This document shows, piece by piece, positions 1 through 64,000 of a stretch of DNA of 64,000 nt; the stretch's first letter is position 1; the number at the start of each line of letters is the position of its first letter. The position numbers and the translations under genes are program-made. The notes beneath the pieces were generated by a model that made no database searches, had not been told where the DNA came from, and saw nothing but the letters and a program-made list of their open reading frames with translations. The stretch is from Gammaproteobacteria bacterium (lineage in GTDB: Bacteria > Pseudomonadota > Gammaproteobacteria > SZUA-229): assembly GCA_029882215.1 (NCBI GenBank), contig JAOULC010000008.1, positions 1-64,000 on the forward strand. Reading direction: 5' to 3'.

Positions 1-73
1 CGGTAGTTCAGTTGGTTAGAATACCGGCCTGTCACGCCGGGGGTCGCGGGTTCGAGTCCCGTCCGCTCCGCCA
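1..73 (+). tRNA. tRNA-Asp (GTC), 5' end cut by window edge
   Basis: The sequence matches the two complete tRNA-Asp genes near 38.7 kb, but the first four bases of the acceptor stem lie outside the window. The anticodon loop CTGTCAC gives anticodon GTC, and the 3' CCA is encoded. It differs from the other two copies at one D-loop base (cagTtgg instead of cagCtgg). Confidence 0.95.
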
Positions 74-159
74 TTTTGATAAATGGCTCGACTTCAGTGA
101 CACGATATAGCATTCAGCGATTATCGATAGTAAATCTCTAAAACATTCAAAATATATTT

Positions 160-187
160 CTCCCCTCGGGGGTTATTCTTTTTTCGT
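160..187 (+). terminator. Possible terminator after tRNA-Asp
   Basis: A short C/G-rich stem (TCCC, loop, GGGG) is followed by TTATTCTTTTTT. It is correctly placed to end the tRNA-Asp transcript before pepN. The stem is only about four pairs, so the call is weak. Confidence 0.35.
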
Positions 188-238
188 TTTATTGTTACAG
201 TTCGGCTTTGATTTAATTCACTCCGGACGATACGCAAC

Positions 239-2872
239 ATGAAAGACGCAAACCCAAATACCATTTACCTTAGTGAATATCAGCAGCCAGATTACTGGGT
301 TGAACACGTCGATTTGCGTTTTGAACTGGGCGAAGAAGAAACCCGTGTTGAATCCAATATTCAGTTTACCCGGCGTGAAAGTGTAGCGGACAATGCCTCA
401 CTGATCCTGCATGGCGAAGAGTTAACGCTGGCACAAGTGCGACTCAATGGCACGGTGTTGTCGCCTGACCAGTACAGCGTCGATGATAAGTCGCTAACGA
501 TTACTGAAGTTCCCGGTGAATTTGTTTTATCTGTCGACACTGTGCTCAGGCCGCAGCTGAATACGTCTCTTGAAGGTTTATACCAGTCCAGCGGCAATTT
601 CTGTACCCAGTGTGAAGCCGAAGGCTTCCGAAAAATCACTTATTTTCTTGACCGCCCTGATGTCATGGCGACTTACCGCACAACCATTGTGGCGGATAAA
701 ACCCTGTACCCTGTGTTGCTGTCGAATGGTAATGCGGTAGATAGCGGTGAGCTGGAAAATAACCGGCACTGGATGGCATGGGAAGACCCGTTCAAAAAAC
801 CAGCTTACCTGTTTGCACTGGTCGCCGGTGATCTTGCCTGTATTGATGATAGTTTCACCACCATGTCCGGTCGCGAAGTGGCACTCAAAATTTATGTAGA
901 AGCGCACAATATTGAAAAATGTGATCACGCTATGCGCTCACTACAAAATTCAATGCGCTGGGATGAAGAGGTCTTTGGCCGTGAGTATGATCTGGATATT
1001 TATATGATCGTGGCGGTTGATGATTTCAATATGGGGGCAATGGAAAACAAAGGTTTAAATGTTTTCAATTCAAAGTTTGTGCTGGCCAGTCAGGATACCG
1101 CAACCGATGTTGACTATGAACATATCGAAGGCGTTATCGGCCATGAATACTTTCATAACTGGACGGGTAACCGCGTCACCTGTCGTGACTGGTTTCAGTT
1201 AACACTGAAAGAAGGCTTAACGGTTTTTCGTGACCAGCAGTTCAGCGGTGACATGTTATCGCATGCCGCTAAACGCATCGATGAAGTGAATGTGTTACGC
1301 ACCCGCCAGTTTGCAGAAGATGCCGGCCCCATGTCGCATCCTATTCAGCCGTCTAGCTACGTCGAGATTAATAACTTCTACACGGCAACCGTTTATAACA
1401 AAGGAGCAGAAGTGATTCGCATGATTCATACTCTGCTGGGAGCTGACGGTTTCCGTAAAGGCACGGATTTGTATTTTGAACGTCACGATGGTCAGGCTGT
1501 GACGACTGATGATTTTGTGGCGGCAATGCAGGATGCTAATAACTATGATTTAACGCAGTTTAAACGCTGGTATCACCAGGCCGGTACGCCGAATTTAGAA
1601 GTATCAGAAACTTATGATGCCGATAAGCAGCAATATACTCTGTTATTCAGGCAAAGCTGTGCTGCAACCAGAGGCCAGGATGTAAAAGAAGACTTTGTGA
1701 TTCCTGTACGGATGGGCTTACTCGGTAGTGATGGCAAAAGTATTCCGCTTTACATTGATGATGCTGAAAGTGGTGCACTGGAAACCATTCTTATAGTGAC
1801 CGAGAAAGAACAGGCTTTCATTTTCGATAAAGTGGCAGAAAAACCGGTTAGCTCACTGTTACGTAATTTCTCTGCACCGGTTAAATTGCAAATGACGCAA
1901 AGTGATGATGATCTGGCTTTCATAATGGCCAACGATGCAGATGACTTTAACCGCTGGGATGCCGGTCAGCGTCTTGCTTTGAACGTCATGTTAGATTTGA
2001 TAGCAAAACAGCAGGCCACTGAAACATTAGTATTGCCACAAAGTCTGGTCAATGCCTGTCGCAACATCCTCAATGATACAGCGATTGATAAAGCGCTGGC
2101 TGCCAGAGCCTTAACCCTGCCATCTGAAGATTATCTGGCTGAAATGATGACGGTGATTGATGTTGATGCGATTCACGTCGTCAGAGAGTTTATGCGCACT
2201 GAACTGGGCAATTCATTAACAGCGGAGTTCAAGAAGGTTTATCTGGATAACCTGAATTCAGAATACGAACTGACGGCTGAGGCGATGGGTCAGCGCAGCC
2301 TTAAAAACATTTGTCTCACTTATCTTATGTGTACAGCAGACAATGATGAGATAGCAATCACACAATATAAAAATGCCACGAATATGACAGATCAGATGGC
2401 GGCTTTTAGAGCCATTTGCCATCATCAGGGTGAGCAGCGCACGGCCATTATCGACGACTTCTATCAGCAGTGGAAATCAGATTCACTGGTGCTGGATAAA
2501 TGGTTTACTGTTCAGGCGACAGCGGCTTTGGAAAACAGTCTTGAAGAAATTATGGCGCTGAGAAAACATGCTGATTTTGATATTAGCAATCCAAACCGGG
2601 TGCGCTCATTATATGCCGCACTCACGCAACTGAATGCGGTATGTTTTCATGATATATCAGGTAAAGCCTATCAGTTCCTTGCCGATCTTGTGATTGAACT
2701 GAATCAGCTTAACCCGCAAATAGCGGCGCGGATGTTATTGCCGTTGGGACGCTGGCAACGGTTTGATAGCCTGCGTCAGGATTTGATGAAAGCGGAGCTT
2801 GGCCGCATTGCTGAAATGGATAATCTTGCTAATGATGTCTATGAAGTTGTCAGTAAGTGTTTGCAAAACTAA
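239..2872 (+). CDS. pepN: Aminopeptidase N (M1 family)
   Basis: Zinc metallo-aminopeptidase that removes N-terminal residues from peptides in the last steps of cytosolic protein turnover. The 877-aa length is typical of the proteobacterial PepN group. The substrate-anchoring GAMEN motif is at residues 266-270, the zinc motif HEYFH at 302-306, and the third zinc ligand is Glu325 in KEGLTVF. There is no signal peptide, as expected for a cytosolic enzyme. The C-terminal half corresponds to the helical M1 domain. It starts at the first ATG after the tRNA-Asp spacer and is followed 73 bp later by an unrelated secreted protein, so it may be monocistronic. Confidence 0.97.
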   Translation: MKDANPNTIYLSEYQQPDYWVEHVDLRFELGEEETRVESNIQFTRRESVADNASLILHGEELTLAQVRLNGTVLSPDQYSVDDKSLTITEVPGEFVLSVDTVLRPQLNTSLEGLYQSSGNFCTQCEAEGFRKITYFLDRPDVMATYRTTIVADKTLYPVLLSNGNAVDSGELENNRHWMAWEDPFKKPAYLFALVAGDLACIDDSFTTMSGREVALKIYVEAHNIEKCDHAMRSLQNSMRWDEEVFGREYDLDIYMIVAVDDFNMGAMENKGLNVFNSKFVLASQDTATDVDYEHIEGVIGHEYFHNWTGNRVTCRDWFQLTLKEGLTVFRDQQFSGDMLSHAAKRIDEVNVLRTRQFAEDAGPMSHPIQPSSYVEINNFYTATVYNKGAEVIRMIHTLLGADGFRKGTDLYFERHDGQAVTTDDFVAAMQDANNYDLTQFKRWYHQAGTPNLEVSETYDADKQQYTLLFRQSCAATRGQDVKEDFVIPVRMGLLGSDGKSIPLYIDDAESGALETILIVTEKEQAFIFDKVAEKPVSSLLRNFSAPVKLQMTQSDDDLAFIMANDADDFNRWDAGQRLALNVMLDLIAKQQATETLVLPQSLVNACRNILNDTAIDKALAARALTLPSEDYLAEMMTVIDVDAIHVVREFMRTELGNSLTAEFKKVYLDNLNSEYELTAEAMGQRSLKNICLTYLMCTADNDEIAITQYKNATNMTDQMAAFRAICHHQGEQRTAIIDDFYQQWKSDSLVLDKWFTVQATAALENSLEEIMALRKHADFDISNPNRVRSLYAALTQLNAVCFHDISGKAYQFLADLVIELNQLNPQIAARMLLPLGRWQRFDSLRQDLMKAELGRIAEMDNLANDVYEVVSKCLQN

Positions 2873-2945
2873 GGCTGTCTGCTAAGTGATACAGATGGGT
2901 TTATTGAATATAAAAATGTTAAAAATAGCTAAAGGATGTTGATTT

Positions 2946-3725
2946 ATGAAGTTGGTGAAATTTAGTCTGCTCTGCTTGTTAATGGCAATGAGCACGCTGG
3001 TAAATGCCGCTTGCTGGGAAAAGCGAGAATACAGGGAAATAGAAAATTTTTCGGAGCTTGATAATAAACTTATTTTGTCATTTAAAGACGCTGTTAACTG
3101 TAATGCCATAGGCAATGCAACAGTAAAATTAGGCAAGTTACTCTACGAAACGGATTCTAATGGCTACGTTACTTTGCCGATGACAGCATTTATCGAAGCC
3201 GGCAATATTGAATTGCCAATGGTGATATCGAAAAGTGGCTATACAACAATCAATACCAGACTGATAGTGGCTGCAGGTACCGTTTTAAACAGACGCATGT
3301 TATTAAGCCCTTCTCTGGCCGGCAGCAGTATGCGGTTTATTCTTCAGTGGAGTGAAGCGCCGAAAGACCTTGATCTGCACCTTGAAGGAAACGGCTTCCA
3401 CGTCTCATACAGAAACCTGCGTGCAGCCGGAGAGGCGATTCTGGATCAGGATACACAAAGTGGATTTGGCCCGGAAACCATTACTCTCAATAATGTAAAA
3501 CAGCATCAGCATTACAAATTATCCGTAGTTAATTATTCAGGCGGTGGCAATATCGATGAAACAGCCAAAGTGCTTGTATATGTCGGTGATCAGCTGAACA
3601 GCATTATTCCTCTGAATGCCACGGCTAGTCGAAGTGTCGATGTTCTGGAAATAAGCAGCGGCAAAATAAATAAACTACAATCGGTAAACACTGAAAATCA
3701 GTCCGAGCTGATCCCGGGCTGGTAG
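2946..3725 (+). CDS. Secreted protein with YfaP/DUF2135-like domain
   Basis: A 259-aa protein with a clear Sec signal peptide (about residues 1-22, cleavage after VNA). The mature part has an N-terminal region resembling a carboxypeptidase-regulatory-like beta domain (IGNATVKLG...SNGYVTLP). A second part has the pattern W-x5-DLDLHL, then LDQDTQSGFGPETITL, which resembles the YfaP/DUF2135 family. Function is unknown; an envelope or surface beta-sandwich protein is the best guess. An AAAGGA Shine-Dalgarno-like sequence precedes the ATG. It sits between pepN and an SDR gene with short gaps, and neither neighbour suggests a role. Confidence 0.75.
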   Translation: MKLVKFSLLCLLMAMSTLVNAACWEKREYREIENFSELDNKLILSFKDAVNCNAIGNATVKLGKLLYETDSNGYVTLPMTAFIEAGNIELPMVISKSGYTTINTRLIVAAGTVLNRRMLLSPSLAGSSMRFILQWSEAPKDLDLHLEGNGFHVSYRNLRAAGEAILDQDTQSGFGPETITLNNVKQHQHYKLSVVNYSGGGNIDETAKVLVYVGDQLNSIIPLNATASRSVDVLEISSGKINKLQSVNTENQSELIPGW

Positions 3726-3762
3726 TGTGTATTTCTGTTATTAATATCAAAGGTTAAATTTT

Positions 3763-4461
3763 ATGTCGCGCTCAATACTGATTACAGGGGCTAATCGCGG
3801 GCTGGGTTTACAGATGGTGAAGCAGGCGGTTAAGAATGGCTGGCGTGTATACGCCTGTTGCCGTCACCCGGGTCAGGCAGATGCACTGGTGAGAGTGGCG
3901 TCGCTGACACCCGGGCAGGTCAGTATGCATGTGCTTGATATAGCTGACAGTGCGCAGATTCAGGCTCTTGCTTATGAGTTAAGAAACAGCTCCATCGACT
4001 GGTTAATTAATAATGCCGGTGTCTATGGCTCAATGAATAATACATTTGGACATACAGATGAAATTGACTGGTTAAAAACATTTCAAATTAATACTATCGG
4101 GCCGATGAAAATGATGGAGCATTTCTTGCCCCATATCGAAGCCGGCGGAGAGAAGAAGATAGCTACCCTGAGCAGTAAAATGGCCAGTATGGATGATAAT
4201 ACGTCAGGCGGTAGTTATCTGTATCGCTCAAGCAAGGCGGCTTTAAATGCGGTTGTTAAAAGTACATCGATTGACCTGAGAGAAAAAAATATCATCAGCT
4301 TAATTATGCATCCTGGCTGGGTAAGAACTGATATGGGCGGGCCGAATGGTGAGATAGACGTCAATGAGTCAGTTGACAAAATGTTTGCTATTATTGAAGC
4401 GGCTACACTTGCCGATACAGGGTCTTTTTATGATATAAATCAGGAAATAATTCCCTGGTAA
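3763..4461 (+). CDS. Short-chain dehydrogenase/reductase (C-factor-like)
   Basis: A 232-aa classical-type SDR. The cofactor-binding glycine motif is GANRGLG near residues 8-14, NNAG follows at about 86-89, and the catalytic Tyr-x3-Lys is seen as YRSSK at about 153-157. The Ser upstream of it (SSK, about 136) completes the triad. It lacks a long C-terminal extension and resembles the small C-signal/csgA-like and YbbO-like NAD(P)-dependent SDRs whose substrates are usually unknown. It lies 37 bp after the secreted protein gene, so the two may be co-transcribed. The substrate cannot be inferred from context. Confidence 0.85.
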   Translation: MSRSILITGANRGLGLQMVKQAVKNGWRVYACCRHPGQADALVRVASLTPGQVSMHVLDIADSAQIQALAYELRNSSIDWLINNAGVYGSMNNTFGHTDEIDWLKTFQINTIGPMKMMEHFLPHIEAGGEKKIATLSSKMASMDDNTSGGSYLYRSSKAALNAVVKSTSIDLREKNIISLIMHPGWVRTDMGGPNGEIDVNESVDKMFAIIEAATLADTGSFYDINQEIIPW

Positions 4462-4546
4462 ATATTTCTGGAACGATAAATTAATTTACAATAACTAGTA
4501 AAAAATATGCACGTTAGTGCAAGAGCATATTGCGGGAGTAGATGAG

Positions 4547-5500
4547 ATGGATTCCGGGTTTCTTGGTTACGCAATCTTAATTGAAATAATTATCGTACTG
4601 GCTGCATGGATAGGCTTCATTCACTGGCGGTTGTCTAAGAAGAAAAAAGAACTGGTTGCTGTACAGGAGTTAGATGCTCCGAGTCCGTATGAGATCTATC
4701 TGCAATATATCAACCGTGAATTATCCGAGACGCTGAGTCATATTGATAAGCTTTCAGAAGATCCGTCTGATGCCGAGACATTGATGATGTATCAGTACCG
4801 GCTTAAACACCTTGATGCTGAACAAAAAGCAATGACGCAATCAAAGGGTGAAACCGTTAAGTTCTGGGAGCTGTATCGTTCAAATATTGATTTTGTTCAC
4901 CAGTTTGAAGATGAAGTGGTTGTAGACGAAGTGACAGCTGTTGAAGAGACAAATACCGTAACAGCTGAAAAAGACCTGTCAGTTGATACACGCAGTATGC
5001 AGGAGCAACTGGATAATTATAATGAGAATTCACGCGCTATCATTGTACAAAGTAATGATGTGATTGATCTGGTCCGGACTTTCTCTGAAAAAAATGATTC
5101 TGAAGAGCTTCAGCATATCCTGACGTTATTGAGTGCAGAGCGGGATGAGCTGAAAGCGCAACTTGAAAAAATGGAAAATGAATATACAAGAATGATGAAT
5201 AATGTGATGGTTGCTAGTAAAGAGTCTGCAGAGCGCGAATCACCGGTCAGTCATATTCCAAGAGATGAAGAGTCTGTTGATATGTCCAGCGTATTATCCA
5301 AACAAAACTCAAGAATTAGTGAGTTGAATAATGTGGTTGGCAATCTTTCATTAGAACTGGAAGAAAAGAAGGCACTGGTAAAAGAAACTGAATGGGTAAC
5401 CAGGCAGCTGAAAGAAACCGAACATGTTGTGATTATTCTTGAAGATGAAAATAACTTTTTACGCGGGCAGATTAAGCACTTGTTAGAAAATGCACAGTAA
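4547..5500 (+). CDS. Membrane-anchored coiled-coil protein, unknown
   Basis: I chose ATG 4547 because GGGAG lies 8 bp upstream; an in-frame GTG at 4517 has no such signal. The roughly 317-aa product begins with one hydrophobic helix (about residues 5-24: LGYAILIEIIIVLAAWIGFI), then a basic KKKK stretch, so the long C-terminal part probably faces the cytoplasm. The remainder is highly charged and rich in heptad-like patterns, notably residues 180-215 and 255-310, and predicts coiled coil. There is no enzyme motif. It follows the SDR gene by about 85 bp and precedes a HAD phosphatase. Family not recognised. Confidence 0.7.
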   Translation: MDSGFLGYAILIEIIIVLAAWIGFIHWRLSKKKKELVAVQELDAPSPYEIYLQYINRELSETLSHIDKLSEDPSDAETLMMYQYRLKHLDAEQKAMTQSKGETVKFWELYRSNIDFVHQFEDEVVVDEVTAVEETNTVTAEKDLSVDTRSMQEQLDNYNENSRAIIVQSNDVIDLVRTFSEKNDSEELQHILTLLSAERDELKAQLEKMENEYTRMMNNVMVASKESAERESPVSHIPRDEESVDMSSVLSKQNSRISELNNVVGNLSLELEEKKALVKETEWVTRQLKETEHVVIILEDENNFLRGQIKHLLENAQ

Positions 5501-5580
5501 AATGTGAAGATTTATTGTGCCAGTTACTGACTAATTATGGATGCTGTGTTTTATCCAGTTCTCTTTTTTATGTATAAACT

Positions 5581-6297
5581 ATGAATAATATCAGGCTGAT
5601 TTGTTTTGATCTTGATGATACGCTCTGGCCGTGTATGCCGACTATTACTAAAGCTGAAGCGAAACTTTACCAGTGGTTGCAAGTCAACAAGCCTGAAATC
5701 ACAAGCCGCTATACGATTAATGAGTTACGGCATAAAAGAACGGAACTTGCCAGAAGTCAGCCTGCTATCAGCCATAATCTGACGGCACTTAGAAAGGCCT
5801 CACTCCATGAGCTGGCTAATGAATTCAATGAGAAGACAGACTGGATAGATGAAGCCTTTAAGGTGTTTTATGAAGCGCGCCAGAATGTCATATTCTATGA
5901 TGATGTCGAACCCGTGCTAAATCGCTTGAATGCTAAGTTCTCACTGGCGGCCATGACCAATGGTAATGCTGATATCGGCCGAACCTCGCTGGGGTTCTTG
6001 TTCGATCATTCAATTTCTGCTGAAAAGGTTGGTGCAGCGAAACCGGATCCTTTGATGTTTCAGGCGCTGATCGAGCAGGCCGGTGTTAAAGTCAGTGAGG
6101 TTCTTTGCATTGGTGATCACCCTGTGCATGATATTGAAGGGGCTCATAATATAGGTATATCAAATGTATGGCTCAACAGACAAAAACTTGACTGGCCACA
6201 TGATTCTTTCAGACCCGATCATACTGTACAGAGCCTGTATGAAATTTTAGCGTTACTGGGTTGCAATGAATTGAATCCAGTGCATCCCTCAGCTTAA
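5581..6297 (+). CDS. HAD-superfamily hydrolase (subfamily IA)
   Basis: A 238-aa haloacid dehalogenase-like phosphatase. Motif I is FDLDDTLW (residues 9-16), with the nucleophile Asp and the acid/base Asp two positions later. Motif II is the Thr in AMTNGN, motif III the Lys in GAAKPDP, and motif IV GDHPVHD. A helical cap sits between motifs I and II, as in YjjG/gph-type enzymes that dephosphorylate small metabolites. The ATG follows a short T-rich spacer after the coiled-coil gene. Substrate unknown. Confidence 0.88.
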   Translation: MNNIRLICFDLDDTLWPCMPTITKAEAKLYQWLQVNKPEITSRYTINELRHKRTELARSQPAISHNLTALRKASLHELANEFNEKTDWIDEAFKVFYEARQNVIFYDDVEPVLNRLNAKFSLAAMTNGNADIGRTSLGFLFDHSISAEKVGAAKPDPLMFQALIEQAGVKVSEVLCIGDHPVHDIEGAHNIGISNVWLNRQKLDWPHDSFRPDHTVQSLYEILALLGCNELNPVHPSA

Positions 6298-6362
6298 ATT
6301 TTGGTATATAATGCCGGCTTTCGTATTTATTTAATTTGGCATAGTGGGCTAATTTCCAGCAA

Positions 6363-7427
6363 ATGAAGTATAAAACTGACGATTTACGTATTACGGGTAT
6401 TCAGGAAGTTATTCCCCCTGAAGAATTACATAAAGAATTCCCTGTTTCTGATCAGGCGGCCGGCCTGATTTTCTCTACTCGCAATCAAATTCACGAAATA
6501 CTCAATGGTGAAGATGATCGTCTGCTGGTGGTTATTGGTCCTTGCTCAATTCATGACCCTGAAGCCGGGCGTGAATATGCTAAGCGCTTAAAAGATAAAA
6601 TTACTGAGCTTGATAAAGATCTTTGTATTGTCATGCGCTTCTATTTTGAAAAGCCCCGTACCACCGTTGGCTGGAAAGGCTTGATTAATGACCCTCATTT
6701 AGATAATAGCTTTAAAATTAATGAAGGATTGAGGCTGGGCCGGCACTTGCTGGTTGATTTGGCCGAAATGGGTGTGCCGGCGGCAACCGAGTTTCTGGAT
6801 TTGATCAGTCCACAATATATCGCAGATTTAATCAGCTGGGGGGCGATTGGTGCACGTACCACTGAGAGCCAGGGCCACAGAGAACTGGCATCAGGCTTGT
6901 CCTGTCCTGTTGGCTTTAAAAATGGCACAAACGGCGGTCTGAGTATCGCGATTGATGCGATACATGCTGCTTCACGCCCGCATGTTTTCATGTCTTTAAC
7001 CAAGCAGGGGCACTCTGCGATCTTTTCAACCAAAGGAAATGAAGACTGCCACATTATTTTACGTGGTGGTAATAACAAGCCTAACTATGATGCCAAGAGT
7101 ATCAATCAGGCGGCAGCTGAGCTTGAGAACAAGTCACAGCTGGCCAAGATAATGGTTGATTGTTCACATGCTAACAGCAACAAAGACTACAAAAAACAGG
7201 TTGAAGTGTGCCATGACCTTGCAGAGCAAATTGCGGCGGGCGATCAGCGCATCTTCGGATTAATGATCGAGTCTCATCTGGTAGAAGGGCGTCAGGACAT
7301 TAATGATGAGTGTCTGACTTATGGCCAGAGTATCACCGATGCCTGTGTCGGCTGGGATGATAGTGTGAACATGCTGGACGAACTGGCTGCCGCGGTCAGA
7401 GCGCGTCGTCAAAAACACGCAAAGTAG
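6363..7427 (+). CDS. aroG: 3-deoxy-7-phosphoheptulonate synthase, class I (AroG type)
   Basis: Condenses phosphoenolpyruvate with erythrose 4-phosphate, the first committed step of the shikimate pathway. The 354-aa protein aligns by eye with E. coli AroG along its whole length: LLVVIGPCSIHDP near 53-65, FEKPRTTVGWKGLINDPH, GARTTESQ, SGLSCPVGFKNGT, and the metal-ligand region DCSHANSNK. The N-terminal extension (DDLRI...IQEVIPPEEL) is the part that carries feedback regulation in this family. Which aromatic amino acid inhibits it cannot be decided here. A strong 12-bp hairpin follows the gene. TATAAT occurs at 6307-6312 upstream without a convincing -35 box. Confidence 0.95.
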   Translation: MKYKTDDLRITGIQEVIPPEELHKEFPVSDQAAGLIFSTRNQIHEILNGEDDRLLVVIGPCSIHDPEAGREYAKRLKDKITELDKDLCIVMRFYFEKPRTTVGWKGLINDPHLDNSFKINEGLRLGRHLLVDLAEMGVPAATEFLDLISPQYIADLISWGAIGARTTESQGHRELASGLSCPVGFKNGTNGGLSIAIDAIHAASRPHVFMSLTKQGHSAIFSTKGNEDCHIILRGGNNKPNYDAKSINQAAAELENKSQLAKIMVDCSHANSNKDYKKQVEVCHDLAEQIAAGDQRIFGLMIESHLVEGRQDINDECLTYGQSITDACVGWDDSVNMLDELAAAVRARRQKHAK

Positions 7428-7452
7428 CCACAAAGTACTAACAGACGCATCA

Positions 7453-7482
7453 GGTTATTAGCTGGTTACTCAGCTAATAACC
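7453..7482. terminator. 12-bp perfect hairpin after aroG
   Basis: GGTTATTAGCTG and CAGCTAATAACC form a perfect 12-bp stem with loop GTTACT. It lies 26 bp after the aroG stop, where a terminator would be expected, but no T-run follows on either strand. It could be a 3'-end stabilising hairpin or a factor-dependent terminator. Confidence 0.45.
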
Positions 7483-7514
7483 CCATTCAATATTACCTGA
7501 TCAAATTATTCTAT

Positions 7515-7542
7515 TTGTATAAAGTCACTTACACACTATAAA
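7515..7542 (+). promoter_or_regulatory. Sigma-70-like promoter for the 73-aa gene
   Basis: TTGTAT and TATAAA are separated by 16 bp, about 35 bp upstream of the small ORF at 7577. Spacing and -10 quality are good. No operator-like repeat overlaps it. Confidence 0.45.
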
Positions 7543-7576
7543 TTAGCTAACGTTAAATAGTAGTGAGGTATTTGAA

Positions 7577-7798
7577 ATGCACGCTGTTAATCTTTATATC
7601 GGTGAAAGTCAGAGTGAAAATAGTTTTCAAAGCTTAAAGAATGAGCTAATGACGGATAGTCATGTGGTGAATGTTGCCTTTAATAGCAAAATGCCACATG
7701 ACATGCTGGTTGAGTATGATGAGGCTTATGTGAGTCCGTCATCCATTCTGTCTCATCTCGAGGCGCACGGCTTACATGTCGATGTAACCGGGGGATAA
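7577..7798 (+). CDS. Small 73-aa protein, heavy-metal-domain-like without cysteines
   Basis: It has a plausible Shine-Dalgarno (GTGAGG) and its own promoter-like sequence. Its pattern of strand-helix-strand-strand-helix-strand (HAVNLYIG ... SLKNELMTDSHVVNVAFN ... DMLVEYDEAYVSPSSILSHLEAHGLHVDV) resembles the ferredoxin-like fold of HMA/CopZ domains. The metal-binding CxxC loop is absent: the protein has no cysteine at all. I infer a fold, not a function. It stands alone between aroG and the convergent sbcB. Confidence 0.6.
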   Translation: MHAVNLYIGESQSENSFQSLKNELMTDSHVVNVAFNSKMPHDMLVEYDEAYVSPSSILSHLEAHGLHVDVTGG

Positions 7799-8078
7799 TT
7801 GCCCCTGTTGACGTCTGAAGGCAGGGGCTCAACTATAAGCTTGTTATTTACTCATAGGCACTGTAGAGGCTTATGCTTATCCGGTGATTGAACTTCAGGT
7901 TCAGTTGAGAGGAATAAGTATGGGCTTAACATAATCCACAGCCGGAAATTAATTACTACCCTGTCCGGCTTACTTTCAAATCAGATGCTGGCCTGTGTTT
8001 GCCTTGTGGAGGGTTTGCTGGTGAGCGGGCCAGTACCCGTTCCTTCAATATGCTTGCATCAAAACATACCGGCAGTCA

Positions 8079-9533
8079 TTAGAGTGAATGTTCTAACTCA
8101 AACCGGTAAGACTCAATGTCATTTAAGACACGGTTGTCTCTGTCCGATAAATTTTCTCTTTGTCGAATCTCATTCATTAAATGATCAAATTCCGCAAAGC
8201 CTAATCCCTGTGAGGATTGCAGGTCTGTGAGTTTGTTTCGACGGTATTCCTGCCACTCATCCTGCTCAGTAAAGCTTAACTGAGCAGGGTAGTTTCTGGC
8301 TTTATAGCGGAAAAACATTTCGCCTAAACGGCTGTCTTCAAATGCCGGTGAGAGGCTGGCTAAATCAGCCGGCGATGATTTTATGATGCGATTCATTTCA
8401 CTGCGGTCAGCGGGTGAGAAAAAGCCACCGCTGTACAAACTGACATCGGGGTCATTTTGAGCTTCAAATTCCTGCTCCAGAAAAACTTCCTGAATTTTCT
8501 CTTCGAGATCTTCACATTGTCTGAGCATTGTCAGGTGTTTCATGCCCTGAGCGATGTCGATTTTTGTGCGTTTGGCGGCATCGGCATTGAGTGTATTTAA
8601 TGGAGCTATTACCGGACATTTATTGATGTGCACAGTTTTTAATAAGATACGTTCAGTGCCTTCCGGTAAGTCAGATTGCGGGCTGAACAGGCGATAGGCA
8701 ATCTCTTCGGGCTCTTCATTGATGAGCGCACTCGGGTCTTGTCTTAAATCGAAGACGATAATGCCGTTGTTATTGGTTGGGTGCTGCGCTACAGGCACCA
8801 CCATGGCGGTGCTGCCAAACTCACTGCGAATCATACCGGATGCATGCAGCACCGGTTCTTTTGCACTGAGATCGAGCATTTTTGCAACGGCTTGTTTGCT
8901 TTTATTGTTATAAACGAAGTCATACAGGCGTGGTTGTTTGTCACGAATCAGTTTGGCTATGGCGATGGTGGCATGCACATCGGACAGCGCATCATGAGCT
9001 GCTTTGTGTATCAGGTTGTTGGCAGCCGTCAGGTGTTCGAGTTTGAAACTGGGTAGGCCGTCTTCGTTCATTGGCCATTCTATGCCTTGTGGTCTGAGGG
9101 CATAAGTGATGCGAACCAGATCAATAATATCCCAGCGAGAATTGCCGTTTTGCCATTCCCGGGCATAAGGATCATAGAAGTTTCGATAGAATAAAAAGCG
9201 GCTGACTTCATCATCGAAGCGGATATTATTGTAGCCGAGGGTGCAGGTCGCCGGCCTGGCCAGTTGCTGGTGAATTTTGCCGGCAAACTCCGCTTCAGTG
9301 ACACCTTTTTCAAGCGCTTGCTGAGGTGTGATGCCGGTAATAAGACAGGCTTCCGGGTTGGGCAGAAAATCATCGGCCGGCTTGCAAAATATTTCAAACG
9401 GCTCTTCAATGATATTAAAATCCAGATCGGTACGAATACCTGCAAACTGAACGGGGCGGTCGCGGCTGGGGCTGACGCCAAAGGTTTCATAATCATGCCA
9501 GTAAAAACTGGGTGTGGTCATTGCTTTGCTCAT
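8079..9533 (-). CDS. sbcB: Exodeoxyribonuclease I
   Basis: A 3'-5' single-strand DNA exonuclease acting in mismatch repair and recombination. The 484-aa product has the DEDDh exonuclease domain at the N-terminus (first acidic motif in HDYETFG near residues 13-19, then GYNNIRFDDEVSRF, and the later HDALSDVHATI motif). The SH3-like and helical ExoI C-terminal domains follow, with the typical end region. The start is the first Met of MSKAMTTPSF; the second Met, four residues on, is an alternative. It is transcribed opposite to its neighbours: the right-hand gene diverges, and the left end converges on the 73-aa gene across a 280-bp spacer holding only two weak hairpins (7801-7828 and 7942-7972). 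Confidence 0.95.
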   Translation of the reverse strand: MSKAMTTPSFYWHDYETFGVSPSRDRPVQFAGIRTDLDFNIIEEPFEIFCKPADDFLPNPEACLITGITPQQALEKGVTEAEFAGKIHQQLARPATCTLGYNNIRFDDEVSRFLFYRNFYDPYAREWQNGNSRWDIIDLVRITYALRPQGIEWPMNEDGLPSFKLEHLTAANNLIHKAAHDALSDVHATIAIAKLIRDKQPRLYDFVYNNKSKQAVAKMLDLSAKEPVLHASGMIRSEFGSTAMVVPVAQHPTNNNGIIVFDLRQDPSALINEEPEEIAYRLFSPQSDLPEGTERILLKTVHINKCPVIAPLNTLNADAAKRTKIDIAQGMKHLTMLRQCEDLEEKIQEVFLEQEFEAQNDPDVSLYSGGFFSPADRSEMNRIIKSSPADLASLSPAFEDSRLGEMFFRYKARNYPAQLSFTEQDEWQEYRRNKLTDLQSSQGLGFAEFDHLMNEIRQRENLSDRDNRVLNDIESYRFELEHSL

Positions 9534-9643
9534 TATTATTTATTATTCACGATAAAATAGTCTATATCCTATTTAATTTAACGGTCAATTGCTATGATCA
9601 GGCGGATAAAATTTTTAATAAATACAGGCAAGGGTTTAATACG

Positions 9644-10126
9644 ATGGGGAATGCAGAGTCGACAGGCATGGGAGAGGCTATCTTGAATATCATCTCTGAA
9701 ATGTCATTCTTTAATCATTTTGAACATCAGGAGCTGGCTGTGATTGCAAAACACCTTTCCTTACGCGAGATAGCAAAAGATGAAGTGGTCTTCGAGGAAG
9801 GGGAAAAAGGCAACTATATGTGTTTTGTTGCTGAAGGCAGCCTGAATGTTGTGAAAGATATAGATGGTAAACAGAATGCGGTCATTTCAAGCATCAGTCG
9901 TGGCAAATCCTTTGGTGAGATGGCGATGGTGGATCTGGGTGCGCGATCAGCGACAGTCATTGGTGCGAGAAAGACGGAGCTGGTTATTTTGGGGCGTCAG
10001 GCGTTTGATCTGATACTTGAGCAACATCCCAGGACAGGAGTGAAACTTTTAAGCGCGGTTGCGCGTCTGTTAAGTCTGTATCTGCGCCAGGCCTCCGGTC
10101 GACTGGCTGATCAATTAGCAACCTAA
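9644..10126 (+). CDS. Cyclic nucleotide-binding domain protein
   Basis: I chose ATG 9644, which has AAGGG nine bases upstream; longer in-frame starts overlap sbcB. The 160-aa product is a single cNMP-binding beta-barrel: FEEGEKGNYMCFVAEGSLNVV, then the phosphate-binding-cassette-like stretch GKSFGEMAMVDLGARSATVIG, then helices. There is no DNA-binding helix-turn-helix, so it is not a full CRP-type regulator. The cassette has FGEMAM followed by RSATV, close to the consensus for cAMP binding. It could be a small stand-alone sensor. It diverges from sbcB; the downstream lipoprotein is 160 bp away. Confidence 0.85.
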   Translation: MGNAESTGMGEAILNIISEMSFFNHFEHQELAVIAKHLSLREIAKDEVVFEEGEKGNYMCFVAEGSLNVVKDIDGKQNAVISSISRGKSFGEMAMVDLGARSATVIGARKTELVILGRQAFDLILEQHPRTGVKLLSAVARLLSLYLRQASGRLADQLAT

Positions 10127-10286
10127 GCTTTTTGATCACGGTTATACTGATGGGTATTGGCGGGGTGATAAATTATGCATTTTGGGGCTAAAGGCCATGG
10201 CATAAAATCTGCGCTGATTCATGGTTTTGTAGAAAGGCTGCCAATGGGTGATGGCAAAATTATAAATTTATAAAATGAGGAAAAAC

Positions 10287-11306
10287 ATGCGTATAGCTAA
10301 TAAATACACAGCCAGAAAACTGATTTATAAGATGGCTGTGATATTGCTCAGTGGATTGATGATATCCGGCTGTTCAAAGAACGGTTATTTAGAAAAAGAA
10401 CAAATGATACTGAGCGCCTATGTAGACGCGACCGTTGAAATGAAATTACATAAAGTCAGTGAGCATGTGTATTACGTGCGAGGTGTTCCTGGTGTTGCCA
10501 CAGACAACCAAGGTTTTATCTCCAATGCCGGTTTTGTGGTGACCTCAGAAGGAGTGGTGGTTTATGATGCTCTGGGCACGCCGTCATTAGCAAAGAAATT
10601 GATTAAAAGTATCCGCACCGTCACCGATCAACCTATCAAAATAGTGGTTGTTGGCCATTATCATGCCGATCATATTTATGGCTTGCAGGTTTTTAAAGAA
10701 CTGGGTGCGGAAATCTGGGCGCCGACCGGCTATGAAGCCTATTTAGATTCACCGTTTGCAGCCGAACGTCTGGAAGAGCGACAGTTTTCACTTGAGCCAT
10801 GGGTCAATGAAAATACAGTGCTGATCTCCCCCGACAAGGTGATTACTGCGTCGCAAAAATTTCGTCTGGGTGATACTCAGTTCATCATGAGTTTGCTGGG
10901 GTCTGCGCATTCACAAGCGGACATGACATTATATATGGAAAATGAAAAGGTACTCTTTTCCGGCGATATTATTTTTGAAGGTCGGGTACCGTTTCTGGGT
11001 AATGCCAATACAAAAAACTGGCTGGCCACCTTAATCAAGTTTGAAACAGATAATGTGAGTGCACTGATACCGGGCCATGGCCCGCATGCAAAGAATCCTG
11101 CTGAAGCCATTACTCTGACACGTCATTACCTGCAGACCGTTCGCCAGACCATGGCCGATGCGGTTGAAAATTTGCAGCCATTTGATGAGGCCTATAGCGA
11201 AGCAGACTGGTCCGAGTTTGAAAAACTGCCGGCGTTTGCAGCAGCTCACCGGCGTAATGTCTATCAGGTGTATTTATCGATAGAGCAGGAGCAGTTCAGT
11301 AAGTAG
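10287..11306 (+). CDS. Metallo-beta-lactamase-fold lipoprotein hydrolase
   Basis: Start 10287 is favoured because TGAGG lies just upstream; an ATG at 10275 lies inside that signal. The roughly 339-aa product has a lipoprotein signal ending in ISGC. The mature part is an MBL-fold enzyme: zinc motif HYHADH, third His in GSAHSQAD, bridging Asp in FSGDIIF, and the late His in PGHGPHA. The sequence resembles the periplasmic SoxH/quinoprotein-relay type and B-class lactamase-like hydrolases of unknown substrate. A terminator follows. No sulfur-oxidation or PQQ genes are adjacent, so the substrate is open. Confidence 0.85.
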   Translation: MRIANKYTARKLIYKMAVILLSGLMISGCSKNGYLEKEQMILSAYVDATVEMKLHKVSEHVYYVRGVPGVATDNQGFISNAGFVVTSEGVVVYDALGTPSLAKKLIKSIRTVTDQPIKIVVVGHYHADHIYGLQVFKELGAEIWAPTGYEAYLDSPFAAERLEERQFSLEPWVNENTVLISPDKVITASQKFRLGDTQFIMSLLGSAHSQADMTLYMENEKVLFSGDIIFEGRVPFLGNANTKNWLATLIKFETDNVSALIPGHGPHAKNPAEAITLTRHYLQTVRQTMADAVENLQPFDEAYSEADWSEFEKLPAFAAAHRRNVYQVYLSIEQEQFSK

Positions 11307-11334
11307 ATCGTGTATAATACGTGTTCCTATTTAA

Positions 11335-11357
11335 AGCGGGCTAAGGCCTGCTTTTTT
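11335..11357 (+). terminator. Rho-independent terminator before uup
   Basis: AGCGGGC and GCCTGCT form a seven-pair stem (one G-U) with a TAAG loop, followed by six T. It ends the MBL-fold gene and separates it from uup. TATAAT at 11313-11318 just upstream has no good -35. Confidence 0.75.
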
Positions 11358-11389
11358 AATTCCAACTCTCAACATTGTGGCTTTAAATC

Positions 11390-13291
11390 ATGGCATTAAT
11401 CAGACTTCGCGACATTTCCTTCCATATGGGGCAGCATAAACTGCTCGATAAGGTGAGCTTTGCGGTTGAAAAGGGTGAGCGTATCTGCCTGATAGGGCGC
11501 AATGGCGCCGGTAAGTCATCATTATTTCGCGTTATTCAGGGCGATATGATCTCTGACGATGGTTTAATTGAACGAAGTCAGGATTTAAAAGTGGCTGCAC
11601 TGGCACAGGAGCCTAGCGGTTCTGAAGAAGGCAGCGTCTTCGATATTATCGCTCAGGGGCTTGGCGAAGCAGGTAAGCTGATCGCAGAGTATCATGATGT
11701 TAGCCATCAGATGGCAATCAACTATACCGATAAGCTGATGAGTGAGATGGATCGCCTGCAGCAGAAAATTGAAACCGTTGATGGCTGGAAGCTGGAACAA
11801 AAAGTGACGGCTGTAATTACAAAAATGAATCTTGATCCGGATGTGATGTTCAATACCTTATCCGGTGGTATGAAGCGACGGGTCATGCTGGCCTCGGCAC
11901 TGGTTACTGAACCGGATCTGCTGTTGCTGGATGAGCCCACCAATCACCTGGATATCGAAGCCATCAAATGGCTGGAAGATTTTCTGATTGATCAGAAAAT
12001 TTCTTTACTTTTTATTACGCATGATCGTTCATTTCTGAAAAAACTGGCGACAAAAATTATAGAGCTGGACCGGGGTACTTTAACCGAGTGGCCTGGCAAC
12101 TATGAAACTTACCTGATAAGAAAGCAGGAAGCACTGGAAGAAGAAGAGCGACATAATGCCTTGTTTGATAAAAAACTGGCGCAAGAAGAAGTCTGGATCC
12201 GTCAGGGTATTAAAGCCCGGCGCACCCGAAATGAAGGTCGTGTTCGTGCACTTAAAGAGTTACGTAATCAGAGACAGGCGCGGGTTGAAAGGCAGGGCTC
12301 GGTCAATATGCAGGCGCAGGGTGGAGACCGCTCGGGTAAGCAGGTTGTTGAACTGACGGATGTGTCATTTGCCTTCGGCGATAAAAAGATTGTTGATCAT
12401 TTTTCTACCCTGCTGCTAAGCGGTGACAAAGTGGGTGTGATTGGTGCTAATGGTGCCGGCAAAACAACGTTTCTGAAAATATTATTAGGACAACTGGCAC
12501 CGGATTCCGGTGAAGTAAAGCTCGGTACTAATCTGCAGGTTATATATTTCGATCAGCTACGCTCTCAGCTTGAGGATGATAAAACCGTTATTGATAACCT
12601 GGCTGAAGGCCGGGAAAGTGTTGAAGTCAATGGTGCCCAGAAACACGTTATTGGCTACCTGGGTGATTTTCTTTTTGCACCTGACCGTGCGCGTTCACCG
12701 GTGCGTATGTTGTCCGGTGGCGAGAAGAACCGTTTATTACTCGCCAAGTTATTTTTAAAGCCTTCAAATGTGATGGTGCTTGATGAGCCCACCAATGACC
12801 TTGATCTGGAAACACTGGACTTACTGGAAGAGTTAATCTCTAACTATAAAGGCACATTAATACTGGTCAGCCATGACCGGGACTTTATTGATAAAGTAGT
12901 CACCAGTACGATTGTCATGGAAGGCAATGGCGTACTGAGTGAGTTTGTCGGTGGTTATGATGACTGGTTGCGTCAGCGTGCGACATTAAATGATGCAAAG
13001 AGTAATAGCGCTAAAAAACCGGCAGAAAAAAAAGCTGAGGTAAAGGCTGAAAAAAAAGCCGAGACAGCGCCTGCTAAAAAACTTTCTTACAAAGAGAAAC
13101 TGGCGCTGGAAAAATTACCGGCGCAGATAGAACAGCTGGAAACCGATATTGAAGCGATGCAGGTAAAGATGAGTGACGCGGATTATTTCAAACTGGATGC
13201 AGCTGTGATGGCTCAGGACAAGGAAAAACTGGAAGCCATGGAGTCTGAACTGACTGTTGCTTATCAGCAGTGGGAAGAGCTGGAAGCTTAG
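11390..13291 (+). CDS. uup: ABC-F family ATPase Uup
   Basis: A soluble ATPase with two tandem nucleotide-binding domains and no membrane part; ABC-F proteins act on ribosomes, and Uup is linked to precise-excision and branched-DNA phenotypes. Domain 1: Walker A GRNGAGKSS (about 37-45), signature LSGGMKRR, Walker B LLLLDEPTNHLD. Domain 2: GANGAGKTT, LSGGEKNR, VLDEPTNDLD. The arm linker between them is rich in Arg and Glu. The C-terminal 90 residues are a Lys/Ala-rich linker and a coiled coil typical of Uup. The 633-aa length fits. The stop is immediately followed by the srkA ATG, so the two are translationally coupled. Confidence 0.93.
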   Translation: MALIRLRDISFHMGQHKLLDKVSFAVEKGERICLIGRNGAGKSSLFRVIQGDMISDDGLIERSQDLKVAALAQEPSGSEEGSVFDIIAQGLGEAGKLIAEYHDVSHQMAINYTDKLMSEMDRLQQKIETVDGWKLEQKVTAVITKMNLDPDVMFNTLSGGMKRRVMLASALVTEPDLLLLDEPTNHLDIEAIKWLEDFLIDQKISLLFITHDRSFLKKLATKIIELDRGTLTEWPGNYETYLIRKQEALEEEERHNALFDKKLAQEEVWIRQGIKARRTRNEGRVRALKELRNQRQARVERQGSVNMQAQGGDRSGKQVVELTDVSFAFGDKKIVDHFSTLLLSGDKVGVIGANGAGKTTFLKILLGQLAPDSGEVKLGTNLQVIYFDQLRSQLEDDKTVIDNLAEGRESVEVNGAQKHVIGYLGDFLFAPDRARSPVRMLSGGEKNRLLLAKLFLKPSNVMVLDEPTNDLDLETLDLLEELISNYKGTLILVSHDRDFIDKVVTSTIVMEGNGVLSEFVGGYDDWLRQRATLNDAKSNSAKKPAEKKAEVKAEKKAETAPAKKLSYKEKLALEKLPAQIEQLETDIEAMQVKMSDADYFKLDAAVMAQDKEKLEAMESELTVAYQQWEELEA

Positions 13292-14290
13292 ATGACGAAA
13301 GCACTCGAAGATAGCTATGAAACATTAACGCCTGATTTAATCATCGATGCGGTTGAAGAGCAGGGTTACTTAAGCGATTTAAGAGTGCTGGCATTAAACA
13401 GTTATGAGAACCGGGTTTATCAGGTCGGGATTGAAGAAGGCTTGCCGTTAATTGCAAAATTTTATCGTCCGTGTCGCTGGACGGATGAACAAATTCTTGA
13501 AGAGCATGAATTCACTCAGCAGCTGGTTGATAACGATATTCCGGTTATTCCTGCCATCAGACATAAACAGGGCAAGAGTTTGTTCTACAGTGCCGGTTAC
13601 CGCTTTGCACTCTATGAGCGTAAAGGTGGCCGGGCACCGGAACTGAGTGATCATGAACAGCTTTATCAGTTAGGGCGTTATATTGGCCGTATTCATGCAA
13701 CCGGCGCAGCCAGTGCTTACCGGCACCGCCCTGTCATTAATACTGAAGCTTTCTTAACAGCACCTTATGACTATTTATTAAAATCAGCATTTATGCCTGA
13801 ATATCTGATGCCGGCTTATACCTCACTAATGGAAGATCTTATCGAGCAGGTCATCACTCAATATAATTGTGTTGAGTTTTCTACGATCAGGTTACACGGC
13901 GACTGTCATGTCGGTAATATTCTGTGGAAAGATGACGGACCACAGTTTCTGGATTTTGATGACAGCCGGATGGGACCAGCGGTGCAGGATATCTGGATGC
14001 TGTTATCCGGCACGGAGGATGAGCAGCGGCTGCAGTTACAGGAAATACTGGAAGGTTATGAAGAGTTTTATGAGTTTAATAAAGCGGAGATAAGCCTGAT
14101 CGAATCGTTAAGGACTATGCGACTGGTGCATTACGCCGCCTGGATTGCTCACCGCTGGACTGACCCCGCTTTCCCGATGGCTTTTCCGTGGTTTGGTGAG
14201 CCTCGCTATTGGGAACAACATATATTAGAGCTGCGTGAGCAGTTATCCAACCTGCATCATAAGCCTCTGGATATGCGTTATAACGCCTGA
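13292..14290 (+). CDS. srkA: Stress response kinase A (YihE/RdoA family)
   Basis: A Ser/Thr protein kinase of the aminoglycoside-phosphotransferase fold; the enteric homologue counters MazF-linked death and responds to Cpx envelope stress. The 332-aa length matches. Catalytic loop is LHGDCHVGNILW with Asp as base and Asn as metal ligand, followed by the DFDD metal motif. The N-terminal lobe has ALNSYENRVYQVG, a hallmark of the SrkA group. It begins directly after the uup stop with no spacer. No dsbA gene follows, unlike in E. coli. Confidence 0.92.
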   Translation: MTKALEDSYETLTPDLIIDAVEEQGYLSDLRVLALNSYENRVYQVGIEEGLPLIAKFYRPCRWTDEQILEEHEFTQQLVDNDIPVIPAIRHKQGKSLFYSAGYRFALYERKGGRAPELSDHEQLYQLGRYIGRIHATGAASAYRHRPVINTEAFLTAPYDYLLKSAFMPEYLMPAYTSLMEDLIEQVITQYNCVEFSTIRLHGDCHVGNILWKDDGPQFLDFDDSRMGPAVQDIWMLLSGTEDEQRLQLQEILEGYEEFYEFNKAEISLIESLRTMRLVHYAAWIAHRWTDPAFPMAFPWFGEPRYWEQHILELREQLSNLHHKPLDMRYNA

Positions 14291-14393
14291 TACAGCCTTA
14301 TATCATGCATCTGGTTTCATCGGATGAACCTGACCCTTTATCTCCAATCTGTTCATTTTCAATTTATCTCTGTTTTAATCTGTCATGGAATGT

Positions 14394-14422
14394 TTGTTTA
14401 TTTGGCATAATTAGCCTATAAC
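14394..14422 (+). promoter_or_regulatory. Candidate promoter for the membrane/VWA operon
   Basis: TTGTTT and TATAAC are separated by exactly 17 bp. It lies in the 280-bp gap after srkA and would drive a possible 21-aa ORF and the two-gene operon after it. Confidence 0.45.
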
Positions 14423-14437
14423 AAACAGGTCCTACGG

Positions 14438-14503
14438 ATGAATAGAATATTAATAAAAATAATTAAATTAGCTGCATCTATGTTCGTTAGTGTTCTGCTT
14501 TGA
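14438..14503 (+). CDS. Possible 21-aa hydrophobic leader ORF
   Basis: ATG 14438 opens a 21-codon frame (MNRILIKIIKLAASMFVSVLL) ending in TGA, with AGG nine bases upstream and a promoter-like pair just before. It looks like a basic-hydrophobic signal or a single short membrane helix. It could be a micro membrane protein, a leader peptide, a remnant of a secreted protein gene or chance. No conservation can be tested here. Confidence 0.25.
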   Translation: MNRILIKIIKLAASMFVSVLL

Positions 14504-14570
14504 CTGATAATGACAGTTATTTTTAAAATAATAATATCCCGAATTTAAGTATTGACGTATGGAGATCAAT

Positions 14571-16007
14571 ATGAATTTTTCAGAAATTTTGGCTATCTGG
14601 TGGCCGGCTCAGGCCGGGGTTTCGGCTGCAATCTGGCTGCTAATTGTTATTCTGACTATGTGGCTGGCAAGATCTCCGGCGCATAAAGCCATTAGAAGTT
14701 TTAGTTTTATTATCAGAAATGCAATGCGAATGGCCGCTTATTCAATAACGTCTTTAGAGAAACATCTGGCTGTGCGTAACAGAGAAGTCCTGTTATCAAC
14801 GGGGCTGGAAGAAACAGAGCGTTATATCGAAAGAGAGTTTCAGCGCGTTGAAGATGTGGTTAACAGAGATCTCAGTGGTTATCCGTCGCTACAGCGGGAA
14901 TTAAAAGATCAGATTACCAAAATAGACGATGACTATCGGCAGTCTTCAGAAGTGCCACCGATGCCACAAAACTATATTGAGGCGATTGACTCGGTCAGCA
15001 AAATTAAAGGCAATGGCGACCCAATGGTGACAAAGATTCTTGGTGAAATCCAGACCACGATGAAGCATAACAGTGAAAAGGAAGTCGCAGAGTATCGTCG
15101 TTCAAGTAAGGAACGCCATCTCTTACTGAAAACAATGAAGCCCTATTGGCGTAACCTGAGCAAGACACTATCCAGTGTTGAAAAGAAAATAGTGGGCCTT
15201 GAAGACCGTTCAAAAGTGATTGATAAGCAAATTGCAAAATATGAACAGATCATGGCAAAAACGGATAAGGCGGAACGTATCTTATCCTCATCAACCATGA
15301 CACAGTTTTTTACATCCGGTCTGGTGCTGCTGATTGCTTTACTGGGCGTTTATGTCAACTTTCAGCTGATTGCACTACCGATGTCTGAAATGGTCGGTGG
15401 TAGCAGTCGCCTGGGTCCGCTGCGCGCTTCGGATGTGGCCGCGCTGGTGCTGGTGTTCTTTGAAATTGTACTGGGTCTGTTTTTAATGGAGTCACTGCAG
15501 ATTACCAAGCTGTTTCCGATTATCGGTTCACTGGATGATAAGCTAAGGAAAAACATGATGCTGGTGGCTTTTGTGTTGTTAGTCATCTTTGCCGGTATCG
15601 AATCATCACTGGCCTATATGCGAGACCTGCTGGCCGCTGATAGGGAAGCGCTGACACAAAGTCTTGCCGGTGTCATCGTCGAGGCTCCTGAGTTCAGATG
15701 GATAACGACGGTAGGGCAAATGACAATGGGCTTTATTTTGCCGTTTGCACTGATGTTGATTGCTATTCCGCTCGAGTCATTTGTGCATGCCCTGAGAATA
15801 GTAATTGGTATGGTGGGTGTGTTTTCACTGAGAGCATTGGCTTTTATTGTTCGACAAGTGGGTAGTTTAGCCAGTAGTATTGGACATATAGTTTTAAATA
15901 TTTATGATCTTATTATCTTTATTCCTTTGAAAATAGAACACAGTCTTCAAAGCAGTACTAAGATAACTGATGATGATAAAAAACATAAATCATCTGTTTC
16001 AGAGTAA
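14571..16007 (+). CDS. Multi-pass membrane protein with long coiled coil, unknown
   Basis: ATG 14571 is preceded by GGAG with a 6-bp spacer; the upstream ATG at 14559 overlaps that signal. The roughly 478-aa product has one N-terminal membrane helix (about residues 14-34). A 190-residue charged, coiled-coil-like segment follows (about 55-240, with YIEREFQRVEDVV and KIVGLEDRSKVIDKQIAKYEQIM). The C-terminal half has five or six hydrophobic helices from about residue 240. No transporter or enzyme motif is seen. The next gene, 21 bp on, is a VWA lipoprotein, and both are enclosed by a promoter-like pair and a strong terminator, so they probably work together at the inner membrane. Family not recognised. 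Confidence 0.75.
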   Translation: MNFSEILAIWWPAQAGVSAAIWLLIVILTMWLARSPAHKAIRSFSFIIRNAMRMAAYSITSLEKHLAVRNREVLLSTGLEETERYIEREFQRVEDVVNRDLSGYPSLQRELKDQITKIDDDYRQSSEVPPMPQNYIEAIDSVSKIKGNGDPMVTKILGEIQTTMKHNSEKEVAEYRRSSKERHLLLKTMKPYWRNLSKTLSSVEKKIVGLEDRSKVIDKQIAKYEQIMAKTDKAERILSSSTMTQFFTSGLVLLIALLGVYVNFQLIALPMSEMVGGSSRLGPLRASDVAALVLVFFEIVLGLFLMESLQITKLFPIIGSLDDKLRKNMMLVAFVLLVIFAGIESSLAYMRDLLAADREALTQSLAGVIVEAPEFRWITTVGQMTMGFILPFALMLIAIPLESFVHALRIVIGMVGVFSLRALAFIVRQVGSLASSIGHIVLNIYDLIIFIPLKIEHSLQSSTKITDDDKKHKSSVSE

Positions 16008-16028
16008 AACAGGATGTCAGGGGGAATA

Positions 16029-16685
16029 ATGATTAAGAAAATACGCATACTTGCCATGGCCGGTTTAATAGTTTTATTGTCAGGCTGTTCAGATCCTAAG
16101 TCTCACGCAACATCGGTAATGCTGTTGCTGGATACATCCGGAACTTACACGCAGGAATTATCTAAAGCTCAGGCGATCATCAATTACTTGTTAGGCACCA
16201 TGACGAGTGGTGACTCATTTGCCGTTGCACGAATAGACAGTGGCAGCTTTAGTGAAAAAGATATTGTTGCAAAAATGACCTTTGATGACAGGCCATCCGC
16301 GGCGAACTCTCAGAAAAGAACATTTCAGGCAGCCATTAACAAAATGGTCGCTGAAGTTAAAAGCAGTACCTATACCGACATCAGTGGCGGTATGCTACAG
16401 GCGATTGAGTTTCTGGAAGAAACCGGTGCCGGCAACCGGCATATTCTGGTCTTTTCTGATATGAAAGAAGAAATTCCTAAAGGTCACGTCAGAGACTTTC
16501 CGATTAATTTCAAGGATGTCACCGTCACTGCACTGAACGTGACCAAGTTACGTACTGATAATGTTGACCCTCGTGAGTACATGAGTCGTATTGATGACTG
16601 GAAAACAAAGGTTGAATCCAGTGGTGGTTTATGGCGGGTTATTAATGATCTTGATCGGGTAGAAAAATTGCTGCACGAAGATTAA
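16029..16685 (+). CDS. VWA-domain lipoprotein
   Basis: Start 16029 is preceded by AGGGGG. The roughly 218-aa product has a lipoprotein signal (MIKKIRILAMAGLIVLLSGC). It then has a von Willebrand factor A fold: the first strand with metal-site motif as DTSGT (consensus DxSxS), the middle Thr in TYTDISGGM, and the Asp in VFSDMKEE. These are the three MIDAS segments, so metal-dependent ligand binding is plausible. The final MIDAS Ser of the first motif is Thr. It is the second gene of the pair with the coiled-coil membrane protein and is followed by a terminator. VWA proteins usually act as adaptors in complexes. Confidence 0.82.
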   Translation: MIKKIRILAMAGLIVLLSGCSDPKSHATSVMLLLDTSGTYTQELSKAQAIINYLLGTMTSGDSFAVARIDSGSFSEKDIVAKMTFDDRPSAANSQKRTFQAAINKMVAEVKSSTYTDISGGMLQAIEFLEETGAGNRHILVFSDMKEEIPKGHVRDFPINFKDVTVTALNVTKLRTDNVDPREYMSRIDDWKTKVESSGGLWRVINDLDRVEKLLHED

Positions 16686-16704
16686 ATCAAATTTAGCTGT
16701 GATT

Positions 16705-16739
16705 AAAAAAGCTATATCCTTGTGATGTGGCTTTTTTTT
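16705..16739 (+). terminator. Rho-independent terminator after VWA gene
   Basis: An A-tract, GCTATATC, a five-base loop, GATGTGGC and a run of eight T form a stem with two G-U pairs plus A-T extension. It closes the two-gene operon. Confidence 0.85.
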
Positions 16740-16887
16740 GAGCAGGTTAATAACTTATAATGCCCGGTAGCTGTTTTAAGCCTGTAGCAGAGATGGCTTA
16801 ATAACCCTGCAAAACGCGGTTTGACATGGCCCTGCGAAGGTGTAGACTGCGTGTCCCTAAATTTAGATAACATCAGGTGAATAGCTC

Positions 16888-17130
16888 ATGACGCCCGAAG
16901 AAGTAAAAACATTAATTGAAGCGGGTATGCCCGACAGTACTGTGACGGTGACCGGTGACGGCAGCAAATTTGAAGCCATTGTTGTCAGTGCGGATTTTGC
17001 AGGCAAAACTATGGTTCAGGAGCAGAAAATGGTTTATGCGACGGTTAATCAAGAGATCACCAGTGGTGCTTTACATGCTTTAACGATCAAAGCGTTCACC
17101 CCGGAAGAGTGGCAGCAGCAGAACGCCTGA
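16888..17130 (+). CDS. ibaG: BolA family protein IbaG
   Basis: An 80-aa BolA/YrbA-type protein. BolA proteins bind monothiol glutaredoxins through a shared [2Fe-2S] cluster and affect iron-sulfur and acid-stress physiology. The sequence shows the class II KH-like pattern: VKTLIEAGMPDSTVTVTGDGSKFEAIVVSADFAGKT, QKMVYATVNQEI, SGALHALTIKAFTPEEW. The invariant C-terminal His sits in ALHAL. The usual mla or murA neighbours are missing: upstream is the VWA operon terminator and downstream suhB converges. A hairpin follows directly after the stop. Confidence 0.92.
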   Translation: MTPEEVKTLIEAGMPDSTVTVTGDGSKFEAIVVSADFAGKTMVQEQKMVYATVNQEITSGALHALTIKAFTPEEWQQQNA

Positions 17131-17164
17131 GCAGAATCATCACGCTAATTCGTGACAATTCTGC
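17131..17164. terminator. Hairpin between convergent ibaG and suhB
   Basis: GCAGAAT pairs with ATTCTGC and TCACG with CGTGA, with a 2x2 internal loop and loop CTAATT. It begins right after the ibaG stop and ends 10 bp before the suhB stop, so it may serve both strands. T-runs are weak. Confidence 0.55.
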
Positions 17165-17174
17165 AGGTATTGGC

Positions 17175-17975
17175 TTATCTCAGGCTGTCGGTAATATGCG
17201 GCTCCAGATTCTTTAACATCTGATTAAAGACTTTGGGGTTAGCGGCAATGACATTGCCATTTTCCAGATAATCTTCATTGGCTGAAAAATCGGTAATGAT
17301 ACCGCCAGCTTCCCGAACCAGCAGTGCACCGGCAGCAATATCCCAGCTTTGCAGACCAATTTCCCAAAAACCATCAAGCCGGCCACAGGCAACATAAGCC
17401 AGATCCAGTGCGGCAGAGCCAGCACGGCGTATACCGGCTGCTTCCGGGAAAAATGATTTAAACATCCCAAGGTAGGCATCAAGGTGGCGCACGTCTTTAT
17501 ATGGGAACCCTGTACCTAATAAAGCACCGCTTAAGCCCATTTGTTTACTAACGCGAATACGGCGATTATTGAGGTATGCCCCGTCACCAAGACTGGCAGT
17601 AAACAGTTCCTGACGTAACGGGTCGTAGACTACGCCAAGCACCAGCTTGTTTTTGTGTTTCAGAGCAATAGAGATAGAAAACTGCGGAAAGCCATGTAAA
17701 TAGTTGGTGGTGCCATCCAGTGGATCAATTATCCACTGATATTCGCTGGTGTTTTCACCAGAGCGTCCGCTTTCTTCAGCTAAAATCGAGTGATCTGGAA
17801 AGGCTTGCTTAAGCGTGCGAATGATTATGCTTTCGGCTTTCTGGTCGACTTCTGTGACGAAATCATTTCTTTCTTTGGTTACAACCGGCAAATGATCAAT
17901 ACGATCCATATACTGAACAATCACTTTACTAGCGTCGCGTGCGGCACGGACGGCAATATTCATCATCGGTTTCAT
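17175..17975 (-). CDS. suhB: Inositol-1-monophosphatase SuhB
   Basis: Mg-dependent, Li-sensitive phosphatase; in E. coli SuhB also joins the rRNA antitermination complex. I chose the Met at 17975 (MKPMMNIAVRAARDASKV), which gives 266 aa, about the E. coli length and N-terminus; an in-frame start at 18044 would add 23 residues. Motifs: EVDQKAES, then the metal site WIIDPLDGTTNYLHGFP, and the second metal site SWDIAAGALLVREAGG. It is divergent from trmJ, a common arrangement in gammaproteobacteria. Confidence 0.93.
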   Translation of the reverse strand: MKPMMNIAVRAARDASKVIVQYMDRIDHLPVVTKERNDFVTEVDQKAESIIIRTLKQAFPDHSILAEESGRSGENTSEYQWIIDPLDGTTNYLHGFPQFSISIALKHKNKLVLGVVYDPLRQELFTASLGDGAYLNNRRIRVSKQMGLSGALLGTGFPYKDVRHLDAYLGMFKSFFPEAAGIRRAGSAALDLAYVACGRLDGFWEIGLQSWDIAAGALLVREAGGIITDFSANEDYLENGNVIAANPKVFNQMLKNLEPHITDSLR

Positions 17976-18089
17976 TGAAAAGAGCTCTTGGATTGAATCG
18001 GCGCGTAGCATAACAGAAACGCTTAAATTTGTATCGGGATTCATTCAAATCAGGCAGAATTAGCCCCTTTACAAAACTGATTATAGAGC

Positions 18090-18812
18090 ATGTTAGAAAA
18101 TATCCGAATTGTTATGGTAAATACTTCGCATCCGGGCAATATCGGAGCGGCAGCAAGAGCCATGAAAAATATGTCGCTGGCTGAGTTATATCTGGTTGAT
18201 CCTGTAGAGTTCCCCTCTACAGAGGCCGCTCTCAGAGCAACCCATGCGGTTGATATTGTTGATAAGGCCGTTGTTAGCGGCTCATTAGCAGAGGCGGTGG
18301 CAGACTGCAGCCTGGTGATTGGTACCAGTGCACGGGAAAGAACCATGAGCTGGGTGGTTGAGAAGCCACGGGAAATGGCGGCCACTGCGCTGGCGCATGC
18401 ATCACAGGGCAAGGTGGCTATTGTTTTCGGTAGAGAGCGTACCGGTCTGACTAACGAGGAGCTGTCATTGTGCCAGCGTCTGGTGCATATCCCGACTAAC
18501 CCTGAGTGCACTTCACTAAATGTGGCTGCAGCGGTGCAAGTGATTGCTTATGAGTTGTTTAATGCGGACTTAGGGGAGAGCAATTATATTGTGCCTGAGC
18601 AGCTGGGCGATGATCAGGTTGCCAAAGCAGGCCAGATCCAGACATTGCATCAGCACTTTGAGCAGGTAATGACAGAAGTAGCGTTTTTTGGCAGCAATAA
18701 CCCTGAGAATGTTATGCGTCGTCTGCAGCTGTTTCTGAACCGTGCTCAGCCGACACGACGGGAGCTGAATATTTTGCACGGCATTCTAACGGCCATGCAG
18801 AAAAAGTTATAA
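18090..18812 (+). CDS. trmJ: tRNA (cytidine/uridine-32-2'-O)-methyltransferase
   Basis: A SPOUT-class enzyme that methylates the ribose of position 32 in tRNA anticodon loops. The 240-aa product starts with NIRIVMVNTSHPGNIGAAARAM, and the knotted SAM-binding region holds VIGTSARER, VAIVFGRERTGLTNEEL and HIPTNPECTSLNVAAAVQ. The C-terminal extension (about 165-240) is the helical part specific to TrmJ. The last 6 bp overlap the end of the opposing DUF423 gene. In many relatives iscR follows trmJ; here it does not. Confidence 0.94.
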   Translation: MLENIRIVMVNTSHPGNIGAAARAMKNMSLAELYLVDPVEFPSTEAALRATHAVDIVDKAVVSGSLAEAVADCSLVIGTSARERTMSWVVEKPREMAATALAHASQGKVAIVFGRERTGLTNEELSLCQRLVHIPTNPECTSLNVAAAVQVIAYELFNADLGESNYIVPEQLGDDQVAKAGQIQTLHQHFEQVMTEVAFFGSNNPENVMRRLQLFLNRAQPTRRELNILHGILTAMQKKL

Positions 18813-19196
18813 GGATTTCTTGCCCGTACCCAGTGCTAAAAGTAACCATGCCAGTAATAACAGGCTGCCGCCAAGCGGGGTGATGGCACCCAGCCAGCGA
18901 GTGTCGGTCAGAGCGAGGGTATAGAGGCTGGCTGAGAAAATAATGGTACCGCAGAGCATTAGCCAGCCAGCGACTTTAACCAGCTGATGTGGATGTTGCT
19001 GATAAATCAGTGCAATAAGGATGAGTGCCAGAGAATGGTATATTTGATAGCTTACGGCCGTTTGATAAATAGTCATTAAATCAGCGCTAAGTACCTGCTT
19101 AATAGCATGCGCACCAAAGGCACCGAATGCTACGCTTAAAAATCCGCCAACAGATCCGATCATTATAAAGCTGCGTGAAGTTTTGCAAAGATTCAT
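18807..19196 (-). CDS. DUF423 family inner-membrane protein
   Basis: A 129-aa protein with four hydrophobic helices. The first contains the family hallmark GGFLSVAFGAFGAHA, and YHSLALILIAL, GWLMLCGTIIFSASLY and ITPLGGSLLLLAWLLL follow. It matches the YgdD/DUF423 family, small inner-membrane proteins of unknown function. The start could be the first Met or Met12 (MIGSVGG). Its stop overlaps the trmJ stop tail-to-tail; yajQ diverges from its 5' end. Confidence 0.88.
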   Translation of the reverse strand: MNLCKTSRSFIMIGSVGGFLSVAFGAFGAHAIKQVLSADLMTIYQTAVSYQIYHSLALILIALIYQQHPHQLVKVAGWLMLCGTIIFSASLYTLALTDTRWLGAITPLGGSLLLLAWLLLALGTGKKSL

Positions 19197-19241
19197 GTAT
19201 GTTACCCAGTTGATAAAAAATTAGTTTGCAGGAGTAGTAAA

Positions 19242-19724
19242 ATGCCATCATTTGATATTGTATCTGAAGTTGATCAGCATGAATTAAAAAATGCGGTTGA
19301 TCAGGCTAACCGTGAAATTACAGGACGCTTCGACTTTAAAGGCAGCGACTCTAAAATCAAACAAGCTGAGGATGTATTAAATATTGAATCAGCAAGTAAA
19401 TTTCAGATTCGTCAGATACATGAAATATTATTTAATAAATTATCAAAGCGCGGACTTGATCTTCGTTGTCTGAATCTGGGCGATATTGATGAACGTGGCA
19501 ACCGCGCATATCAGGCTGCTAAGATTCAGGCCGGTATTGAATCAGACTCGGCACGTAAAATTATAAAACTGATTAAAGAAGCTAAAATAAAAGTGCAGGC
19601 AGCAATACAGGGTGAGCAGGTCAGAGTAACAGGTAAAAGCAGAGATGATCTGCAAAAGGTTATCAGCCTGCTAAAAAATTCTGACATTGATCTGCCTTTG
19701 CAATATCAAAACTTTAGAGATTAA
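19242..19724 (+). CDS. yajQ: YajQ family cyclic-di-GMP/nucleotide-binding protein
   Basis: A 160-aa DUF520 protein with two ferredoxin-like repeats. It starts MPSFDIVSEVDQHELKNAVDQ and includes EITGRFDFKGSDSKI and AIQGEQVRVTGKSRDDLQ, both typical of the family. Members bind nucleotides and, in some bacteria, cyclic di-GMP as part of virulence or phage-related regulation. GCAGGAG gives a good ribosome-binding site about 7 bp upstream. It stands alone, followed by a hairpin-rich non-coding stretch. An HD-GYP phosphodiesterase lies 3.4 kb away. Confidence 0.93.
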   Translation: MPSFDIVSEVDQHELKNAVDQANREITGRFDFKGSDSKIKQAEDVLNIESASKFQIRQIHEILFNKLSKRGLDLRCLNLGDIDERGNRAYQAAKIQAGIESDSARKIIKLIKEAKIKVQAAIQGEQVRVTGKSRDDLQKVISLLKNSDIDLPLQYQNFRD

Positions 19725-19740
19725 ACGAGTAGTTAATATA

Positions 19741-19922
19741 TTTCCCGTATCAGCTACGATGCCGGGAAAGATTGAAGCTAATACAGGTTTAATGGTTTTT
19801 AGTTTCTGAATTAAAAAACAGGATCTTATAGCTAATACGACAGTATTGGCTAGATTTCAAAGAGTTGTCAAAAAAAGCGGTCTTTGTCTTAGTGTGGCTA
19901 AGCGGCCACAAAGGACCGCTTT
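19741..19922. other. Three successive hairpins downstream of yajQ
   Basis: Hairpin 1: TTTCCCG / CGGGAAA (19741-19768). Hairpin 2: TAGCTAATAC / GTATTGGCTA with a GACA tetraloop (19829-19852). Hairpin 3 (19875-19922): AAGCGGTC...TTTGT pairs with ACAAA...GGACCGCTT, capped by an inner TTAG/CTAA stem. Read on the minus strand, hairpin 3 is followed by seven T, the form of an intrinsic terminator. On the plus strand the T-tail is poor. No coding sequence fits. Confidence 0.5.
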
Positions 19923-20345
19923 GGTCTTGTGGCTTGAGTGAACAGATGTTTATTTTTAGATATTATTGTTTATCGAGAATCTGCAACAGCTGATCCTAAG
20001 TATTAATTTTTCATAAGCAGTTTTGATAAGTGTTTCAGGTCAAAGTGATGATTGAGATTGAAGGTTTATAAATTCTCAGTGACATAAAACATAAACTCTA
20101 ATGCATCAATATTAATATGTTCCAATCTTAGAATATAAACAGATAAAACTATAAGTACTGTATATCTTCAATTGTACTAAAAACCTAGTGTAAACCCTTA
20201 TATGATTCAGATAGATAAAGTATATAGTAGACAATGTTTACAAATTTGAAACACTGTTGATTTGTAACTATAGATGTGTCGTGACAAGTGATAATAAAAA
20301 AACGTTTTCTTCTTTTTATATCTTGGATTAAAAGAGGGTAATATA
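19923..20345. other. Non-coding gap before phnD-like gene
   Basis: About 420 bp, very AT-rich, with no convincing gene. A 61-codon minus-strand frame at 20185-20370 lacks a ribosome-binding site and looks accidental. GAGGG at 20334-20338 is the likely ribosome-binding site of the next gene. Confidence 0.5.
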
Positions 20346-21164
20346 ATGAAAATAAACAATGGATTTGCATTGTCTTTAGTGCTGTTGATTTTTCCTGTTT
20401 TAGTAAATGCTGAACTGATTTTCTCTGCTCCCCCCAGAGAAAAACCGGATGTCGGTGAAAAGCTTTATGGTCCTATTGCTGAATCACTGAGTGTGATGTT
20501 GGGAGAAAAAGTTGTCTACAAGCACCCGCGTGACTGGCTAACTTATTCTATGAAAATGCGAAGGGGTGACTTTGATATTATTTTTGACGGCCCTCAGTTT
20601 TCTGCCTGGAGAATGCAGCATATTCAGCACGTACCATTAGTTAGGCTGGAAGGTCATCTCGGGTTTTTTATTGTTGCCAAGAAGGATGCAGGACTAAATG
20701 GTATTCAGGATCTTGTAGCTAGAAAAATATGCGGGCTGGCCTCACCAAATCTGGCGACTATTGCAATGTTACGTGAATTCAAAAATCCGGTCAGGCAGCC
20801 GATCTTTGTTGAAACGAAAGGTGGAATGAAGGGGATTTTTAATAATATTAAGTCGGGTAAATGTGATGCCGCCGTTATGCGAGACGGCTTTTATAAAAAT
20901 ATACTGACGGAAGAACAAAGAGCTCAGTTCACAATTATCTGGAAGAGCAAGCGTATGCCAAACCAGACAATTACTGCCAGTAAAAAAATACCACAGCAGT
21001 TAAGAGAGCAGGTGATTGCCACGTTAACAAGTCAAAAGGGCTCGGCTAGTGCAGATGGTTTGTTTAAGCGCTTTAGTAAAAACTCGAAGCAGTTCATAGC
21101 ATCCGAAAATAAAGATTATGAAAATCTTAATATGCTGCTAGAAGGGGTGGTTTGGGGTTGGTGA
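20346..21164 (+). CDS. PhnD-like periplasmic binding protein (orphan)
   Basis: A 272-aa protein with a Sec signal peptide (residues 1-22, cleavage after VNA), then the phosphonate/phosphite-binding-protein pattern: LIFSAPPREKP, YGPIAESLSVMLGEKVVY, RRGDFDIIFDGPQFSAWR, GLASPNLATIAMLREF, GKCDAAVMRDGFYKNI. This is the PhnD/SsuA/transferrin-like type II periplasmic binding fold. No ABC permease or ATPase is next to it, so it may feed a distant transporter or sensor, or bind a different small ligand. The only close downstream gene is a DUF2835 protein 20 bp on. Confidence 0.83.
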   Translation: MKINNGFALSLVLLIFPVLVNAELIFSAPPREKPDVGEKLYGPIAESLSVMLGEKVVYKHPRDWLTYSMKMRRGDFDIIFDGPQFSAWRMQHIQHVPLVRLEGHLGFFIVAKKDAGLNGIQDLVARKICGLASPNLATIAMLREFKNPVRQPIFVETKGGMKGIFNNIKSGKCDAAVMRDGFYKNILTEEQRAQFTIIWKSKRMPNQTITASKKIPQQLREQVIATLTSQKGSASADGLFKRFSKNSKQFIASENKDYENLNMLLEGVVWGW

Positions 21165-21183
21165 TATTTTAAGATGATTATTA

Positions 21184-21408
21184 ATGCATGATGTAATATT
21201 TACCATTTCTATTACGCCAGAGGCCTACCTTCAGTATTACCGGGGTGCGGCAAAGGCGGTTATTGTAAAGGCTGAGGACGGGCGTAGAATTCGCTTTCCC
21301 GCTCAGGCGCTTCAGTCGCATATTAAACCAGAAGGAATCCATGGACGGTTTCGTCTGCTCTTTGACAAGAATAATAAGTTGATAAAACTCGAAAAACTAT
21401 CTTCTTAG
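21184..21408 (+). CDS. DUF2835 family protein
   Basis: A 74-aa protein matching the small DUF2835 family by its pattern: ISITPEAYLQYYRGAAKAVIV, DGRRIRFPAQALQSHI, GIHGRFRLLFDKNNKLIKLEKL. It predicts a compact beta-rich fold; function unknown. It sits 20 bp after the PhnD-like gene and is probably co-transcribed with it. The minus-strand rsmJ gene converges 20 bp downstream. Confidence 0.85.
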   Translation: MHDVIFTISITPEAYLQYYRGAAKAVIVKAEDGRRIRFPAQALQSHIKPEGIHGRFRLLFDKNNKLIKLEKLSS

Positions 21409-21427
21409 TTTTACCTCCTGTGTTCTC

Positions 21428-22207
21428 TTAGGTGCTTATTGTTTTGATCACATAGACATCGTAGCGGGTTTTTTTTGATTGCAACGACATGGTTGGCTCT
21501 GGGCCGGCTAAAACTTCAGCGCCTTTGGGGCGTTTTACAACAACACGCTGCTTAGCAAAATTAAGTGCAGCGGCCAGCAGTGTAGCATTTGTGTCGTCGG
21601 ATGAGTGACCGATCAGTGTTTGTAATATTTGCATATCCTTTTTTACCAGTGCCGTTTTTTTCTTTTCCGGGTACATCGGGTCAAGGTAGACAACATCACA
21701 GTCCTGAATGATGCGCTGATTCATGAACATTGCGGCATCAGCGTGATAAAGTTCAAATCCATTCTCGGTTGCCTGCCGGAATAATGGGTTGTCTTCAGCA
21801 AACTGTATGGCCTGCTTCAGCATCTCTGCCAATATCGGAGACTGTTCGACAAGGCTGAGCTTTGATCCGAGATTAGCCAGTATCAGTGCGTCACGTCCGA
21901 GTCCTGCAGTGGCATCAAGTATATGGGGTTTGTTTTTGCCGGTAATACCAATGGCTTTTGCGATGGTCTGGCCTTTACCTCCGCCATATTGAAGTCTGTG
22001 AGCCAGGCCACCGCGGGTAAAATCAATGTTTAACTGATATTTGTTATTCGTCTCATGTAATACCGGTTGGCTCTCGTTAAAACTCATATACAACGAGGTG
22101 TTCACCGGCAGGGTCTCTGAGAATGTAAAATTATTTGATGATGCAAAGTCCATTGCCTGTTCCATCTTTAATGGATCAGAGCAATAAATTGTGAGATTTG
22201 ATGGCAT
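21428..22207 (-). CDS. rsmJ: 16S rRNA (guanine1516-N2)-methyltransferase
   Basis: A 259-aa SAM-dependent methyltransferase that modifies G1516 of 16S rRNA. The SAM-binding motif is HILDATAGLGRDALILANLG, followed by the acidic loop LVEQSPILAEML. The catalytic region is YLDPMYPEKKKTALVKKDM, and RVVVKRPKGAEVLAG completes the YhiQ/RsmJ signature. The N-terminal about 80 residues form the family-specific domain. It is divergent from tatD with a 107-bp gap. Confidence 0.94.
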   Translation of the reverse strand: MPSNLTIYCSDPLKMEQAMDFASSNNFTFSETLPVNTSLYMSFNESQPVLHETNNKYQLNIDFTRGGLAHRLQYGGGKGQTIAKAIGITGKNKPHILDATAGLGRDALILANLGSKLSLVEQSPILAEMLKQAIQFAEDNPLFRQATENGFELYHADAAMFMNQRIIQDCDVVYLDPMYPEKKKTALVKKDMQILQTLIGHSSDDTNATLLAAALNFAKQRVVVKRPKGAEVLAGPEPTMSLQSKKTRYDVYVIKTIST

Positions 22208-22314
22208 AATATAGAGCTTTTTAGCTGGTTTGTTTGCTGAAATTATAACGTTTAATTCATTGCAGATATGATAATTTTCATATTACAGACTTTAATTATT
22301 ATTTGGAGTGTGAC

Positions 22315-23097
22315 TTGTTAGTTGATATTGGAGCGAATCTTAGCTCGCCGCGATTTGATAAAGATATTGACGAGGTGATAACTCGCGCGATATCTTCTGG
22401 CGTGGGTCAAATGATTGTGACTGGGACGAGTGTGACTGAGTCTGAAAAAGCCATTGCTTTATCCGCTGGTTATCCCGGTATTTTATATTCAACGGCTGGT
22501 ATTCATCCGCATAATGCTAAAGATTCTTCATTAGCCTCATTAGAACAGTTGTCAGTCCTGCTAGATAGTCGATATGTGGTTGCTGTTGGTGAATGCGGGT
22601 TGGACTTTAATCGAAACTTTTCAGTGCCGAAAGATCAGCTAAGGTGCTTTACAGCACAGCTTGAACTGGCTGTTGAAAAGAAAATGCCGGTGTTTTTACA
22701 CCAGCGTGATGCTCACTCTGATTTTGCCAGGATTCTTGCTCAATATATTGACCGCTTGCCGGCTGCTGTCGCGCACTGTTTTACCGGTAATGAAGATGAG
22801 TTGATACAGTATCTAGACATGGGCTTGTATATCGGTATAACAGGCTGGGTTTGTGATGAGAGAAGAGGCCTTGATCTGAAGTCTCTTGTGCATAAAATTC
22901 CACTGCAGCGGCTGATGATAGAAACGGATGCACCTTATTTGCTGCCGAGAGATTTAAAACCGAAACCAAAATCAAGCAGAAATGAACCGGCCTATTTACC
23001 TCATATTTGTCAGGTTGTGGCGGACTGTTATGGCAGGCCTTATACCGAGATAGAAACACATAGTTATAATAACAGTCTGCGTTTTTTTAATATTTAA
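22315..23097 (+). CDS. tatD: TatD family metal-dependent DNase
   Basis: I chose TTG 22315, which has GGAG six bases upstream and gives a 260-aa product beginning MLVDIGANLSSPRFDKD, collinear with E. coli TatD. A TTG four codons earlier overlaps the ribosome-binding site. It is a TIM-barrel hydrolase acting as a 3'-5' DNA/RNA exonuclease in DNA quality control. Motifs: STAGIHPHNAK, VGECGLDFNRNFS, FLHQRDAH, AHCFTGNEDE and MIETDAPYLLPRD. The usual metal-site variation (DIGAN in place of DxHxH) is that of TatD proper. It converges on the HD-GYP gene with a 16-bp gap. Confidence 0.9.
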   Translation: MLVDIGANLSSPRFDKDIDEVITRAISSGVGQMIVTGTSVTESEKAIALSAGYPGILYSTAGIHPHNAKDSSLASLEQLSVLLDSRYVVAVGECGLDFNRNFSVPKDQLRCFTAQLELAVEKKMPVFLHQRDAHSDFARILAQYIDRLPAAVAHCFTGNEDELIQYLDMGLYIGITGWVCDERRGLDLKSLVHKIPLQRLMIETDAPYLLPRDLKPKPKSSRNEPAYLPHICQVVADCYGRPYTEIETHSYNNSLRFFNI

Positions 23098-23113
23098 TGG
23101 AATCAATTCTGAG

Positions 23114-25060
23114 CTACACATGTTTATGCTGGTTATAAACGTTCATGATCTCTGGCATGGCCTGTTTAAAAGCCTGAATGATAACGGGATCAAAATGTTT
23201 GCCTGACTCCTGTTCAAGCAGGTCGAGTGCTTTGTCTATTGGCCAGGCTTCTTTATATGGACGTTTCGAGGTTAATGCATCAAATACATCTGCAATCGCT
23301 ACGATTCTGGCTGCCAGTGGTATGTTACCGGCAGATAGTTGATTGGGATAACCGGTGCCGTCAAATTTTTCATGATGGGCATCAGCAATATCAATTCCCA
23401 TCTTAAATATGCTGTAACCTACCTGATTCATTTGCGCTTCGCAGCGCCTCAATACATTGGCACCAATGACAGGGTGTTGCTGCATTTGCCGCCTCTCTTG
23501 CTCGGTTAGCTGGCCGGGCTTGAGTAAGATGCTGTCTTCAATGCCGACTTTGCCGATATCGTGCATGGGCGCAAAGCGTAGTATGTCCCGTATGTATTGT
23601 TTATTAATTGCTTCACTATAGGGGCTGTTATCTTTTAGCTGCTGAGCGATGATGGAGGAATAAATACTCATTCGCAGTAAGTGATCACCTGTTTCCGGGT
23701 CGCGACTTTCTGCCAGTTTTGCCAGACCTTCAATGGCAGAAATAACCAGGTTTTCCATCACTACGCTTTTTTCAAAACTGTGTGTCAGCTGGTCACCGAT
23801 AAAACTTACCAGTCCGTTCTTTGATTCGTCATAAGCATTAATCTGCTCGGATGCAAAAACAATCACACTATCATCTTTAAATGAAGTGGTTAATGGTAAG
23901 AGTAATGCGGATTTAAGCTGGTCCTTTATCAGCAGCTGGACGATGGCTGAATCGGGGTACTGTTTTGATATTTGAGAGATATCGTTAACGATTGCTATTT
24001 TGCCTTTATCAATCATATCGGCCATGAAAGAGCCTTTAAAATCAAAAGATTGATTTTCTTCTAATGTGCTTTTTTTGTGGCTGAATAAGCGGCTTAATTT
24101 TATTGTGCTACGACCGGCATCGACATGAAAGATACCCGTCCAGTTAATCGGTGAAATATTGTTAAACTCATTAAATACAATCTCCAGCGTTTCATCGATA
24201 GTGGCGGAGCTGGCGACATGAGATGTTAAATTGAAAATAGCATTCAACGACGATGACATATTATTAATAGCATCATCCAGCAAGCTGAGTTCATTATGAG
24301 TCTTATTGTGAATTCGGTGTTGCAGATAACCATTTGAAATGTAATGAATTCCGCGCAGGCTTGTCTTTAAGGGGCTGAGTAAGCGGAAATACAACAGGGC
24401 TAAAATACCGCAGGCAATTAGCCCTGAAAATATCAACAGCCCCTTGATGATCAGGGTCAGCTTTTCAAGCTTGCGTTGCATCATATCTCTGAATGCTTGT
24501 GCTAAAAGGCTTGTTGAATGTGTAAATGACTCTGCGTTTTTCAGTATAAATTCTGCGGCGTACTCTAAGCGCGGTGCTGTGAGGTTATTGCCATATGATT
24601 GTGCAAGGCCTGATTGAAAGTTTTCCCATTCGTCTACGGTTAGCTGCAATTGAGAAATAGACTGCTCATCCCAGTTGCAACTCAGGCCGCTTTTAAGGCC
24701 TGTTAATTCAGGGCCAAGCTCTCTTTCTTTAAAGGCGTGAATAATCTCATCATAACGACTTGTCTGATCATCAAGGCTTTTAGCGTATAACTTCAAATCT
24801 CTGTTATACGTTGCATAATCACGCGGTGCATTGGTTTTGTACTGCTGACTTTGAGTAATGATGCCGGTTGCAATGACCCGGAGCTGTCCTGCCAGATTAA
24901 GGATGGCGTAATCGTGTTTGCGGGCATTGACTGAACTTAATGTATAAGTAATGGCACCAGCCAGCAGGCTGAATAAGATTAAAACGGCCAATGGAATCTG
25001 ATATTTAAGAAGTTGGTACCACCTGACGGTGCTGTTGCGTAAACGCGGCTTTCCACTCAT
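23114..25060 (-). CDS. Membrane HD-GYP phosphodiesterase with GAF domain
   Basis: A 648-aa sensor. Membrane helices at about 20-42 and 201-225 bracket a periplasmic domain resembling the PilJ/NarX type (LNLAGQLRVIATGI). A HAMP linker follows (about 226-280), then a GAF domain (about 285-430) and the HD-GYP domain (about 440-640). The catalytic HD is at 500-501 (MHDIGKVG), with HHEKFDGTGYP at 562-572 and the late DVFDALTSKRPYKEAW. This complete motif set predicts an active cyclic-di-GMP phosphodiesterase. What the periplasmic and GAF domains sense is unknown. It diverges from ppsA across a region with two perfect palindromes. Confidence 0.92.
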   Translation of the reverse strand: MSGKPRLRNSTVRWYQLLKYQIPLAVLILFSLLAGAITYTLSSVNARKHDYAILNLAGQLRVIATGIITQSQQYKTNAPRDYATYNRDLKLYAKSLDDQTSRYDEIIHAFKERELGPELTGLKSGLSCNWDEQSISQLQLTVDEWENFQSGLAQSYGNNLTAPRLEYAAEFILKNAESFTHSTSLLAQAFRDMMQRKLEKLTLIIKGLLIFSGLIACGILALLYFRLLSPLKTSLRGIHYISNGYLQHRIHNKTHNELSLLDDAINNMSSSLNAIFNLTSHVASSATIDETLEIVFNEFNNISPINWTGIFHVDAGRSTIKLSRLFSHKKSTLEENQSFDFKGSFMADMIDKGKIAIVNDISQISKQYPDSAIVQLLIKDQLKSALLLPLTTSFKDDSVIVFASEQINAYDESKNGLVSFIGDQLTHSFEKSVVMENLVISAIEGLAKLAESRDPETGDHLLRMSIYSSIIAQQLKDNSPYSEAINKQYIRDILRFAPMHDIGKVGIEDSILLKPGQLTEQERRQMQQHPVIGANVLRRCEAQMNQVGYSIFKMGIDIADAHHEKFDGTGYPNQLSAGNIPLAARIVAIADVFDALTSKRPYKEAWPIDKALDLLEQESGKHFDPVIIQAFKQAMPEIMNVYNQHKHV

Positions 25061-25110
25061 TTAGCTCTCACAATGCAGGTTAATTTGGATTTCGCTAATA
25101 TCTGTATGCT

Positions 25111-25163
25111 ATATACCCATATTGGATATATTTATCTAATAAATATATCCAATATGGGTATAT
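25111..25163. repeat. 53-bp perfect inverted repeat
   Basis: Arms of 25 bp (25111-25135 and 25139-25163) are exactly complementary around a 3-bp centre (CTA). The outer part reads ATATACCCATATTGG. It lies 50 bp upstream of the HD-GYP start and 88 bp upstream of ppsA. It could be a DNA cruciform, a strong transcript hairpin or a regulator site. No T-tail is present on either side. Confidence 0.85.
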
Positions 25164-25190
25164 TTAATCGTTTGATAATATTATTATGGC

Positions 25191-25210
25191 AACTTATCTT
25201 AAGATAAGTT
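25191..25210. promoter_or_regulatory. 20-bp perfect palindrome upstream of ppsA
   Basis: AACTTATCTTAAGATAAGTT is its own reverse complement. It sits 41 bp before the ppsA start, in the place expected for an operator near the core promoter or leader. The protein that would bind it is unknown. Confidence 0.55.
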
Positions 25211-25251
25211 CTAGTGAATCAAATGATGGCTAACGCCGGGGTTAAAGAGAA

Positions 25252-27654
25252 ATGAAATACATTAAGACTTTTGCGGAAATTGGCATTAATAATGTCGATA
25301 TTGTCGGAGGAAAAAATGCATCTTTAGGTGAGATGTACTCAGCTCTGGCAGAGCAAGGTGTGAATGTTCCTTATGGTTTTGCTACCACGTCTGAAGCTTA
25401 CCGCTTGATTCTGGATGAAAATAACCTGAAGGAAAAAATTGAAAAATGCCTGGATGAGCTGGATGCGCATGATGTAGTTGCCTTGGCTAAAACCGGGAAG
25501 CTAATACGCGGCATGATCATGGATGCTGAAATCCCTAAAGTGCTGCACGATGAAATTGTTGCAGCTTATCAGTTGCTTGAAGAGCGTTATGGCGCAAACC
25601 CTGATGTAGCAGTCAGAAGTTCTGCTACCGCTGAAGATTTACCGGATGCATCATTTGCCGGTCAGCAGGAAACCTACCTTAATATTAGTGGTGTAGAAGA
25701 TTTGATAAAAACCTGTAAGCAGGTTTATGCCTCATTGTTCACTGATCGTGCTATTTCATATCGGGTGCATAAAGATTTTGCGCATACCGATATCGCACTG
25801 TCGATTGGTGTGCAAAAAATGGCGCGTTCGGATCAGGGTTCTTCAGGTGTTATGTTCACACTGGATACCGAAAGTGGCTTCCGCGACGTAGTATTTATTA
25901 ATTCATCTTATGGTCTTGGGGAAAATGTTGTTCAGGGCTCCGTGAATCCGGATGAGTTTTATGTTTTCAAACCAACCTTAGCGACAGGGCATCGTCCAAT
26001 CATCAGGCGTTCTCTGGGTGAGAAAGCGATAAAAATGATTTACTCAGATGTTGCTGGTGAGTCGGTTAAGAATATCGATGTTGAGCCGTCTGAGAGAAGC
26101 AAGTTTTCATTGTCCGATGATGACGTATTACAGCTGGCCCGTTATGCCGTGAAAATTGAGCAACATTATGGCCGTCCTATGGATATTGAGTGGGCGAAAG
26201 ACGGTACAAACCAGCAGTTGTATATCGTTCAGGCGCGCCCCGAGACAGTACAGACGCAAGAGTCTAATCAAAAACAATACCGCTACAGTTTGAACGAGCG
26301 CAGTGCTGTTAAATGTATTGGCAGAAGTATTGGCAAGAAAATAGCTATTGGTCGTGCCCGTGTCGTGATGGATGCTGCCGACATGCATACGATAAAGCCG
26401 GGTGAAGTGCTGGTGTCTGATATTACTGACCCGGACTGGGAGCCTGTGATGAAAATTGCATCAGCACTGGTTACCAACCGAGGCGGCAGAACCTGTCATG
26501 CTGCCATCATCGCCAGAGAGCTGGGTATTCCTGCCATTGTTGGCTGTGGTGATGCCACAGAGCAGATTAAAACAGGTGATATCGTAACCGTTTCATGTTC
26601 CGAAGGTGACACCGGTTATGTCTTTGAGGGTGAATTGTCGTTCAATACCGATGAGATTGATTACGGTAACCTCAAACAGTCAAAGACCGATATTATGCTG
26701 AATCTGGCTAATCCGGAAAGAGCATTTGAAGCCTCTTTTTTACCGGTGCAGGGGGTGGGGCTGGCTCGCCTTGAGTTTATTATTAATAATACAATCGGCA
26801 TTCATCCTCGTGCGTTATTAGAATTTGATACGCTTGATGAGGCGCTACAGCAGCAGATTAAGCCGATTATTTCCGGCTACGCAACGCCTGAGCGTTATTA
26901 TGTGGAGCGCCTTGCTGAAGGCGCTGGCCGGATAGCTGCAGCGTTCTATCCGCGGCCTGTGATCGTCAGATTATCTGACTTCAAATCAAATGAATATGCA
27001 TCACTTATTGGCGGACCTTTATTTGAGCCGGAAGAAGAGAACCCAATGATCGGCTTCCGCGGTGCATCACGCTATCCATCTGAGCACTTCAGTCGCTGCT
27101 TTGAGCTTGAGCTGCAGGCGCTATTACAGGTAAGAAAAGTAATGGGGCTGGACAATATGCATATAATGGTGCCATTTGTTCGCAGTGTTGATGAAGCCAC
27201 TAAAGTACTACAGATGATGAAACAGCAAGGGCTTAGTCGGGGTACCGATGGCCTGAAAGTGTATCTGATGTGTGAATTACCGGTAAATGCCTTACTGGCT
27301 GACCAGTTCCTTGAGCACTTTGACGGCTTTTCAATTGGCTCAAATGACCTGACACAGCTGACTCTGGGTGTTGACAGGGATTCGGGTTTATTAACAGGCT
27401 TTGATGAGCGTAATGAGGCCGTTAAAATGCTGATGAAAATGGCTATTACAGCCTGTCAAAAGCAAGGTAAATATGTGGGTATCTGTGGTCAGGCGCCATC
27501 CGATTTTCCTGAAATAACACGCTGGCTGGTTGAAAATGGTATCTCATCCATTTCATTAAACCCGGACAGTGTGATGAATATGACGGAAGAAGTGCTAAAG
27601 GTGGAAGCAGGATTGAACGCGACTGAGGGACATCGTCGATCGACAGATAGTTGA
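25252..27654 (+). CDS. ppsA: Phosphoenolpyruvate synthase
   Basis: Converts pyruvate and ATP to PEP, AMP and phosphate, the gluconeogenic entry point. The 800-aa product has the N-terminal ATP-grasp domain (DIVGGKNASLGEM, VAVRSSATAEDLPDASFAGQQ), the central swivelling phosphohistidine domain (GGRTCHAAIIARELGIPA, catalytic His) and the C-terminal PEP-binding TIM barrel (GSNDLTQLTLGVDRDS, GICGQAPSD with the catalytic Cys). AGAGA precedes the ATG. Two perfect palindromes lie upstream. The ppsR regulator gene, a frequent neighbour, is not in the window. Confidence 0.96.
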   Translation: MKYIKTFAEIGINNVDIVGGKNASLGEMYSALAEQGVNVPYGFATTSEAYRLILDENNLKEKIEKCLDELDAHDVVALAKTGKLIRGMIMDAEIPKVLHDEIVAAYQLLEERYGANPDVAVRSSATAEDLPDASFAGQQETYLNISGVEDLIKTCKQVYASLFTDRAISYRVHKDFAHTDIALSIGVQKMARSDQGSSGVMFTLDTESGFRDVVFINSSYGLGENVVQGSVNPDEFYVFKPTLATGHRPIIRRSLGEKAIKMIYSDVAGESVKNIDVEPSERSKFSLSDDDVLQLARYAVKIEQHYGRPMDIEWAKDGTNQQLYIVQARPETVQTQESNQKQYRYSLNERSAVKCIGRSIGKKIAIGRARVVMDAADMHTIKPGEVLVSDITDPDWEPVMKIASALVTNRGGRTCHAAIIARELGIPAIVGCGDATEQIKTGDIVTVSCSEGDTGYVFEGELSFNTDEIDYGNLKQSKTDIMLNLANPERAFEASFLPVQGVGLARLEFIINNTIGIHPRALLEFDTLDEALQQQIKPIISGYATPERYYVERLAEGAGRIAAAFYPRPVIVRLSDFKSNEYASLIGGPLFEPEEENPMIGFRGASRYPSEHFSRCFELELQALLQVRKVMGLDNMHIMVPFVRSVDEATKVLQMMKQQGLSRGTDGLKVYLMCELPVNALLADQFLEHFDGFSIGSNDLTQLTLGVDRDSGLLTGFDERNEAVKMLMKMAITACQKQGKYVGICGQAPSDFPEITRWLVENGISSISLNPDSVMNMTEEVLKVEAGLNATEGHRRSTDS

Positions 27655-27690
27655 TCTTTGTCTATGTCATTTAAATAAATCTGGTTTACA

Positions 27691-27718
27691 CTCTGCCTAT
27701 ATTAAAGAAATGGCAGAG
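27691..27718 (+). promoter_or_regulatory. Hairpin overlapping the ribosome-binding site of DUF1538 gene 1
   Basis: CTCTGCC and GGCAGAG form a perfect 7-bp stem around a 14-base loop. The 3' arm overlaps the AGAGAGGG Shine-Dalgarno (27715-27722) of the following TTG-start gene, so it could limit translation initiation. No T-run follows, so it is not a good terminator for ppsA. Confidence 0.4.
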
Positions 27719-27726
27719 AGGGTTAT

Positions 27727-28461
27727 TTGAATCACGCGTTTAGGGCTTTATTAAAGTCAATGTTTGGGAGTCTGAGGGATCTGACTCCTATTATATTGGT
27801 TGTTATTTTTTTTCAGTTGGTTGTATTCGGACAACCAATGCCAAACCTGTCTGATTTGCTGCTAGGTTTATTCTTTGTCACGCTCGGGCTGACGTTCTTT
27901 ATCTATGGTCTGGAAATGGGGCTTTTTCCAATTGGAGAAAGTATGGCGCATGCTTTTGCGCGAAAAGGCAGCGTGTTCTGGTTAGTTGCATTTGCCTTCT
28001 CTCTGGGTTTTGGAACCACTATTGCCGAACCTGCATTAATCGCGGTAGCGGCTGAAGCGGCCAGAGTCGCTGCAAATGGCGGAGTGATAGAGCAGAGCCA
28101 GAGCGCGCAACTGAGTTATGCCACCGGCCTGAGGTATACTGTTGCATTGTCTGTGGGTATCGCCATTGTACTGGGTGTTGTACGAATCATTAAAGGCTGG
28201 CCAATTCATTTGATGATCATTGCCGGTTATCTACTGGTTGTCATCATGACGGTATTTGCGCCTGAAGAAATTGTCGGTATAGCTTACGATTCCGGTGGTG
28301 TGACGACTTCAACCATCACCGTACCGCTGGTTACGGCCTTAGGTGTTGGGCTGGCTTCTTCAATTAAAGGCCGCAACCCGATGGTTGATGGTTTTGGCCT
28401 GATTGCTTTTGCGTCACTGTTGCCCATGATCTTTGTGATGGCTTATGGCATGGTGATTTGA
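27727..28461 (+). CDS. DUF1538 membrane protein, first subunit
   Basis: A TTG start with AGAGAGGG just upstream gives 244 aa; the next in-frame ATG is 11 codons on. About six or seven membrane helices. Two polar motifs sit inside hydrophobic segments: [14 protein letters not shown] and [20 protein letters not shown], followed by [19 protein letters not shown]. These are the DUF1538 hallmarks and look like re-entrant or pore-lining sequences, so a channel or transporter role is inferred. The substrate is unknown. It overlaps the second, homologous DUF1538 gene by one base; the pair probably makes a heteromeric complex controlled by the PII-like and CBS proteins that follow. Confidence 0.85.
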
Positions 28462-29243
28462 TGATGTTAATGAACCTTTTAGATACCTTTCTCTCAACAC
28501 TAAAAGATGTGTTGCCAATTGCTGTTATTTTATTTGGTTTTCAGTTTCTTGTTATTCGTCGTCCGGTACGAAATTTAAAAAATGTTCTGGTCGGTTTTAT
28601 TTATGTGATTATTGGCCTTACCTTTTTTCTGGTTGGTCTCGAAAAAGCCTTGTTTCCACTGGGACGTCTAATGGCTGATCAGCTAACCAGTCCTGATTTT
28701 CTATTTGATGAATCCGGGGTGTTACCGGATGTTGTTAACTGGGCAGATTACTATTGGGTATATATCTTTGCCTTTGCAATTGGTTTTAGTACCACTATTG
28801 CTGAGCCGTCTTTAATGGCGGTGGCTATCAAAGCCAGAGAGGTGTCCGGCGGGGCGATCGGCGTATGGGGGTTACGGATTGCGGTAGCGCTGGGTGTGGC
28901 GGTGGGAATATCACTGGGGACTTATAGAATAGTTACAGGTTTACCGATGCACTATTTTATTATCAGTGGTTATATCTTTGTCGTTATCCAGACTTTTTAT
29001 GCGCCGAAAATGATCGTGCCATTGGCTTATGATTCGGGTGGCGTCACTACCTCAACGGTTACAGTACCTTTGGTGGCAGCACTTGGTCTTGGCCTGGCAG
29101 AAACAGTACCGGGAAGAAATCCATTAATTGATGGCTTTGGTTTAATTGCTTTTGCCAGCTTGTTTCCGGTGATGTCGGTAATGGTTTATGCACAATTATC
29201 AGAGCTTATGAGTAAGCGCAATAAAAAGAACATTGATAAATAA
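28461..29243 (+). CDS. DUF1538 membrane protein, second subunit
   Basis: I chose ATG 28461, which overlaps the stop of the first DUF1538 gene (TGATG); ATG 28464 is nearly as good. The roughly 260-aa product is a homologue of its neighbour with the same motifs: FSTTIAEPSLMAVA and [20 protein letters not shown], then [19 protein letters not shown]. It has an extra loop near residue 75 (DQLTSPDFLFDESGVLPDVVNW) that the first copy lacks, and a basic C-terminus. The duplication implies a two-subunit membrane complex. Downstream are the PII-like and CBS genes. Substrate unknown. Confidence 0.85.
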   Translation: MMLMNLLDTFLSTLKDVLPIAVILFGFQFLVIRRPVRNLKNVLVGFIYVIIGLTFFLVGLEKALFPLGRLMADQLTSPDFLFDESGVLPDVVNWADYYWVYIFAFAIGFSTTIAEPSLMAVAIKAREVSGGAIGVWGLRIAVALGVAVGISLGTYRIVTGLPMHYFIISGYIFVVIQTFYAPKMIVPLAYDSGGVTTSTVTVPLVAALGLGLAETVPGRNPLIDGFGLIAFASLFPVMSVMVYAQLSELMSKRNKKNIDK

Positions 29244-29311
29244 GAGATGTTTAGAATTGATAAACGTAATATACATACTGGTTTAGCCAGTTACACAGAG
29301 AGAGCTTAATT

Positions 29312-29662
29312 ATGCATTTCAAACTGATTATTGCATTGGTAGAAGACTCAAAAACTGACGATGTGATTGACGCCGCGAGGCAAGCCGGTGCGACGGGTGC
29401 AACCGTGATTAATAGTGCTCGTGGTGAAGGCATGAAAAAATCCAAAACATTTTTGGGTTTGTCGCTGGAGACGCAAAGAGACGTTTTATTGTTTCTGGTT
29501 GAGGAACATATGAGTCGCCATATACTGGAAAAAATTGCAGAAACAGGGGAGTTTGATACCAGTCCCGGAACAGGTATTGCTTTTCAGGTAGATGTCGAAG
29601 ATGCGGTAGGGGTAGCGCATCAGGTACAAAAATTAGTTGATGTTGTGGAGGGGGAGTTATGA
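29312..29662 (+). CDS. PII-like signalling protein
   Basis: A 116-aa PII-superfamily trimer-type protein: FKLIIALVEDSKTDDVIDAARQAGATGATVINSARGEG, then KKSKTFLGLSLETQRDVLLFLVEE and SPGTGIAFQVDVEDAVGV. The canonical nitrogen PII T-loop with its uridylylated Tyr is not present, nor is the usual C-terminal signature. It therefore belongs to the divergent PII-like proteins that control transporters rather than glutamine synthetase. Position after two DUF1538 membrane genes suggests it gates them. ACTGG/CCAGT (29277-29291) forms a small hairpin upstream, and AGAGAGAG acts as ribosome-binding site. Its stop overlaps the CBS gene start by 4 bp. Confidence 0.85.
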   Translation: MHFKLIIALVEDSKTDDVIDAARQAGATGATVINSARGEGMKKSKTFLGLSLETQRDVLLFLVEEHMSRHILEKIAETGEFDTSPGTGIAFQVDVEDAVGVAHQVQKLVDVVEGEL

Positions 29663-30066
29663 AACAGGCAAATACCGTAAAGGTTTGTGATGTGATGAAA
29701 AAACAGGTTGATATGATTGATGGCAAATTAACCGTTGCTGAGGCGCTGGCACAAATGCATCACACGGAAACTAAAACACTGCTGGTTGATAAACGTTTCG
29801 ATGGAGATGAGTATGGCATGGTTATGCTGTCTGATATTGCCAAACAAGTACTGGCTAAAGACCGCTCACCTGAGCGTGTTAATATTTATGAGATAATGAC
29901 TAAGCCTGTTATATCTGTCGACCTCAATATGGATATTCGATATTGTGCCAGACTGTTTGAGCGTGTTGGTCTGTCACGTGCACCGGTTGTAGAGGCGGGT
30001 AAAATGATAGGCATAGTCAGTTATACCGATATGGTCTTAAAAGGTGTGGCGCATCGCAGCGATTAG
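29659..30066 (+). CDS. CBS-domain pair protein
   Basis: A 135-aa protein made of two CBS motifs only (about 8-66 and 74-130): VCDVMKKQVDMIDGKLTVAEAL...GMVMLSDIAKQVL, then IYEIMTKPVISVDLNMDIRYCARLF...GIVSYTDMVLKG. CBS pairs bind adenine nucleotides and gate channels, transporters and enzymes. It overlaps the PII-like gene by ATGA with GGAGGGGGAG upstream, so the two regulators are translationally coupled. I infer that it senses energy charge for the DUF1538 complex. No adjacent kinase or chloride-channel gene offers another role. Confidence 0.88.
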   Translation: MKQANTVKVCDVMKKQVDMIDGKLTVAEALAQMHHTETKTLLVDKRFDGDEYGMVMLSDIAKQVLAKDRSPERVNIYEIMTKPVISVDLNMDIRYCARLFERVGLSRAPVVEAGKMIGIVSYTDMVLKGVAHRSD

Positions 30067-30179
30067 TCGCCGTGTGATTTGTTGAAGAGAGCAGGTATTT
30101 AAGTCTTAGTGGTAAGCGGTGATAAGTTAACGTCAAAGCAGCAGCTTAAGTCAGGTGCTGGCGTCTGACAGTGCTAACG

Positions 30180-31046
30180 CTACCTCGATGATTTATTATC
30201 ACGGATGTCGGCGGCATCTACAGTATTGCTCATTAACATTGCAACGGTCATCGGGCCAACGCCACCGGGTACGGGTGTGATATAAGCGGCATTTTTTGCA
30301 GCTGCTTTAAAATCAATATCACCAACCAGTTTACCGTCTGCAGCGCGGTTAATGCCGACGTCTATAACGGTAGCTCCGGGCTTTATCCATTCTCCTTTAA
30401 CGATACCGGGCTTGCCAACAGCAACCACCAGAATATCAGCCTGGCTGACAAAATATTCCAGGTTTTCAGTGAAACGGTGTGTGCTGGTGACAGTGGCACC
30501 GGCTAATAACAATTCCATTGCCATTGGTCTGCCAACATGATTGGATGCCCCAACAATAACAGCGTGGCGACCTTTGTATTTTTCCCCAACGGTATCGAGC
30601 ATGGCCATAATACCCCATGGTGTGCATGGGCGTAATAGCGGGATTCGTTGAGCCAGTCTGCCGATGTTATATGGATGAAATCCGTCGACGTCTTTAGCGG
30701 GGATAATGTGTTCAATGATCAGTGATGTGTCAATGTGATTAGGCAATGGCAGCTGAACCAGAATGCCGTCTATTGTGTTGTCATTATTCAGTTCGGTGAC
30801 CAGATCGAACAGTTCTTGCTGAGTGGTCGTGTCCGGCAAATCGTAGGACTTTGAAAGCAGGCCAATGTCTTCGCAGCTCTGACGTTTATTTCTGACATAA
30901 ACCTCTGATGCCGGATCGGCGCCGACCAGGATAACAGCAAGGCCGGGAGCTCTCTGTCCCTTACTCTGACGGTCTTCAATACGTTGTTTGCACTGTTGCT
31001 TTAAATCGTGGGCAATTTTTTTTCCATCAATATTCTGAGCTGGCAT
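30180..31046 (-). CDS. folD: Methylenetetrahydrofolate dehydrogenase/cyclohydrolase
   Basis: A bifunctional enzyme interconverting 5,10-methylene-, methenyl- and 10-formyl-tetrahydrofolate for one-carbon metabolism. The 288-aa product shows the substrate motif [16 protein letters not shown] (catalytic Lys), [22 protein letters not shown], the NADP-binding [18 protein letters not shown], and the C-terminal [15 protein letters not shown]. It converges on the CBS gene across a 113-bp spacer with no clear terminator. The tRNA cluster promoter lies upstream on the other strand. Confidence 0.95.
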
Positions 31047-31233
31047 GCAGTGAACCTGTAATGTTTATATAGTAGGTAAGTAATTGCGTATTTTCTCATG
31101 AATTAGAATTCATTGGTATTTAAAGATCAGTAATTTTCTTATCATAGCGAACGCAGACACAATTAGGTTTGTATACAAATTATCCAACTAGATGATTAAA
31201 TTAAAAAAAATTACTTTCTGACTAGAATATCTG

Positions 31234-31262
31234 TTGACCTCGTCGGGTCATCCGCGTATTAT
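31234..31262 (+). promoter_or_regulatory. Strong stable-RNA promoter for the tRNA cluster
   Basis: TTGACC and TATTAT are separated by exactly 17 bp, followed by a C/G-rich discriminator (CCTCGGGC). That combination is characteristic of stringently controlled tRNA/rRNA promoters. It is about 38 bp before the first tRNA. Confidence 0.75.
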
Positions 31263-31299
31263 CCTCGGGCTTCGAGATAGCGAGTTATTTCGAGAAGTT

Positions 31300-31376
31300 C
31301 GGGGTATAGCGCAGTCTGGTAGCGCGCCTGCTTTGGGAGCAGGATGTCGGGAGTTCGAATCTCTCTACCCCGACCA
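31300..31376 (+). tRNA. tRNA-Pro (TGG)
   Basis: Acceptor arms CGGGGTA/TACCCCG close a complete cloverleaf. The anticodon loop TTTGGGA gives TGG, which can read several Pro codons. CCA is encoded. It is the first gene of a Pro-Arg-His cluster. Confidence 0.96.
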
Positions 31377-31417
31377 AATTTAGTTTTATCTGAAAGGACA
31401 CGGATAAGCAGTAATCT

Positions 31418-31494
31418 GCGCCCGTAGCTCATCTGGATAGAGCATCGGCCTTCTAAGCCGAGGGTAGCAGGTTCGAGTCCTGCCGGGCGCGCCA
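31418..31494 (+). tRNA. tRNA-Arg (TCT)
   Basis: GCGCCCG pairs with CGGGCGC; the loop CTTCTAA gives anticodon TCT. CCA is encoded. It is the second member of the cluster, 41 bp after tRNA-Pro. Confidence 0.96.
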
Positions 31495-31544
31495 TATTGG
31501 CAGGGTTCGGGTTACCTGTAAATTAGGTAGCCGGACAAGTTTTG

Positions 31545-31620
31545 GTGAGCGTAGCTCAGTTGGTAGAGTCCCGGATTGTGATTCCGGTTGTCGTGGGTTC
31601 GAGCCCCATCGTTCACCCCA
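31545..31620 (+). tRNA. tRNA-His (GTG)
   Basis: GTGAGCG pairs with CGTTCAC; loop TTGTGAT gives GTG. A G just before the acceptor stem can be the extra G-1 needed by histidyl-tRNA synthetase, opposite discriminator C. CCA is encoded. Confidence 0.96.
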
Positions 31621-31628
31621 TATAAAAT

Positions 31629-31687
31629 GCGAAGTATTAGCTCATCTGATACTTCGCTAGCAAAGGCCCGCACCATGCGGGCTTTTT
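31629..31687 (+). terminator. Double hairpin terminator after tRNA-His
   Basis: A perfect 9-bp hairpin (GCGAAGTAT/ATACTTCGC, 31629-31657) is followed by GCCCGC/GCGGGC and five T (31662-31687). The second is a classic rho-independent terminator. It separates the Pro-Arg-His unit from tRNA-Leu. Confidence 0.85.
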
Positions 31688-31703
31688 GCTACAATAGGCA
31701 CAT

Positions 31704-31788
31704 GCGAGTGTGGCGAAATTGGTATACGCGCTAGATTTAGGTTCTAGTGGGGTAACCCGTGGGAGTTCGAGTCTCCCCACTCGCACCA
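31704..31788 (+). tRNA. tRNA-Leu (TAG)
   Basis: An 85-nt class II tRNA with a long variable arm (GTGGGGTAACCCGT region). GCGAGTG pairs with CACTCGC; loop TTTAGGT gives TAG. CCA is encoded. It sits after a terminator, so it needs read-through or its own promoter, and leads directly into tig. Confidence 0.95.
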
Positions 31789-31833
31789 TTTTTCTTATTT
31801 TAATCACATCCAAGCATATTAAAGAGGTGCACC

Positions 31834-33129
31834 ATGCAAGTTTCAGTTGAAACAGGCGAAGGTCTCGAACGTAAACTTACTATTACCGTTGCCGCTGATC
31901 TAATCGATCAAAAAATCGAATCCAAGTTAAAAAACATAGCCTCGCGCGTTAAGATGGATGGTTTTCGTCCTGGTAAGGTGCCTATGAAAGTGGTTCGTCA
32001 ACAGTACCTTGGTGAAGCAAGATCTGAAGTAATGACGGATGTGATTGAAAGCTCGTATCGGGACGCTATTGTTCAGGAAAAGCTGCGCCCTGCAGGCATG
32101 CCAAGTATTTCTGATGTTAAATTAGACGAAGGTCAGCCGTTTGGTTATGTGGCTACCCTGGAAGTTTATCCTGAAGTGACAGTCGCTGCGGTGGATAAGC
32201 TAACGATTGAAAAAGATGTTGCGACAGTTGCTGACGCAGATGTCGATAAAATGATTGAAACATTGTGTAAGCAGCGTGTTACCTGGAATGAAGTCGATCG
32301 TGCATCTCAGGATGGCGATCAGATGATTGTTGATTTCACAGGCTATATCGGTGATGAAGCTTTTGATGGTGGCTCGGCTAACGACATTGCTGTTGTGATC
32401 GGTTCTAATGGCATGATCCCGGGCTTCGAGGAGCAGTTAGTTGGCTTGAAGAAAGATCAGGATGGTGAACTAAACGTTACCTTCCCGGCAGATTATCAGG
32501 CGACTGAGCTGGCTGGTAAAGAAGCGCGTTTTGAAATTACAGTTAAGAAAGTGTCAGAGCCAGTGGTTCCTGAGCTTGATGCTGAAATGGCTAAGTCACT
32601 GGGTGTTGCTGACGGTGATGTTGAAAAACTGAAGTCTGATATTCGCGCCAATATGGAACGTGAGCTGAAAAACAATGTAGAAGGTATGTTTAAAGCACGG
32701 GTGATGGATGCTATTGTTGATGGCAATGAAGTCCTGATACCAAAAGCCCTGATTGACGAAGAGATCACTCATCTGCAAAATCAAATGAAGCAACAGGGTC
32801 AGCAAAATATAGATAATATGCCGCGTGATGTTTTTGAGTCGGACGCTACTCGCCGTGTAAAGCTGGGCTTATTGATTAGCAAGATCATTGAAGAAAATGA
32901 TATTAAACTGGATAAAGATGTTGTTCAGGAAAAAATAAAAACAGCGGCATCTGCATACGATGACCCAGAACAGTATGTTAACTACTATAATCAGAACAAA
33001 CAGGCGATGGCTAGCATCGAAGCCCTGGTTCTTGAAGAAATGGTTGTTAACTGGATCTCTGAGCGCGCCACTGTAAATGAAACTGCGAAGTCCTTTGATG
33101 AGGTTATGAAACCTGGGCTGCCTGCATAA
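31834..33129 (+). CDS. tig: Trigger factor
   Basis: Ribosome-bound chaperone and peptidyl-prolyl isomerase that meets nascent chains at the exit tunnel. The 431-aa product has the N-terminal ribosome-binding loop GFRPGKVPMKVV (about 44-55) and the central FKBP-type domain (GDQMIVDFTGYIGDEAFDGG, IPGFEEQLVGLKKDQDGEL, about 150-245). The C-terminal helical arms follow. AAAGAGG precedes the ATG. It starts the tig-clpP-clpX-lon series, the standard gammaproteobacterial order, with clpP 15 bp downstream. Confidence 0.96.
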   Translation: MQVSVETGEGLERKLTITVAADLIDQKIESKLKNIASRVKMDGFRPGKVPMKVVRQQYLGEARSEVMTDVIESSYRDAIVQEKLRPAGMPSISDVKLDEGQPFGYVATLEVYPEVTVAAVDKLTIEKDVATVADADVDKMIETLCKQRVTWNEVDRASQDGDQMIVDFTGYIGDEAFDGGSANDIAVVIGSNGMIPGFEEQLVGLKKDQDGELNVTFPADYQATELAGKEARFEITVKKVSEPVVPELDAEMAKSLGVADGDVEKLKSDIRANMERELKNNVEGMFKARVMDAIVDGNEVLIPKALIDEEITHLQNQMKQQGQQNIDNMPRDVFESDATRRVKLGLLISKIIEENDIKLDKDVVQEKIKTAASAYDDPEQYVNYYNQNKQAMASIEALVLEEMVVNWISERATVNETAKSFDEVMKPGLPA

Positions 33130-33144
33130 AAATAGGGGAAATAA

Positions 33145-33768
33145 ATGAGTTATGATCGTGGAGATAATGGTGTGATTGATACAACATCACAGCTGGTGCC
33201 AATGGTTGTCGAGCAAACACCAAGAGGTGAGCGTTCATACGACATCTACTCGCGCTTATTGAAAGAGCGGGTTATCTTCATCGTTGGCCAGATAGAAGAC
33301 CATATGGCTAATCTGGTTGTGGCTCAATTATTATTCCTTGAGTCGGAAAATCCTGATAAAGATATTTCGATTTATATCAATTCACCGGGTGGTGTCGTCA
33401 CCTCCGGTATGGCTATCTACGATACCATGCAATTTATAAAGCCTGATGTCAGTACTTTATGTATTGGTCAGGCGGCTAGTATGGGTTCATTGTTGCTTGC
33501 AGGCGGGGCAAAAGGTAAGCGTTTTTCATTACCTAATTCCAGAGTCATGATTCACCAGCCACTGGGCGGTTTTCAGGGGCAAGCAACAGATATAGATATC
33601 CATGCCCGTGAAATTCTCAGTATGCGTGATAAGCTGAATGCAATTCTGGCCAAGCACACAGGTCAGGATATTGAGACCATTGCAAGAGATACTGAGCGTG
33701 ATAATTTCATGTCAGCTGCAGTTGCAGCGGAGTATGGGATGATTGATTCTGTGCTGGAATCAAGGTAA
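33145..33768 (+). CDS. clpP: ATP-dependent Clp protease proteolytic subunit
   Basis: A serine protease forming the double-heptamer chamber that degrades substrates unfolded by ClpX or ClpA. The 207-aa product has the catalytic triad Ser112 ([11 protein letters not shown]), His137 (VMIHQPLGG) and Asp186 (DTERDNFM). A short N-terminal propeptide precedes [21 protein letters not shown] lies 8-9 bp before the ATG. It is probably co-transcribed with tig, while clpX follows after 299 bp holding a 9-bp hairpin. Confidence 0.97.
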
Positions 33769-33786
33769 GTATTTCACTCGTGAAAA

Positions 33787-33809
33787 AGCCACGAAATCTC
33801 TTCGTGGCT
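33787..33809. terminator. 9-bp hairpin between clpP and clpX
   Basis: AGCCACGAA and TTCGTGGCT form a perfect stem with loop ATCTC. A small TTCAC/GTGAA hairpin lies just before it. No T-run follows on the plus strand, so it may attenuate or stabilise rather than fully stop the tig-clpP message. The rest of the 299-bp gap shows nothing clear. Confidence 0.45.
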
Positions 33810-34067
33810 GTCTATACAGGCTGTTTCTGCCTTTTCTTTCCGACTTTTTGACAGCATAATGTCTATGATAAAGCGTATTAGCATTAGATTTGCGACGTTT
33901 GTCAAAATAGGGCTTTTAATTTAGCAGCAGGCTGTATAAAGTTATCTTTATAACATTAATTCAAAATTTGACTAGAATAGGGGTATGACCCTGCGTTTAG
34001 AGCTGTTATGTAGGCGCAGAAATCATTCAAAGTTAAATATATATAATAGGGGTTTGAGGTAAGACTG

Positions 34068-35348
34068 ATGAGTGATGATACTAAAGACGACAGCCAGGAT
34101 ACTGGTAAATTACTCTATTGCTCGTTCTGTGGAAAAAGCCAGAATGAAGTAAAAAAACTGATTGCTGGTCCATCTGTCTTTGTGTGTGATGAATGCGTTG
34201 AATTGTGTAATGACATTATTCAGGAAGAGTTACAAGAGCTCTCAACAGCAGCGGTTGATAAGTTACCCAAGCCTAAAGAAATCAATGCTTTATTAGATGA
34301 TTATGTGATTGGTCAGGAACGAGCGAAAAAGGTTCTGTCAGTTGCTGTGTATAATCATTATAAGCGCCTTGAAGCCATGACTAAGACCGGTGATGTTGAG
34401 TTATCTAAGAGTAATATCATGTTAATCGGCCCAACCGGGTCGGGTAAAACCTTGCTGGCTGAAACACTGGCGCGCATGTTAAATGTGCCTTTTATCATTG
34501 CTGATGCAACTACGCTGACCGAAGCAGGCTATGTAGGTGAGGACGTTGAAAACATTATTCAAAAGCTGCTGCAAAAATGTGATTATGATGTAGAGAAGGC
34601 TCAGACGGGTATCGTCTATATTGATGAAATCGATAAAATTTCAAGAAAATCAGATAACCCATCCATTACCCGTGATGTATCTGGCGAAGGCGTACAGCAA
34701 GCGCTACTAAAACTGATTGAAGGTACCGTCGCTTCAGTACCACCTCAAGGTGGTCGCAAACACCCTCAGCAGGAATTTTTGCAGGTTGATACAGCTAATA
34801 TACTGTTTATTTGTGGCGGGGCGTTTGCAGGACTGGATAAGGTTATTCGTGACAGAACTGAAAAAACCGGTATTGGTTTTGGCGCAGAAATTCGCAGCAA
34901 AGACACCAATAGGAAAGCGAGTGATATTTTGAAGGATATGGAAGCGGATGACTTAATTCGCTTTGGTCTGATTCCTGAGTTTGTTGGTCGTCTTCCGGTT
35001 GTTGCTACACTGAATGAGCTGGATGAAGAGGCGTTAATTACTATTCTTACCAAGCCTAAAAATGCCTTGATCAAGCAGTACAGTAAGTTGTTTGAAATGG
35101 AAGATGCTGAGTTAGAAGTCCGTGATGATGCTCTGCAGGCGATAGCAGGTAAAGCCATGGAGCGTAAAACAGGTGCCAGGGGCCTAAGAACCATTATTGA
35201 GCATGCTTTGCTTGAAACAATGTACGAGCTGCCTTCTTTGGAGAATGTCCATAAGGTTGTTATTGATGCATCAGTAATCAATGAAGGAACCGAACCTTAT
35301 ATGGTGATAGAAGGTGAAGACCTGAAGCGGGCTTCATCAGATAGTTAA
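34068..35348 (+). CDS. clpX: ATP-dependent unfoldase ClpX
   Basis: AAA+ ring that recognises tagged substrates and threads them into ClpP. The 426-aa product has the N-terminal zinc-binding domain with four Cys (CSFCGKSQ and CDECVELC). It also has Walker A GPTGSGKT, the pore loop GYVGED, Walker [11 protein letters not shown], the RKH-type loop GGRKHPQQ and the arginine-finger/sensor regions. The length is usual. A strong terminator follows directly after the stop. Confidence 0.97.
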
Positions 35349-35350
35349 TT

Positions 35351-35382
35351 AAAAAAGGTCGCATTAATATGCGGCCTTTTTT
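35351..35382 (+). terminator. Terminator after clpX
   Basis: AAAAAAGGTCGCAT pairs with ATGCGGCCTTTTTT (one G-U) around TAAT. It is a bidirectional-looking intrinsic terminator 3 bp after the clpX stop. Confidence 0.9.
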
Positions 35383-35585
35383 ATCTAAAACTAATAAGAT
35401 AACAAAGTTTATTAGTTTTCTCTATGCAGGTTATATAGCATTAATTTCTACTGAGGCAGAGGCTATCCAGTAGAGTTAATGAAAAGGCATGTCAATCGAC
35501 CTTCAGTCTGATGGCTCTCCTGTTTGGTGTTATATGTGTAAAGCAATGCCACTAATCACTGATCTATTAAATTATTCAAGCGGGG

Positions 35586-35610
35586 TTGAAATACCTAATC
35601 TAATCCCCAG
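35586..35610 (+). promoter_or_regulatory. Heat-shock (sigma-32-like) promoter of lon
   Basis: TTGAAA and CCCCAG are 13 bp apart, close to the sigma-32 consensus (CTTGAAA, 11-16 bp, CCCCAT). It is 60 bp upstream of the chosen lon GTG start. Lon is a heat-shock gene in E. coli. The rest of the 322-bp clpX-lon gap shows no other clear element. Confidence 0.6.
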
Positions 35611-35670
35611 CTTTATCAAATGCATTTATTTGTTAGCCGGTGTCCGAGCTACATAAAAGAGGTAAGTAAC

Positions 35671-38115
35671 GTGACTAGCCCTGAAAACACAGAACTATTG
35701 ACCGACCAAGATCAGGCAATTCCATTATTGCCGCTGCGAGATGTCGTGGTTTATCCACATATGGTCATTCCCTTATTTGTCGGGCGTGATAAGTCTATCA
35801 AGGCACTTGACTCTGCAATGGCCTCGAATAAACAGATTCTTCTGGTTGCTCAAAAAAGTGCTGAAGTAGATGAGCCGGGTGTGCAAGATCTGCATGAAAT
35901 TGGAACGCTATCTACTGTCCTGCAGTTGCTGAAGCTGCCTGATGGCACAATTAAAGTACTGGTTGAAGGTTCACAGCGTGCTGTGGTCAAAAACATTCAG
36001 GAAGGAGAAGAGTTTTTTACTGCTGAATATGATCTGTTAGAAAGCGATGAGCAGACTAAGGAGCGTGAGCTCGAGGTTTTATCGCGCTCTATTCTTGGTG
36101 TTTTTGATCAGTATGTAAAACTTAACAAAAAAGTACCGCCTGAAATTTTAACTTCACTGGCAGGTATTGACTCACCTGCCAGATTGTCAGATACCATCGC
36201 AGCGCATATGGCTCTGAAAATTGAAGAAAAGCAGAAGATTCTTGAAATTTCCGATGTCACCGAACGGCTTGAGTATTTAATGAGTCTTATCGATGCAGAG
36301 ATAGACTTGTTGCAGATTGAAAAGCGCATTCGTGGTCGCGTTAAAACTCAGATGGAAAAAAGCCAGCGAGAATACTATCTGAATGAGCAAATGAAGGCCA
36401 TTCAGAAAGAGCTGGGTGACATGGATGATGTACCCAATGAAATAGAAGAGCTTGAACAGCGTATAGAAAAAGCCGGTATGAGCAAGGAGGCTAAAAAGAA
36501 AGCGGATGCCGAGCTGGGCAAGCTGAAAATGATGTCACCAATGTCAGCTGAAGCAACAGTTGTCAGAAATTATATTGACTGGTTAACCGGCTGCCCGTGG
36601 AAAAAGCAAAGCAAAATCAGTAATGATTTAGCTAAAGCTGAGAAAGTACTGGATGCAGATCATTTCGGATTAGAAAAAGTTAAAGAGCGCATTCTTGAAT
36701 ACCTTGCCGTACAACAGCGAGTTAAGAAATTAAAAGGTCCGATCCTCTGTCTTGTTGGCCCACCAGGTGTCGGTAAAACATCACTGGGGCGCTCAATTGC
36801 CAATGCGACTAACCGTAAATTCTCACGCATGGCACTTGGTGGTGTGCGCGATGAGGCTGAGATTCGTGGTCACCGTCGTACTTATATTGGATCTATGCCG
36901 GGTAAAGTGATTCAGAATCTCAGCAAAGTGGGCACACGTAATCCACTTTTCCTGCTTGATGAAATTGATAAAATGGCAAATGATTTTAGGGGTGACCCAG
37001 CTTCGGCGTTGCTGGAGGTGCTTGATCCTGAGCAGAACCACACTTTTGGTGACCATTATTTAGAAGTAGATTTTGATTTGTCTGATGTTATGTTTATAGC
37101 TACCTCAAACAGTATGAATATTCCAGGTCCACTACTGGACAGAATGGAAGTAATACGTCTTGCAGGTTACACAGAAGATGAAAAAGTAAGCATTGCAAAA
37201 AATTATCTGGCCATCAAACAAATTAAAGACAACGGTCTGATGCCGGATGAAATCAGTATTACTGATGCGGCGTTACTTGATATTGTTCGTTACTATTCCC
37301 GTGAAGCAGGTGTCAGAAACCTTGAGCGTGAAATAGCAAAAATCTGTCGTAAAGTGGTCAAAGATATCTTATTGAAGCCCAATACCAAGAAAGTAACGGT
37401 AACACCGAAAAATCTGGAAAAATACCTGGGTGTGCGTCGTTTCCGCTTTGGTCTGGCTGAAGAAAATGACCAGATTGGGCAGGTAACCGGTCTGGCATGG
37501 ACAGAAGTGGGTGGAGAGTTGCTAAGTATTGAATCGGTCGTGATGTCAGGCAAAGGAAAACTGTCATATACCGGTCAGCTTGGTGATGTGATGCAGGAGT
37601 CGATACAGGCCGCTATGTCAGTTGTTAGAAGCCGTGCAGCAACGCTGGGGCTTGAAGACGGCTTCCATGAAAAGAAAGATATTCATATACATGTCCCAGA
37701 GGGCGCTACACCGAAAGATGGTCCGAGTGCGGGTGTCGCTATGTGTGTTGCATTAACATCTTCGCTTACAGGCATTCCTGTGCGTGCTGACGTCGCTATG
37801 ACAGGTGAAATCACCCTGCGCGGTGAAGTTTTACCAATTGGTGGGCTTAAAGAGAAATTATTAGCTGCTCATCGTGGTGGCATCAAAACTGTTTTAATAC
37901 CGGAAGAAAATAGAAAAGATCTGATAGAAATCCCAAAAAATATTCTCGAGAAACTGGATATTAGACCTGTTCAGTGGATTGAGCAGGCGCTGGAAGTTGC
38001 TTTACAACATCAACCAGAGCCATTAGAAGACGCTAATTCAGCTGAGGAACCAGCTACCGTTCGTCGAAAATCTAAAGCGCCAAACAAAAAAAATGGAAAT
38101 GTTTCTCACCATTAA
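35671..38115 (+). CDS. lon: ATP-dependent protease Lon
   Basis: I chose GTG 35671, with AGAGG eight bases upstream, giving 814 aa starting [11 protein letters not shown] longer frame from 35620 would start just after the sigma-32-like promoter and adds atypical residues. Lon degrades misfolded and regulatory proteins in the cytosol. Domains: LON substrate-binding N-domain ([21 protein letters not shown]), coiled coil, AAA+ module (Walker [10 protein letters not shown], Walker [10 protein letters not shown]) and the Ser-Lys peptidase domain ([11 protein letters not shown]; catalytic Lys in [14 protein letters not shown]). The C-terminal tail is basic. hupB follows, as in most gammaproteobacteria. 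Confidence 0.96.
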
Positions 38116-38150
38116 ACATTGACCGGCCGGCCTTGGGCTGGTATAAATTT

Positions 38151-38191
38151 GCGGCAACTTATGTTGGGAAATATTAAACATTAGTTGCCGC
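38151..38191. other. Hairpin between lon and hupB
   Basis: GCGGCAACT and AGTTGCCGC form a perfect 9-bp stem, extended by ATG/CAT, around an AT-rich loop. No T-run follows. A CCGGCCGG palindrome lies at 38123-38130. It may mark the lon 3' end or regulate hupB. Confidence 0.4.
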
Positions 38192-38292
38192 TATGGTTTC
38201 CCGGTATGGCATATTTAATTACGCTGTTTTATTGAGCAGCGTGACTATTTTTTAATCAATTATTTTTATAAAAACATCAAAAAGGCTATCGA

Positions 38293-38565
38293 ATGAATAA
38301 AACAGAATTAGTTGAATCAGTTGCTGAAGCTGCAGACTTATCAAAAGCAGCTGCGGGTAAAGCAGTAGATGCGTTTATTGGGGCTGTAACAGGTGCACTT
38401 AAGAATGGCGATCAGGTTACTATCGTAGGTTTTGGTACTTACCTTGTTCGTGAGCGTGCTGCTCGCGTAGGTCGTAACCCACAGACTGGTGCAGAGATTC
38501 AAATTGCTGCAGCAAAAGTGCCGGCATTTAAGCCTGGCAAAGCGCTTAAGGATGCAGTAAACTAG
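38293..38565 (+). CDS. hupB: DNA-binding protein HU-beta
   Basis: A 90-aa nucleoid protein that bends and compacts DNA as a dimer. The sequence is a full [22 protein letters not shown], the beta-arm region [22 protein letters not shown] with the intercalating Pro in RNP, and the end [15 protein letters not shown]. It lies between lon and a tRNA-Val gene 17 bp downstream. There is no terminator between them, so hupB and the tRNAs may share transcripts. Confidence 0.96.
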
Positions 38566-38582
38566 CGCGCGTTCTCGGGATT

Positions 38583-38658
38583 GGGTGGTTAGCTCAGCTG
38601 GTAGAGCGTCGCCCTTACAAGGCGAATGTCGGGGGTTCGACTCCCTCACCACCCACCA
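38583..38658 (+). tRNA. tRNA-Val (TAC)
   Basis: GGGTGGT pairs with ACCACCC; loop CTTACAA gives TAC. CCA is encoded. First of three tRNAs between hupB and ppiD. Confidence 0.96.
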
Positions 38659-38668
38659 AGAGTTAATA

Positions 38669-38745
38669 GGAGCGGTAGTTCAGCTGGTTAGAATACCGGC
38701 CTGTCACGCCGGGGGTCGCGGGTTCGAGTCCCGTCCGCTCCGCCA
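38669..38745 (+). tRNA. tRNA-Asp (GTC), copy 1 of the cluster
   Basis: GGAGCGG pairs with CCGCTCC; loop CTGTCAC gives GTC. CCA is encoded. Identical to the next copy. Confidence 0.97.
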
Positions 38746-38776
38746 TTAACCCGAACAGTATGAAATATATTCCTGC

Positions 38777-38853
38777 GGAGCGGTAGTTCAGCTGGTTAGA
38801 ATACCGGCCTGTCACGCCGGGGGTCGCGGGTTCGAGTCCCGTCCGCTCCGCCA
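38777..38853 (+). tRNA. tRNA-Asp (GTC), copy 2 of the cluster
   Basis: Identical in sequence to the copy at 38669-38745, 31 bp downstream. The truncated copy at the window start differs by one D-loop base. The 248 bp up to ppiD hold no further gene. Confidence 0.97.
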
Positions 38854-39101
38854 TTAGGAATATCCTCTCTTCGCTTTCTCTTCTTTCTATTTTCTTTGCG
38901 ACAATCTTACTGACATATAGTATGATTTGGGCTTGCTACAATCAGCAAAAATATTACTATCAGTGAATTCACATAAGCTGGATCAGGCTGAAATATAGTA
39001 ATTAAGCTTGCGGGCTTCTGTTCGAAATCAGAATTTAATTTTTAATACAATTTTCATGTGTATGAACATTGTTATGAATATATCAAGGACATGTTTTTAA
39101 A

Positions 39102-41020
39102 ATGTTGCAGTCTATTAATGATCGTATACAAGGTTGGCTGGGTTGGGTAATTGTTGCATTGATCAGTGTGCCATTTGCTTTGTGGGGAATACAATCTTAT
39201 CTTGAAGTTGGTGGTAATAAGTTTGTTGCTAAAGTTAATGATACTGAAATCACACCAGCTGCGTTTGACCGGGCGCTGTCACAGCAGCGCGCTCGTCTGG
39301 AACAGATGTTCGGCAAAAATATGCCAAAAAGTGATGCCTACGACAATATTATAAAACAACAGGTATTAAATCAGTTGATAACAACTGAGGTAATGAACCA
39401 GTATGCCAATGAAGCCGGTTATTTGGTTGCAGATTCTTCGTTGGTACAAGCGATTCAGTCTATTGATGCATTTAAAGAAAACGGTGTTTTTTCTCAGGCA
39501 TTATATGAAAAAGTGCTTAATAGTCAGGGCATGAGTATGACGGGGTTTGAAGCGATGTATCGTCAGGAGCTCTCTACCTCGCAAATTCAGAATACAATCA
39601 TGAGTAGTGCAATAAACACAGAATCTGAAGCAGCACAACTGGTTGCGCTGAATAATCAGCACCGCAATGTCAGCTTTATTGAATTTGATACAGCCAGCTT
39701 TGTTGGTGAAGCTGTGGTTACTAATGATGAGGCGAAAGCTTACTTTGAGCAGAACTCGATTCGCTTTATGAATCCGGAACAGGCTAGTCTTCAGTATATT
39801 GAATTAAAGTCTGAGCAGTTAGAAAGTGAAGTGCCGGTTAATGAAGCTGATATCAGGAAAGCTTATGAAGCCTATGTCGCTAATGCCAAAAGCAATGAAC
39901 AGCGTAAGGCCAGCCATATCTTGGTAAACATGGCCTCAAATGCCAGCGATGAAGAAAAAAAGCAAGCGGATCAAAAAATAGCCAAAATTGAAAAAGAATT
40001 GTCTTCAGGCGCTGACTTTACTGCATAGCTAAAAAATATTCTGATGATTCGGGTTCGGCTTCTGCTGGCGGTGATCTCGGTCTTGTTTCCAAAGGCATGA
40101 TGGTGAAACCATTTGAAGACGCTTTGTTTGCCTTAGCTGAGAAAGGTCAGTTAAGTAAAGTGGTTCGTTCTGAGTTCGGCTATCACATTATAAAACTTGA
40201 TGAGATACAGAGCGCTAAAGTTGAATCATTTGAAGTTAAAAAAGCTACACTTGAAAAAGAACTGAAAGAATCGGCTGTTCAGAATTTGTTTTATGAGCGT
40301 GCTGAAATGCTGGCTAATCTTGCCTATGAGAACCCGGAAGGTCTGGGGCTTGCTGCTGAGCAATTAAAGCTTGAAGTTAAGAAAACAGGCTTGTTTACCC
40401 GTACAGCAGGTACTGGTATAGCAGCCAATGAAAAAGTCAGAAGTGTGGCTTTTGAAACTGCTATCTTAAACGAGAAGTTAAACAGTGATGCCATTGAACT
40501 GACTAATAAGCATGTGGTGGTTGTAAGAATCAATGAGCATAAGCCTGCTACGGCTAAAAGTTTTGAACAGGTTAAACATAGTATTATTGCTGAACTGAAA
40601 ACTGATAAAGCAAAAAAAATGGCTGAGGAAAATGCAGCCGGCTTATTAGCTAAAATAGAATCTGATAATGCTGATGAAAACTGGACAAAACTGATGTCAG
40701 GTTATAAGGCTAATGCTAAGTCACTGAACCTGGTTAAGCGAGACAGTGATAAAGCCGATAAACAGATTATTCAGGCTGCCTTTAAGTTATCAAAACCTGA
40801 TGCAGGTAAAGTCAGTTTCAAACAAGTTGCTATGAGTAACGGTAATGCAGCGGTTGTTGCCGTTACAACCGTTACTGAGGTGAAAGCAGGTTCAGAAAAT
40901 TCTTTAATGGAATCGGCTAAAAAACTAAATCAGATAACATCAAGCCAGGAGTTATCTGCGGTTGTTGCTGCCATAAAAGAGTCATTTGAAATTTATATAC
41001 CAGCTGCCGCCAAAGAGTAA
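39102..41020 (+). pseudogene. ppiD: Peptidyl-prolyl isomerase PpiD, frameshifted
   Basis: PpiD is an inner-membrane-anchored periplasmic chaperone with SurA-like and parvulin domains, helping proteins leave the Sec translocon. The first frame (39102-40028) has the N-terminal anchor (GWLGWVIVALISVPFALWGI), SurA-like domain and the start of parvulin (RKASHILVNM). It stops at TAG after ...SGADFTA. The second frame resumes at once with A-KKYSDDSGSASAGGDLG and runs to 41020, including EFGYHIIKLDEI. Restoring one base between GCA and TAGCT (near 40025) gives an uninterrupted product of about 640 aa. It is a one-base deletion or a sequencing error; the rest of the gene is intact, so any decay is recent. 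Confidence 0.85.
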
Positions 41021-41064
41021 TCTCAGCTTAAAAAATCAGCCTCAAATGGGTGCTGAAATGCAAT

Positions 41065-41092
41065 AAAAAAGGGAAGCATGCTTCCCTTTTTT
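41065..41092. terminator. Bidirectional terminator between ppiD and fabI
   Basis: A 28-bp perfect palindrome: AAAAAAGGGAAGCA then TGCTTCCCTTTTTT. It is a textbook intrinsic terminator on both strands between convergent genes. Confidence 0.95.
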
Positions 41093-41120
41093 ATTGGCTG
41101 GTATCTGGCATATAGCTGGA

Positions 41121-41912
41121 TTATTGTCCGTGATCCTTCAGGCCAACGATATTAAATCCGCTATCGACGTATAAGATTTCACCGGTGATACCACGGGCGA
41201 GAGGTGAGGTTAAAAAGGCAGCGGGGTTACCGACATCTTCTATGGTCACATTGCGGCGCAGTGGTGCATTTTTCTGGGTATGATCCAGTATTTTCTTAAA
41301 GCCATCAACACCCGATGCGGCAAGTGTCTGAATAGGGCCTGCAGAGATCGCATTAACACGAATGCCATCAGGTCCAAGGTTGTCAGCTAAATAGCGTACA
41401 TTGGCTTCCAGTGATGCTTTAGCCAGTCCCATGACGTTGTATCCGCTGAATGTACGAACGGCACCAAGATAGCTCATTGTTAATATGCAGGCATCATCGC
41501 GCCCCTGCATCATATGGCGACCAGCGCGTGCAAGAGCGGCTAAGCTGTATGAGCTGATGTCATGTGCCAGATTAAAACCTTCACGTGACAGGTTATCAAG
41601 ATAGTCACCCTCAAGCAGTTCTTTAGGTGCATAAGCGATTGAATGAACCATGATATCAAGGTGATCCCAATAATCATCAAGGTGCTCGAATACAGCTTCT
41701 ATTTCTGCATCATCAGCGACGTTACAAGGGATAACAATATCAGAGCCGAGTTCACCGGCGTATTTTTCGACGCGCTCTTTTAGGCGTTCATTTTGGTAGG
41801 TAAAGGCAAGTTCAGCACCCTCCCTGTGCATGGCTTCTGCTATGCCCCAGGCAATGGATTTTTTACTGGCAACACCAAGAATTAATGCTCGCTTTCCGCT
41901 TAAAAAACCCAT
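41121..41912 (-). CDS. fabI: Enoyl-ACP reductase FabI (NADH)
   Basis: Catalyses the last, NADH-dependent reduction of each fatty-acid elongation cycle; it is the classical triclosan target. The 263-aa product begins [25 protein letters not shown], with the cofactor-binding glycines in [11 protein letters not shown]. The catalytic Tyr-x6-Lys appears in [16 protein letters not shown], and [15 protein letters not shown] follows. It converges on ppiD and diverges from yejA. A second, structurally different enoyl-ACP reductase (fabV) lies 7.4 kb downstream. Confidence 0.96.
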
Positions 41913-42054
41913 TAGTCGATCCTCAACTATTTTAATGATGTCATTATTCTACCGTGATAGGATAAGGCAAGGGAACCTTGAACTGAAAGAGTTGCCATAT
42001 ATAACGTTAAAACATTGTTACAAATTCAGAATCAAAATAAATACGGAATCAATT

Positions 42055-43842
42055 GTGCAAATATTAACCAGTTTTACTCTTGTTATTTTCCTTGGTTTAT
42101 CTTTTGTAAGCACGACAGAAGCAGTCCCATCAATGGCAATGGGGTATACACCAAAATATAATAAAGATTATAAGCATTTTAATTATGTAAACCCGGATGC
42201 TAAAAAAGGCGGCCAGCTCAGTTTGTCTGGTTTCGGTACTTTTGATTCTTTTAATCCGTTTGTATTAAAAGGCATAGTAGCAGATGGTGTTAATATACTG
42301 ATGTTTGAATCACTGACTGAAAAAAGTCTGGATGAGCCTTTCAGTGTTTATGGCTTGCTGGCAGATGATATTCAATTAGCGGCCGATAAATTATCAGTGA
42401 CTTATAGAGTAAATAAAAAAGCCCGTTTTTCAGATGGTTCAGAAGTGACTGCAGAAGATGTTAAATACTCGGTTGATCAGCTGTTAAGTGATAAAGCGCA
42501 TCCGCAATATCGTTTTTACTATGCGGATATAAAAGAGATTAGCGTGCTAGATAAATACCGGGTGCGTTTTAATTTTAAAAAAATAAATCCTGAGTTACAT
42601 CTGATCATTGGTGATCTGCCGGTATTTTCGAAAAAATGGGTGGGCGATACTTCCTTTGACAAACTGACTGAAGCGATGCCACTGACTACGGGTCCATACC
42701 TGCTGGAGTCATATGACCTGGGTAAAACAGTTGTCTATAAACGCAATCCAGGCTACTGGGCTAAAGATCTTGCTGTCCGCAAAGGAATGTACAACTACGA
42801 TAAAATTATTTATAAATATTACAAAGATCAAACCGTTGCATTAGAAGCATTTAAAGCCGGTGAATTTGATTTCTTTGCTGAGAATCATTCTAAGCGTTGG
42901 GCGCGTGATCATAATGGTCCCAAGTATGAAAGCGGAGAAATTATAAAACAAACGCTCACACATAAAAATAACGCAGGCATGCAGGGCTTTATTCTCAATA
43001 CCCGGCGAGAGTTATTTAAAGATAAACGTGTACGCCGGGCAATCACCAATGCAATGGATTTTGAATGGTCTAACAGTCATCTGTTCTATAACCAGTACAC
43101 GCGTTGTGAAAGTTTTTTTAGCAATAGTGAACTGGCTGCAACGGGGCTGCCGGAAGGCGACGAGCTTAAACTGCTAAATCAGTTTAAAGATAGATTACCG
43201 GCAGAACTGTTCACGACAGAATGGTCAGCACCAACGACTAAAAAGCCATCGTCATTACGCAATAATTTACGTACAGCTAAGCATCTGTTAGAACAGGCCG
43301 GCTGGACTGTTAAAGAGGGAAAATTAACAAATGCGAAAGGTCAGGTGTTTAGCTTTGAAGTACTACTAATTCAGAAAGGCTTTGAGCGCATTATTGCACC
43401 ATTTGCACGTAACCTGAAACGACTTGGTATAGAAGTCACTTACCGCACCGTTGATGCTTCGCTGTATCAGCGCCGGGTAGACGGTTTCGATTTCGACATG
43501 GTTGTGTCCAGTTTTCCGGCTTCACAGTCACCGGGTAATGAACTGTTCAGTATGTTTTATTCAGAAGCGGCTGATAAAAAAGGCTCACGCAATTTGCCGG
43601 GTATCAATGATCCGGTTGTCGATGCGCTAATAGAGAAAATTGTCTCATCAGAAAATCGTAAAGATCTGGTAACGGCAACGCAGGCACTGGACCGTGTGCT
43701 GCTTTTTGGTGAGTACATGGTGCCTAACTGGTATATCAATATTCACCGGGTTGCTTATCGAAATCAGTTCGGTATTCCAAACAATCTGCCGCTTTATTAT
43801 GATCCGGAAAGCTGGATGATAAAAAGCTGGTGGCTAAAATAA
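42055..43842 (+). CDS. yejA: Peptide ABC transporter binding protein YejA
   Basis: I chose GTG 42055 (ACGGA seven bases upstream), which gives a proper signal peptide (MQILTSFTLVIFLGLSFVSTTEA) and about 595 aa. A longer frame from 41830 would overlap fabI and bury the signal. It is the periplasmic solute-binding component of a YejABEF importer, known in enterics to take up oligopeptides and microcin C. Family-5 SBP features: LSLSGFGTFDSFNPFVLKG, KFSDGS-type stretch ARFSDGSEVTAEDVKYSVDQ, and the C-terminal NWYINIHRVAYRN typical of YejA. It leads a four-gene operon. Confidence 0.93.
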   Translation: MQILTSFTLVIFLGLSFVSTTEAVPSMAMGYTPKYNKDYKHFNYVNPDAKKGGQLSLSGFGTFDSFNPFVLKGIVADGVNILMFESLTEKSLDEPFSVYGLLADDIQLAADKLSVTYRVNKKARFSDGSEVTAEDVKYSVDQLLSDKAHPQYRFYYADIKEISVLDKYRVRFNFKKINPELHLIIGDLPVFSKKWVGDTSFDKLTEAMPLTTGPYLLESYDLGKTVVYKRNPGYWAKDLAVRKGMYNYDKIIYKYYKDQTVALEAFKAGEFDFFAENHSKRWARDHNGPKYESGEIIKQTLTHKNNAGMQGFILNTRRELFKDKRVRRAITNAMDFEWSNSHLFYNQYTRCESFFSNSELAATGLPEGDELKLLNQFKDRLPAELFTTEWSAPTTKKPSSLRNNLRTAKHLLEQAGWTVKEGKLTNAKGQVFSFEVLLIQKGFERIIAPFARNLKRLGIEVTYRTVDASLYQRRVDGFDFDMVVSSFPASQSPGNELFSMFYSEAADKKGSRNLPGINDPVVDALIEKIVSSENRKDLVTATQALDRVLLFGEYMVPNWYINIHRVAYRNQFGIPNNLPLYYDPESWMIKSWWLK

Positions 43843-43864
43843 CCAAACGTTAAAATAAGTTAAT

Positions 43865-44917
43865 ATGTTTGCATACATAATTAAACGGCTTTTATTAATG
43901 ATACCGACGCTGGTAGGCATCATGCTGGTAACTTTTGTGGTGACACAGTTTGTTCCTGGCGGTCCGGTAGAACAGCTGGTAAGTCAGTTGCAGGGTAAAA
44001 ATACCGGTCAGGAAGCCAGTAGTGGTACGGCGGGATTGTATCGTGGTGCAACCGGACTTGAGGAAGAGCAGCTAACGGCGTTAAATAAATTGTATGGCTT
44101 TGATAAGCCGGCCTATGAGCGTTTTTATATTATGATGGGAAATTACTTTACCTTTAATCTGGGTGATAGTTATTTTCATAATAAATCAGTCATGGATCTG
44201 GTTATTTCAAAATTACCGGTTTCAATCAGTCTCGGTGTCTGGTCGTTTTTTATTGTTTACCTCACCTGTATCCCGCTAGGAATCGCGAAAGCGGTACGTG
44301 ATGGCAGTCGTTTTGATGTGGCTACCAGCACCCTGATATTAATCGGTTATGCGATTCCGGGTTTTGTACTGGGTATCGCGTTGCTAGTGTTATTTGGCGG
44401 AGGCAGCTTTTTTGATATCTTTCCGCTAAGAGGATTGGTGTCTGATAACTGGGCTGATCTGTCTTGGCCGATGAAAATAATGGACTATCTCTGGCATATG
44501 GTCTTGCCAATCATTGCAACAGTAATCGGTAGTTTTGCTGTGATGACCATGCTGACTAAAAACAGTTTTCTGGAAGAAATCAGAAAACAATATGTGCAGA
44601 CGGCCAGAGCAAAAGGCCTGTCAGAAAATAAAGTTTTATATAAACATGTTTTTCGGAATGCAATGATTCCCTTGATTACCGGTTTTCCCGCAGCATTTAT
44701 CGGTGCGTTTTTTACAGGGAGCTTATTAATTGAAACCATTTTTTCATTAGACGGCCTGGGCCTGCTTTCTTATGAGTCGGTGTTAAAGCGGGACTATCCG
44801 GTCGTGCTGGGCACTCTGTACTTGTTTACCTTATTAGGACTGCTGGCAAAATTACTGGCCGATATTAGTTATGTACTGATTGACCCGCGTATTCAGTTTG
44901 AATCGGTGGATAATTAA
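43865..44917 (+). CDS. yejB: Peptide ABC transporter permease YejB
   Basis: A 350-aa inner-membrane permease with about six helices. The N-terminus MFAYIIKRLLLMIPTLVGIMLVTF is typical of DppB/OppB/YejB. The EAA coupling loop is RKQYVQTARAKGLSENKVLYKHVFRNAMIPL. YejB-specific long first periplasmic loop includes VEQLVSQLQGKNTG. It starts 22 bp after yejA, and its stop overlaps the yejE start by one base, showing tight translational coupling. Confidence 0.95.
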   Translation: MFAYIIKRLLLMIPTLVGIMLVTFVVTQFVPGGPVEQLVSQLQGKNTGQEASSGTAGLYRGATGLEEEQLTALNKLYGFDKPAYERFYIMMGNYFTFNLGDSYFHNKSVMDLVISKLPVSISLGVWSFFIVYLTCIPLGIAKAVRDGSRFDVATSTLILIGYAIPGFVLGIALLVLFGGGSFFDIFPLRGLVSDNWADLSWPMKIMDYLWHMVLPIIATVIGSFAVMTMLTKNSFLEEIRKQYVQTARAKGLSENKVLYKHVFRNAMIPLITGFPAAFIGAFFTGSLLIETIFSLDGLGLLSYESVLKRDYPVVLGTLYLFTLLGLLAKLLADISYVLIDPRIQFESVDN

Positions 44918-45972
44918 TGACAGAACCAGCCGTGAAACAGCCAAATAGTTTGCTCAACCTTTCACCAAATCAACGAATATGGCGACGCTTTAAAGCCAAT
45001 AAGCGTGGTTATTACAGTCTGATTATTTTCAGCGTGTTGTTTATACTGAGTTTATTTGCTGAACTGCTGAGTAATGACAAACCCTTAGTGATTTTTTATA
45101 AGGGAGACCTCTACGTGCCTGTGCTGGTCAGCTATCCTGAAACCACATTCGGCGGCGATTTTGAAACTGAAGCCGATTACAATGATGCTTATATCAGGAA
45201 AAAAATTAGTGATGATGGCTGGCTGATCAATACACTTAATTCTCACAGTTACAATAGTATCAATTATGATTCAGCCGAAGCAAATCCGGCAGCACCATCA
45301 GCGCAGAATTTACTGGGGACCGATGACAGAGGGCGAGATGTACTTGCCAGGCTGATTTATGGTTTCAGGCTTTCGGTTTTGTTTGCATTTGTGCTGACGC
45401 TTATCGGGGTTGTCATCGGAATTATTGCAGGTGCTGTTCAAGGCTATTTTGGCGGCCGGATAGATTTATATTTTCAGCGTTTTATCGAGGTCTGGGGTTC
45501 TATGCCGGAACTCTACCTGCTGATTATTTTTTCATCCATTTTTCAGCCGGGTGTTCTGATATTAATTGTACTGCTATCTCTGTTTGGCTGGATGGGTTTA
45601 TCTGACTATGTGCGGGCAGAGTTTTTAAAAGGCCGGAATCTGGAATATATCAAAGCAGCTAAGGCTCTGGGTTTATCAAATCTACAAATCATGTGGCGTC
45701 ACTTGCTGCCGAATAGTCTGACCCCTGTCATTACCTTCTTGCCTTTCAGAATCAGCGGATCAATTCTGGCATTGACCAGTCTGGATTTTCTGGGCTTAGG
45801 TGTGCCACCATCAACTCCCAGTCTGGGTGAGCTGTTATCACAAGGCAAAGAAAATATTTCAGCCTGGTGGTTATCTTTAAGTACATTTATTGTGCTGGTA
45901 GGAACTCTGATGCTGCTGATCTTTATCGGTGAAGCAATACGTGAAGCGCTGGATTCAAGGAAAAAAAGCTGA
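44917..45972 (+). CDS. yejE: Peptide ABC transporter permease YejE
   Basis: A 351-aa second permease. It has the N-terminal FKANKRGYYSLIIFSVLFILSL helix, then a long periplasmic segment (SYPETTFGGDFETEADYND, HSYNSINYD) typical of YejE and absent from DppC. Five more helices follow, with the EAA loop EYIKAAKALGLSNLQIMWRHLLPNSLTP. It overlaps yejB and yejF by one base each, so all subunits are made together. Confidence 0.95.
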   Translation: MTEPAVKQPNSLLNLSPNQRIWRRFKANKRGYYSLIIFSVLFILSLFAELLSNDKPLVIFYKGDLYVPVLVSYPETTFGGDFETEADYNDAYIRKKISDDGWLINTLNSHSYNSINYDSAEANPAAPSAQNLLGTDDRGRDVLARLIYGFRLSVLFAFVLTLIGVVIGIIAGAVQGYFGGRIDLYFQRFIEVWGSMPELYLLIIFSSIFQPGVLILIVLLSLFGWMGLSDYVRAEFLKGRNLEYIKAAKALGLSNLQIMWRHLLPNSLTPVITFLPFRISGSILALTSLDFLGLGVPPSTPSLGELLSQGKENISAWWLSLSTFIVLVGTLMLLIFIGEAIREALDSRKKS

Positions 45973-47564
45973 TGACAGATTGCTTATTAAATGTAAAAAA
46001 CCTGAGTGTGGACTTTGTCTCCGCTGATTATCAGGTAAAAGCGGTTAATAACATCAGCTTTACAATCAATCAGGGAGAAACGCTGGCGATTGTCGGTGAG
46101 TCCGGCTCCGGTAAATCGGTAACTGCCATGTCGATAATGAAACTTCATGAAGACAAGGCAACGCGCTATCAGGGAGCTATTCGCTTTCTTGAAAATGATA
46201 TCCTGAAAATGGACTCACCGGCACTGCTGGGAATGCGTGGCAGTGATATTGCGATGATCTTTCAGGAGCCAATGACCTCGCTTAACCCGGTGTTTACTAT
46301 TGGCGATCAGATTTGCGAAACACTGATACTACATCAGAAACTGAGTAATGACGTTGCACTGCAACGGACAGTTGAATTGCTGGGCAAAGTCGGCATAAAA
46401 GAACCGGCTTTACGGGTTAAAGACTACCCGCATACTTTATCCGGTGGTCAGCGGCAACGCGTGATGATTGCAATGGCACTGGCCTGCAAACCAAAACTTT
46501 TAATTGCCGATGAGCCAACCACCGCGTTAGATGTGACGATTCAGGCGCAAGTCATCGAATTGCTGGCCAGCCTGCAAAAAGAATTTAATATGGCGATTTT
46601 GATGATCACCCACGATCTCAATCTGGTTAAACACTTTGCTGCTCGTGTCGCTGTCATGTGTGACGGTGAAATCGTTGAGCAAAACAAGACCGCTTTGTTA
46701 TTCGATGCTCCGCAGCATGAATACACGCAAAAACTGTTATCAAGCCAGCTTGATAAAATGATCGACCCTGAGGTTCATGATAACCACTCCGTTTTAAAAG
46801 CTGACAATATCCGCGTGGCTTTTGCGATTAAAAAAGGTTTTTTTAAGCGCAAGGTCGATGAGTTTGTCGCTGTGGATAATGTCAGTATTGATTTAAAGAA
46901 AGGTCAGACGCTCGGCATAGTGGGTGAGTCGGGTTCTGGTAAAACGACCTTGGGTATGAGTCTTCTTAATCTGCAGAATTGCACGGGTACTATTCATATC
47001 AATAATCAGTTAACCTCGGGCTTAAATAATAAAGCGATGAGGCCATTTCGAAAAGTCTGTCAGGTGGTTTTTCAGGACCCGTTTTCTTCTTTGTCACCCA
47101 GAATGACAGTCAAACAAATTATTGAAGAGGGTTTAATCCTGCATCAGCCGGATTTAGACCAGCAGCAGCGATATAAAAAACTATTACAGATTTTGCAGGA
47201 TGTCGATTTGCCGGAAGAAGTGTTATTCCGCTATCCGCATGAGTTTTCAGGTGGCCAGCGCCAGCGCATAGCCATTGCCAGAGCGCTAATTCTGGAGCCG
47301 GATTTGATTTTGTTAGATGAACCGACCAGTGCGCTGGATGTTTCTGTACAGAAGATAGTGCTGGAGTTGCTGGTAGGCTTGCAGAAAAAATATCAGTTGT
47401 CTTATTTGTTTATCAGTCATGATTTGAAAGTGGTGAGGGCGATGTCGCATCATATGATTGTTATGAAGAATGGTAAGGTGGTTGAGGCAGGGGAGACTGA
47501 GAGTGTGTTTGGGAGCCCTCAGGAGGATTACACTAGAGAATTGTTGGAAGCGTCGTTTTTTTGA
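45972..47564 (+). CDS. yejF: Peptide ABC transporter ATPase YejF (two domains)
   Basis: A 530-aa fused double ATPase that powers the importer. Domain 1: Walker A GESGSGKS, Q-loop FQEPMTSLNPVFTIG, signature LSGGQRQR, Walker B LLIADEPTTALD. Domain 2: GESGSGKTT, FQDPFSSLSPRMTV, SGGQRQRI, LILLDEPTSALD. Both sites look active. It is the last gene of the yejABEF operon; right after it gene order breaks down into a degraded, repeat-rich stretch. Confidence 0.96.
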   Translation: MTDCLLNVKNLSVDFVSADYQVKAVNNISFTINQGETLAIVGESGSGKSVTAMSIMKLHEDKATRYQGAIRFLENDILKMDSPALLGMRGSDIAMIFQEPMTSLNPVFTIGDQICETLILHQKLSNDVALQRTVELLGKVGIKEPALRVKDYPHTLSGGQRQRVMIAMALACKPKLLIADEPTTALDVTIQAQVIELLASLQKEFNMAILMITHDLNLVKHFAARVAVMCDGEIVEQNKTALLFDAPQHEYTQKLLSSQLDKMIDPEVHDNHSVLKADNIRVAFAIKKGFFKRKVDEFVAVDNVSIDLKKGQTLGIVGESGSGKTTLGMSLLNLQNCTGTIHINNQLTSGLNNKAMRPFRKVCQVVFQDPFSSLSPRMTVKQIIEEGLILHQPDLDQQQRYKKLLQILQDVDLPEEVLFRYPHEFSGGQRQRIAIARALILEPDLILLDEPTSALDVSVQKIVLELLVGLQKKYQLSYLFISHDLKVVRAMSHHMIVMKNGKVVEAGETESVFGSPQEDYTRELLEASFF

Positions 47565-47651
47565 GGTCGCCTAGGTCGGTACCACATCGAGCTTTTTTAA
47601 AAAAAGTATACCGTCAAGTATAATTAATCGTTATCTTTTTTTGGGATTTAA

Positions 47652-48456
47652 ATGAAGTGGGTTGAACCTAAATATTCGAAAGAGAAAGTAAGAAAGGCCG
47701 GGATCTGCTTGTTGAAAGATGATATAAAAAGCAATGAGTTTCAAGAGGCTATTCCTGTATTTTACAATTGGAGATCTTCACATGCATTTCCAATGCAGAT
47801 CATGCTTAATCTTTTACGAAAAATACAATAAAAATTGATAAAAACTCACTAGTTGTTCAGAGACTTAAACGTGTGCGTTCAATCTACAATAAATTGATAC
47901 GTGAAAAAAATATGAGTCTTAGTCGTATGCAAGATATTGTCGGCTGCGAGCAGTTGTAAGCGATGTAAGACGAGTCAAAAAGATTTGTTGCGGCCTAAAA
48001 AGAAGCAGGACAAAAAATATACTTTATAAAGAAAGAGATTATATAAAATTTCCTAAAGAGTCTGGATATAGAGGTGTTCACTTAATATACAAACACAATG
48101 GGCAAAAAGATAAATTCAAAGGAATGTTTGTAGAATTGCAAATTAGAAGCAAGATTCAACATTCATGGGCTACTGCTGTTGAGGTTGTCGGAGCCTTTAC
48201 AAAACAGGCGCTTAAGGCGAGTGCTGGTGACCCCAGATGGTTAGACTTTTTCAAATACACAAGTGTTGAATTCTCAAAACTTGAGAATTGTGTAATTGAT
48301 CAAAATGAAGAAAAGAATAAAGACGACCAAAGTAAGGGTGTTGTACTGGTTTTAGCTGCTTCAGTTCGAGACTTAAAGAAAGCATATCCTAACTATTTTG
48401 CTGATACTGATGATTTTGAAAAATACGTTGCACAGGTTTACAAGGCGAATAATTAA
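47652..48456 (+). pseudogene. Decayed RelA/SpoT-domain (p)ppGpp synthetase-like gene
   Basis: Three frames together spell one protein. Frame 1 from ATG 47652: MKWVEPKYSKEKVRKAG...FYNWRSSHAFPMQ, stop at 47829. Frame 2 from about 47834: NSLVVQRLKRVRSIYNKL...SLSRMQDIVGC, stop near 47958. Frame 3 from 47950: AVVSDVRRVKKI...SGYRGVHLIYKHNG, then ELQIRSKIQHSWATAVEVVG, to 48456. The RGVHL and ELQIR-H-WA motifs are those of the RelA/SpoT synthetase domain. Both breaks fit one-base deletions. The C-terminal part looks shortened between CVIDQNEEK and VVLVLAASVRDLKKAYPNYF. The gene is most likely dead. Stand-alone members include toxins and alarmone synthetases. Confidence 0.82.
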
Positions 48457-48560
48457 ATTAATATATTGATCGGTAAAAGGGTGGTCTGTACAACGAAGAC
48501 CCACAATTTTTAAAGGTTAAGAGCAAAATCAAAGACGTCAGTGGTTGACTGACAGCAACC

Positions 48561-49070
48561 TACTTTTCTGTCTACAGCTACAGAAAAGTAAGCAAAATAA
48601 AGCCGCCCCGTTAATCAAGCCTTCATCAAAAAGCGGTGAAGATTCCCTCGTTAGTCGCAATATTTACGGCTGCTGCGGAACTCGCTAGAAAAACACTCGC
48701 TCAGACATCCTCACAGAAAGCTCCGTAAATATTACTCTTTCCTCGGCTTGTTTAAATGGGAGGGTAAGTCAAAATCTAAAGACTACCAATCTTTATCGGT
48801 TTTGATTTACTTTTCCCGTCTCAGTGTTTGGCGTGCATTGTTTCCAGGAAGGGTAAATTTGGCATGGACGCCAAATTAAGTTTTCATGAGCATGGATGCG
48901 AACGAAAACGACCCGGTAGCGAATTGATTGCTCTTATAAATTTTTAAGACGATTCTAGTTGTACTTACAATGTACGGGCACCCGTAGGGCAAACAGTGTT
49001 AGGGTGGCTTTTTTTGGTACTTTTTTAGCTGTAGAAAAAAGCGCCTCGCCTGCCGGTGCGATTACCGGCA
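48561..49070. repeat. Non-coding region of clustered inverted repeats
   Basis: No gene is visible from 48457 to 49264. Perfect or near-perfect inverted repeats: TACTTTTCTGT/ACAGAAAAGTA (48561-48590), AATATTTACGG/CCGTAAATATT (48659-48733), a long imperfect stem-loop (48758-48817), AATTTGGC/GCCAAATT (48856-48877), TACGGG/CCCGTA (48973-48986) and TGCCGGT/ACCGGCA (49051-49070). The left-end motif TACTTTT...AAAAGTA has a degenerate echo at 49018-49042 (TACTTTTTTAGCTGTAG). This looks like a degraded dispersed repeat rather than an RNA gene. Confidence 0.5.
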
Positions 49071-49264
49071 ATGTTTAGACGGAGTAAACAATTTATATAT
49101 GCCATTATGTATAAAACAGCTAGGTTAGACTAATATTGCCACGGCTTATCGGTGAGTCCTTCACAAAATGAGGCGATTTATGATATTTATACAAATTGTA
49201 GTTGTGACTATTTGCGAAAATTTCGCTATCATTACGCCCTGATTAAAAACAATGGATACCTGAC

Positions 49265-50458
49265 GTGGTAATAAAGCCTAAAGTACGCGGATTTATCTGC
49301 ACAAGCACTCACCCTGTTGGTTGTGAAGCCAATGTGAACCAGCAGATTGAACGTATTAAACGCGATGGCCCTATCGAAAACGGACCTAAAAAGGTTCTGG
49401 TGATTGGTGCTTCTACCGGTTACGGCCTGGCTGCCCGTATTACGGCTGCATTCGGCTCAGCTGCAGCAACGATTGGTGTTTTTTTAGAAAAACCGGCAAC
49501 CGATAAAAAGCCTGCTTCGGCTGGCTGGTATAACTCGGCTGCATTTGATAAGGCCGCGAAATCCGCCGGCCTGTATTCTAAAGCCTTTAATGGTGATGCG
49601 TTCTCCCACGAGATGAAAGCTAAAGTGGTTGAGACAATCAAAGAGGATCTTGGTGAAGTGGATCTGGTTGTTTACTCTCTGGCTTCTCCGGTGAGAAAGC
49701 TGCCTGACAGCGGTGAAGTGGTGCGATCCACATTAAAACCAATTGGTGAGGTTTACCGTTCAAAAGCGGTTGATACCAATAAGGATATCCTTGTTGATGT
49801 CGAAATTGGCGTGGCTAATGATGAAGAAATCGCCAATACCGTGACCGTTATGGGCGGTGAAGACTGGGAGCTATGGATGAAGGCGCTGCACGAAGGTGGC
49901 GTTCTGGCTAACGGTGTTAAAACCGTTGCCTTTGGTTATATCGGTACTGAGATTACCTGGCCAATTTACTGGCACGGCACATTAGGTAAAGCGAAAGAAG
50001 ATGTCGATCGTGCAGCGGCGGCTATTACCAGTTCTCTGACGGATATTAATGGCCAGGCAAATGTAGCGGTACTCAAAAGTGTGGTGACACAGGCTTCCGC
50101 AGCTATTCCTGTTATGCCAATCTATATTGCAACCTCGTATAAAGTCATGAAAGAGCTGGGCATTCATGAAGGCTGTATCGAACAGTTAAACCGCTTATAC
50201 CGTACTGAACTGTTTAAAGATCAGCCAGCACTGGATGATATGAACCGATACCGTATGGATGACTGGGAATTAAGAGATGACGTTCAAAAGACGTGTCTTG
50301 AAATTTTACCGGCAGTGACCGATGAAAATCTGTTTGAGCTGACTAATTTCCAGGTCTATAAAGATGAGTTCTTGCGCTTGTTTGGCTTTGGTCTTGAAGG
50401 CGTTGATTACGAGCAGGATGTTGAGCCAATTGTTGATTTTGATGTTGAGAGTGTATAA
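49265..50458 (+). CDS. fabV: Enoyl-ACP reductase FabV
   Basis: A trans-2-enoyl-ACP/CoA reductase of the FabV class, about 60% longer than FabI and naturally triclosan-resistant in species where tested. GTG start; the 397-aa product opens [23 protein letters not shown], the family N-terminus. NADH binding: [16 protein letters not shown]. The catalytic Tyr235-x8-Lys244 pair is present in [12 protein letters not shown]. The late [20 protein letters not shown] is also typical. It stands alone after the repeat-rich gap and is redundant in function with the fabI gene in this window. Confidence 0.96.
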
Positions 50459-50778
50459 CTTAAAACTGATCTCAACGGCTTTAATATGCCGAGGCGTATT
50501 AACTGCTCCGGCGCAGATTTAAACGTACCGGGCTATTTCAACCGAGTGCTACTGAATGACAGGGATGTTGTTCAATATCCTCCCCCTTGCGATTAGAAGT
50601 GTATTTTTACTAGCGACTGTATAGTGACCCATAGATATCCTGTTTAAACGCGCAATCATACATATGATTGCAAAGTCATATTGAATCTCCCTTCCCAAGA
50701 GTATTTATGCTAACTCTCCGGTGTGAATATTTATTTCAAACAATCAATGTTCTGGCGATTTTATATGCGGCATCATAA
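50459..50778. other. Intergenic region, fabV to CheW-LysM gene
   Basis: A 320-bp gap between convergent genes with no ORF. Two small hairpins are visible: TTAATATGCC/GGCGTATTAA (50481-50502) just after fabV, and AATCATA/TATGATT (about 50651-50666). The first may help terminate fabV, but no T-run follows. Confidence 0.4.
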
Positions 50779-52389
50779 TTATTGTGTAGTTTTCTTTGAG
50801 CTTTTTACGATGATGATGATACGGTTACCCGGATAAATTAAATCCGGATTTTTGATGTTGCTCAGGTGTGCGAGTTGTTTGTATTTCAACGGGTCACGGA
50901 TATAGCGTTTAGCGATATGCCATAATGTATCGCCTTTGACCACTATGTGAGTGACCTGTCGTGAAGTGTTCTTTGCTTTTGCTGCAAGCGGTTTTTCTTC
51001 ATTAGTGTTTTTTTCTACAGGCTTAATAGTGTATACCACATCCGCTGTTTCTTTAATTTGTGCAGTCATTAGCGATGGCTTTTTATCTGCTTCAGGTGGT
51101 GTGAACTCGAGTTTAGCGTCCGGGTCATCAATAATGATGGTAATCGTGTTTTTTGTTGGGGTGATGGCCGCATCATGAGTGGCCTGATTTATTGCGGTGT
51201 CTTCAAGCGCTTCGATGCTGTTGCTTGCAGGCGTTGTGGTATCAGCATCTGTCAAATCAACCGCTTCATGGCGACTTAATGTTTGATCAGTCACAGGAGG
51301 GCTTAAGCCGGTATCAGCAGCCCGAGAAGCCGGTAGTGTGTTATGTTGCAGAGCTGTTTTACTTTGGTAGCGGCTTGCAGTTGAGGGCGTTTGAAAAAAA
51401 ATGTAATAACCTGTTAAAGGTGTAGCAATAATCAGGGTCAATACCAAAAAGATAGTAAACCAGCCGGAGGATTGATTGCTTTCATTTGTCTTGTCTTGTC
51501 TAACAGTACCTGACAAATAGTTAGCGGGCACCTTTACATTTGTCTGAGTGTTGATCAGGCGAGCTGAGTCATTTTTAGGGGTTGCTGGAACTGGCGTTTT
51601 TGTTATGGCAGATGGCGAGTAAACCGCTTTGCTGGGTGTTGTTGTATGTTTATGGGTGTTGTGTTTTATCGTCGGGGTATGGTCTTGAGTTTTAGTTTTT
51701 TGCAATAAAACTGGTCTGCTTTTAGTCGTCATGTTCAGGCTGCGGTCTGTTAGTTGACGGCTTGTTTTAGTTGTCGGTTGTAGCTTGGCAGTCACTGCCT
51801 TTGAACCGGTTGTTATCTTGCTATGTGTCGGTTCATTGCGGACATGCTCTGTGGGTTTAGCGCTATTGCTAAGCACTGGCGGATTTTGAGTAACGCTTTG
51901 TTTGCTGGTAGTCACATCAGCATGAGTGGATTCATTTATGAACTGATTAATGAAGAGGTGTGCACGGGTATTAACCTGAGCATTGCTGAGGGCTTCAAAT
52001 CCGGTTTTAAAGACCAGCTGGCTTTTATAAAGCAGCACACCATCAAATAATTCACGCGGGCATTCAGCCGGTAGAGGCTGCCATGTGCCCTGATTCGAAC
52101 TGATGATTTCCTGAATACTATCAACCCAGAAGCCCAGTAGACGATTATTGATTTCTGCGATGAGGATTTTACCGCGTTGCCCGGTTGGTAAGTTAAATTT
52201 TGTTCTGACATCATAAACGGCCACGGCTCTCTTTGTGTGTGTGAAAAGTCCCGGGCGATAGCTATTGCTGCCGGGAATAGCGGTGATATGAGCCGGTGGT
52301 TCAATAACAAGGTAGACACTGTTGGCGTCAACACAGCAAGGGACTGGTCCGATTTTAAATATTACAAAATTACTATTGGCTAAAGCCAT
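50779..52389 (-). CDS. CheW-like domain, transmembrane helix and LysM fusion protein
   Basis: A 536-aa protein of unusual build. Residues about 5-132 form a CheW-like domain (FVIFKIGPVPCCVDANSVYLVIEP, RAVAVYDVRTKFNLP, ILIAEINNRLLGFWVDSIQEI). A Thr/Pro/Lys-rich linker (about 133-308) leads to one membrane helix (310-332). A second acidic, low-complexity linker follows, then a C-terminal LysM domain (480-528: THIVVKGDTLWHIAKRYIRDP...NPDLIYPGNRI). The predicted topology is CheW in the cytoplasm and LysM binding peptidoglycan in the periplasm. It may anchor a chemosensory or pilus-linked assembly to the cell wall. No chemotaxis genes are near. Compare FimV, which has LysM and membrane helix in the opposite order. 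Confidence 0.8.
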   Translation of the reverse strand: MALANSNFVIFKIGPVPCCVDANSVYLVIEPPAHITAIPGSNSYRPGLFTHTKRAVAVYDVRTKFNLPTGQRGKILIAEINNRLLGFWVDSIQEIISSNQGTWQPLPAECPRELFDGVLLYKSQLVFKTGFEALSNAQVNTRAHLFINQFINESTHADVTTSKQSVTQNPPVLSNSAKPTEHVRNEPTHSKITTGSKAVTAKLQPTTKTSRQLTDRSLNMTTKSRPVLLQKTKTQDHTPTIKHNTHKHTTTPSKAVYSPSAITKTPVPATPKNDSARLINTQTNVKVPANYLSGTVRQDKTNESNQSSGWFTIFLVLTLIIATPLTGYYIFFQTPSTASRYQSKTALQHNTLPASRAADTGLSPPVTDQTLSRHEAVDLTDADTTTPASNSIEALEDTAINQATHDAAITPTKNTITIIIDDPDAKLEFTPPEADKKPSLMTAQIKETADVVYTIKPVEKNTNEEKPLAAKAKNTSRQVTHIVVKGDTLWHIAKRYIRDPLKYKQLAHLSNIKNPDLIYPGNRIIIIVKSSKKTTQ

Positions 52390-52507
52390 TATTCACTGCC
52401 GTTATTTAAGAATGTCTGTGTGAACGCTCAAAGTTTAGCGAATCTCATTAAAATATAGCTTTTTATTCATTAAATGACACGATATCCGCAAAAAATCGTG
52501 ATTTAAC

Positions 52508-52536
52508 TTGCTTGTGCGGGGCTAGCTCTTTAAAAT
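52508..52536 (+). promoter_or_regulatory. Promoter of the rpsF operon
   Basis: TTGCTT and TAAAAT are exactly 17 bp apart, followed by a G/C-rich ACGCGCC discriminator as in growth-rate-controlled promoters. It is about 90 bp before rpsF. Confidence 0.65.
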
Positions 52537-52589
52537 ACGCGCCTTGTTATTTCACTCCTTGCTCCACTGGCCTGACTTATATTTAATAT

Positions 52590-52618
52590 CGGTTCAGGGG
52601 GCATCTAACCGTAAGGAG
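52590..52618 (+). promoter_or_regulatory. Candidate S6:S18 autoregulatory leader
   Basis: CGGTT (52590-52594) pairs with AACCG (52607-52611), and the CCG lies directly against the TAAGGAG ribosome-binding site. Known rpsF leaders in bacteria bind an S6-S18 complex through a CCG-containing hairpin that hides the start region. The full consensus fold was not verified. Confidence 0.4.
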
Positions 52619-52627
52619 CATGTAAAA

Positions 52628-53059
52628 ATGCGTCATTATGAAGTAGTATTTCTGGTTCATCCAGACCAAAGCGATCAAGTTAACGCTATGATCGACCGCT
52701 ATCGCAGCATGATCGAGTCTTTTGGTGGTACTATCCACCGTTTAGAAGACTGGGGTCGTCGCCAGTTAGCTTACCCAATCAACAAAATCCACAAAGCTCA
52801 TTACATTCTGATGAATGTTGAATGTAACGGTGAAGCACTGTCTGAACTGGAGTCAGCATTCAAATTCAACGATGCGGTACTTCGTAATTTGATCATCAAG
52901 CGTAAAGGCGCTCTTACCGAGCCATCATTGCTGATGAAAGAAAAGGACGAAGAGAAGAAGTCTGAGAGACGCGCTCCTGTTGCTGATGATGCAGAAGCAG
53001 TTGAAGAGTCAGACGAAGCGACTTCAGCTGACGATGCTGCTGATGCAGACGCTGAGTAA
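52628..53059 (+). CDS. rpsF: Ribosomal protein bS6
   Basis: ATG 52628 with TAAGGAG nine bases upstream gives 143 aa; a longer frame from 52544 runs through the leader. S6 binds the 16S rRNA platform with S18. Core: [47 protein letters not shown]. The C-terminal 40 residues are an acidic Ala/Asp/Glu tail, common in gammaproteobacteria where it can be extended by glutamylation. It leads the operon with rpsR; priB is absent between them. Confidence 0.97.
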
Positions 53060-53124
53060 CTAACTAATTTAATTGTTGATACTGGTCGGTTATAACAACA
53101 GACCGGTGGATGAGGAAGACAAAC

Positions 53125-53346
53125 ATGGCTTTTTTCCGTCGTAAAAAATTCTGCCGTTTCACAGGCGATGCTGATGCACAGATCGATTACAAAGATCTTG
53201 ATATGTTAAAAAACTACGTTAGCGAGTCGGGTAAAATTGTACCTAGTCGTGTAACAGGCACTGGCGCAAAATATCAGCGTCAGTTAGCGACTGCGATTAA
53301 ACGCGCTCGTTATTTAGCTTTAATTCCATACACAGATAGCCACTAA
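53125..53346 (+). CDS. rpsR: Ribosomal protein bS18
   Basis: ATG 53125 ([12 protein letters not shown]) has GAGGAAG upstream; the ATG at 53110 lies inside that signal. The 73-aa protein includes [17 protein letters not shown] and the conserved [32 protein letters not shown]. It is the partner of S6 in the 30S platform. It follows rpsF by 65 bp in the same operon. Confidence 0.97.
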
Positions 53347-53366
53347 TATAAGGCTGAACTGAAGTG

Positions 53367-54272
53367 ATGGTACTGGCTCGTTTTATCCTTCGGGGCCCGA
53401 GTCAGGCAGCACTGGTTATGACAACCTGTGCAATGCTTGCAATACTATTGATGCCGTTTTCTTGGTTCAGTGCCGCGGCTCTTATTCTGCTGGTTTTACA
53501 TCAGGATAAGGAAGTGGCTATCAGAGCAACGGCAATAGCAAGTCTGGCAATCGTGGTGATGAGCTGGGTAATATTCGGTTCACCACTATTGGCAGCAGGG
53601 TATCTGCTTTTTTTGTGGCTACCTGCTGGTTTGATCGCTTATGTTTTGAAGCAAAGCGTGTCATTAATACTGAGTTTACAACTGCTGACTGTTATCGGTC
53701 TGCTGGTGATTACGGCTTTGTATTTATTCTTTCCTGAAATGGGAGAGGCGTGGCGCCAGGCTTTTGAACAGGTTTTAAAACCAGCCATAGAGCAGTCGAC
53801 AACTCAGATTGATCAGGCACAACTGGATAATCTGTTAACGATGTTTGCCCGCTCTATCAGTGGCTTGCTGGCAATTGTATTAGTATTTAACGTCCTGATC
53901 GGACTGTTTATAGCTCGCTGGTGGCAGGCTGGCTTGTTTAACCCGGGTGGTTTTTCCCGTGAGTTTAAAGAGCTGCGTCTTGGTAAAGTATTTGCCGCCG
54001 TGACAGTGTTTACAATGATTGCCAACGCATTGATTGTAAATGACTGGATATTAGGCTCAATGTTATTAATGGTTTCAATGACCCTGCTACAGGGTATCGC
54101 CATTATGCACGGAGTGGTCGCTAAAAAGCAGTTGTCCGGGCACTGGCTGTTCGGTTTTTATGTGTTGTTAATATTGATCCCGCAAGTCATGATCTTTTTA
54201 ACAATTATGGGTTTACTCGATGCTTGGGTTGATATTAGAAAACAGGTTTCTCCCAAGATTAAGTTAATGTAA
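53367..54272 (+). CDS. Multi-pass membrane protein between rpsR and rplI (DUF2232-like)
   Basis: The start is ATG 53367 (a GTG one codon earlier is less likely). The roughly 301-aa product has about eight hydrophobic helices with one cytoplasmic or periplasmic loop (about 128-160, QAFEQVLKPAIEQSTTQIDQ). This gene position and topology correspond to the DUF2232/YybS-like proteins often found between rpsR and rplI in gammaproteobacteria; function is unknown. It begins 20 bp after rpsR and ends 56 bp before rplI, so it is part of the ribosomal operon. Confidence 0.75.
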   Translation: MVLARFILRGPSQAALVMTTCAMLAILLMPFSWFSAAALILLVLHQDKEVAIRATAIASLAIVVMSWVIFGSPLLAAGYLLFLWLPAGLIAYVLKQSVSLILSLQLLTVIGLLVITALYLFFPEMGEAWRQAFEQVLKPAIEQSTTQIDQAQLDNLLTMFARSISGLLAIVLVFNVLIGLFIARWWQAGLFNPGGFSREFKELRLGKVFAAVTVFTMIANALIVNDWILGSMLLMVSMTLLQGIAIMHGVVAKKQLSGHWLFGFYVLLILIPQVMIFLTIMGLLDAWVDIRKQVSPKIKLM

Positions 54273-54328
54273 TACAGTTTCTTTCTGATCTGGTTATCAG
54301 GTTGGGAAATAAAATAGAGGTATAAGTG

Positions 54329-54784
54329 ATGGAAGTTATATTACTTGAGAAAGTAGATCGTTTAGGCGGTCTTGGCGACAAAGTTAACGTAAAAGCGGGC
54401 TTTGCGCGCAATTTCTTGTTGCCACAAGGCAAGGCTGCTTTTGCAACGGCAGAAAACTTAGAAGCATTTGAAGCACGCCGTGCCGAGCTTGAAAAACAGG
54501 CTATTGAGACACTGGCTGCCGCTGAAGCCCGTAAGGCTAAGCTGGATGGTATGGAAGTATCTATCACTGTGCGTGCCGGTACTGAAGGCAAACTGTTCGG
54601 TTCGATCGGTACGGTTGATATTGCAGAGCACGTTACCGCTATGGGTATTGAACTGGCTAAGCGTGAAGTGCGTATGCCGCATGGTGCTATCCGTCAGGCC
54701 GGCGAATACGATATTGCTGTTCACCTGCTGACTGATGTTAATGCCACTCTGAAACTGACTGTTATCGGTCAGGAAGACGAGTAA
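54329..54784 (+). CDS. rplI: Ribosomal protein bL9
   Basis: ATG 54329 with AGAGG eight bases upstream; a GTG one codon earlier is not needed. The 151-aa two-domain 50S protein begins [32 protein letters not shown], the hallmark rRNA-binding N-domain. The long connecting helix ([17 protein letters not shown]) and C-domain ([14 protein letters not shown]) follow. It ends the rpsF operon; two hairpins follow. Confidence 0.97.
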
Positions 54785-54789
54785 TTAAC

Positions 54790-54858
54790 TCGCCGGATTA
54801 TTCCGGCGAATTAATTAGCATCACAAAAGCCTGCTCAGGTTTTCCTGCGCAGGCTTTT
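54790..54858 (+). terminator. Two hairpins after rplI
   Basis: TCGCCGGA/TCCGGCGA with loop TTAT (54790-54809), then AAAAGCCTGC...CAGG/CCTG...GCAGGCTTTT (54825-54858) with loop TTTT. The second has A- and T-tracts at its ends and is the likely main terminator before dnaB. Confidence 0.75.
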
Positions 54859-54999
54859 GTGCGTTTGATGTCTTTAGCATATCTTTTCATTGTGCGCTTT
54901 AGCGACAGCTTTATGCCATAATTGGGCTATTCTCTTCAATCTTTGTAAATGTATAAGTGCCTGATTGCACGTAATCAGGTGCTATGGTTTAATTTCAAT

Positions 55000-56397
55000 A
55001 TGGCAGAAACAATTCCGTATATTGGTGACTCTGAAGTCAGTCAATTAAAAGTACCACCGCATTCGATTGAAGCAGAACAGGCCGTATTAGGCGGGTTGAT
55101 GCTGGACAATCTTGCGTGGGAGAAAATCGCTGACCGGGTTGATGATAATGACTTTTATCGACATGACCACCGGCTAATATTTCGCGCTATTCGTGAGCAG
55201 GAAGCGAAAGATGTACCGAATGATGCGGTCACCCTTTCGCAACATTTGCATTCAATCGATTTGCTCGAAGAGGCGGGTGGGCTGGCATATCTTGGTCGTC
55301 TGGCTAAAGAAACCCCGACCGCAGCCAATATCAAAGCCTATGCGGATATTGTGCGCGAGAAATCGGTACTGCGGCAGCTGGCAGCAGTGGGAACAGAGAT
55401 CGCCAGCAGTGCTTATAATCAGGAAGGTCGTGACAGCAAAGAGCTGCTTGAGGAAGCAGAAAAGCAGGTCTTTAAAATTGCCGAAAGCGGCAATCGTAAC
55501 CAAAAAGGCTTTCTTGGAATGTCGTCGCTGCTGAAAAGCACGGTTGACCAGATTGATCAGTTGTATCAAAACGAAGGCGCCATTACCGGTATTTCAACCG
55601 GTTTTGAGAAATTTGATGAGATGACTTCGGGCTTGCAGGCCGGTGAACTGGTGATTGTCGCAGGTCGCCCGTCAATGGGTAAAACGACATTTGCTATGAA
55701 CCTGGTCGAAAATGCCGCTATTGGCAGTGGTAAAACGGTTGGTGTGTTTAGTTTAGAGATGCCGGGTGAATCGCTGTCCATGCGTATGATTTCATCACTG
55801 GGTCGCATCGATCAGCACAATTTACGTTCCGGCCAGATCAAAGATGATGACTGGGCAAGAATCACCTCGACCGTGAGTATGCTATCGCAGGCTAAAATCT
55901 TTGTTGATGATACGGGAGGCTTATCACCGACTGAGCTACGTGCCCGTGCCAGACGACTAAAAAGAGAACATGGTTTAGATTTAATCGTTATCGATTACTT
56001 ACAGTTAATGCAGGGCAGTGCTAAATCAGCATCCGAAAACAGAACCGCCGAAGTCTCTGAGATTTCCCGTTCATTAAAAGGTCTGGCTAAAGAGCTGGAA
56101 ATACCGGTTATTGCGTTGTCGCAGCTAAACCGAAGTCTTGAGCAGCGTACGGATAAACGACCGGTGATGTCAGACTTGCGTGAGTCCGGAGCGATTGAGC
56201 AAGATGCCGATTTAATCGTCTTTATTTACCGTGATGAAGTCTATAACGAAGACAGTGAGCAAAAAGGCACGGCGGAAATCATTATTGCCAAGCAAAGAAA
56301 CGGTCCGATCGGTAAAGTGCGTTTAACTTTTCTTGGTAAGTACACACGCTTTGAAAATCACATGCCTGAGGTGTATGGCGGCGGTGATGATTATTAA
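55000..56397 (+). CDS. dnaB: Replicative DNA helicase DnaB
   Basis: Hexameric 5'-3' helicase at the replication fork. I chose ATG 55000 (MAETIPYIGDSEVSQLKVPP), about 465 aa; a frame from 54949 adds 17 atypical residues. N-terminal domain: HSIEAEQAVLGGLMLDN. The RecA-like domain has Walker A GRPSMGKTTFAMN and Walker B LIVIDYLQLM. SQLNRSLEQRTDKRPVMSDLRESGAIEQDAD is also seen. No intein is present. The stop overlaps the alr start (TAATG), so alr is coupled to it, an order found in many gammaproteobacteria. Confidence 0.96.
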   Translation: MAETIPYIGDSEVSQLKVPPHSIEAEQAVLGGLMLDNLAWEKIADRVDDNDFYRHDHRLIFRAIREQEAKDVPNDAVTLSQHLHSIDLLEEAGGLAYLGRLAKETPTAANIKAYADIVREKSVLRQLAAVGTEIASSAYNQEGRDSKELLEEAEKQVFKIAESGNRNQKGFLGMSSLLKSTVDQIDQLYQNEGAITGISTGFEKFDEMTSGLQAGELVIVAGRPSMGKTTFAMNLVENAAIGSGKTVGVFSLEMPGESLSMRMISSLGRIDQHNLRSGQIKDDDWARITSTVSMLSQAKIFVDDTGGLSPTELRARARRLKREHGLDLIVIDYLQLMQGSAKSASENRTAEVSEISRSLKGLAKELEIPVIALSQLNRSLEQRTDKRPVMSDLRESGAIEQDADLIVFIYRDEVYNEDSEQKGTAEIIIAKQRNGPIGKVRLTFLGKYTRFENHMPEVYGGGDDY

Positions 56398-57461
56398 TGA
56401 AACGCAGTTCGCGCTTAGAAATCAATCTTGATGCCTTAACGCACAATCTTTCGGTTGTGCGTAAACACGCCAATGATGCCAATATTATCGCTGTCATCAA
56501 AGCCAATGCTTATGGCCATGGTATGCTCGCCGTTGCCCGCCACCTTGCCGGTAAGGTAGATGCGCTCGCGGTCGCCTGTGTTTCAGAGGCGCATTATCTG
56601 AGAGATAATGGCATAGACTCAGCAATTGTTGTGCTGCAGGGTTTTCATAATTTGAGCCAGTTAGATTTGTGTTTTCAACTGGATCTGCAGCCTGTGTGCC
56701 ATCAGTCATGGCAGATAGAATTACTGAAACAGCATCAGTCTGACAAGCAGCTTAGCTGCTGGTTAAAGCTCGATAGTGGCATGCACCGTCTGGGTGTGCC
56801 AATGCAAGATGCACAGTTATATACCGAACAGTTGCTTAAGCTCGCGGCAGTGAAAAAACTCAGGGTGATGACTCATTTTGCCAGTGCAGATGAAGAAAAT
56901 GCGCTGTTGAACCAGCAGCAACTGGATGCATTTAATAGCTACCATGCAGGTCTTACATTAGAAGCCAGCATGGCAAATTCTGCAGCGATTTTATCACTTC
57001 CGGATACAATCAAAGACTGGGTCAGGCCAGGACTGATGTTATATGGAGTGTCACCATTCGCGGACAAACCCGCATCTGTTTTTGGCTTAAAACCGGTTAT
57101 GACATTAAAGAGTTATGTCGTGGCCATCAATCAGTTGCCAGCCGGTCAGGCGGTTGGTTATGGCAGTTGCTGGAGTTGTTCGCGTGATAGTCAGGTCGCT
57201 GTGGTTGCGATTGGCTATGGTGATGGTTATCCGCGTCATGCGAGTAACGGCACGCCGGTGCTCATTAATGGTAAACGTTATCCGCTGGTCGGCCGAGTTT
57301 CAATGGACATGATCACGGTTGATATTACAGCCACTGGGGCTGCTATTGAAATAGGCGATGAAGTTATTTTGTGGGGTGAGGAGCTGGATGTGGGTGAAGT
57401 GGCCGAGTGCTCAACCACGATCGCCTATGAACTATTGTGTAATACCGGCAGAGCTAATTAG
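56397..57461 (+). CDS. alr: Alanine racemase
   Basis: A PLP enzyme making D-alanine for peptidoglycan. The 354-aa product has the cofactor Lys35 in AVIKANAYGHG, the TIM-barrel stretch LKLDSGMHRLGV and the second catalytic Tyr region AVGYGSCWSCSRD. VAVVAIGYGDGYPRH and GRVSMDMITVDIT complete the family. It overlaps dnaB by one base. This is the only alr in the window. Confidence 0.96.
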   Translation: MKRSSRLEINLDALTHNLSVVRKHANDANIIAVIKANAYGHGMLAVARHLAGKVDALAVACVSEAHYLRDNGIDSAIVVLQGFHNLSQLDLCFQLDLQPVCHQSWQIELLKQHQSDKQLSCWLKLDSGMHRLGVPMQDAQLYTEQLLKLAAVKKLRVMTHFASADEENALLNQQQLDAFNSYHAGLTLEASMANSAAILSLPDTIKDWVRPGLMLYGVSPFADKPASVFGLKPVMTLKSYVVAINQLPAGQAVGYGSCWSCSRDSQVAVVAIGYGDGYPRHASNGTPVLINGKRYPLVGRVSMDMITVDITATGAAIEIGDEVILWGEELDVGEVAECSTTIAYELLCNTGRAN

Positions 57462-57623
57462 TTGTCGTTTCGGCTCGCAATAGCACGGGCTTGCATCTGC
57501 TTTTAATGTGAATTGTGTTAAAGTAAAGCTATTAGCCTGATAACTATTAGTAATTTAATAGCGTGATATAAGAAATCAGGTGCTGTTTATTTAAATAATT
57601 ATAAAAGATTATGGAGTTTTTTT

Positions 57624-58709
57624 ATGTTCTTTCGCATGAAATTTTTCTGGGTTTACGGCCTGGTTATTGCACTCAGTGGGTGTGGTGGTGCAACGGTTAT
57701 GTTTCGTGGTGATTCCTCTCATACCGGCAGATCAAGCAGTTCTGGCATAGAAAAACTGGATAAGCTGAAATGGAAGTTTAACCTGCCTGATAAAAGCTAT
57801 TCATCGCCAATTGCAGCAGGCGATAAAGCTTTTATTGGCTGTAAAGACGGATATTTATATGCTGTGAATACAGCTGATGGCTCTCTTGCCTGGAAATTCA
57901 GAACAGAAGGGAATATTGAGGTGCCTGTCGCTGTTTCCGGCGACCTCGTTTATTTAGCCAGCTGGGATGGGCAGTTGTATGCCATTAATATAGAGAATGG
58001 TGCCACTCAGTGGAGTTTCAGAACCGAAGGACAGATCTACTCAGCACCCACCATACACAATGGTGTGGTTTATTTTGGCAGTGAAGATAAACATTTATAT
58101 GCGATTAATGCTGAAACAGGCGCAGAACTGTGGCGCTTTGAAACTCAGGGTGGTATTCCAACGTCACCGGCAGTAAAAGATGGCTTTGCCTATGTTTCAA
58201 GCCTTGATGGTTTTATGTATGCGGTTAATATCAAATCAGGTCAGGAACAATGGAAGTTCAGAGTAGGTGCCCGAATTTATTCATCGCCCGCGGTTGATGA
58301 CGAGAAGTTGTATTTTGGCAGTGATAACAAACGGCTTTATGCGGTCAATCTAAAAACAGGGCAGGAAGTCTGGAATAAGAAAACAGCCGGTCGTGTTTAT
58401 TCTTCGCCTGCCATAAGTGGCGAGAGTATTATCTTTGGCAGTGGTGACAGTTATGTTTATTCACTGAATAAAGCCAACGGAAAGAGAATATGGGAATATA
58501 AAACATCCGGTGCTGTTTTATCATCTCCTACCATTGCTTCTGAGATAACCTATATAGGCAGCCATGATAATCATGTCTATGCCCTGAGTGAAACAGGTAA
58601 GTTATTATGGAAATACAAAACAGCCAGCACGGTTTTAGCATCACCGTCAGCTCACGATGGAATGATAATGTTTAACAGTATTTCCGGTGAGTTATACGCG
58701 GTTAAATAA
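57624..58709 (+). CDS. PQQ-type beta-propeller lipoprotein
   Basis: GGAG lies seven bases before the ATG. The 361-aa product has a lipoprotein signal ending ALSGC, then about seven near-identical 40-residue blades, each like YAVNTADGSLAWKFRTEG and VYFGSEDKHLYAINAETG. This is a BamB-like/PQQ-repeat beta-propeller, exported and lipid-anchored. The regular repeats differ from canonical BamB, and the usual der/hisS neighbours are absent, so it is a paralogue. No PQQ-dehydrogenase active-site features are obvious, so a scaffold or assembly role is likelier than catalysis. Confidence 0.82.
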   Translation: MFFRMKFFWVYGLVIALSGCGGATVMFRGDSSHTGRSSSSGIEKLDKLKWKFNLPDKSYSSPIAAGDKAFIGCKDGYLYAVNTADGSLAWKFRTEGNIEVPVAVSGDLVYLASWDGQLYAINIENGATQWSFRTEGQIYSAPTIHNGVVYFGSEDKHLYAINAETGAELWRFETQGGIPTSPAVKDGFAYVSSLDGFMYAVNIKSGQEQWKFRVGARIYSSPAVDDEKLYFGSDNKRLYAVNLKTGQEVWNKKTAGRVYSSPAISGESIIFGSGDSYVYSLNKANGKRIWEYKTSGAVLSSPTIASEITYIGSHDNHVYALSETGKLLWKYKTASTVLASPSAHDGMIMFNSISGELYAVK

Positions 58710-58739
58710 TTTACACGGATAATCTATACTTGGATAATC

Positions 58740-58777
58740 ATATAAAAAGGCTGGACACTTGTTCAGCCTTTTTATAT
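58740..58777. terminator. Bidirectional terminator after the propeller gene
   Basis: ATATAAAAAGGCTG pairs perfectly with CAGCCTTTTTATAT around a 10-base loop. It serves the propeller gene on one strand and the AddB-like gene on the other; the latter's stop codon lies in the right arm. Confidence 0.92.
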
Positions 58778-61675
58778 GGGCTGATTTAATGTCCAGAAGT
58801 CCTTTCGGCACAGACCTGACATTTTACAGAACTGGCAAATGTCATCATGGCCGTTTGAAATAAGAGGTGTATGATTTTGCATTTCATTTAGCAGCTGAAT
58901 AAATCTTTTTTGTGTCCGGGCTGTGGTTTCTGTCAGTTCTTCATCTTCAAGCGAGGCACCGCTACTGACTTTTCCATAAGAGTCATCGAGCTTTAAATAC
59001 TCAACCCTTGTCACCTTTTCCATTAGTAAAGCATAGTTGCTTAGCTGGATGTCTTCACCGTGGATGACGTCACTTTGTGATGCTGTCTGGCTGCTGGTTT
59101 TGTAATCAATGATACCGAATCCGGATTGCTGTTTGTCGATTCTGTCTATCCGTCCCTTTAATTCGATATTGTCAGCGATGGTTGTCTGCTGATCGGTTTC
59201 AGCCTTATAAAATGTCCAGTCTTTTTCCCGCTGCTGTTGCCATTTGAGATAACTATCACAATGATCAAGCCAGCGCTTTAACCAGCCGCGGTGTAAAAAA
59301 TTGTCTTCAACATCCTGACGAAAAATTCTTTCCGATATGTCACGCAGCAGTACCAACGAGCTATCAAAACAGGTTTTGGGTTCATCAGAGAGATGGTACA
59401 GCTCCAGAATCTTATGTACCTTCTGACCGTACTCAGATTTCTGCAGCTCTAATACTAATTCTTCAGGAGCCGTTAATTTCAATACATCATTGGCAAAAAA
59501 CTGATAAGGGCAATTGATGAGGCGTTGATGGCGTGAAGCCGAGAAATTATCAGGTATCTGTAACTTTTCAATAGCCGGAGCTGAGGCTTTAGCCAGCTCA
59601 GGTAAAGGAATCTCTTTCGACGCAAGTACTGTGGTCTTTTCGGTTTTTAACAGACTGTAAAGCTCTGTGGGGGACAGCGAACTGTCATCTGACCTCTGGT
59701 ACAGATCAATAATAGTCTGCAGCCAGGGTGAAGCCTGTTGTGTTTCATTATCTTTTTCTGCGCAGTAGCTGAGCAGAGTATCATCGGCACTTTGCAGCAG
59801 CCGGCGGAATAAATAATACTGTTCAGATTTTTTTTGTTTCCAGTCGGGAAGACCCAAAGACTGTCTCACAGAGTGATTAAAGAACGGTGTTTTCGGCGCT
59901 GAGCCTGGTAGCTGAGTCGCATCAGCAGATGCGATGATCAGACCGTCATAATAACCGCTGTTGGACTGACTAAGGTTGAGTAGTCTTACATGTGATGCCG
60001 CGCTGCTTGGGCTGTAATGATGGTTTTCAAAAGAGCTGGCCAGCCAGGTTCTGAAATCAAACCAGTTCATTTTCGGGTTTGCCGCAGCACAGGCATTTAG
60101 CATGTGCGTGATTTCGGCTAGCACATTTTCACCTGCTTCATTTTGCTGTAAAGATGCGCTAATACCCAGTTGAGTCAGGCTCAGTGATAAAGCATCGAGA
60201 TACTGGCTGGCGGGGATAGCTTCATTGCTGTGAAATAATGTAAGCAGTGGTGAGGCAAAGGTTTCTATGTCACTGAGCAACTGGCTGATTTTCAGATAAC
60301 AGTCGCTTTCCCAGTGCGTCAGCCGGTCTTTTCTCAGCTTAAGTGCGTTCAGGTAGCGTTTGATATTAGCGGTTACTTTTTCGTGATAGACGATGTCCTG
60401 TTCAAAGCGATAGCTGTGGGCAAGTAAGTCATCGTCAGGATTAGTGAAGAATGGTGATTTCAAAAAATCCAGAAATGTGATGGCCGAAAAGTCCTGTTCG
60501 ATACATTCCAGCCAGCGTTCTACAATACTGGCCGCATTAGTGGTTGAGAGTGACCAGCCGACTGAGTCCACAAGGTTTACTCCGGAGCGTTCTAATAAGG
60601 CTCTGAGTCTTCTTGCCAGTTTTCTGTTTTCAGTGACGACGGCAATGTTTCGTTTGCCCTGCAATAACCATTTCCTTACCTGCAAATCTACTGCATTGGC
60701 TTCATCCTCTTCACTGACTGCGGCAAAGACCTTGAAGCCCTTTGATACATCGCTGTGATTAATCAGTTCGGCACGCTGATGAAGGGGTAACTGATGCTGG
60801 AAAGCACAATTAATCGTATTGTCAAAAAGCTTCTGTGAAGCAGTGACGGTCTCTTTGAAATTCAGAGACTGAATAATGGGTGCTATGAAATGATCCGGGT
60901 GCTGCTGATTGTGAATGTCTGCGGGGCTGGCCTGAATAAAGAAACGCACAGGATTTAAGAGAGCCAGTTTCTTTATTAAAAGCAGTTCGTTACTGGTTAA
61001 TTTTTGCGCGCCAGCGATAATAAAGCACTTGTTCTTTATATTTTGTGCAGAGATATTTTTCAGTCGTTGTGCATAAATAGTGGTCTGGTCTAACAGTTTC
61101 TCATCGCTGAGTTGCTGCTGCCATGCCTGCCATAAAGTATAGACGAGCTGTGCTTCATTGCTGAGGTGCTCAGGATTGGATGGTGTGCCATAGAGCGTCT
61201 TGATTTTATTAACCCAGTCAGCCTCAGCAAAGTCAGTGGGGTTCAGGTCATTCAGGCTTAATTCATCAAACAGCTGCAACAGTGAGGCAGAGACCTGCCA
61301 TAAGTTTTCATTTTCAAAATGCGCAGGGTAAGCTTGCAGCGCTTCCAGAATAATCAGCTGGCGACAGTGGTTATTGATAAATGTAGCATCCTGTTCGGCC
61401 AGTGAAATATTTGTTTCAATCCATTTTTTAAGCGGGCTGATTTCAGCACCGATAATAGCGCTGACTTGCTGCGATGCTAGATAGGCTAGTAGTGATTTTC
61501 TAAAGGTATAAATCAGATCCGGGGCGGGTACAAAGATAACCAGTTCTGTCAGGTCGGGTAGCTGCGGTTTAAAGTGCTGGTAAATGTACTCACTGATAAC
61601 CTGCTGCAGGTTGACACCGTGTTCTACAAACAGAAATTCACCGCCGTCGGTATCAGGGGTACTTATGCCAGCCAC
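58772..61675 (-). CDS. AddB-like PD-(D/E)XK nuclease
   Basis: A 967-aa RecB/AddB-type protein resembling the gammaproteobacterial probable DNA repair protein family. The N-terminal helicase-like region lacks a recognisable Walker A (the equivalent stretch is VIFVPAPDLIYTFRKS), so it is likely inactive as a motor. The C-terminal nuclease domain has GRIDRIDKQQSGFGIIDYKTSS at about 845-865, with the catalytic Asp and Lys. Four Cys for an iron-sulfur cluster flank it: one in NCPYQFFA and three in CQFCKMSGLC near residue 950. No AddA-like UvrD helicase adjoins it. It starts 5 bp after fdxA, an iron-sulfur ferredoxin. Confidence 0.83.
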   Translation of the reverse strand: MAGISTPDTDGGEFLFVEHGVNLQQVISEYIYQHFKPQLPDLTELVIFVPAPDLIYTFRKSLLAYLASQQVSAIIGAEISPLKKWIETNISLAEQDATFINNHCRQLIILEALQAYPAHFENENLWQVSASLLQLFDELSLNDLNPTDFAEADWVNKIKTLYGTPSNPEHLSNEAQLVYTLWQAWQQQLSDEKLLDQTTIYAQRLKNISAQNIKNKCFIIAGAQKLTSNELLLIKKLALLNPVRFFIQASPADIHNQQHPDHFIAPIIQSLNFKETVTASQKLFDNTINCAFQHQLPLHQRAELINHSDVSKGFKVFAAVSEEDEANAVDLQVRKWLLQGKRNIAVVTENRKLARRLRALLERSGVNLVDSVGWSLSTTNAASIVERWLECIEQDFSAITFLDFLKSPFFTNPDDDLLAHSYRFEQDIVYHEKVTANIKRYLNALKLRKDRLTHWESDCYLKISQLLSDIETFASPLLTLFHSNEAIPASQYLDALSLSLTQLGISASLQQNEAGENVLAEITHMLNACAAANPKMNWFDFRTWLASSFENHHYSPSSAASHVRLLNLSQSNSGYYDGLIIASADATQLPGSAPKTPFFNHSVRQSLGLPDWKQKKSEQYYLFRRLLQSADDTLLSYCAEKDNETQQASPWLQTIIDLYQRSDDSSLSPTELYSLLKTEKTTVLASKEIPLPELAKASAPAIEKLQIPDNFSASRHQRLINCPYQFFANDVLKLTAPEELVLELQKSEYGQKVHKILELYHLSDEPKTCFDSSLVLLRDISERIFRQDVEDNFLHRGWLKRWLDHCDSYLKWQQQREKDWTFYKAETDQQTTIADNIELKGRIDRIDKQQSGFGIIDYKTSSQTASQSDVIHGEDIQLSNYALLMEKVTRVEYLKLDDSYGKVSSGASLEDEELTETTARTQKRFIQLLNEMQNHTPLISNGHDDICQFCKMSGLCRKDFWTLNQPI

Positions 61676-61680
61676 TATCG

Positions 61681-62004
61681 TTACCTTTCCAGATACTGGA
61701 GTTTGTTCTCAACCCCGTCCCATTCACGCGCATCTGGCAGCTCTGGTTTGATCTGGTTAATCACCGGCCAGATGGCGGCCAGTTCGGCATTTAATTGTGT
61801 AAATATCGACATGTTATCAGGCACATCATCTTCAGCATAAATGGCTTCAGCCGGACAGGCAGGCTCGCATAATGTGCAGTCGATGCATTCATCCGGGTCA
61901 ATAACCAGAAAGTTAGGGCCTTCATGAAAGCAATCAACCGGACAGACATCCACACAGTCTGTGTATTTGCAGCGAATGCAGTTATCTGTAACTACGTAAG
62001 TCAT
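61681..62004 (-). CDS. fdxA: 7Fe-8S ferredoxin FdxA
   Basis: A 107-aa low-potential ferredoxin. The N-terminal [18 protein letters not shown] carries ligands for the 3Fe-4S cluster, and [16 protein letters not shown] those for the 4Fe-4S cluster. The C-terminal extension [17 protein letters not shown] is typical of FdxA. It donates electrons in unspecified pathways. Downstream on the same strand, 5 bp away, is the AddB-like nuclease, which itself appears to need an iron-sulfur cluster. The usual mutS neighbour is absent. Confidence 0.95.
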
Positions 62005-62097
62005 AAGTTTTAATCGTTAAAATATTTTCACGGAGAGTAGCATATAATCGCATGATTGACTGAAATCATGCGGCTATCATTCACAGAAAGGGTGGAT

Positions 62098-62802
62098 TTA
62101 AGCGGGTTCGGTAGACTCTATTTGTTCCAGTCGGTAACCATAATGGTAAATGGACTCAAGCTTCCAGCCATTTTCAGCATTTAATTCTAGTTTTTTCCTG
62201 ATACGGCTGATATGAGTATCTACCGTTCGAGTGTTAATTTCCGCATCACAACCCCAGACATGGGATAACAGGTCAGCGCGTGACAGAACCTGCTCGAGGT
62301 TTCTGAACAGGTAAGAAACTAATTCATATTCTTTTGGTGTCAGGGTTAATGGCTCACCATGACGGGTCAGGCGATGGGATTTATCGTCAAGCGTAAATTC
62401 ACCGGCCGAAATAATGTAACTGACGGGCGTTTCGGCAATAGAATTGCGTCTTTTCAGTGTGTTGAGACGCGCCATGAGTTCACGGCGGTCGATTGGTTTG
62501 ACCATGTAGTCATCAGCACCGGCTTCCAGCACGGTCACGACATCGGTCTTGCTTTCATGACGGGTAGCGAATAAGACGGCTGTGCCCAGCCCCATGTCTT
62601 CGCGAATAATGCGTAAAACTTCTATTCCATCAATGCCAGGCAGATCCCAGTCAAGAATAATGATATCAAAGTCAGTGATGTTCGACTTTTCAAGCAAGGC
62701 TTCACCAGTACTGAATATACTAGGGATATGGCCTGCCGCCTCTAACCAGATAGACAGCATTTCTGATTGATCCGAGTCATCCTCAACAACAGCTATATTC
62801 AC
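62098..62802 (-). CDS. OmpR-family response regulator (orphan)
   Basis: A 234-aa two-domain regulator. The receiver domain has the acidic pair D8/D9, phospho-acceptor D51 (IILDWDLPGIDG), the Thr in FATRHES and the Lys in DYMVKPIDR. The winged-helix DNA-binding domain occupies the C-terminal 100 residues (LTPKEYELVSYLFRNLEQVLSRADLL...TRTVDTHISRIRKKL). All residues for phosphorylation are present. No histidine kinase adjoins it, so its partner is elsewhere. It lies 93 bp upstream of fdxA on the same strand. Confidence 0.92.
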   Translation of the reverse strand: MNIAVVEDDSDQSEMLSIWLEAAGHIPSIFSTGEALLEKSNITDFDIIILDWDLPGIDGIEVLRIIREDMGLGTAVLFATRHESKTDVVTVLEAGADDYMVKPIDRRELMARLNTLKRRNSIAETPVSYIISAGEFTLDDKSHRLTRHGEPLTLTPKEYELVSYLFRNLEQVLSRADLLSHVWGCDAEINTRTVDTHISRIRKKLELNAENGWKLESIYHYGYRLEQIESTEPA

Positions 62803-62971
62803 GGTAATGAACCTATATTTATAATTATGATTTACATTTTAGACACATTCTGGACATATTGCCAGACAGGAGTAGTTTTAAGTGTAAGAAACTTATTTTG
62901 TTAAGATAGAAGGGCTGGGTAAAGCATTAGCGGTTTGCTTGAATAAGCAAAGGAATCTGTGAAGATTGAAA

Positions 62972-63047
62972 TGGCTCCCCGACCTGGACTCGAACCAGGG
63001 ACAAACGGATTAACAGTCCGTTGCTCTACCAACTGAGCTATCAGGGA
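62972..63047 (-). tRNA. tRNA-Asn (GTT)
   Basis: On the minus strand TCCCTGA pairs with TCGGGGA, and the anticodon loop CTGTTAA gives GTT. CCA is encoded. It stands alone between the response regulator and the aminotransferase. Confidence 0.96.
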
Positions 63048-63108
63048 ACACGCTCTTCAACAGAGGGCGCTATATTATAGATTTGCCTTTCGTCGGTCAA
63101 TAGTTAAA

Positions 63109-64000
63109 TTAACTAAATATTGATTTAATTCGAGCCAGGGCTTTTTCGATGTTATCCATGCTGGTTGCAAATGATAAACGCAGGTGTCCTGGCGCCCCAA
63201 AAGCCGACCCCGGGACTAAAGCGACGCCCACATCAGCCAGCAGTTTTTCAGCAAGTTCCACGTCATTGTTAACACCGTCTAATTTGTCAATCGCTGCCTG
63301 AAAATTAGGAAAGCTATAAAAAGTACCGTCACTTGCCAGACAATCAACACCGTCGATGGTATTAAGGAAGCGAACAACATAATCATGGCGTTCTTTAAAT
63401 GCATCTCGCATCGTGCCTACGCTGGACTGATCGCCATCTAATGCCGCCTGTGCTGCCGCCTGTGAAATCGAGCAGGGGTTAGAGGTGCTTTGAGACTGAA
63501 TTTTCTTCATTGCTTTGATCAAGTTTGCCGGGCCACCTGCATAGCCGATGCGCCAGCCTGTCATCGAATAGGCTTTTGAAACACCATTTAATACTAATGT
63601 TCTGTCATAAAGTTCAGGCGCAACATTTAAAATATTATTGAAGCCTTCATCGGTCCAGATCATCAGCTCATACATATCATCAGTGGCGATGATAATATCG
63701 GGGTGTTTCTTTAATACATCCGCCAGATCTTTAAGTTCGGCTTTACTATAAGCTTTACCGGATGGATTTGACGGACTGTTAATCACCACCAGACGAGTTT
63801 TAGGGGTGATAGCTGCTTCCAGTTGTGTAGCGGTAATTTTAAAATCCTGGGTCTGGTCAGCGAGAATAATCACCGGTTCTGCGTCTGCTAATAACACCAT
63901 GTCCGGGTATGAAACCCAGTAAGGTGCAGGGATAATCACTTCATCACCCGGGTTTAAAAGCGCCTGAGCCAGATTATAGAAGCTCTGCTTGCCACCGCTT
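63109..64000 (-). CDS. Class I aminotransferase (aspartate type), 5' end beyond window
   Basis: A fold-type I PLP aminotransferase; the frame stays open to the window edge (GGKQSFYNLAQALLNPGDEV precedes IIPAPYW), so about 100 N-terminal residues are missing. Visible motifs: VVINSPSNPSGKAY, IIATDDMYELMIW, and the PLP Lys in NGVSKAYSMTGWRIGYAGG. C-terminal SFPNFQAAIDK and GHLRLSFATSMDNIEKAL match the bacterial aspartate aminotransferase Ib group (aspC/aatA). An internal GTG at 63939 is not the true start. Confidence 0.9.
   Translation of the reverse strand, partial: SGGKQSFYNLAQALLNPGDEVIIPAPYWVSYPDMVLLADAEPVIILADQTQDFKITATQLEAAITPKTRLVVINSPSNPSGKAYSKAELKDLADVLKKHPDIIIATDDMYELMIWTDEGFNNILNVAPELYDRTLVLNGVSKAYSMTGWRIGYAGGPANLIKAMKKIQSQSTSNPCSISQAAAQAALDGDQSSVGTMRDAFKERHDYVVRFLNTIDGVDCLASDGTFYSFPNFQAAIDKLDGVNNDVELAEKLLADVGVALVPGSAFGAPGHLRLSFATSMDNIEKALARIKSIFS

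Follow-up and report, generated by a model that had tools for sequence, protein, structure and literature searches.

A conserved gene pair encoding a coiled-coil inner-membrane protein and a MIDAS-bearing VWA lipoprotein, a candidate metal-dependent envelope complex

The window analysed here, 64,000 nt of a gammaproteobacterial contig (JAOULC010000008.1, assembly GCA_029882215.1), carries two real ORFs separated by a gap of 21 nt, one encoding an inner-membrane protein that we call MEM (14571-16007) and the other a VWA lipoprotein (16029-16685). An in-frame ATG at 14559 is a possible alternative start of MEM; the alignment of relatives begins at 14571. The original prediction described this locus as an isolated operon with a promoter and a strong terminator, and its central observation, a self-contained unit of two genes, was confirmed. 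Both ORFs and the terminator-like hairpin (16705-16737; -18.9 kcal/mol, z -4.3) stood up to analysis, with 0/200 shuffles equally good for the hairpin, which the list from the consensus signal scan did not include, but the promoter call proved weak. The exact string TTGTTT-N17-TATAAC occurs once in the window where 0.02 are expected, but was chosen post hoc, and the best intergenic site upstream of MEM in the consensus scan is TTGACT-N18-TAAAAT. Because that scan returned 10 promoter-like sites in the window vs 6.1 +/- 2.7 in shuffles, a class not above chance, both sites are candidate promoters of the pair. The features of the locus are as follows.

14394..14422, + strand: promoter-like TTGTTT-N17-TATAAC, a post hoc match and the left edge of the unit as originally predicted
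14500..14529, + strand: alternative promoter-like TTGACT-N18-TAAAAT, 10/12 consensus letters
14571..16007, + strand: MEM, 478-aa inner-membrane protein with cytoplasmic coiled-coil hairpin (ORF, relatives, AlphaFold2)
14613..14669, + strand: MEM TM1, residues 15-33 (hydropathy)
14670..15254, + strand: MEM antiparallel coiled-coil hairpin, residues 34-228, predicted cytoplasmic (net positive charge, AlphaFold2 model)
15300..15374, + strand: MEM TM2, residues 244-268 (hydropathy); N263 in 85/85 relatives
15375..15434, + strand: MEM periplasmic loop 1, residues 269-288, with E273 (codon 15387-15389), a candidate MIDAS ligand
15435..15500 (for residues 289-310), + strand: MEM TM3, residues about 286-310; buried acids E298 and E307
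15567..15626, + strand: MEM TM4, residues 333-352; E344 and R351 each in 85/85 relatives
15627..15722, + strand: MEM periplasmic loop 2, residues 353-384 (hydropathy)
15723..15785 (for residues 385-405), + strand: MEM TM5, residues about 384-408 (hydropathy)
15786..15944, + strand: MEM amphipathic C-terminal helices with YDL motif, residues 406-458 (hydropathy, AlphaFold2, conservation)
16029..16685, + strand: VWA lipoprotein, 218 aa (ORF, PF13519, predicted fold)
16029..16088, + strand: its signal peptide and lipobox; Cys20 in 75/75 relatives
16131..16145, + strand: MIDAS motif 1, DTSGT, residues 35-39 (sequence, alignment)
16374..16379, + strand: MIDAS motif 2, T116-D117 (alignment)
16458..16460, + strand: MIDAS motif 3, D144 (alignment)
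16705..16739, + strand: terminator-like hairpin, 14-bp stem, U-rich 3' side

The predicted layout of MEM held for the single N-terminal TM helix and the coil, which AlphaFold2 models (pLDDT 87.9 over residues 34-228) as two helices, 34-101 and 151-228, joined by a helical turn. The count of C-terminal helices did not hold, since hydropathy over 85 relatives shows four clear ones, not five or six, after which the C-terminal part is amphipathic or less hydrophobic. As anticipated, MEM falls outside known families, with no match above cut-off in Pfam, NCBIfam or PADLOC; the matches in these collections and PHROGs, which fall mostly on the coil, all stay well short of the cut-off or have E>=0.0047. 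Foldseek of the MEM model retrieved no solved fold and no viral protein at E<=0.001, and the VIA fold comparison gave Z up to 10 with an rmsd of 8.9 over 154 aligned residues, on long helices. Family, profile and fold searches likewise assigned MEM to no known transporter family, ABC and permease families included. One profile match, between TM3-TM5 and chains of the angiotensin receptor (E 5e-5, 25 bits), was taken as chance because it extends over some 100 residues whose TM composition is unremarkable and lacks fold-search support. Fold matches to TTYH, SMC, chemoreceptor and toxin-stalk proteins were dismissed because they reflect long helices and their TM-scores are about 0.2 or lower. Pfam, NCBIfam and PADLOC offer no curated family for MEM, no solved relative was recognised in our searches, its gene pair is widespread, and we found no published description of the pair among open-licence PMC papers.

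The second protein fits the predicted VWA lipoprotein with MIDAS segments. It matches PF13519 (VWA_2) at 28.8 bits, above the curated cut-off of 27, and its confidently predicted, Rossmann-like VWA fold (pLDDT 93) matches the CLCA1 VWA domain in Foldseek (E 5.6e-6) and gives Z 16.1 in VIA, with an rmsd of 2.6 over 164 aligned residues. The MIDAS residues (D-x-S-x-S/T, T, D) are complete in 71/75 relatives, the window's protein included; in the other four (L070, L102, L035, L024) the MIDAS is altered and the adjoining MEM retains its signature residues. The lipobox of the window's protein is LSGC, which the short Pfam LPAM_1 model scores below its cut-off (13.8 vs 20 bits). Asp at +2 occurs in only 2/75 relatives, which under the E. 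coli +2 rule for lipoprotein sorting suggests that the VWA domain probably faces the periplasm from the outer membrane.

We found at least 560 candidate stretches in genome records that encode a relative of MEM, the best 80 of them labelled Gammaproteobacteria, Desulfobacterota, Nitrospirota, Myxococcota and Gemmatimonadota. The culturable Pleionea mediterranea and Thioalkalivibrio denitrificans are among the carriers of the lipoprotein gene. Independent occurrence of the two genes is not the rule across genomes: among near genomes, MEM is present in 29/58 and the VWA gene in the same 29; the genes are adjacent in 30/30 loci of a first survey and in 77/80 loci from the best 80 of the 560 relatives, the remaining three stopping at contig ends; and 49/56 MEM copies in a class sample adjoin a VWA gene. 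The VWA start overlaps the MEM stop by 4 nt in 38/69 loci, and a mirror-tree comparison of the two proteins gave r 0.88, reached by 0/2000 permutations, and r 0.67 within the main clade. Pairing is thus obligate in the main clade. The original prediction had remarked on the absence of a MoxR ATPase, a frequent partner of VWA proteins, and a Pfam scan of ten neighbouring genes in the window indeed found no MoxR gene. MEM itself is the likely answer to this missing partner and appears to be the dedicated partner of the VWA lipoprotein, to which a sub-lineage adds a two-component system.

The MEM copies without a VWA gene, seven in the class sample and one more (L223) in the phylum sample, can be regarded as natural partner-loss experiments; the MEM set examined leaves out one piece in G667 (contig C212). 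In the coil, these eight solo MEMs stay closer to the consensus than do 11 paired MEMs of equal divergence, whereas their consensus is lower in periplasmic loop 1 (0.27 vs 0.60, Mann-Whitney p 0.0004) and TM2 (0.32 vs 0.56, p 0.0013). E273 is present in 3/8 solo MEMs against 11/11 equally divergent and 75/76 paired MEMs, and E344 in 2/8 against 10/11 and 76/76. Periplasmic-side residues of MEM are therefore lost where the VWA gene is gone. A related case is L222, whose VWA protein lacks S37 and T39 and whose MEM lacks N263, E298, E344, R351 and Q383. Retention also occurs: L242 and L223 have no adjacent detectable VWA, yet keep N263, E273, E344, R351 and Q383, and the solo MEM of L219 retains E273. 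Because the tree requires only about four changes, the solo MEMs, which have long branches and compositional bias, represent few independent events, and the loss of signature residues could reflect general relaxation.

We consider it an even bet that MEM and the VWA lipoprotein form one MIDAS-coupled inner-membrane/lipoprotein envelope complex that works as alpha2delta does on CaV channels. MEM would be an inner-membrane protein whose N-terminus lies outside, whose antiparallel coiled-coil hairpin reaches into the cytoplasm and whose membrane domain comprises four helices, and the lipoprotein would lie on the periplasmic face, probably anchored in the outer membrane. The MIDAS metal ion would bind an acid on the periplasmic side of MEM, most likely E273 in loop 1, and this contact would determine how TM2-TM5, a domain with conserved buried E298, E307, E344 and R351, is shaped, a change either transmitted to the coil in the cytoplasm or read from it. 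The pair could thereby act as a MIDAS-controlled membrane device that provides a regulated path for ions or solutes or serves as a trans-periplasmic sensor. We infer the direct contact between the proteins, the ligand residue, the location of the lipoprotein in the outer membrane, the binding by the regulator and the physiological output. In the passage cited, the alpha2delta-1 VWA subunit acts through its MIDAS on the first extracellular loop of the CaV channel (PMC6231325), and the likeness lies in the lipid-anchored VWA and the conserved acid in the first periplasmic loop of MEM. The difference is that MEM is prokaryotic, has a cytoplasmic coil and shows no sequence relation to CaV that we could find, and that its E273-MIDAS contact is putative. 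If that contact is true, a bacterial VWA/MIDAS subunit controls an integral membrane protein, as in animal calcium channels, and a widespread dark gene pair gains a function; E273, the MIDAS, E344 and R351 are the testable residues that the tie between the two proteins and the solo MEMs provide.

Other arrangements of the same two proteins can be envisaged. VWA proteins with MoxR partners help assemble other complexes, and Bat/MoxR-associated VWA proteins are bacterial, membrane-linked and MIDAS-bearing, as is the lipoprotein described here, whose fold matches include the VWA domains of Bacteroides BatB and NorD. That MEM and VWA likewise aid maturation or assembly of another envelope complex, with no sensing or gating, nevertheless seems unlikely to us: no MoxR ATPase lies among the ten scanned neighbours, no third gene is constant beside the pair in the 80 loci from the best 80 of 560 relatives, and the constant partner is MEM. 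A structural bridge, in which an outer-membrane VWA and an inner-membrane MEM are linked as a Tol-Pal-like tether and, without any gating, hold the envelope or remodel the membrane via the coil, would suit the invariant lipobox, the rarity of Asp at +2 and the M23 peptidase and bactofilin genes (read by eye) immediately downstream in several loci. TolQ, ExbB, MotA and the Zorya protein ZorA are inner-membrane proteins that combine an extensive helical region in the cytoplasm with a partner in the envelope, as MEM appears to do, and MEM resembles TolQ in the order of its parts (N-out, TM1, cytoplasmic helical domain, TM2, TM3). We give the bridge little credence, however, as MEM has no Pfam match to PF01618 (MotA/TolQ/ExbB) at E<=1 and none to ZorA, has one TM helix, a coil and four TM helices, and, like the lipoprotein, contains no peptidoglycan-binding domain in Pfam, and a tether leaves the conserved buried acids of TM3 and TM4 unexplained.

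An anti-phage or other conflict system, for which phage challenge had originally been proposed, would agree with the patchy presence of MEM (52/369 genomes of the class sample) and its weak match to LeoBC (E 0.0047), the only one among PADLOC defence models, which gave none for VWA. We nonetheless judge it very improbable. No PADLOC match rises above noise; MEM and VWA co-diverge; neither protein has relatives in plasmids, phages or viral contigs; and the neighbours are mostly housekeeping genes, with CHASE2-like, FecR, ppk-like, cysQ-like, M23-like and bactofilin-like ones being lineage-specific (FecR by Pfam, the rest by eye). The idea of a defence island was dropped, as PADLOC matches among 113 neighbour proteins (a single representative of each neighbour cluster, together with unclustered proteins of 150-700 residues) were few and, by name, only components such as ABC ATPases, helicases and methyltransferases.

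Returning to the MIDAS-coupled complex, a small-loop histidine kinase and response regulator are tied to the pair in a sub-lineage of Gammaproteobacteria. The regulator occurs in 12/369 genomes, each of them belonging to the 52 that carry MEM, and shares a contig with MEM at a distance within 9 kb (chance 2e-11 if independent). An 11-bp direct repeat, with the box TTCAC-N6-TTYAC, lies upstream of MEM in 15/17 loci with the two-component system vs 2/64 others; the source genome of the window yielded neither. In this sub-lineage, the two-component system would switch the pair on, its regulator binding the repeats just upstream of MEM. By alignment, the kinase has two hydrophobic segments, a short loop and no sensor domain, and in this respect the sub-lineage resembles BceRS-BceAB, in which, according to the section of the source cited, a two-TM kinase without sensor domain and a regulator control an ABC transporter (PMC8534201), a membrane system under them in both cases. 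The resemblance stops there, as MEM is not an ABC transporter and most MEM loci lack the kinase and regulator. More tentatively, and with some doubt, we suggest a new kind of membrane device spanning several bacterial phyla, in which the new-fold MEM is gated or read, via its acidic periplasmic loop, by a metal-dependent VWA lipoprotein and its cytoplasmic coil of about 100 angstroms moves, while in some lineages the kinase and regulator run expression and may receive their signal from the device. Bacteria would then have an equivalent to the control of channels by alpha2delta. A regulon wider than the pair was rejected: the tight repeat form occurs at 13 places in genomes with the two-component system, 7 directly upstream of MEM and the other 6 (G475, G715, G754, G514) by differing genes or inside genes. 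The 11-bp repeat is in itself a testable DNA box.

The MEM and VWA genes form a unit. Among 58 near genomes, MEM is present in 29 and the VWA lipoprotein in the same 29, and the near-genome search found the VWA gene adjoining MEM in 30 of 30 loci examined. In a wider survey covering the best 80 of 560 relatives, drawn from named genome records, the VWA gene lies beside MEM in 77 of 80 loci, and the remaining three stop at a contig end. The survey records, mostly metagenome bins whose taxonomic labels may err, are assigned to Gammaproteobacteria, Desulfobacterota, Nitrospirota, Myxococcota, Gemmatimonadota and Deferribacteres. Of 69 neighbouring pairs, 38 show a 4-nt overlap between the two genes. 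MEM and VWA distances are correlated (r 0.88 overall, 0.67 in the main clade), with 0 of 2000 permutations reaching the observed r, a chance figure that treats genomes as independent, which relatives are not. No constant third gene was found around the pair in the loci survey; the 113 neighbours considered are a varied set, dominated by housekeeping genes.

In the window, the two genes are separated by 21 nt and flanked by candidate signals:

14394-14422, promoter-like TTGTTT-N17-TATAAC (sequence match)
14571-16007, MEM gene
16029-16685, VWA lipoprotein gene
16705-16737, terminator-like hairpin (z -4.3 vs shuffles)

The original prediction described an isolated operon, and the isolation of the pair was borne out, since none of the ten window neighbours scanned with Pfam is an evident partner: a cNMP-binding protein, a metallo-beta-lactamase fold protein, an ABC-F-like ATPase and an APH-type kinase, then BolA, an inositol monophosphatase, a SpoU-type methylase, DUF423, DUF520 and a phosphonate-binding protein. 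The terminator-like hairpin beats its shuffles by far. The promoter prediction is weakly supported, such sites as a class being hardly above chance (10 vs 6.1 +/- 2.7 in shuffles). The cNMP-binding protein and ABC-F-like ATPase upstream of the pair (9512-13291) have counterparts that are likewise upstream at L094, which belongs to another family.

Averaging hydropathy across 85 relatives places MEM TM1 at 15-33 and TM2-TM5 near 244-268, 286-310, 333-352 and 384-408, with weaker segments to 450. Residues 34-240 and 311-332 carry a net positive charge, indicating that they face the cytoplasm; the N-terminus and two loops are placed outside. The AlphaFold2 model (85 sequences, pLDDT 87.9, pTM 0.70) contains helices 34-101 and 151-228 with a helical turn between them, consistent with an antiparallel hairpin. 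Conservation peaks in TM5 (0.84) and TM3 (0.78) and is lower in the coil (0.52-0.58); N263, E344 and R351 each occur in 85/85 relatives, E273 in 84/85, E298 in 83/85 and E307 in 81/85. MEM had no convincing match among Pfam, NCBIfam, PADLOC and PHROGs models, and Foldseek gave none against the PDB at E<=0.001; VIA returned Z scores up to 10 from long helices only, a range it deems common for helical models.

The VWA lipoprotein is a new member of a known domain family, matching PF13519 with 28.8 bits (cut-off 27), and its confident model (pLDDT 93) has a VWA-like fold. The lipobox Cys is present in 75/75 relatives and a complete MIDAS (D35, S37, T/S39, T116, D144) in 71/75. Lipoprotein sorting in E. 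coli depends on the residue after this Cys; because Asp directly follows it in only 2/75 relatives, the rule favours an outer membrane location. Neither MEM nor the complete device could be matched to a described family, open PMC papers being the literature covered, and the function set out below is a proposal.

MEM copies lacking an adjacent detectable VWA gene (solo copies) bear on how the two proteins relate. In the class sample, MEM occurs in 52 of 369 genomes and the pair in 46 of those 52; the VWA gene is adjacent to 49 of 56 copies examined, and the other seven have none beside them. An eighth solo copy comes from G176 in the phylum sample. Searching the whole genomes G176, G336, G676, G660, G655, G713 and G770 revealed no VWA relative; G736 carries an ordinary pair in addition to its solo copy. 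The solo copies represent few independent events, because the tree, which has long branches, needs about four changes (two being the least forced by starred branches).

We compared the eight solo copies with 11 divergent paired MEMs at those positions whose conservation among the 76 main MEMs reaches 80% or more. Solo copies kept more of the coil consensus (0.53, 0.71 and 0.60 for the first helix, middle part and second helix, vs 0.39, 0.40 and 0.41) and less of TM2 (0.32 vs 0.56), periplasmic loop 1 (0.27 vs 0.60) and loop 2 (0.23 vs 0.40). The per-sequence contrast gave Mann-Whitney p values of 0.0004 (membrane plus loop) and 0.0013 (periplasmic side). Among main, divergent paired and solo MEMs respectively, E273 is retained in 75/76, 11/11 and 3/8, and E344 in 76/76, 10/11 and 2/8. 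At L222, where the VWA gene persists with a broken first MIDAS motif, MEM lacks N263, E298, E344, R351 and Q383; the solo copies L242 and L223 (the latter from the phylum sample) are counter-examples that retain the residue signature. General relaxation of the membrane half of MEM is an alternative explanation of the solo losses. We read these sequence patterns as release from selection of what would be the VWA-facing side of MEM once VWA or its metal site goes. In G336 (L224 4282-5649; cf. L135), the MEM-like gene without VWA has an inositol monophosphatase-like and a SpoU-type methylase-like gene as neighbours. The window's pair is likewise next to such genes (17178-18809), which may reflect an old chromosomal position common to both.

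From these comparisons we favour a MEM/VWA complex, within which the VWA metal site would act on the periplasmic side of MEM. The precedent is the alpha2delta VWA subunit, which acts on the first extracellular loop of CaV channels (PMC6231325); MEM E273 matches in position and conservation and is the candidate MIDAS ligand. Among conducting, sensing and tethering, we lean towards a gated path or signal relay as the putative output because of buried acids in TM3 and TM4.

Some relatives encode what appears, from gene content, to be a dedicated regulatory system of the pair. Among the same best 80 of 560 relatives, a response regulator lies within about 7 kb of the pair in 17 loci, mostly adjacent, and its kinase was called in 15. 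Pfam matches for one example of each gave a receiver (29.8, just below the cut-off of 30.2) and Trans_reg_C in the regulator and HATPase in the kinase; receiver residues D10, D62 and K115 are invariant, as are R138-H139-N140 and the ATP-binding boxes of the kinase. The regulator occurs in 12 of 369 genomes. All 12 belong to the 52 that have MEM, and in each the regulator shares a contig with MEM and lies within 9 kb of it (chance 2e-11 if genomes were independent, which relatives are not).

An 11-bp direct repeat, TTCAC-N6-TTYAC, lies 62-210 bp before the MEM start in 15 of 17 regulator loci and in 2 of 64 others, the window among these 64 (background 0.0023 per 400 bp); L102 and L114 carry near variants. 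Direct repeats of such period suit OmpR/PhoB-type regulators. The motif came from an unbiased dyad count on those 17 loci themselves, so a genome-wide scan tests it more independently, with several genomes nonetheless shared between the two. Of the 12 genomes with the system, 8 contain a tighter form of the repeat, which occupies 13 sites in all, seven of them upstream of MEM; it occurs in 0/8 other genomes (seven of these, all but G028, having also been searched for the regulator). A reversed control pattern gave three matches over the 20 genomes. A search of the window genome found neither regulator nor repeat. At L097 and L107, the repeat precedes MEM with no regulator gene in the stretch examined, and the regulator may lie elsewhere in those genomes.

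The kinase has two hydrophobic segments joined by a short loop, without a sensor domain. In this two-TM layout it resembles BceS, which depends on the transporter that it regulates (PMC8534201); by this analogy, the kinase may read MEM in the regulator-bearing sub-lineage.

In seven genomes (G004, G013, G024, G025, G029, G033, G047), MEM is present twice, as copies or pieces that belong to different subfamilies and mostly have a VWA each, which suggests old duplications of the whole pair. In G061 (L137, L144, L147), MEM is fragmented, interrupted by several in-frame TGA codons and by changes of frame, and has a split VWA alongside; the two look like a decaying pseudogene pair. Among the loci listed, a FecR-domain gene immediately follows the pair in some relatives (L045 4694-5458, L046 6781-7542), and a large divergent gene, CHASE2-like by eye, lies upstream in others (L041, L042, L054). 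M23-type peptidase and bactofilin genes, also recognized by eye, come after the pair in the same orientation at L060, L068, L084, L085 and L089, in Desulfobacterota-like and related loci.

Follow-up and report, generated by a model that had tools for sequence, protein, structure and literature searches.

A conserved family of CheW proteins joined through a membrane helix to a LysM domain, with a possible role as wall-anchored localisation adaptors

The DNA analysed here (the window: 64,000 nucleotides, positions 1 to 64,000 of contig JAOULC010000008.1 in the gammaproteobacterial assembly GCA_029882215.1) encodes a protein of 536 amino acids, with an ATG start in the list of open reading frames, in which a CheW domain is joined through one membrane helix to a LysM domain (Table 1). 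The domains, their predicted fold, the single helix, the conservation of the protein and the loss of a pair of signalling residues are established. The architecture is real and maintained, and it marks a conserved and apparently undescribed protein family; no description of a CheW-LysM protein was found in open-access papers. We propose, with a probability of roughly 0.47, that the protein is a ParP-like localisation adaptor that carries its own cell-wall anchor and tethers a chemosensory complex. We infer its orientation with the N-terminus inside, its binding to peptidoglycan and to CheA, CheW or MCPs, the tethering and its location in the cell. The cytoplasmic domain with the CheW fold would dock into, or beside, the CheA-P5/CheW layer of the complex. 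From there, a flexible linker of roughly 150 residues and then the membrane helix would lead to a periplasmic module of hairpin and LysM, which probably binds peptidoglycan. With CheW docked at one end and LysM bound to the wall at the other, the complex would thus be tethered to the wall, and the signal from receptor to kinase would not be carried by the CheW-LysM protein. To our knowledge, few systems of array placement are understood; ParC/ParP/HubP is one of them. If the tether reading is true, array placement would be achieved by one protein and could be tested by deleting a single gene or its LysM domain.

Table 1. Features of the CheW-LysM gene and the regions of its product, in window positions.
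Feature	Position	Strand	Evidence
Whole CheW-TM-LysM gene	50779..52389	-	ORF list; orthologues in three congeneric genomes, with this architecture and at the same rpsF-side locus
CheW domain, predicted cytoplasmic, residues 7-156 (Pfam 8-125)	51922..52371	-	Pfam, AF2, VIA-align
Low-complexity linker, predicted cytoplasmic, residues 157-308	51466..51921	-	pLDDT <50; charge count
Single membrane helix, residues 309-331	51397..51465	-	AF2 helix; hydrophobic 19-mer
Low-complexity linker, predicted periplasmic, residues 332-404	51178..51396	-	pLDDT mostly <50
Conserved beta-hairpin, predicted periplasmic, residues 405-421	51127..51177	-	pLDDT ~90; motif in most homologues
LysM domain, residues 481-526	50812..50949	-	Pfam E=3.4e-11; most conserved block of the family

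CheW and LysM are the only Pfam matches of the protein, and each bit score is about twice the curated cut-off (CheW, PF01584, E=1e-11, 45.1 bits against 23.5; LysM, PF01476, 43.3 bits against 20.9). An AlphaFold2 model built with 40 homologues gives a pLDDT of about 95 for residues 7-140 of the CheW domain and is confident in the LysM region (474-531), and pLDDT is below 50 over long stretches within 158-304 and 341-402. The modelled helix is the only strongly hydrophobic 19-mer of the protein and has a counterpart in 40/40 homologues. Foldseek matched the N-terminus of the predicted model to solved CheW proteins of E. coli, Thermotoga and Thermoanaerobacter (E about 1e-10), and VIA-align superposed it on solved CheW structures with Z 17-18 over 133-135 residues; the double SH3-like CheW fold is therefore present in the predicted N-terminal domain. 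The sequence-only reading of this DNA had recognised an N-terminal CheW and a C-terminal LysM domain, a single membrane helix at 310-332 and long low-complexity linkers, and had called for a domain search of the two ends. Both profiles were matched above cut-off, the modelled helix is shifted by one residue, and the linkers appear as stretches of low pLDDT on both sides of it. The objection that the N-terminus has no CheW fold is excluded, because the structure comparison, made with a predicted model, places it on solved CheWs.

The description in that reading did not include the conserved periplasmic beta-hairpin before the LysM domain, which has a pLDDT of about 90 in both models. Its consensus, YxAxIxxDxxxITIxL, is common to most homologues, and the LysM domain of the family has the consensus KGDTLWxIAKRYVxNPFxYPELARLSxIKNPDLIYPG. 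When the periplasmic model was compared with solved structures by Foldseek, there was no match at E<0.001, and a Kbp fusion (Z 2.1) is among the weak ones. By sequence, the best solved-structure matches of the LysM domain are 6ve2 (E=6e-7) and TsaP (3jc8). TsaP, the LysM protein of the type IV pilus secretin, shares the motif GDTLW...NPxLIYPGD; in 6ve2 and 3jc8, however, LysM lies near the N-terminus (residues 31-78 and 67-130), and we know of no CheW domain in these chains.

Both Pfam domains were present in 10/10 and then in 40/40 homologues, and every one of the 40 aligned rows has a hydrophobic helix between CheW and LysM. The gene occurs in 4/4 genomes of the genus, one of which has two copies. 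Further relatives come from additional genera of the GTDB family, from many Gammaproteobacteria MAGs (including some labelled Chromatiales or Ectothiorhodospiraceae) and from a few MAGs labelled Desulfobacterales or Deltaproteobacteria, which gives the phylogenetic spread that had been asked for. The retrieved loci contain 55 ORFs with both domains (some loci counted twice). Of 369 genomes drawn evenly from the class, a match at E<=1e-25 was obtained in 18, and in one of these (G088) it covered the LysM half only. Relatives on contigs were detected with an alignment query, whereas a single-protein query of contigs gave none, and searches of plasmids and IMG/VR gave no relative. The source assembly is fragmented (144 contigs), which could have produced an assembly chimera or a chance fusion. 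This explanation is rejected, with a negligible probability left to it, because homologues share the architecture: dozens of independent genomes have it, and three congeners have it at the same locus.

The CheW domain may lie inside and the LysM domain outside, and a charge bias points weakly in the same direction. The linker next to CheW is rich in lysine and arginine (22 K+R versus 9 D+E in 160 amino acids), and by a positive-inside test the CheW-side linker is more positive than the LysM-side linker in 33/40 members. Several members break this trend with strongly acidic cytoplasmic linkers; these include the copy beside chpA (one gene, found in both L069 and L042) and copies with a LysM gene next downstream (L071, L104, L107).

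An alignment of the family with E. coli CheW and with the coupling proteins encoded in the source genome shows which CheW residues are kept (E. coli numbering). Glu38 occurs in 0/40 members, Arg62 in 4/40 and both together in 0/40, whereas both residues are retained in the flagellar CheW, CheV, PilI and ChpC of the same genome. Position 33 in the receptor groove, which by our own alignment matches ParP L209, is Ser, Ala or Thr in 39/40, and this argues against the tether reading. Most members keep hydrophobic residues at 36 and 39, Asp70 and Arg72, the CheA-contact beta-4/beta-5 region is nearly gap-free across the family, and the domain has family-specific conserved motifs (GPVxCC, PPGSxxxxPGIF, FWVDEI and GWGxLP). 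In E. coli CheW the Arg62Ala substitution has essentially no effect on the affinity for receptor and CheA, yet chemotaxis is impaired, and the Glu38-Arg62 salt bridge matters for function, not for assembly (Ortega et al., PMC3828127). The pair therefore serves signalling and not assembly, so that its loss would fit a tether that only binds. Substitutions of Glu38 do lower receptor binding, and absolute conservation of Glu38 and Arg62 was reported for the F7 (E. coli) class only (PMC3828127); the pair is thus not universal among CheWs. On the simplest reading, the CheW domain would serve for binding and would have ceased to relay a signal. Of the earlier suggestion of a chemosensory-type adaptor, the CheW fold stands; continued coupling of receptor to CheA is not supported by the residue pair (0/40) or by the position of most copies, away from chemosensory genes, and fixation to the wall and a polar or septal placement are predictions.

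Two other roles can be weighed against these residues. Firstly, the LysM domain could read the state of peptidoglycan and feed CheA through CheW, replacing a receptor. The protein spans from wall to cytoplasm and has a small conserved hairpin before LysM, as such a sensor might; still, about 150 disordered residues separate CheW from the helix, Pfam scans of the protein and of 40 homologues found no HAMP domain, and the signalling pair is lost, so that this role seems improbable. Secondly, a decoy or spacer could compete with normal CheW for CheA or the receptor and limit array size near the wall. A CheA-contact region kept without its signalling pair would suit it, but the strong conservation of LysM would be needless, and we consider a decoy even less probable than a wall sensor. 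In a tree of CheW domains, the CheW-LysM rows are separated from the couplers of the flagellar, Pil-Chp and CheV types. The ParP-like domain falls on the CheW-LysM side, but its branch has a length of 4.8 and a long-branch warning applies. By profile score, ParP (21.6 bits) ranks below ordinary CheWs (41-43 bits). With these scores and the long branch, kinship with ParP is not established.

The proposed tether resembles ParP of Vibrio, which likewise pairs a CheW-like domain with a long flexible linker and has a localisation element at the far end of that linker. In the source genome, the ParP-like protein also lacks Glu38 and Arg62 (Gly38, His62), yet Vibrio ParP interacts with both MCPs and CheA and serves as an array tether (PMC5706961), an analogy that would favour the tether reading. 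Unlike the protein described here, ParP is soluble and is anchored at the pole via ParC/HubP; it has an N-terminal ParC-binding part and a C-terminal CheW-like AIF domain, and its gene lies between parC and cheW. Here CheW is N-terminal, the anchor is a membrane helix and a LysM domain in the same chain, and the locus is beside rpsF-rplI-dnaB. FimV/HubP also uses one membrane helix to join a periplasmic LysM to cytoplasmic partner-binding parts. Its LysM (FimV_N/FimV_core), however, is N-terminal and its C-terminus has TPRs, whereas here the order is CheW-helix-LysM, opposite to FimV as had been noticed earlier, the cytoplasmic part is CheW, there is no TPR among the Pfam matches, and FimV_core is not among the NCBIfam matches. 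Polar targeting by HubP has LysM as its necessary and sufficient element (PMC8789113), and the CheW-LysM protein may work like ParP combined with a HubP anchor. The coupling proteins CheW, PilI, ChpC and CheV share the CheW fold, but the CheW-LysM protein is membrane-anchored, it lacks in 40/40 members the Glu38-Arg62 pair that coupling CheWs of the F7 class need for signalling, and Pfam scans of the protein and 40 homologues found no response-regulator receiver domain such as CheV combines with CheW. Lastly, FrzB of Myxococcus is a divergent CheW-like protein that organises arrays and whose contact surfaces are altered. It is soluble, its beta-4/beta-5 strands have been lost, and it fails to bind its CheA (PMC6952110); the CheW-LysM family, by its alignment, keeps the CheW fold and these CheA-contact strands, which would argue for the tether reading.

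The tether reading is also supported by association with chemosensory systems. At least one CheA-type dimerisation domain was found in 32/32 carrier genomes examined (17 within the GTDB family, fragments at contig ends counted, and 15 more). Flagella are enriched among carriers, in comparisons that ignore phylogeny: FliM was found in 16/18 carriers versus 174/351 non-carriers of the class sample (p=0.001), in 13/13 versus 158/301 among high-quality genomes (p=0.0003), and in 14/17 versus 13/37 within the family (p=0.003). PilT occurs in all genomes of the family, and pili therefore do not discriminate carriers. A tight tie to one chemosensory system is rejected, since ChpA was not found in carriers G105 and G347, nor FliM in the near-complete carriers G012 and G065 (98% complete). 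The common denominator of carriers is a CheA, not one particular system, and the lack of a universal system counts against the tether reading. A further point against it is that the genome already has other placement proteins. The source genome has its own FimV/HubP as a separate gene (contig C46), and a ParC-like ATPase and a ParP-like CheW protein (L058:5239-6974, contig C30) in a flagellar cluster of the order cheA-cheB-motAB-parC-parP-cheW; the host therefore also has the known array-placement system.

The gene neighbourhood points elsewhere. Within the genus, the CheW-LysM gene is divergent from rpsF and upstream of rplI and dnaB. At nine loci in other genera an acyltransferase gene lies 0-19 bp upstream on the same strand, and at 17 loci the gene follows ksgA in an lptD-surA-pdxA-ksgA / apaG-apaH-folA neighbourhood, where a small unnamed gene usually comes next and comFB often follows. 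ApaG and ComFB were named from Pfam matches; lptD, surA, pdxA, ksgA, apaH and folA are what we take the other sequences to be. A CheA system adjoins the CheW-LysM gene in only 1/61 loci, where pilJ-chpA-chpC precedes the second copy of a congener (L042:1-10514) by about 1.2 kb and a uracil-DNA-glycosylase-like gene stands in the gap; the source genome has a pilJ-chpA-chpC cluster without such a copy. An MCP gene lies within the retrieved stretch in 5/61 loci, and in three of these it is the convergent next gene. The copy beside pilJ-chpA-chpC and the three loci that end against an MCP gene favour the tether reading, and the rarity of both arrangements, with ksgA and the acyltransferase gene as the commonest neighbours, speaks against it. 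Because most copies adjoin envelope or housekeeping genes and not che genes, the neighbourhood suggests envelope-linked, probably constitutive expression, with a chemosensory partner only occasionally. Scans for promoters and terminators gave no matches above chance.

These neighbours would favour the main and serious rival, which we hold to be possible although less probable than the tether: the CheW fold may have been reused for a non-chemosensory partner, as a scaffold, anchored in the wall, for proteins of envelope growth, lipids or division, and the conserved surface formed by the four family motifs would bind that partner. The acyltransferase gene is co-directional and nearly abutting, Glu38, Arg62 and the groove residue at 33 were lost while new positions became conserved, and the same helix-hairpin-LysM module carries unrelated cytoplasmic domains. 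Such reuse sits less well with a CheA in every carrier genome examined, the enrichment of flagella, the retained CheA-contact strands and a ParP-like array protein that can itself lose the pair. If the CheW domain does serve another partner, it would show a core chemotaxis fold put to new use in envelope organisation. Under both readings, the analysis defines a conserved and apparently undescribed family whose signatures can be searched for.

The helix-hairpin-LysM module also stands behind other cytoplasmic heads. In L096:6405-8420, L102:2202-4349 and L105:2624-4678 it follows 7-8 cytoplasmic repeats like IDDLINEIL (0.01 expected in shuffles), which presumably resemble the CheY-binding peptides of CheZ and FliM. 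In L096 and L105, the gene for the repeat protein is flanked by an MltF-like gene on one side and a gene for a short HAMP-like protein on the other. A third head type, a small domain in proteins whose N-terminal part had no Pfam match, is encoded directly downstream of the CheW-LysM genes with acidic linkers (L071:9819-11135, L104:8266-9288, L107:9018-10226). A bolder version of the tether reading, which we regard as rather unlikely, would place a wall-bolted coupling-type CheW among modular helix-hairpin-LysM anchors with interchangeable heads (CheW, tandem CheZ/FliM-like peptides resembling CheY-binding ones, and the third small domain), pinning several pathway parts independently of HubP/ParC. 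If the likeness to CheY-binding peptides is true, the wall would hold several chemosensory parts, each by an anchor of its own.

Some nearby genes are worth recording. Directly downstream of one CheW-LysM gene, L111:2865-4451 encodes a FimV-like protein of 528 amino acids (FimV_N, FimV_core) that ends soon after its membrane helix and had no TPR match. Adjoining the CheW-LysM gene, L065:9402-9890 and similar genes at 15 other loci encode a small conserved protein with the motif DTPVHSxLHExxHYICM, for which there was no Pfam or NCBIfam match. On contig C41 of the source genome, L056:2455-3354 encodes an orphan helix-LysM protein with no recognisable N-terminal head; it adjoins an IS200-type transposase and is perhaps a broken relative. 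Within the window itself, an ORF of 110 amino acids at 48124-48456 reads like a fragment of a RelA/SpoT-type protein.
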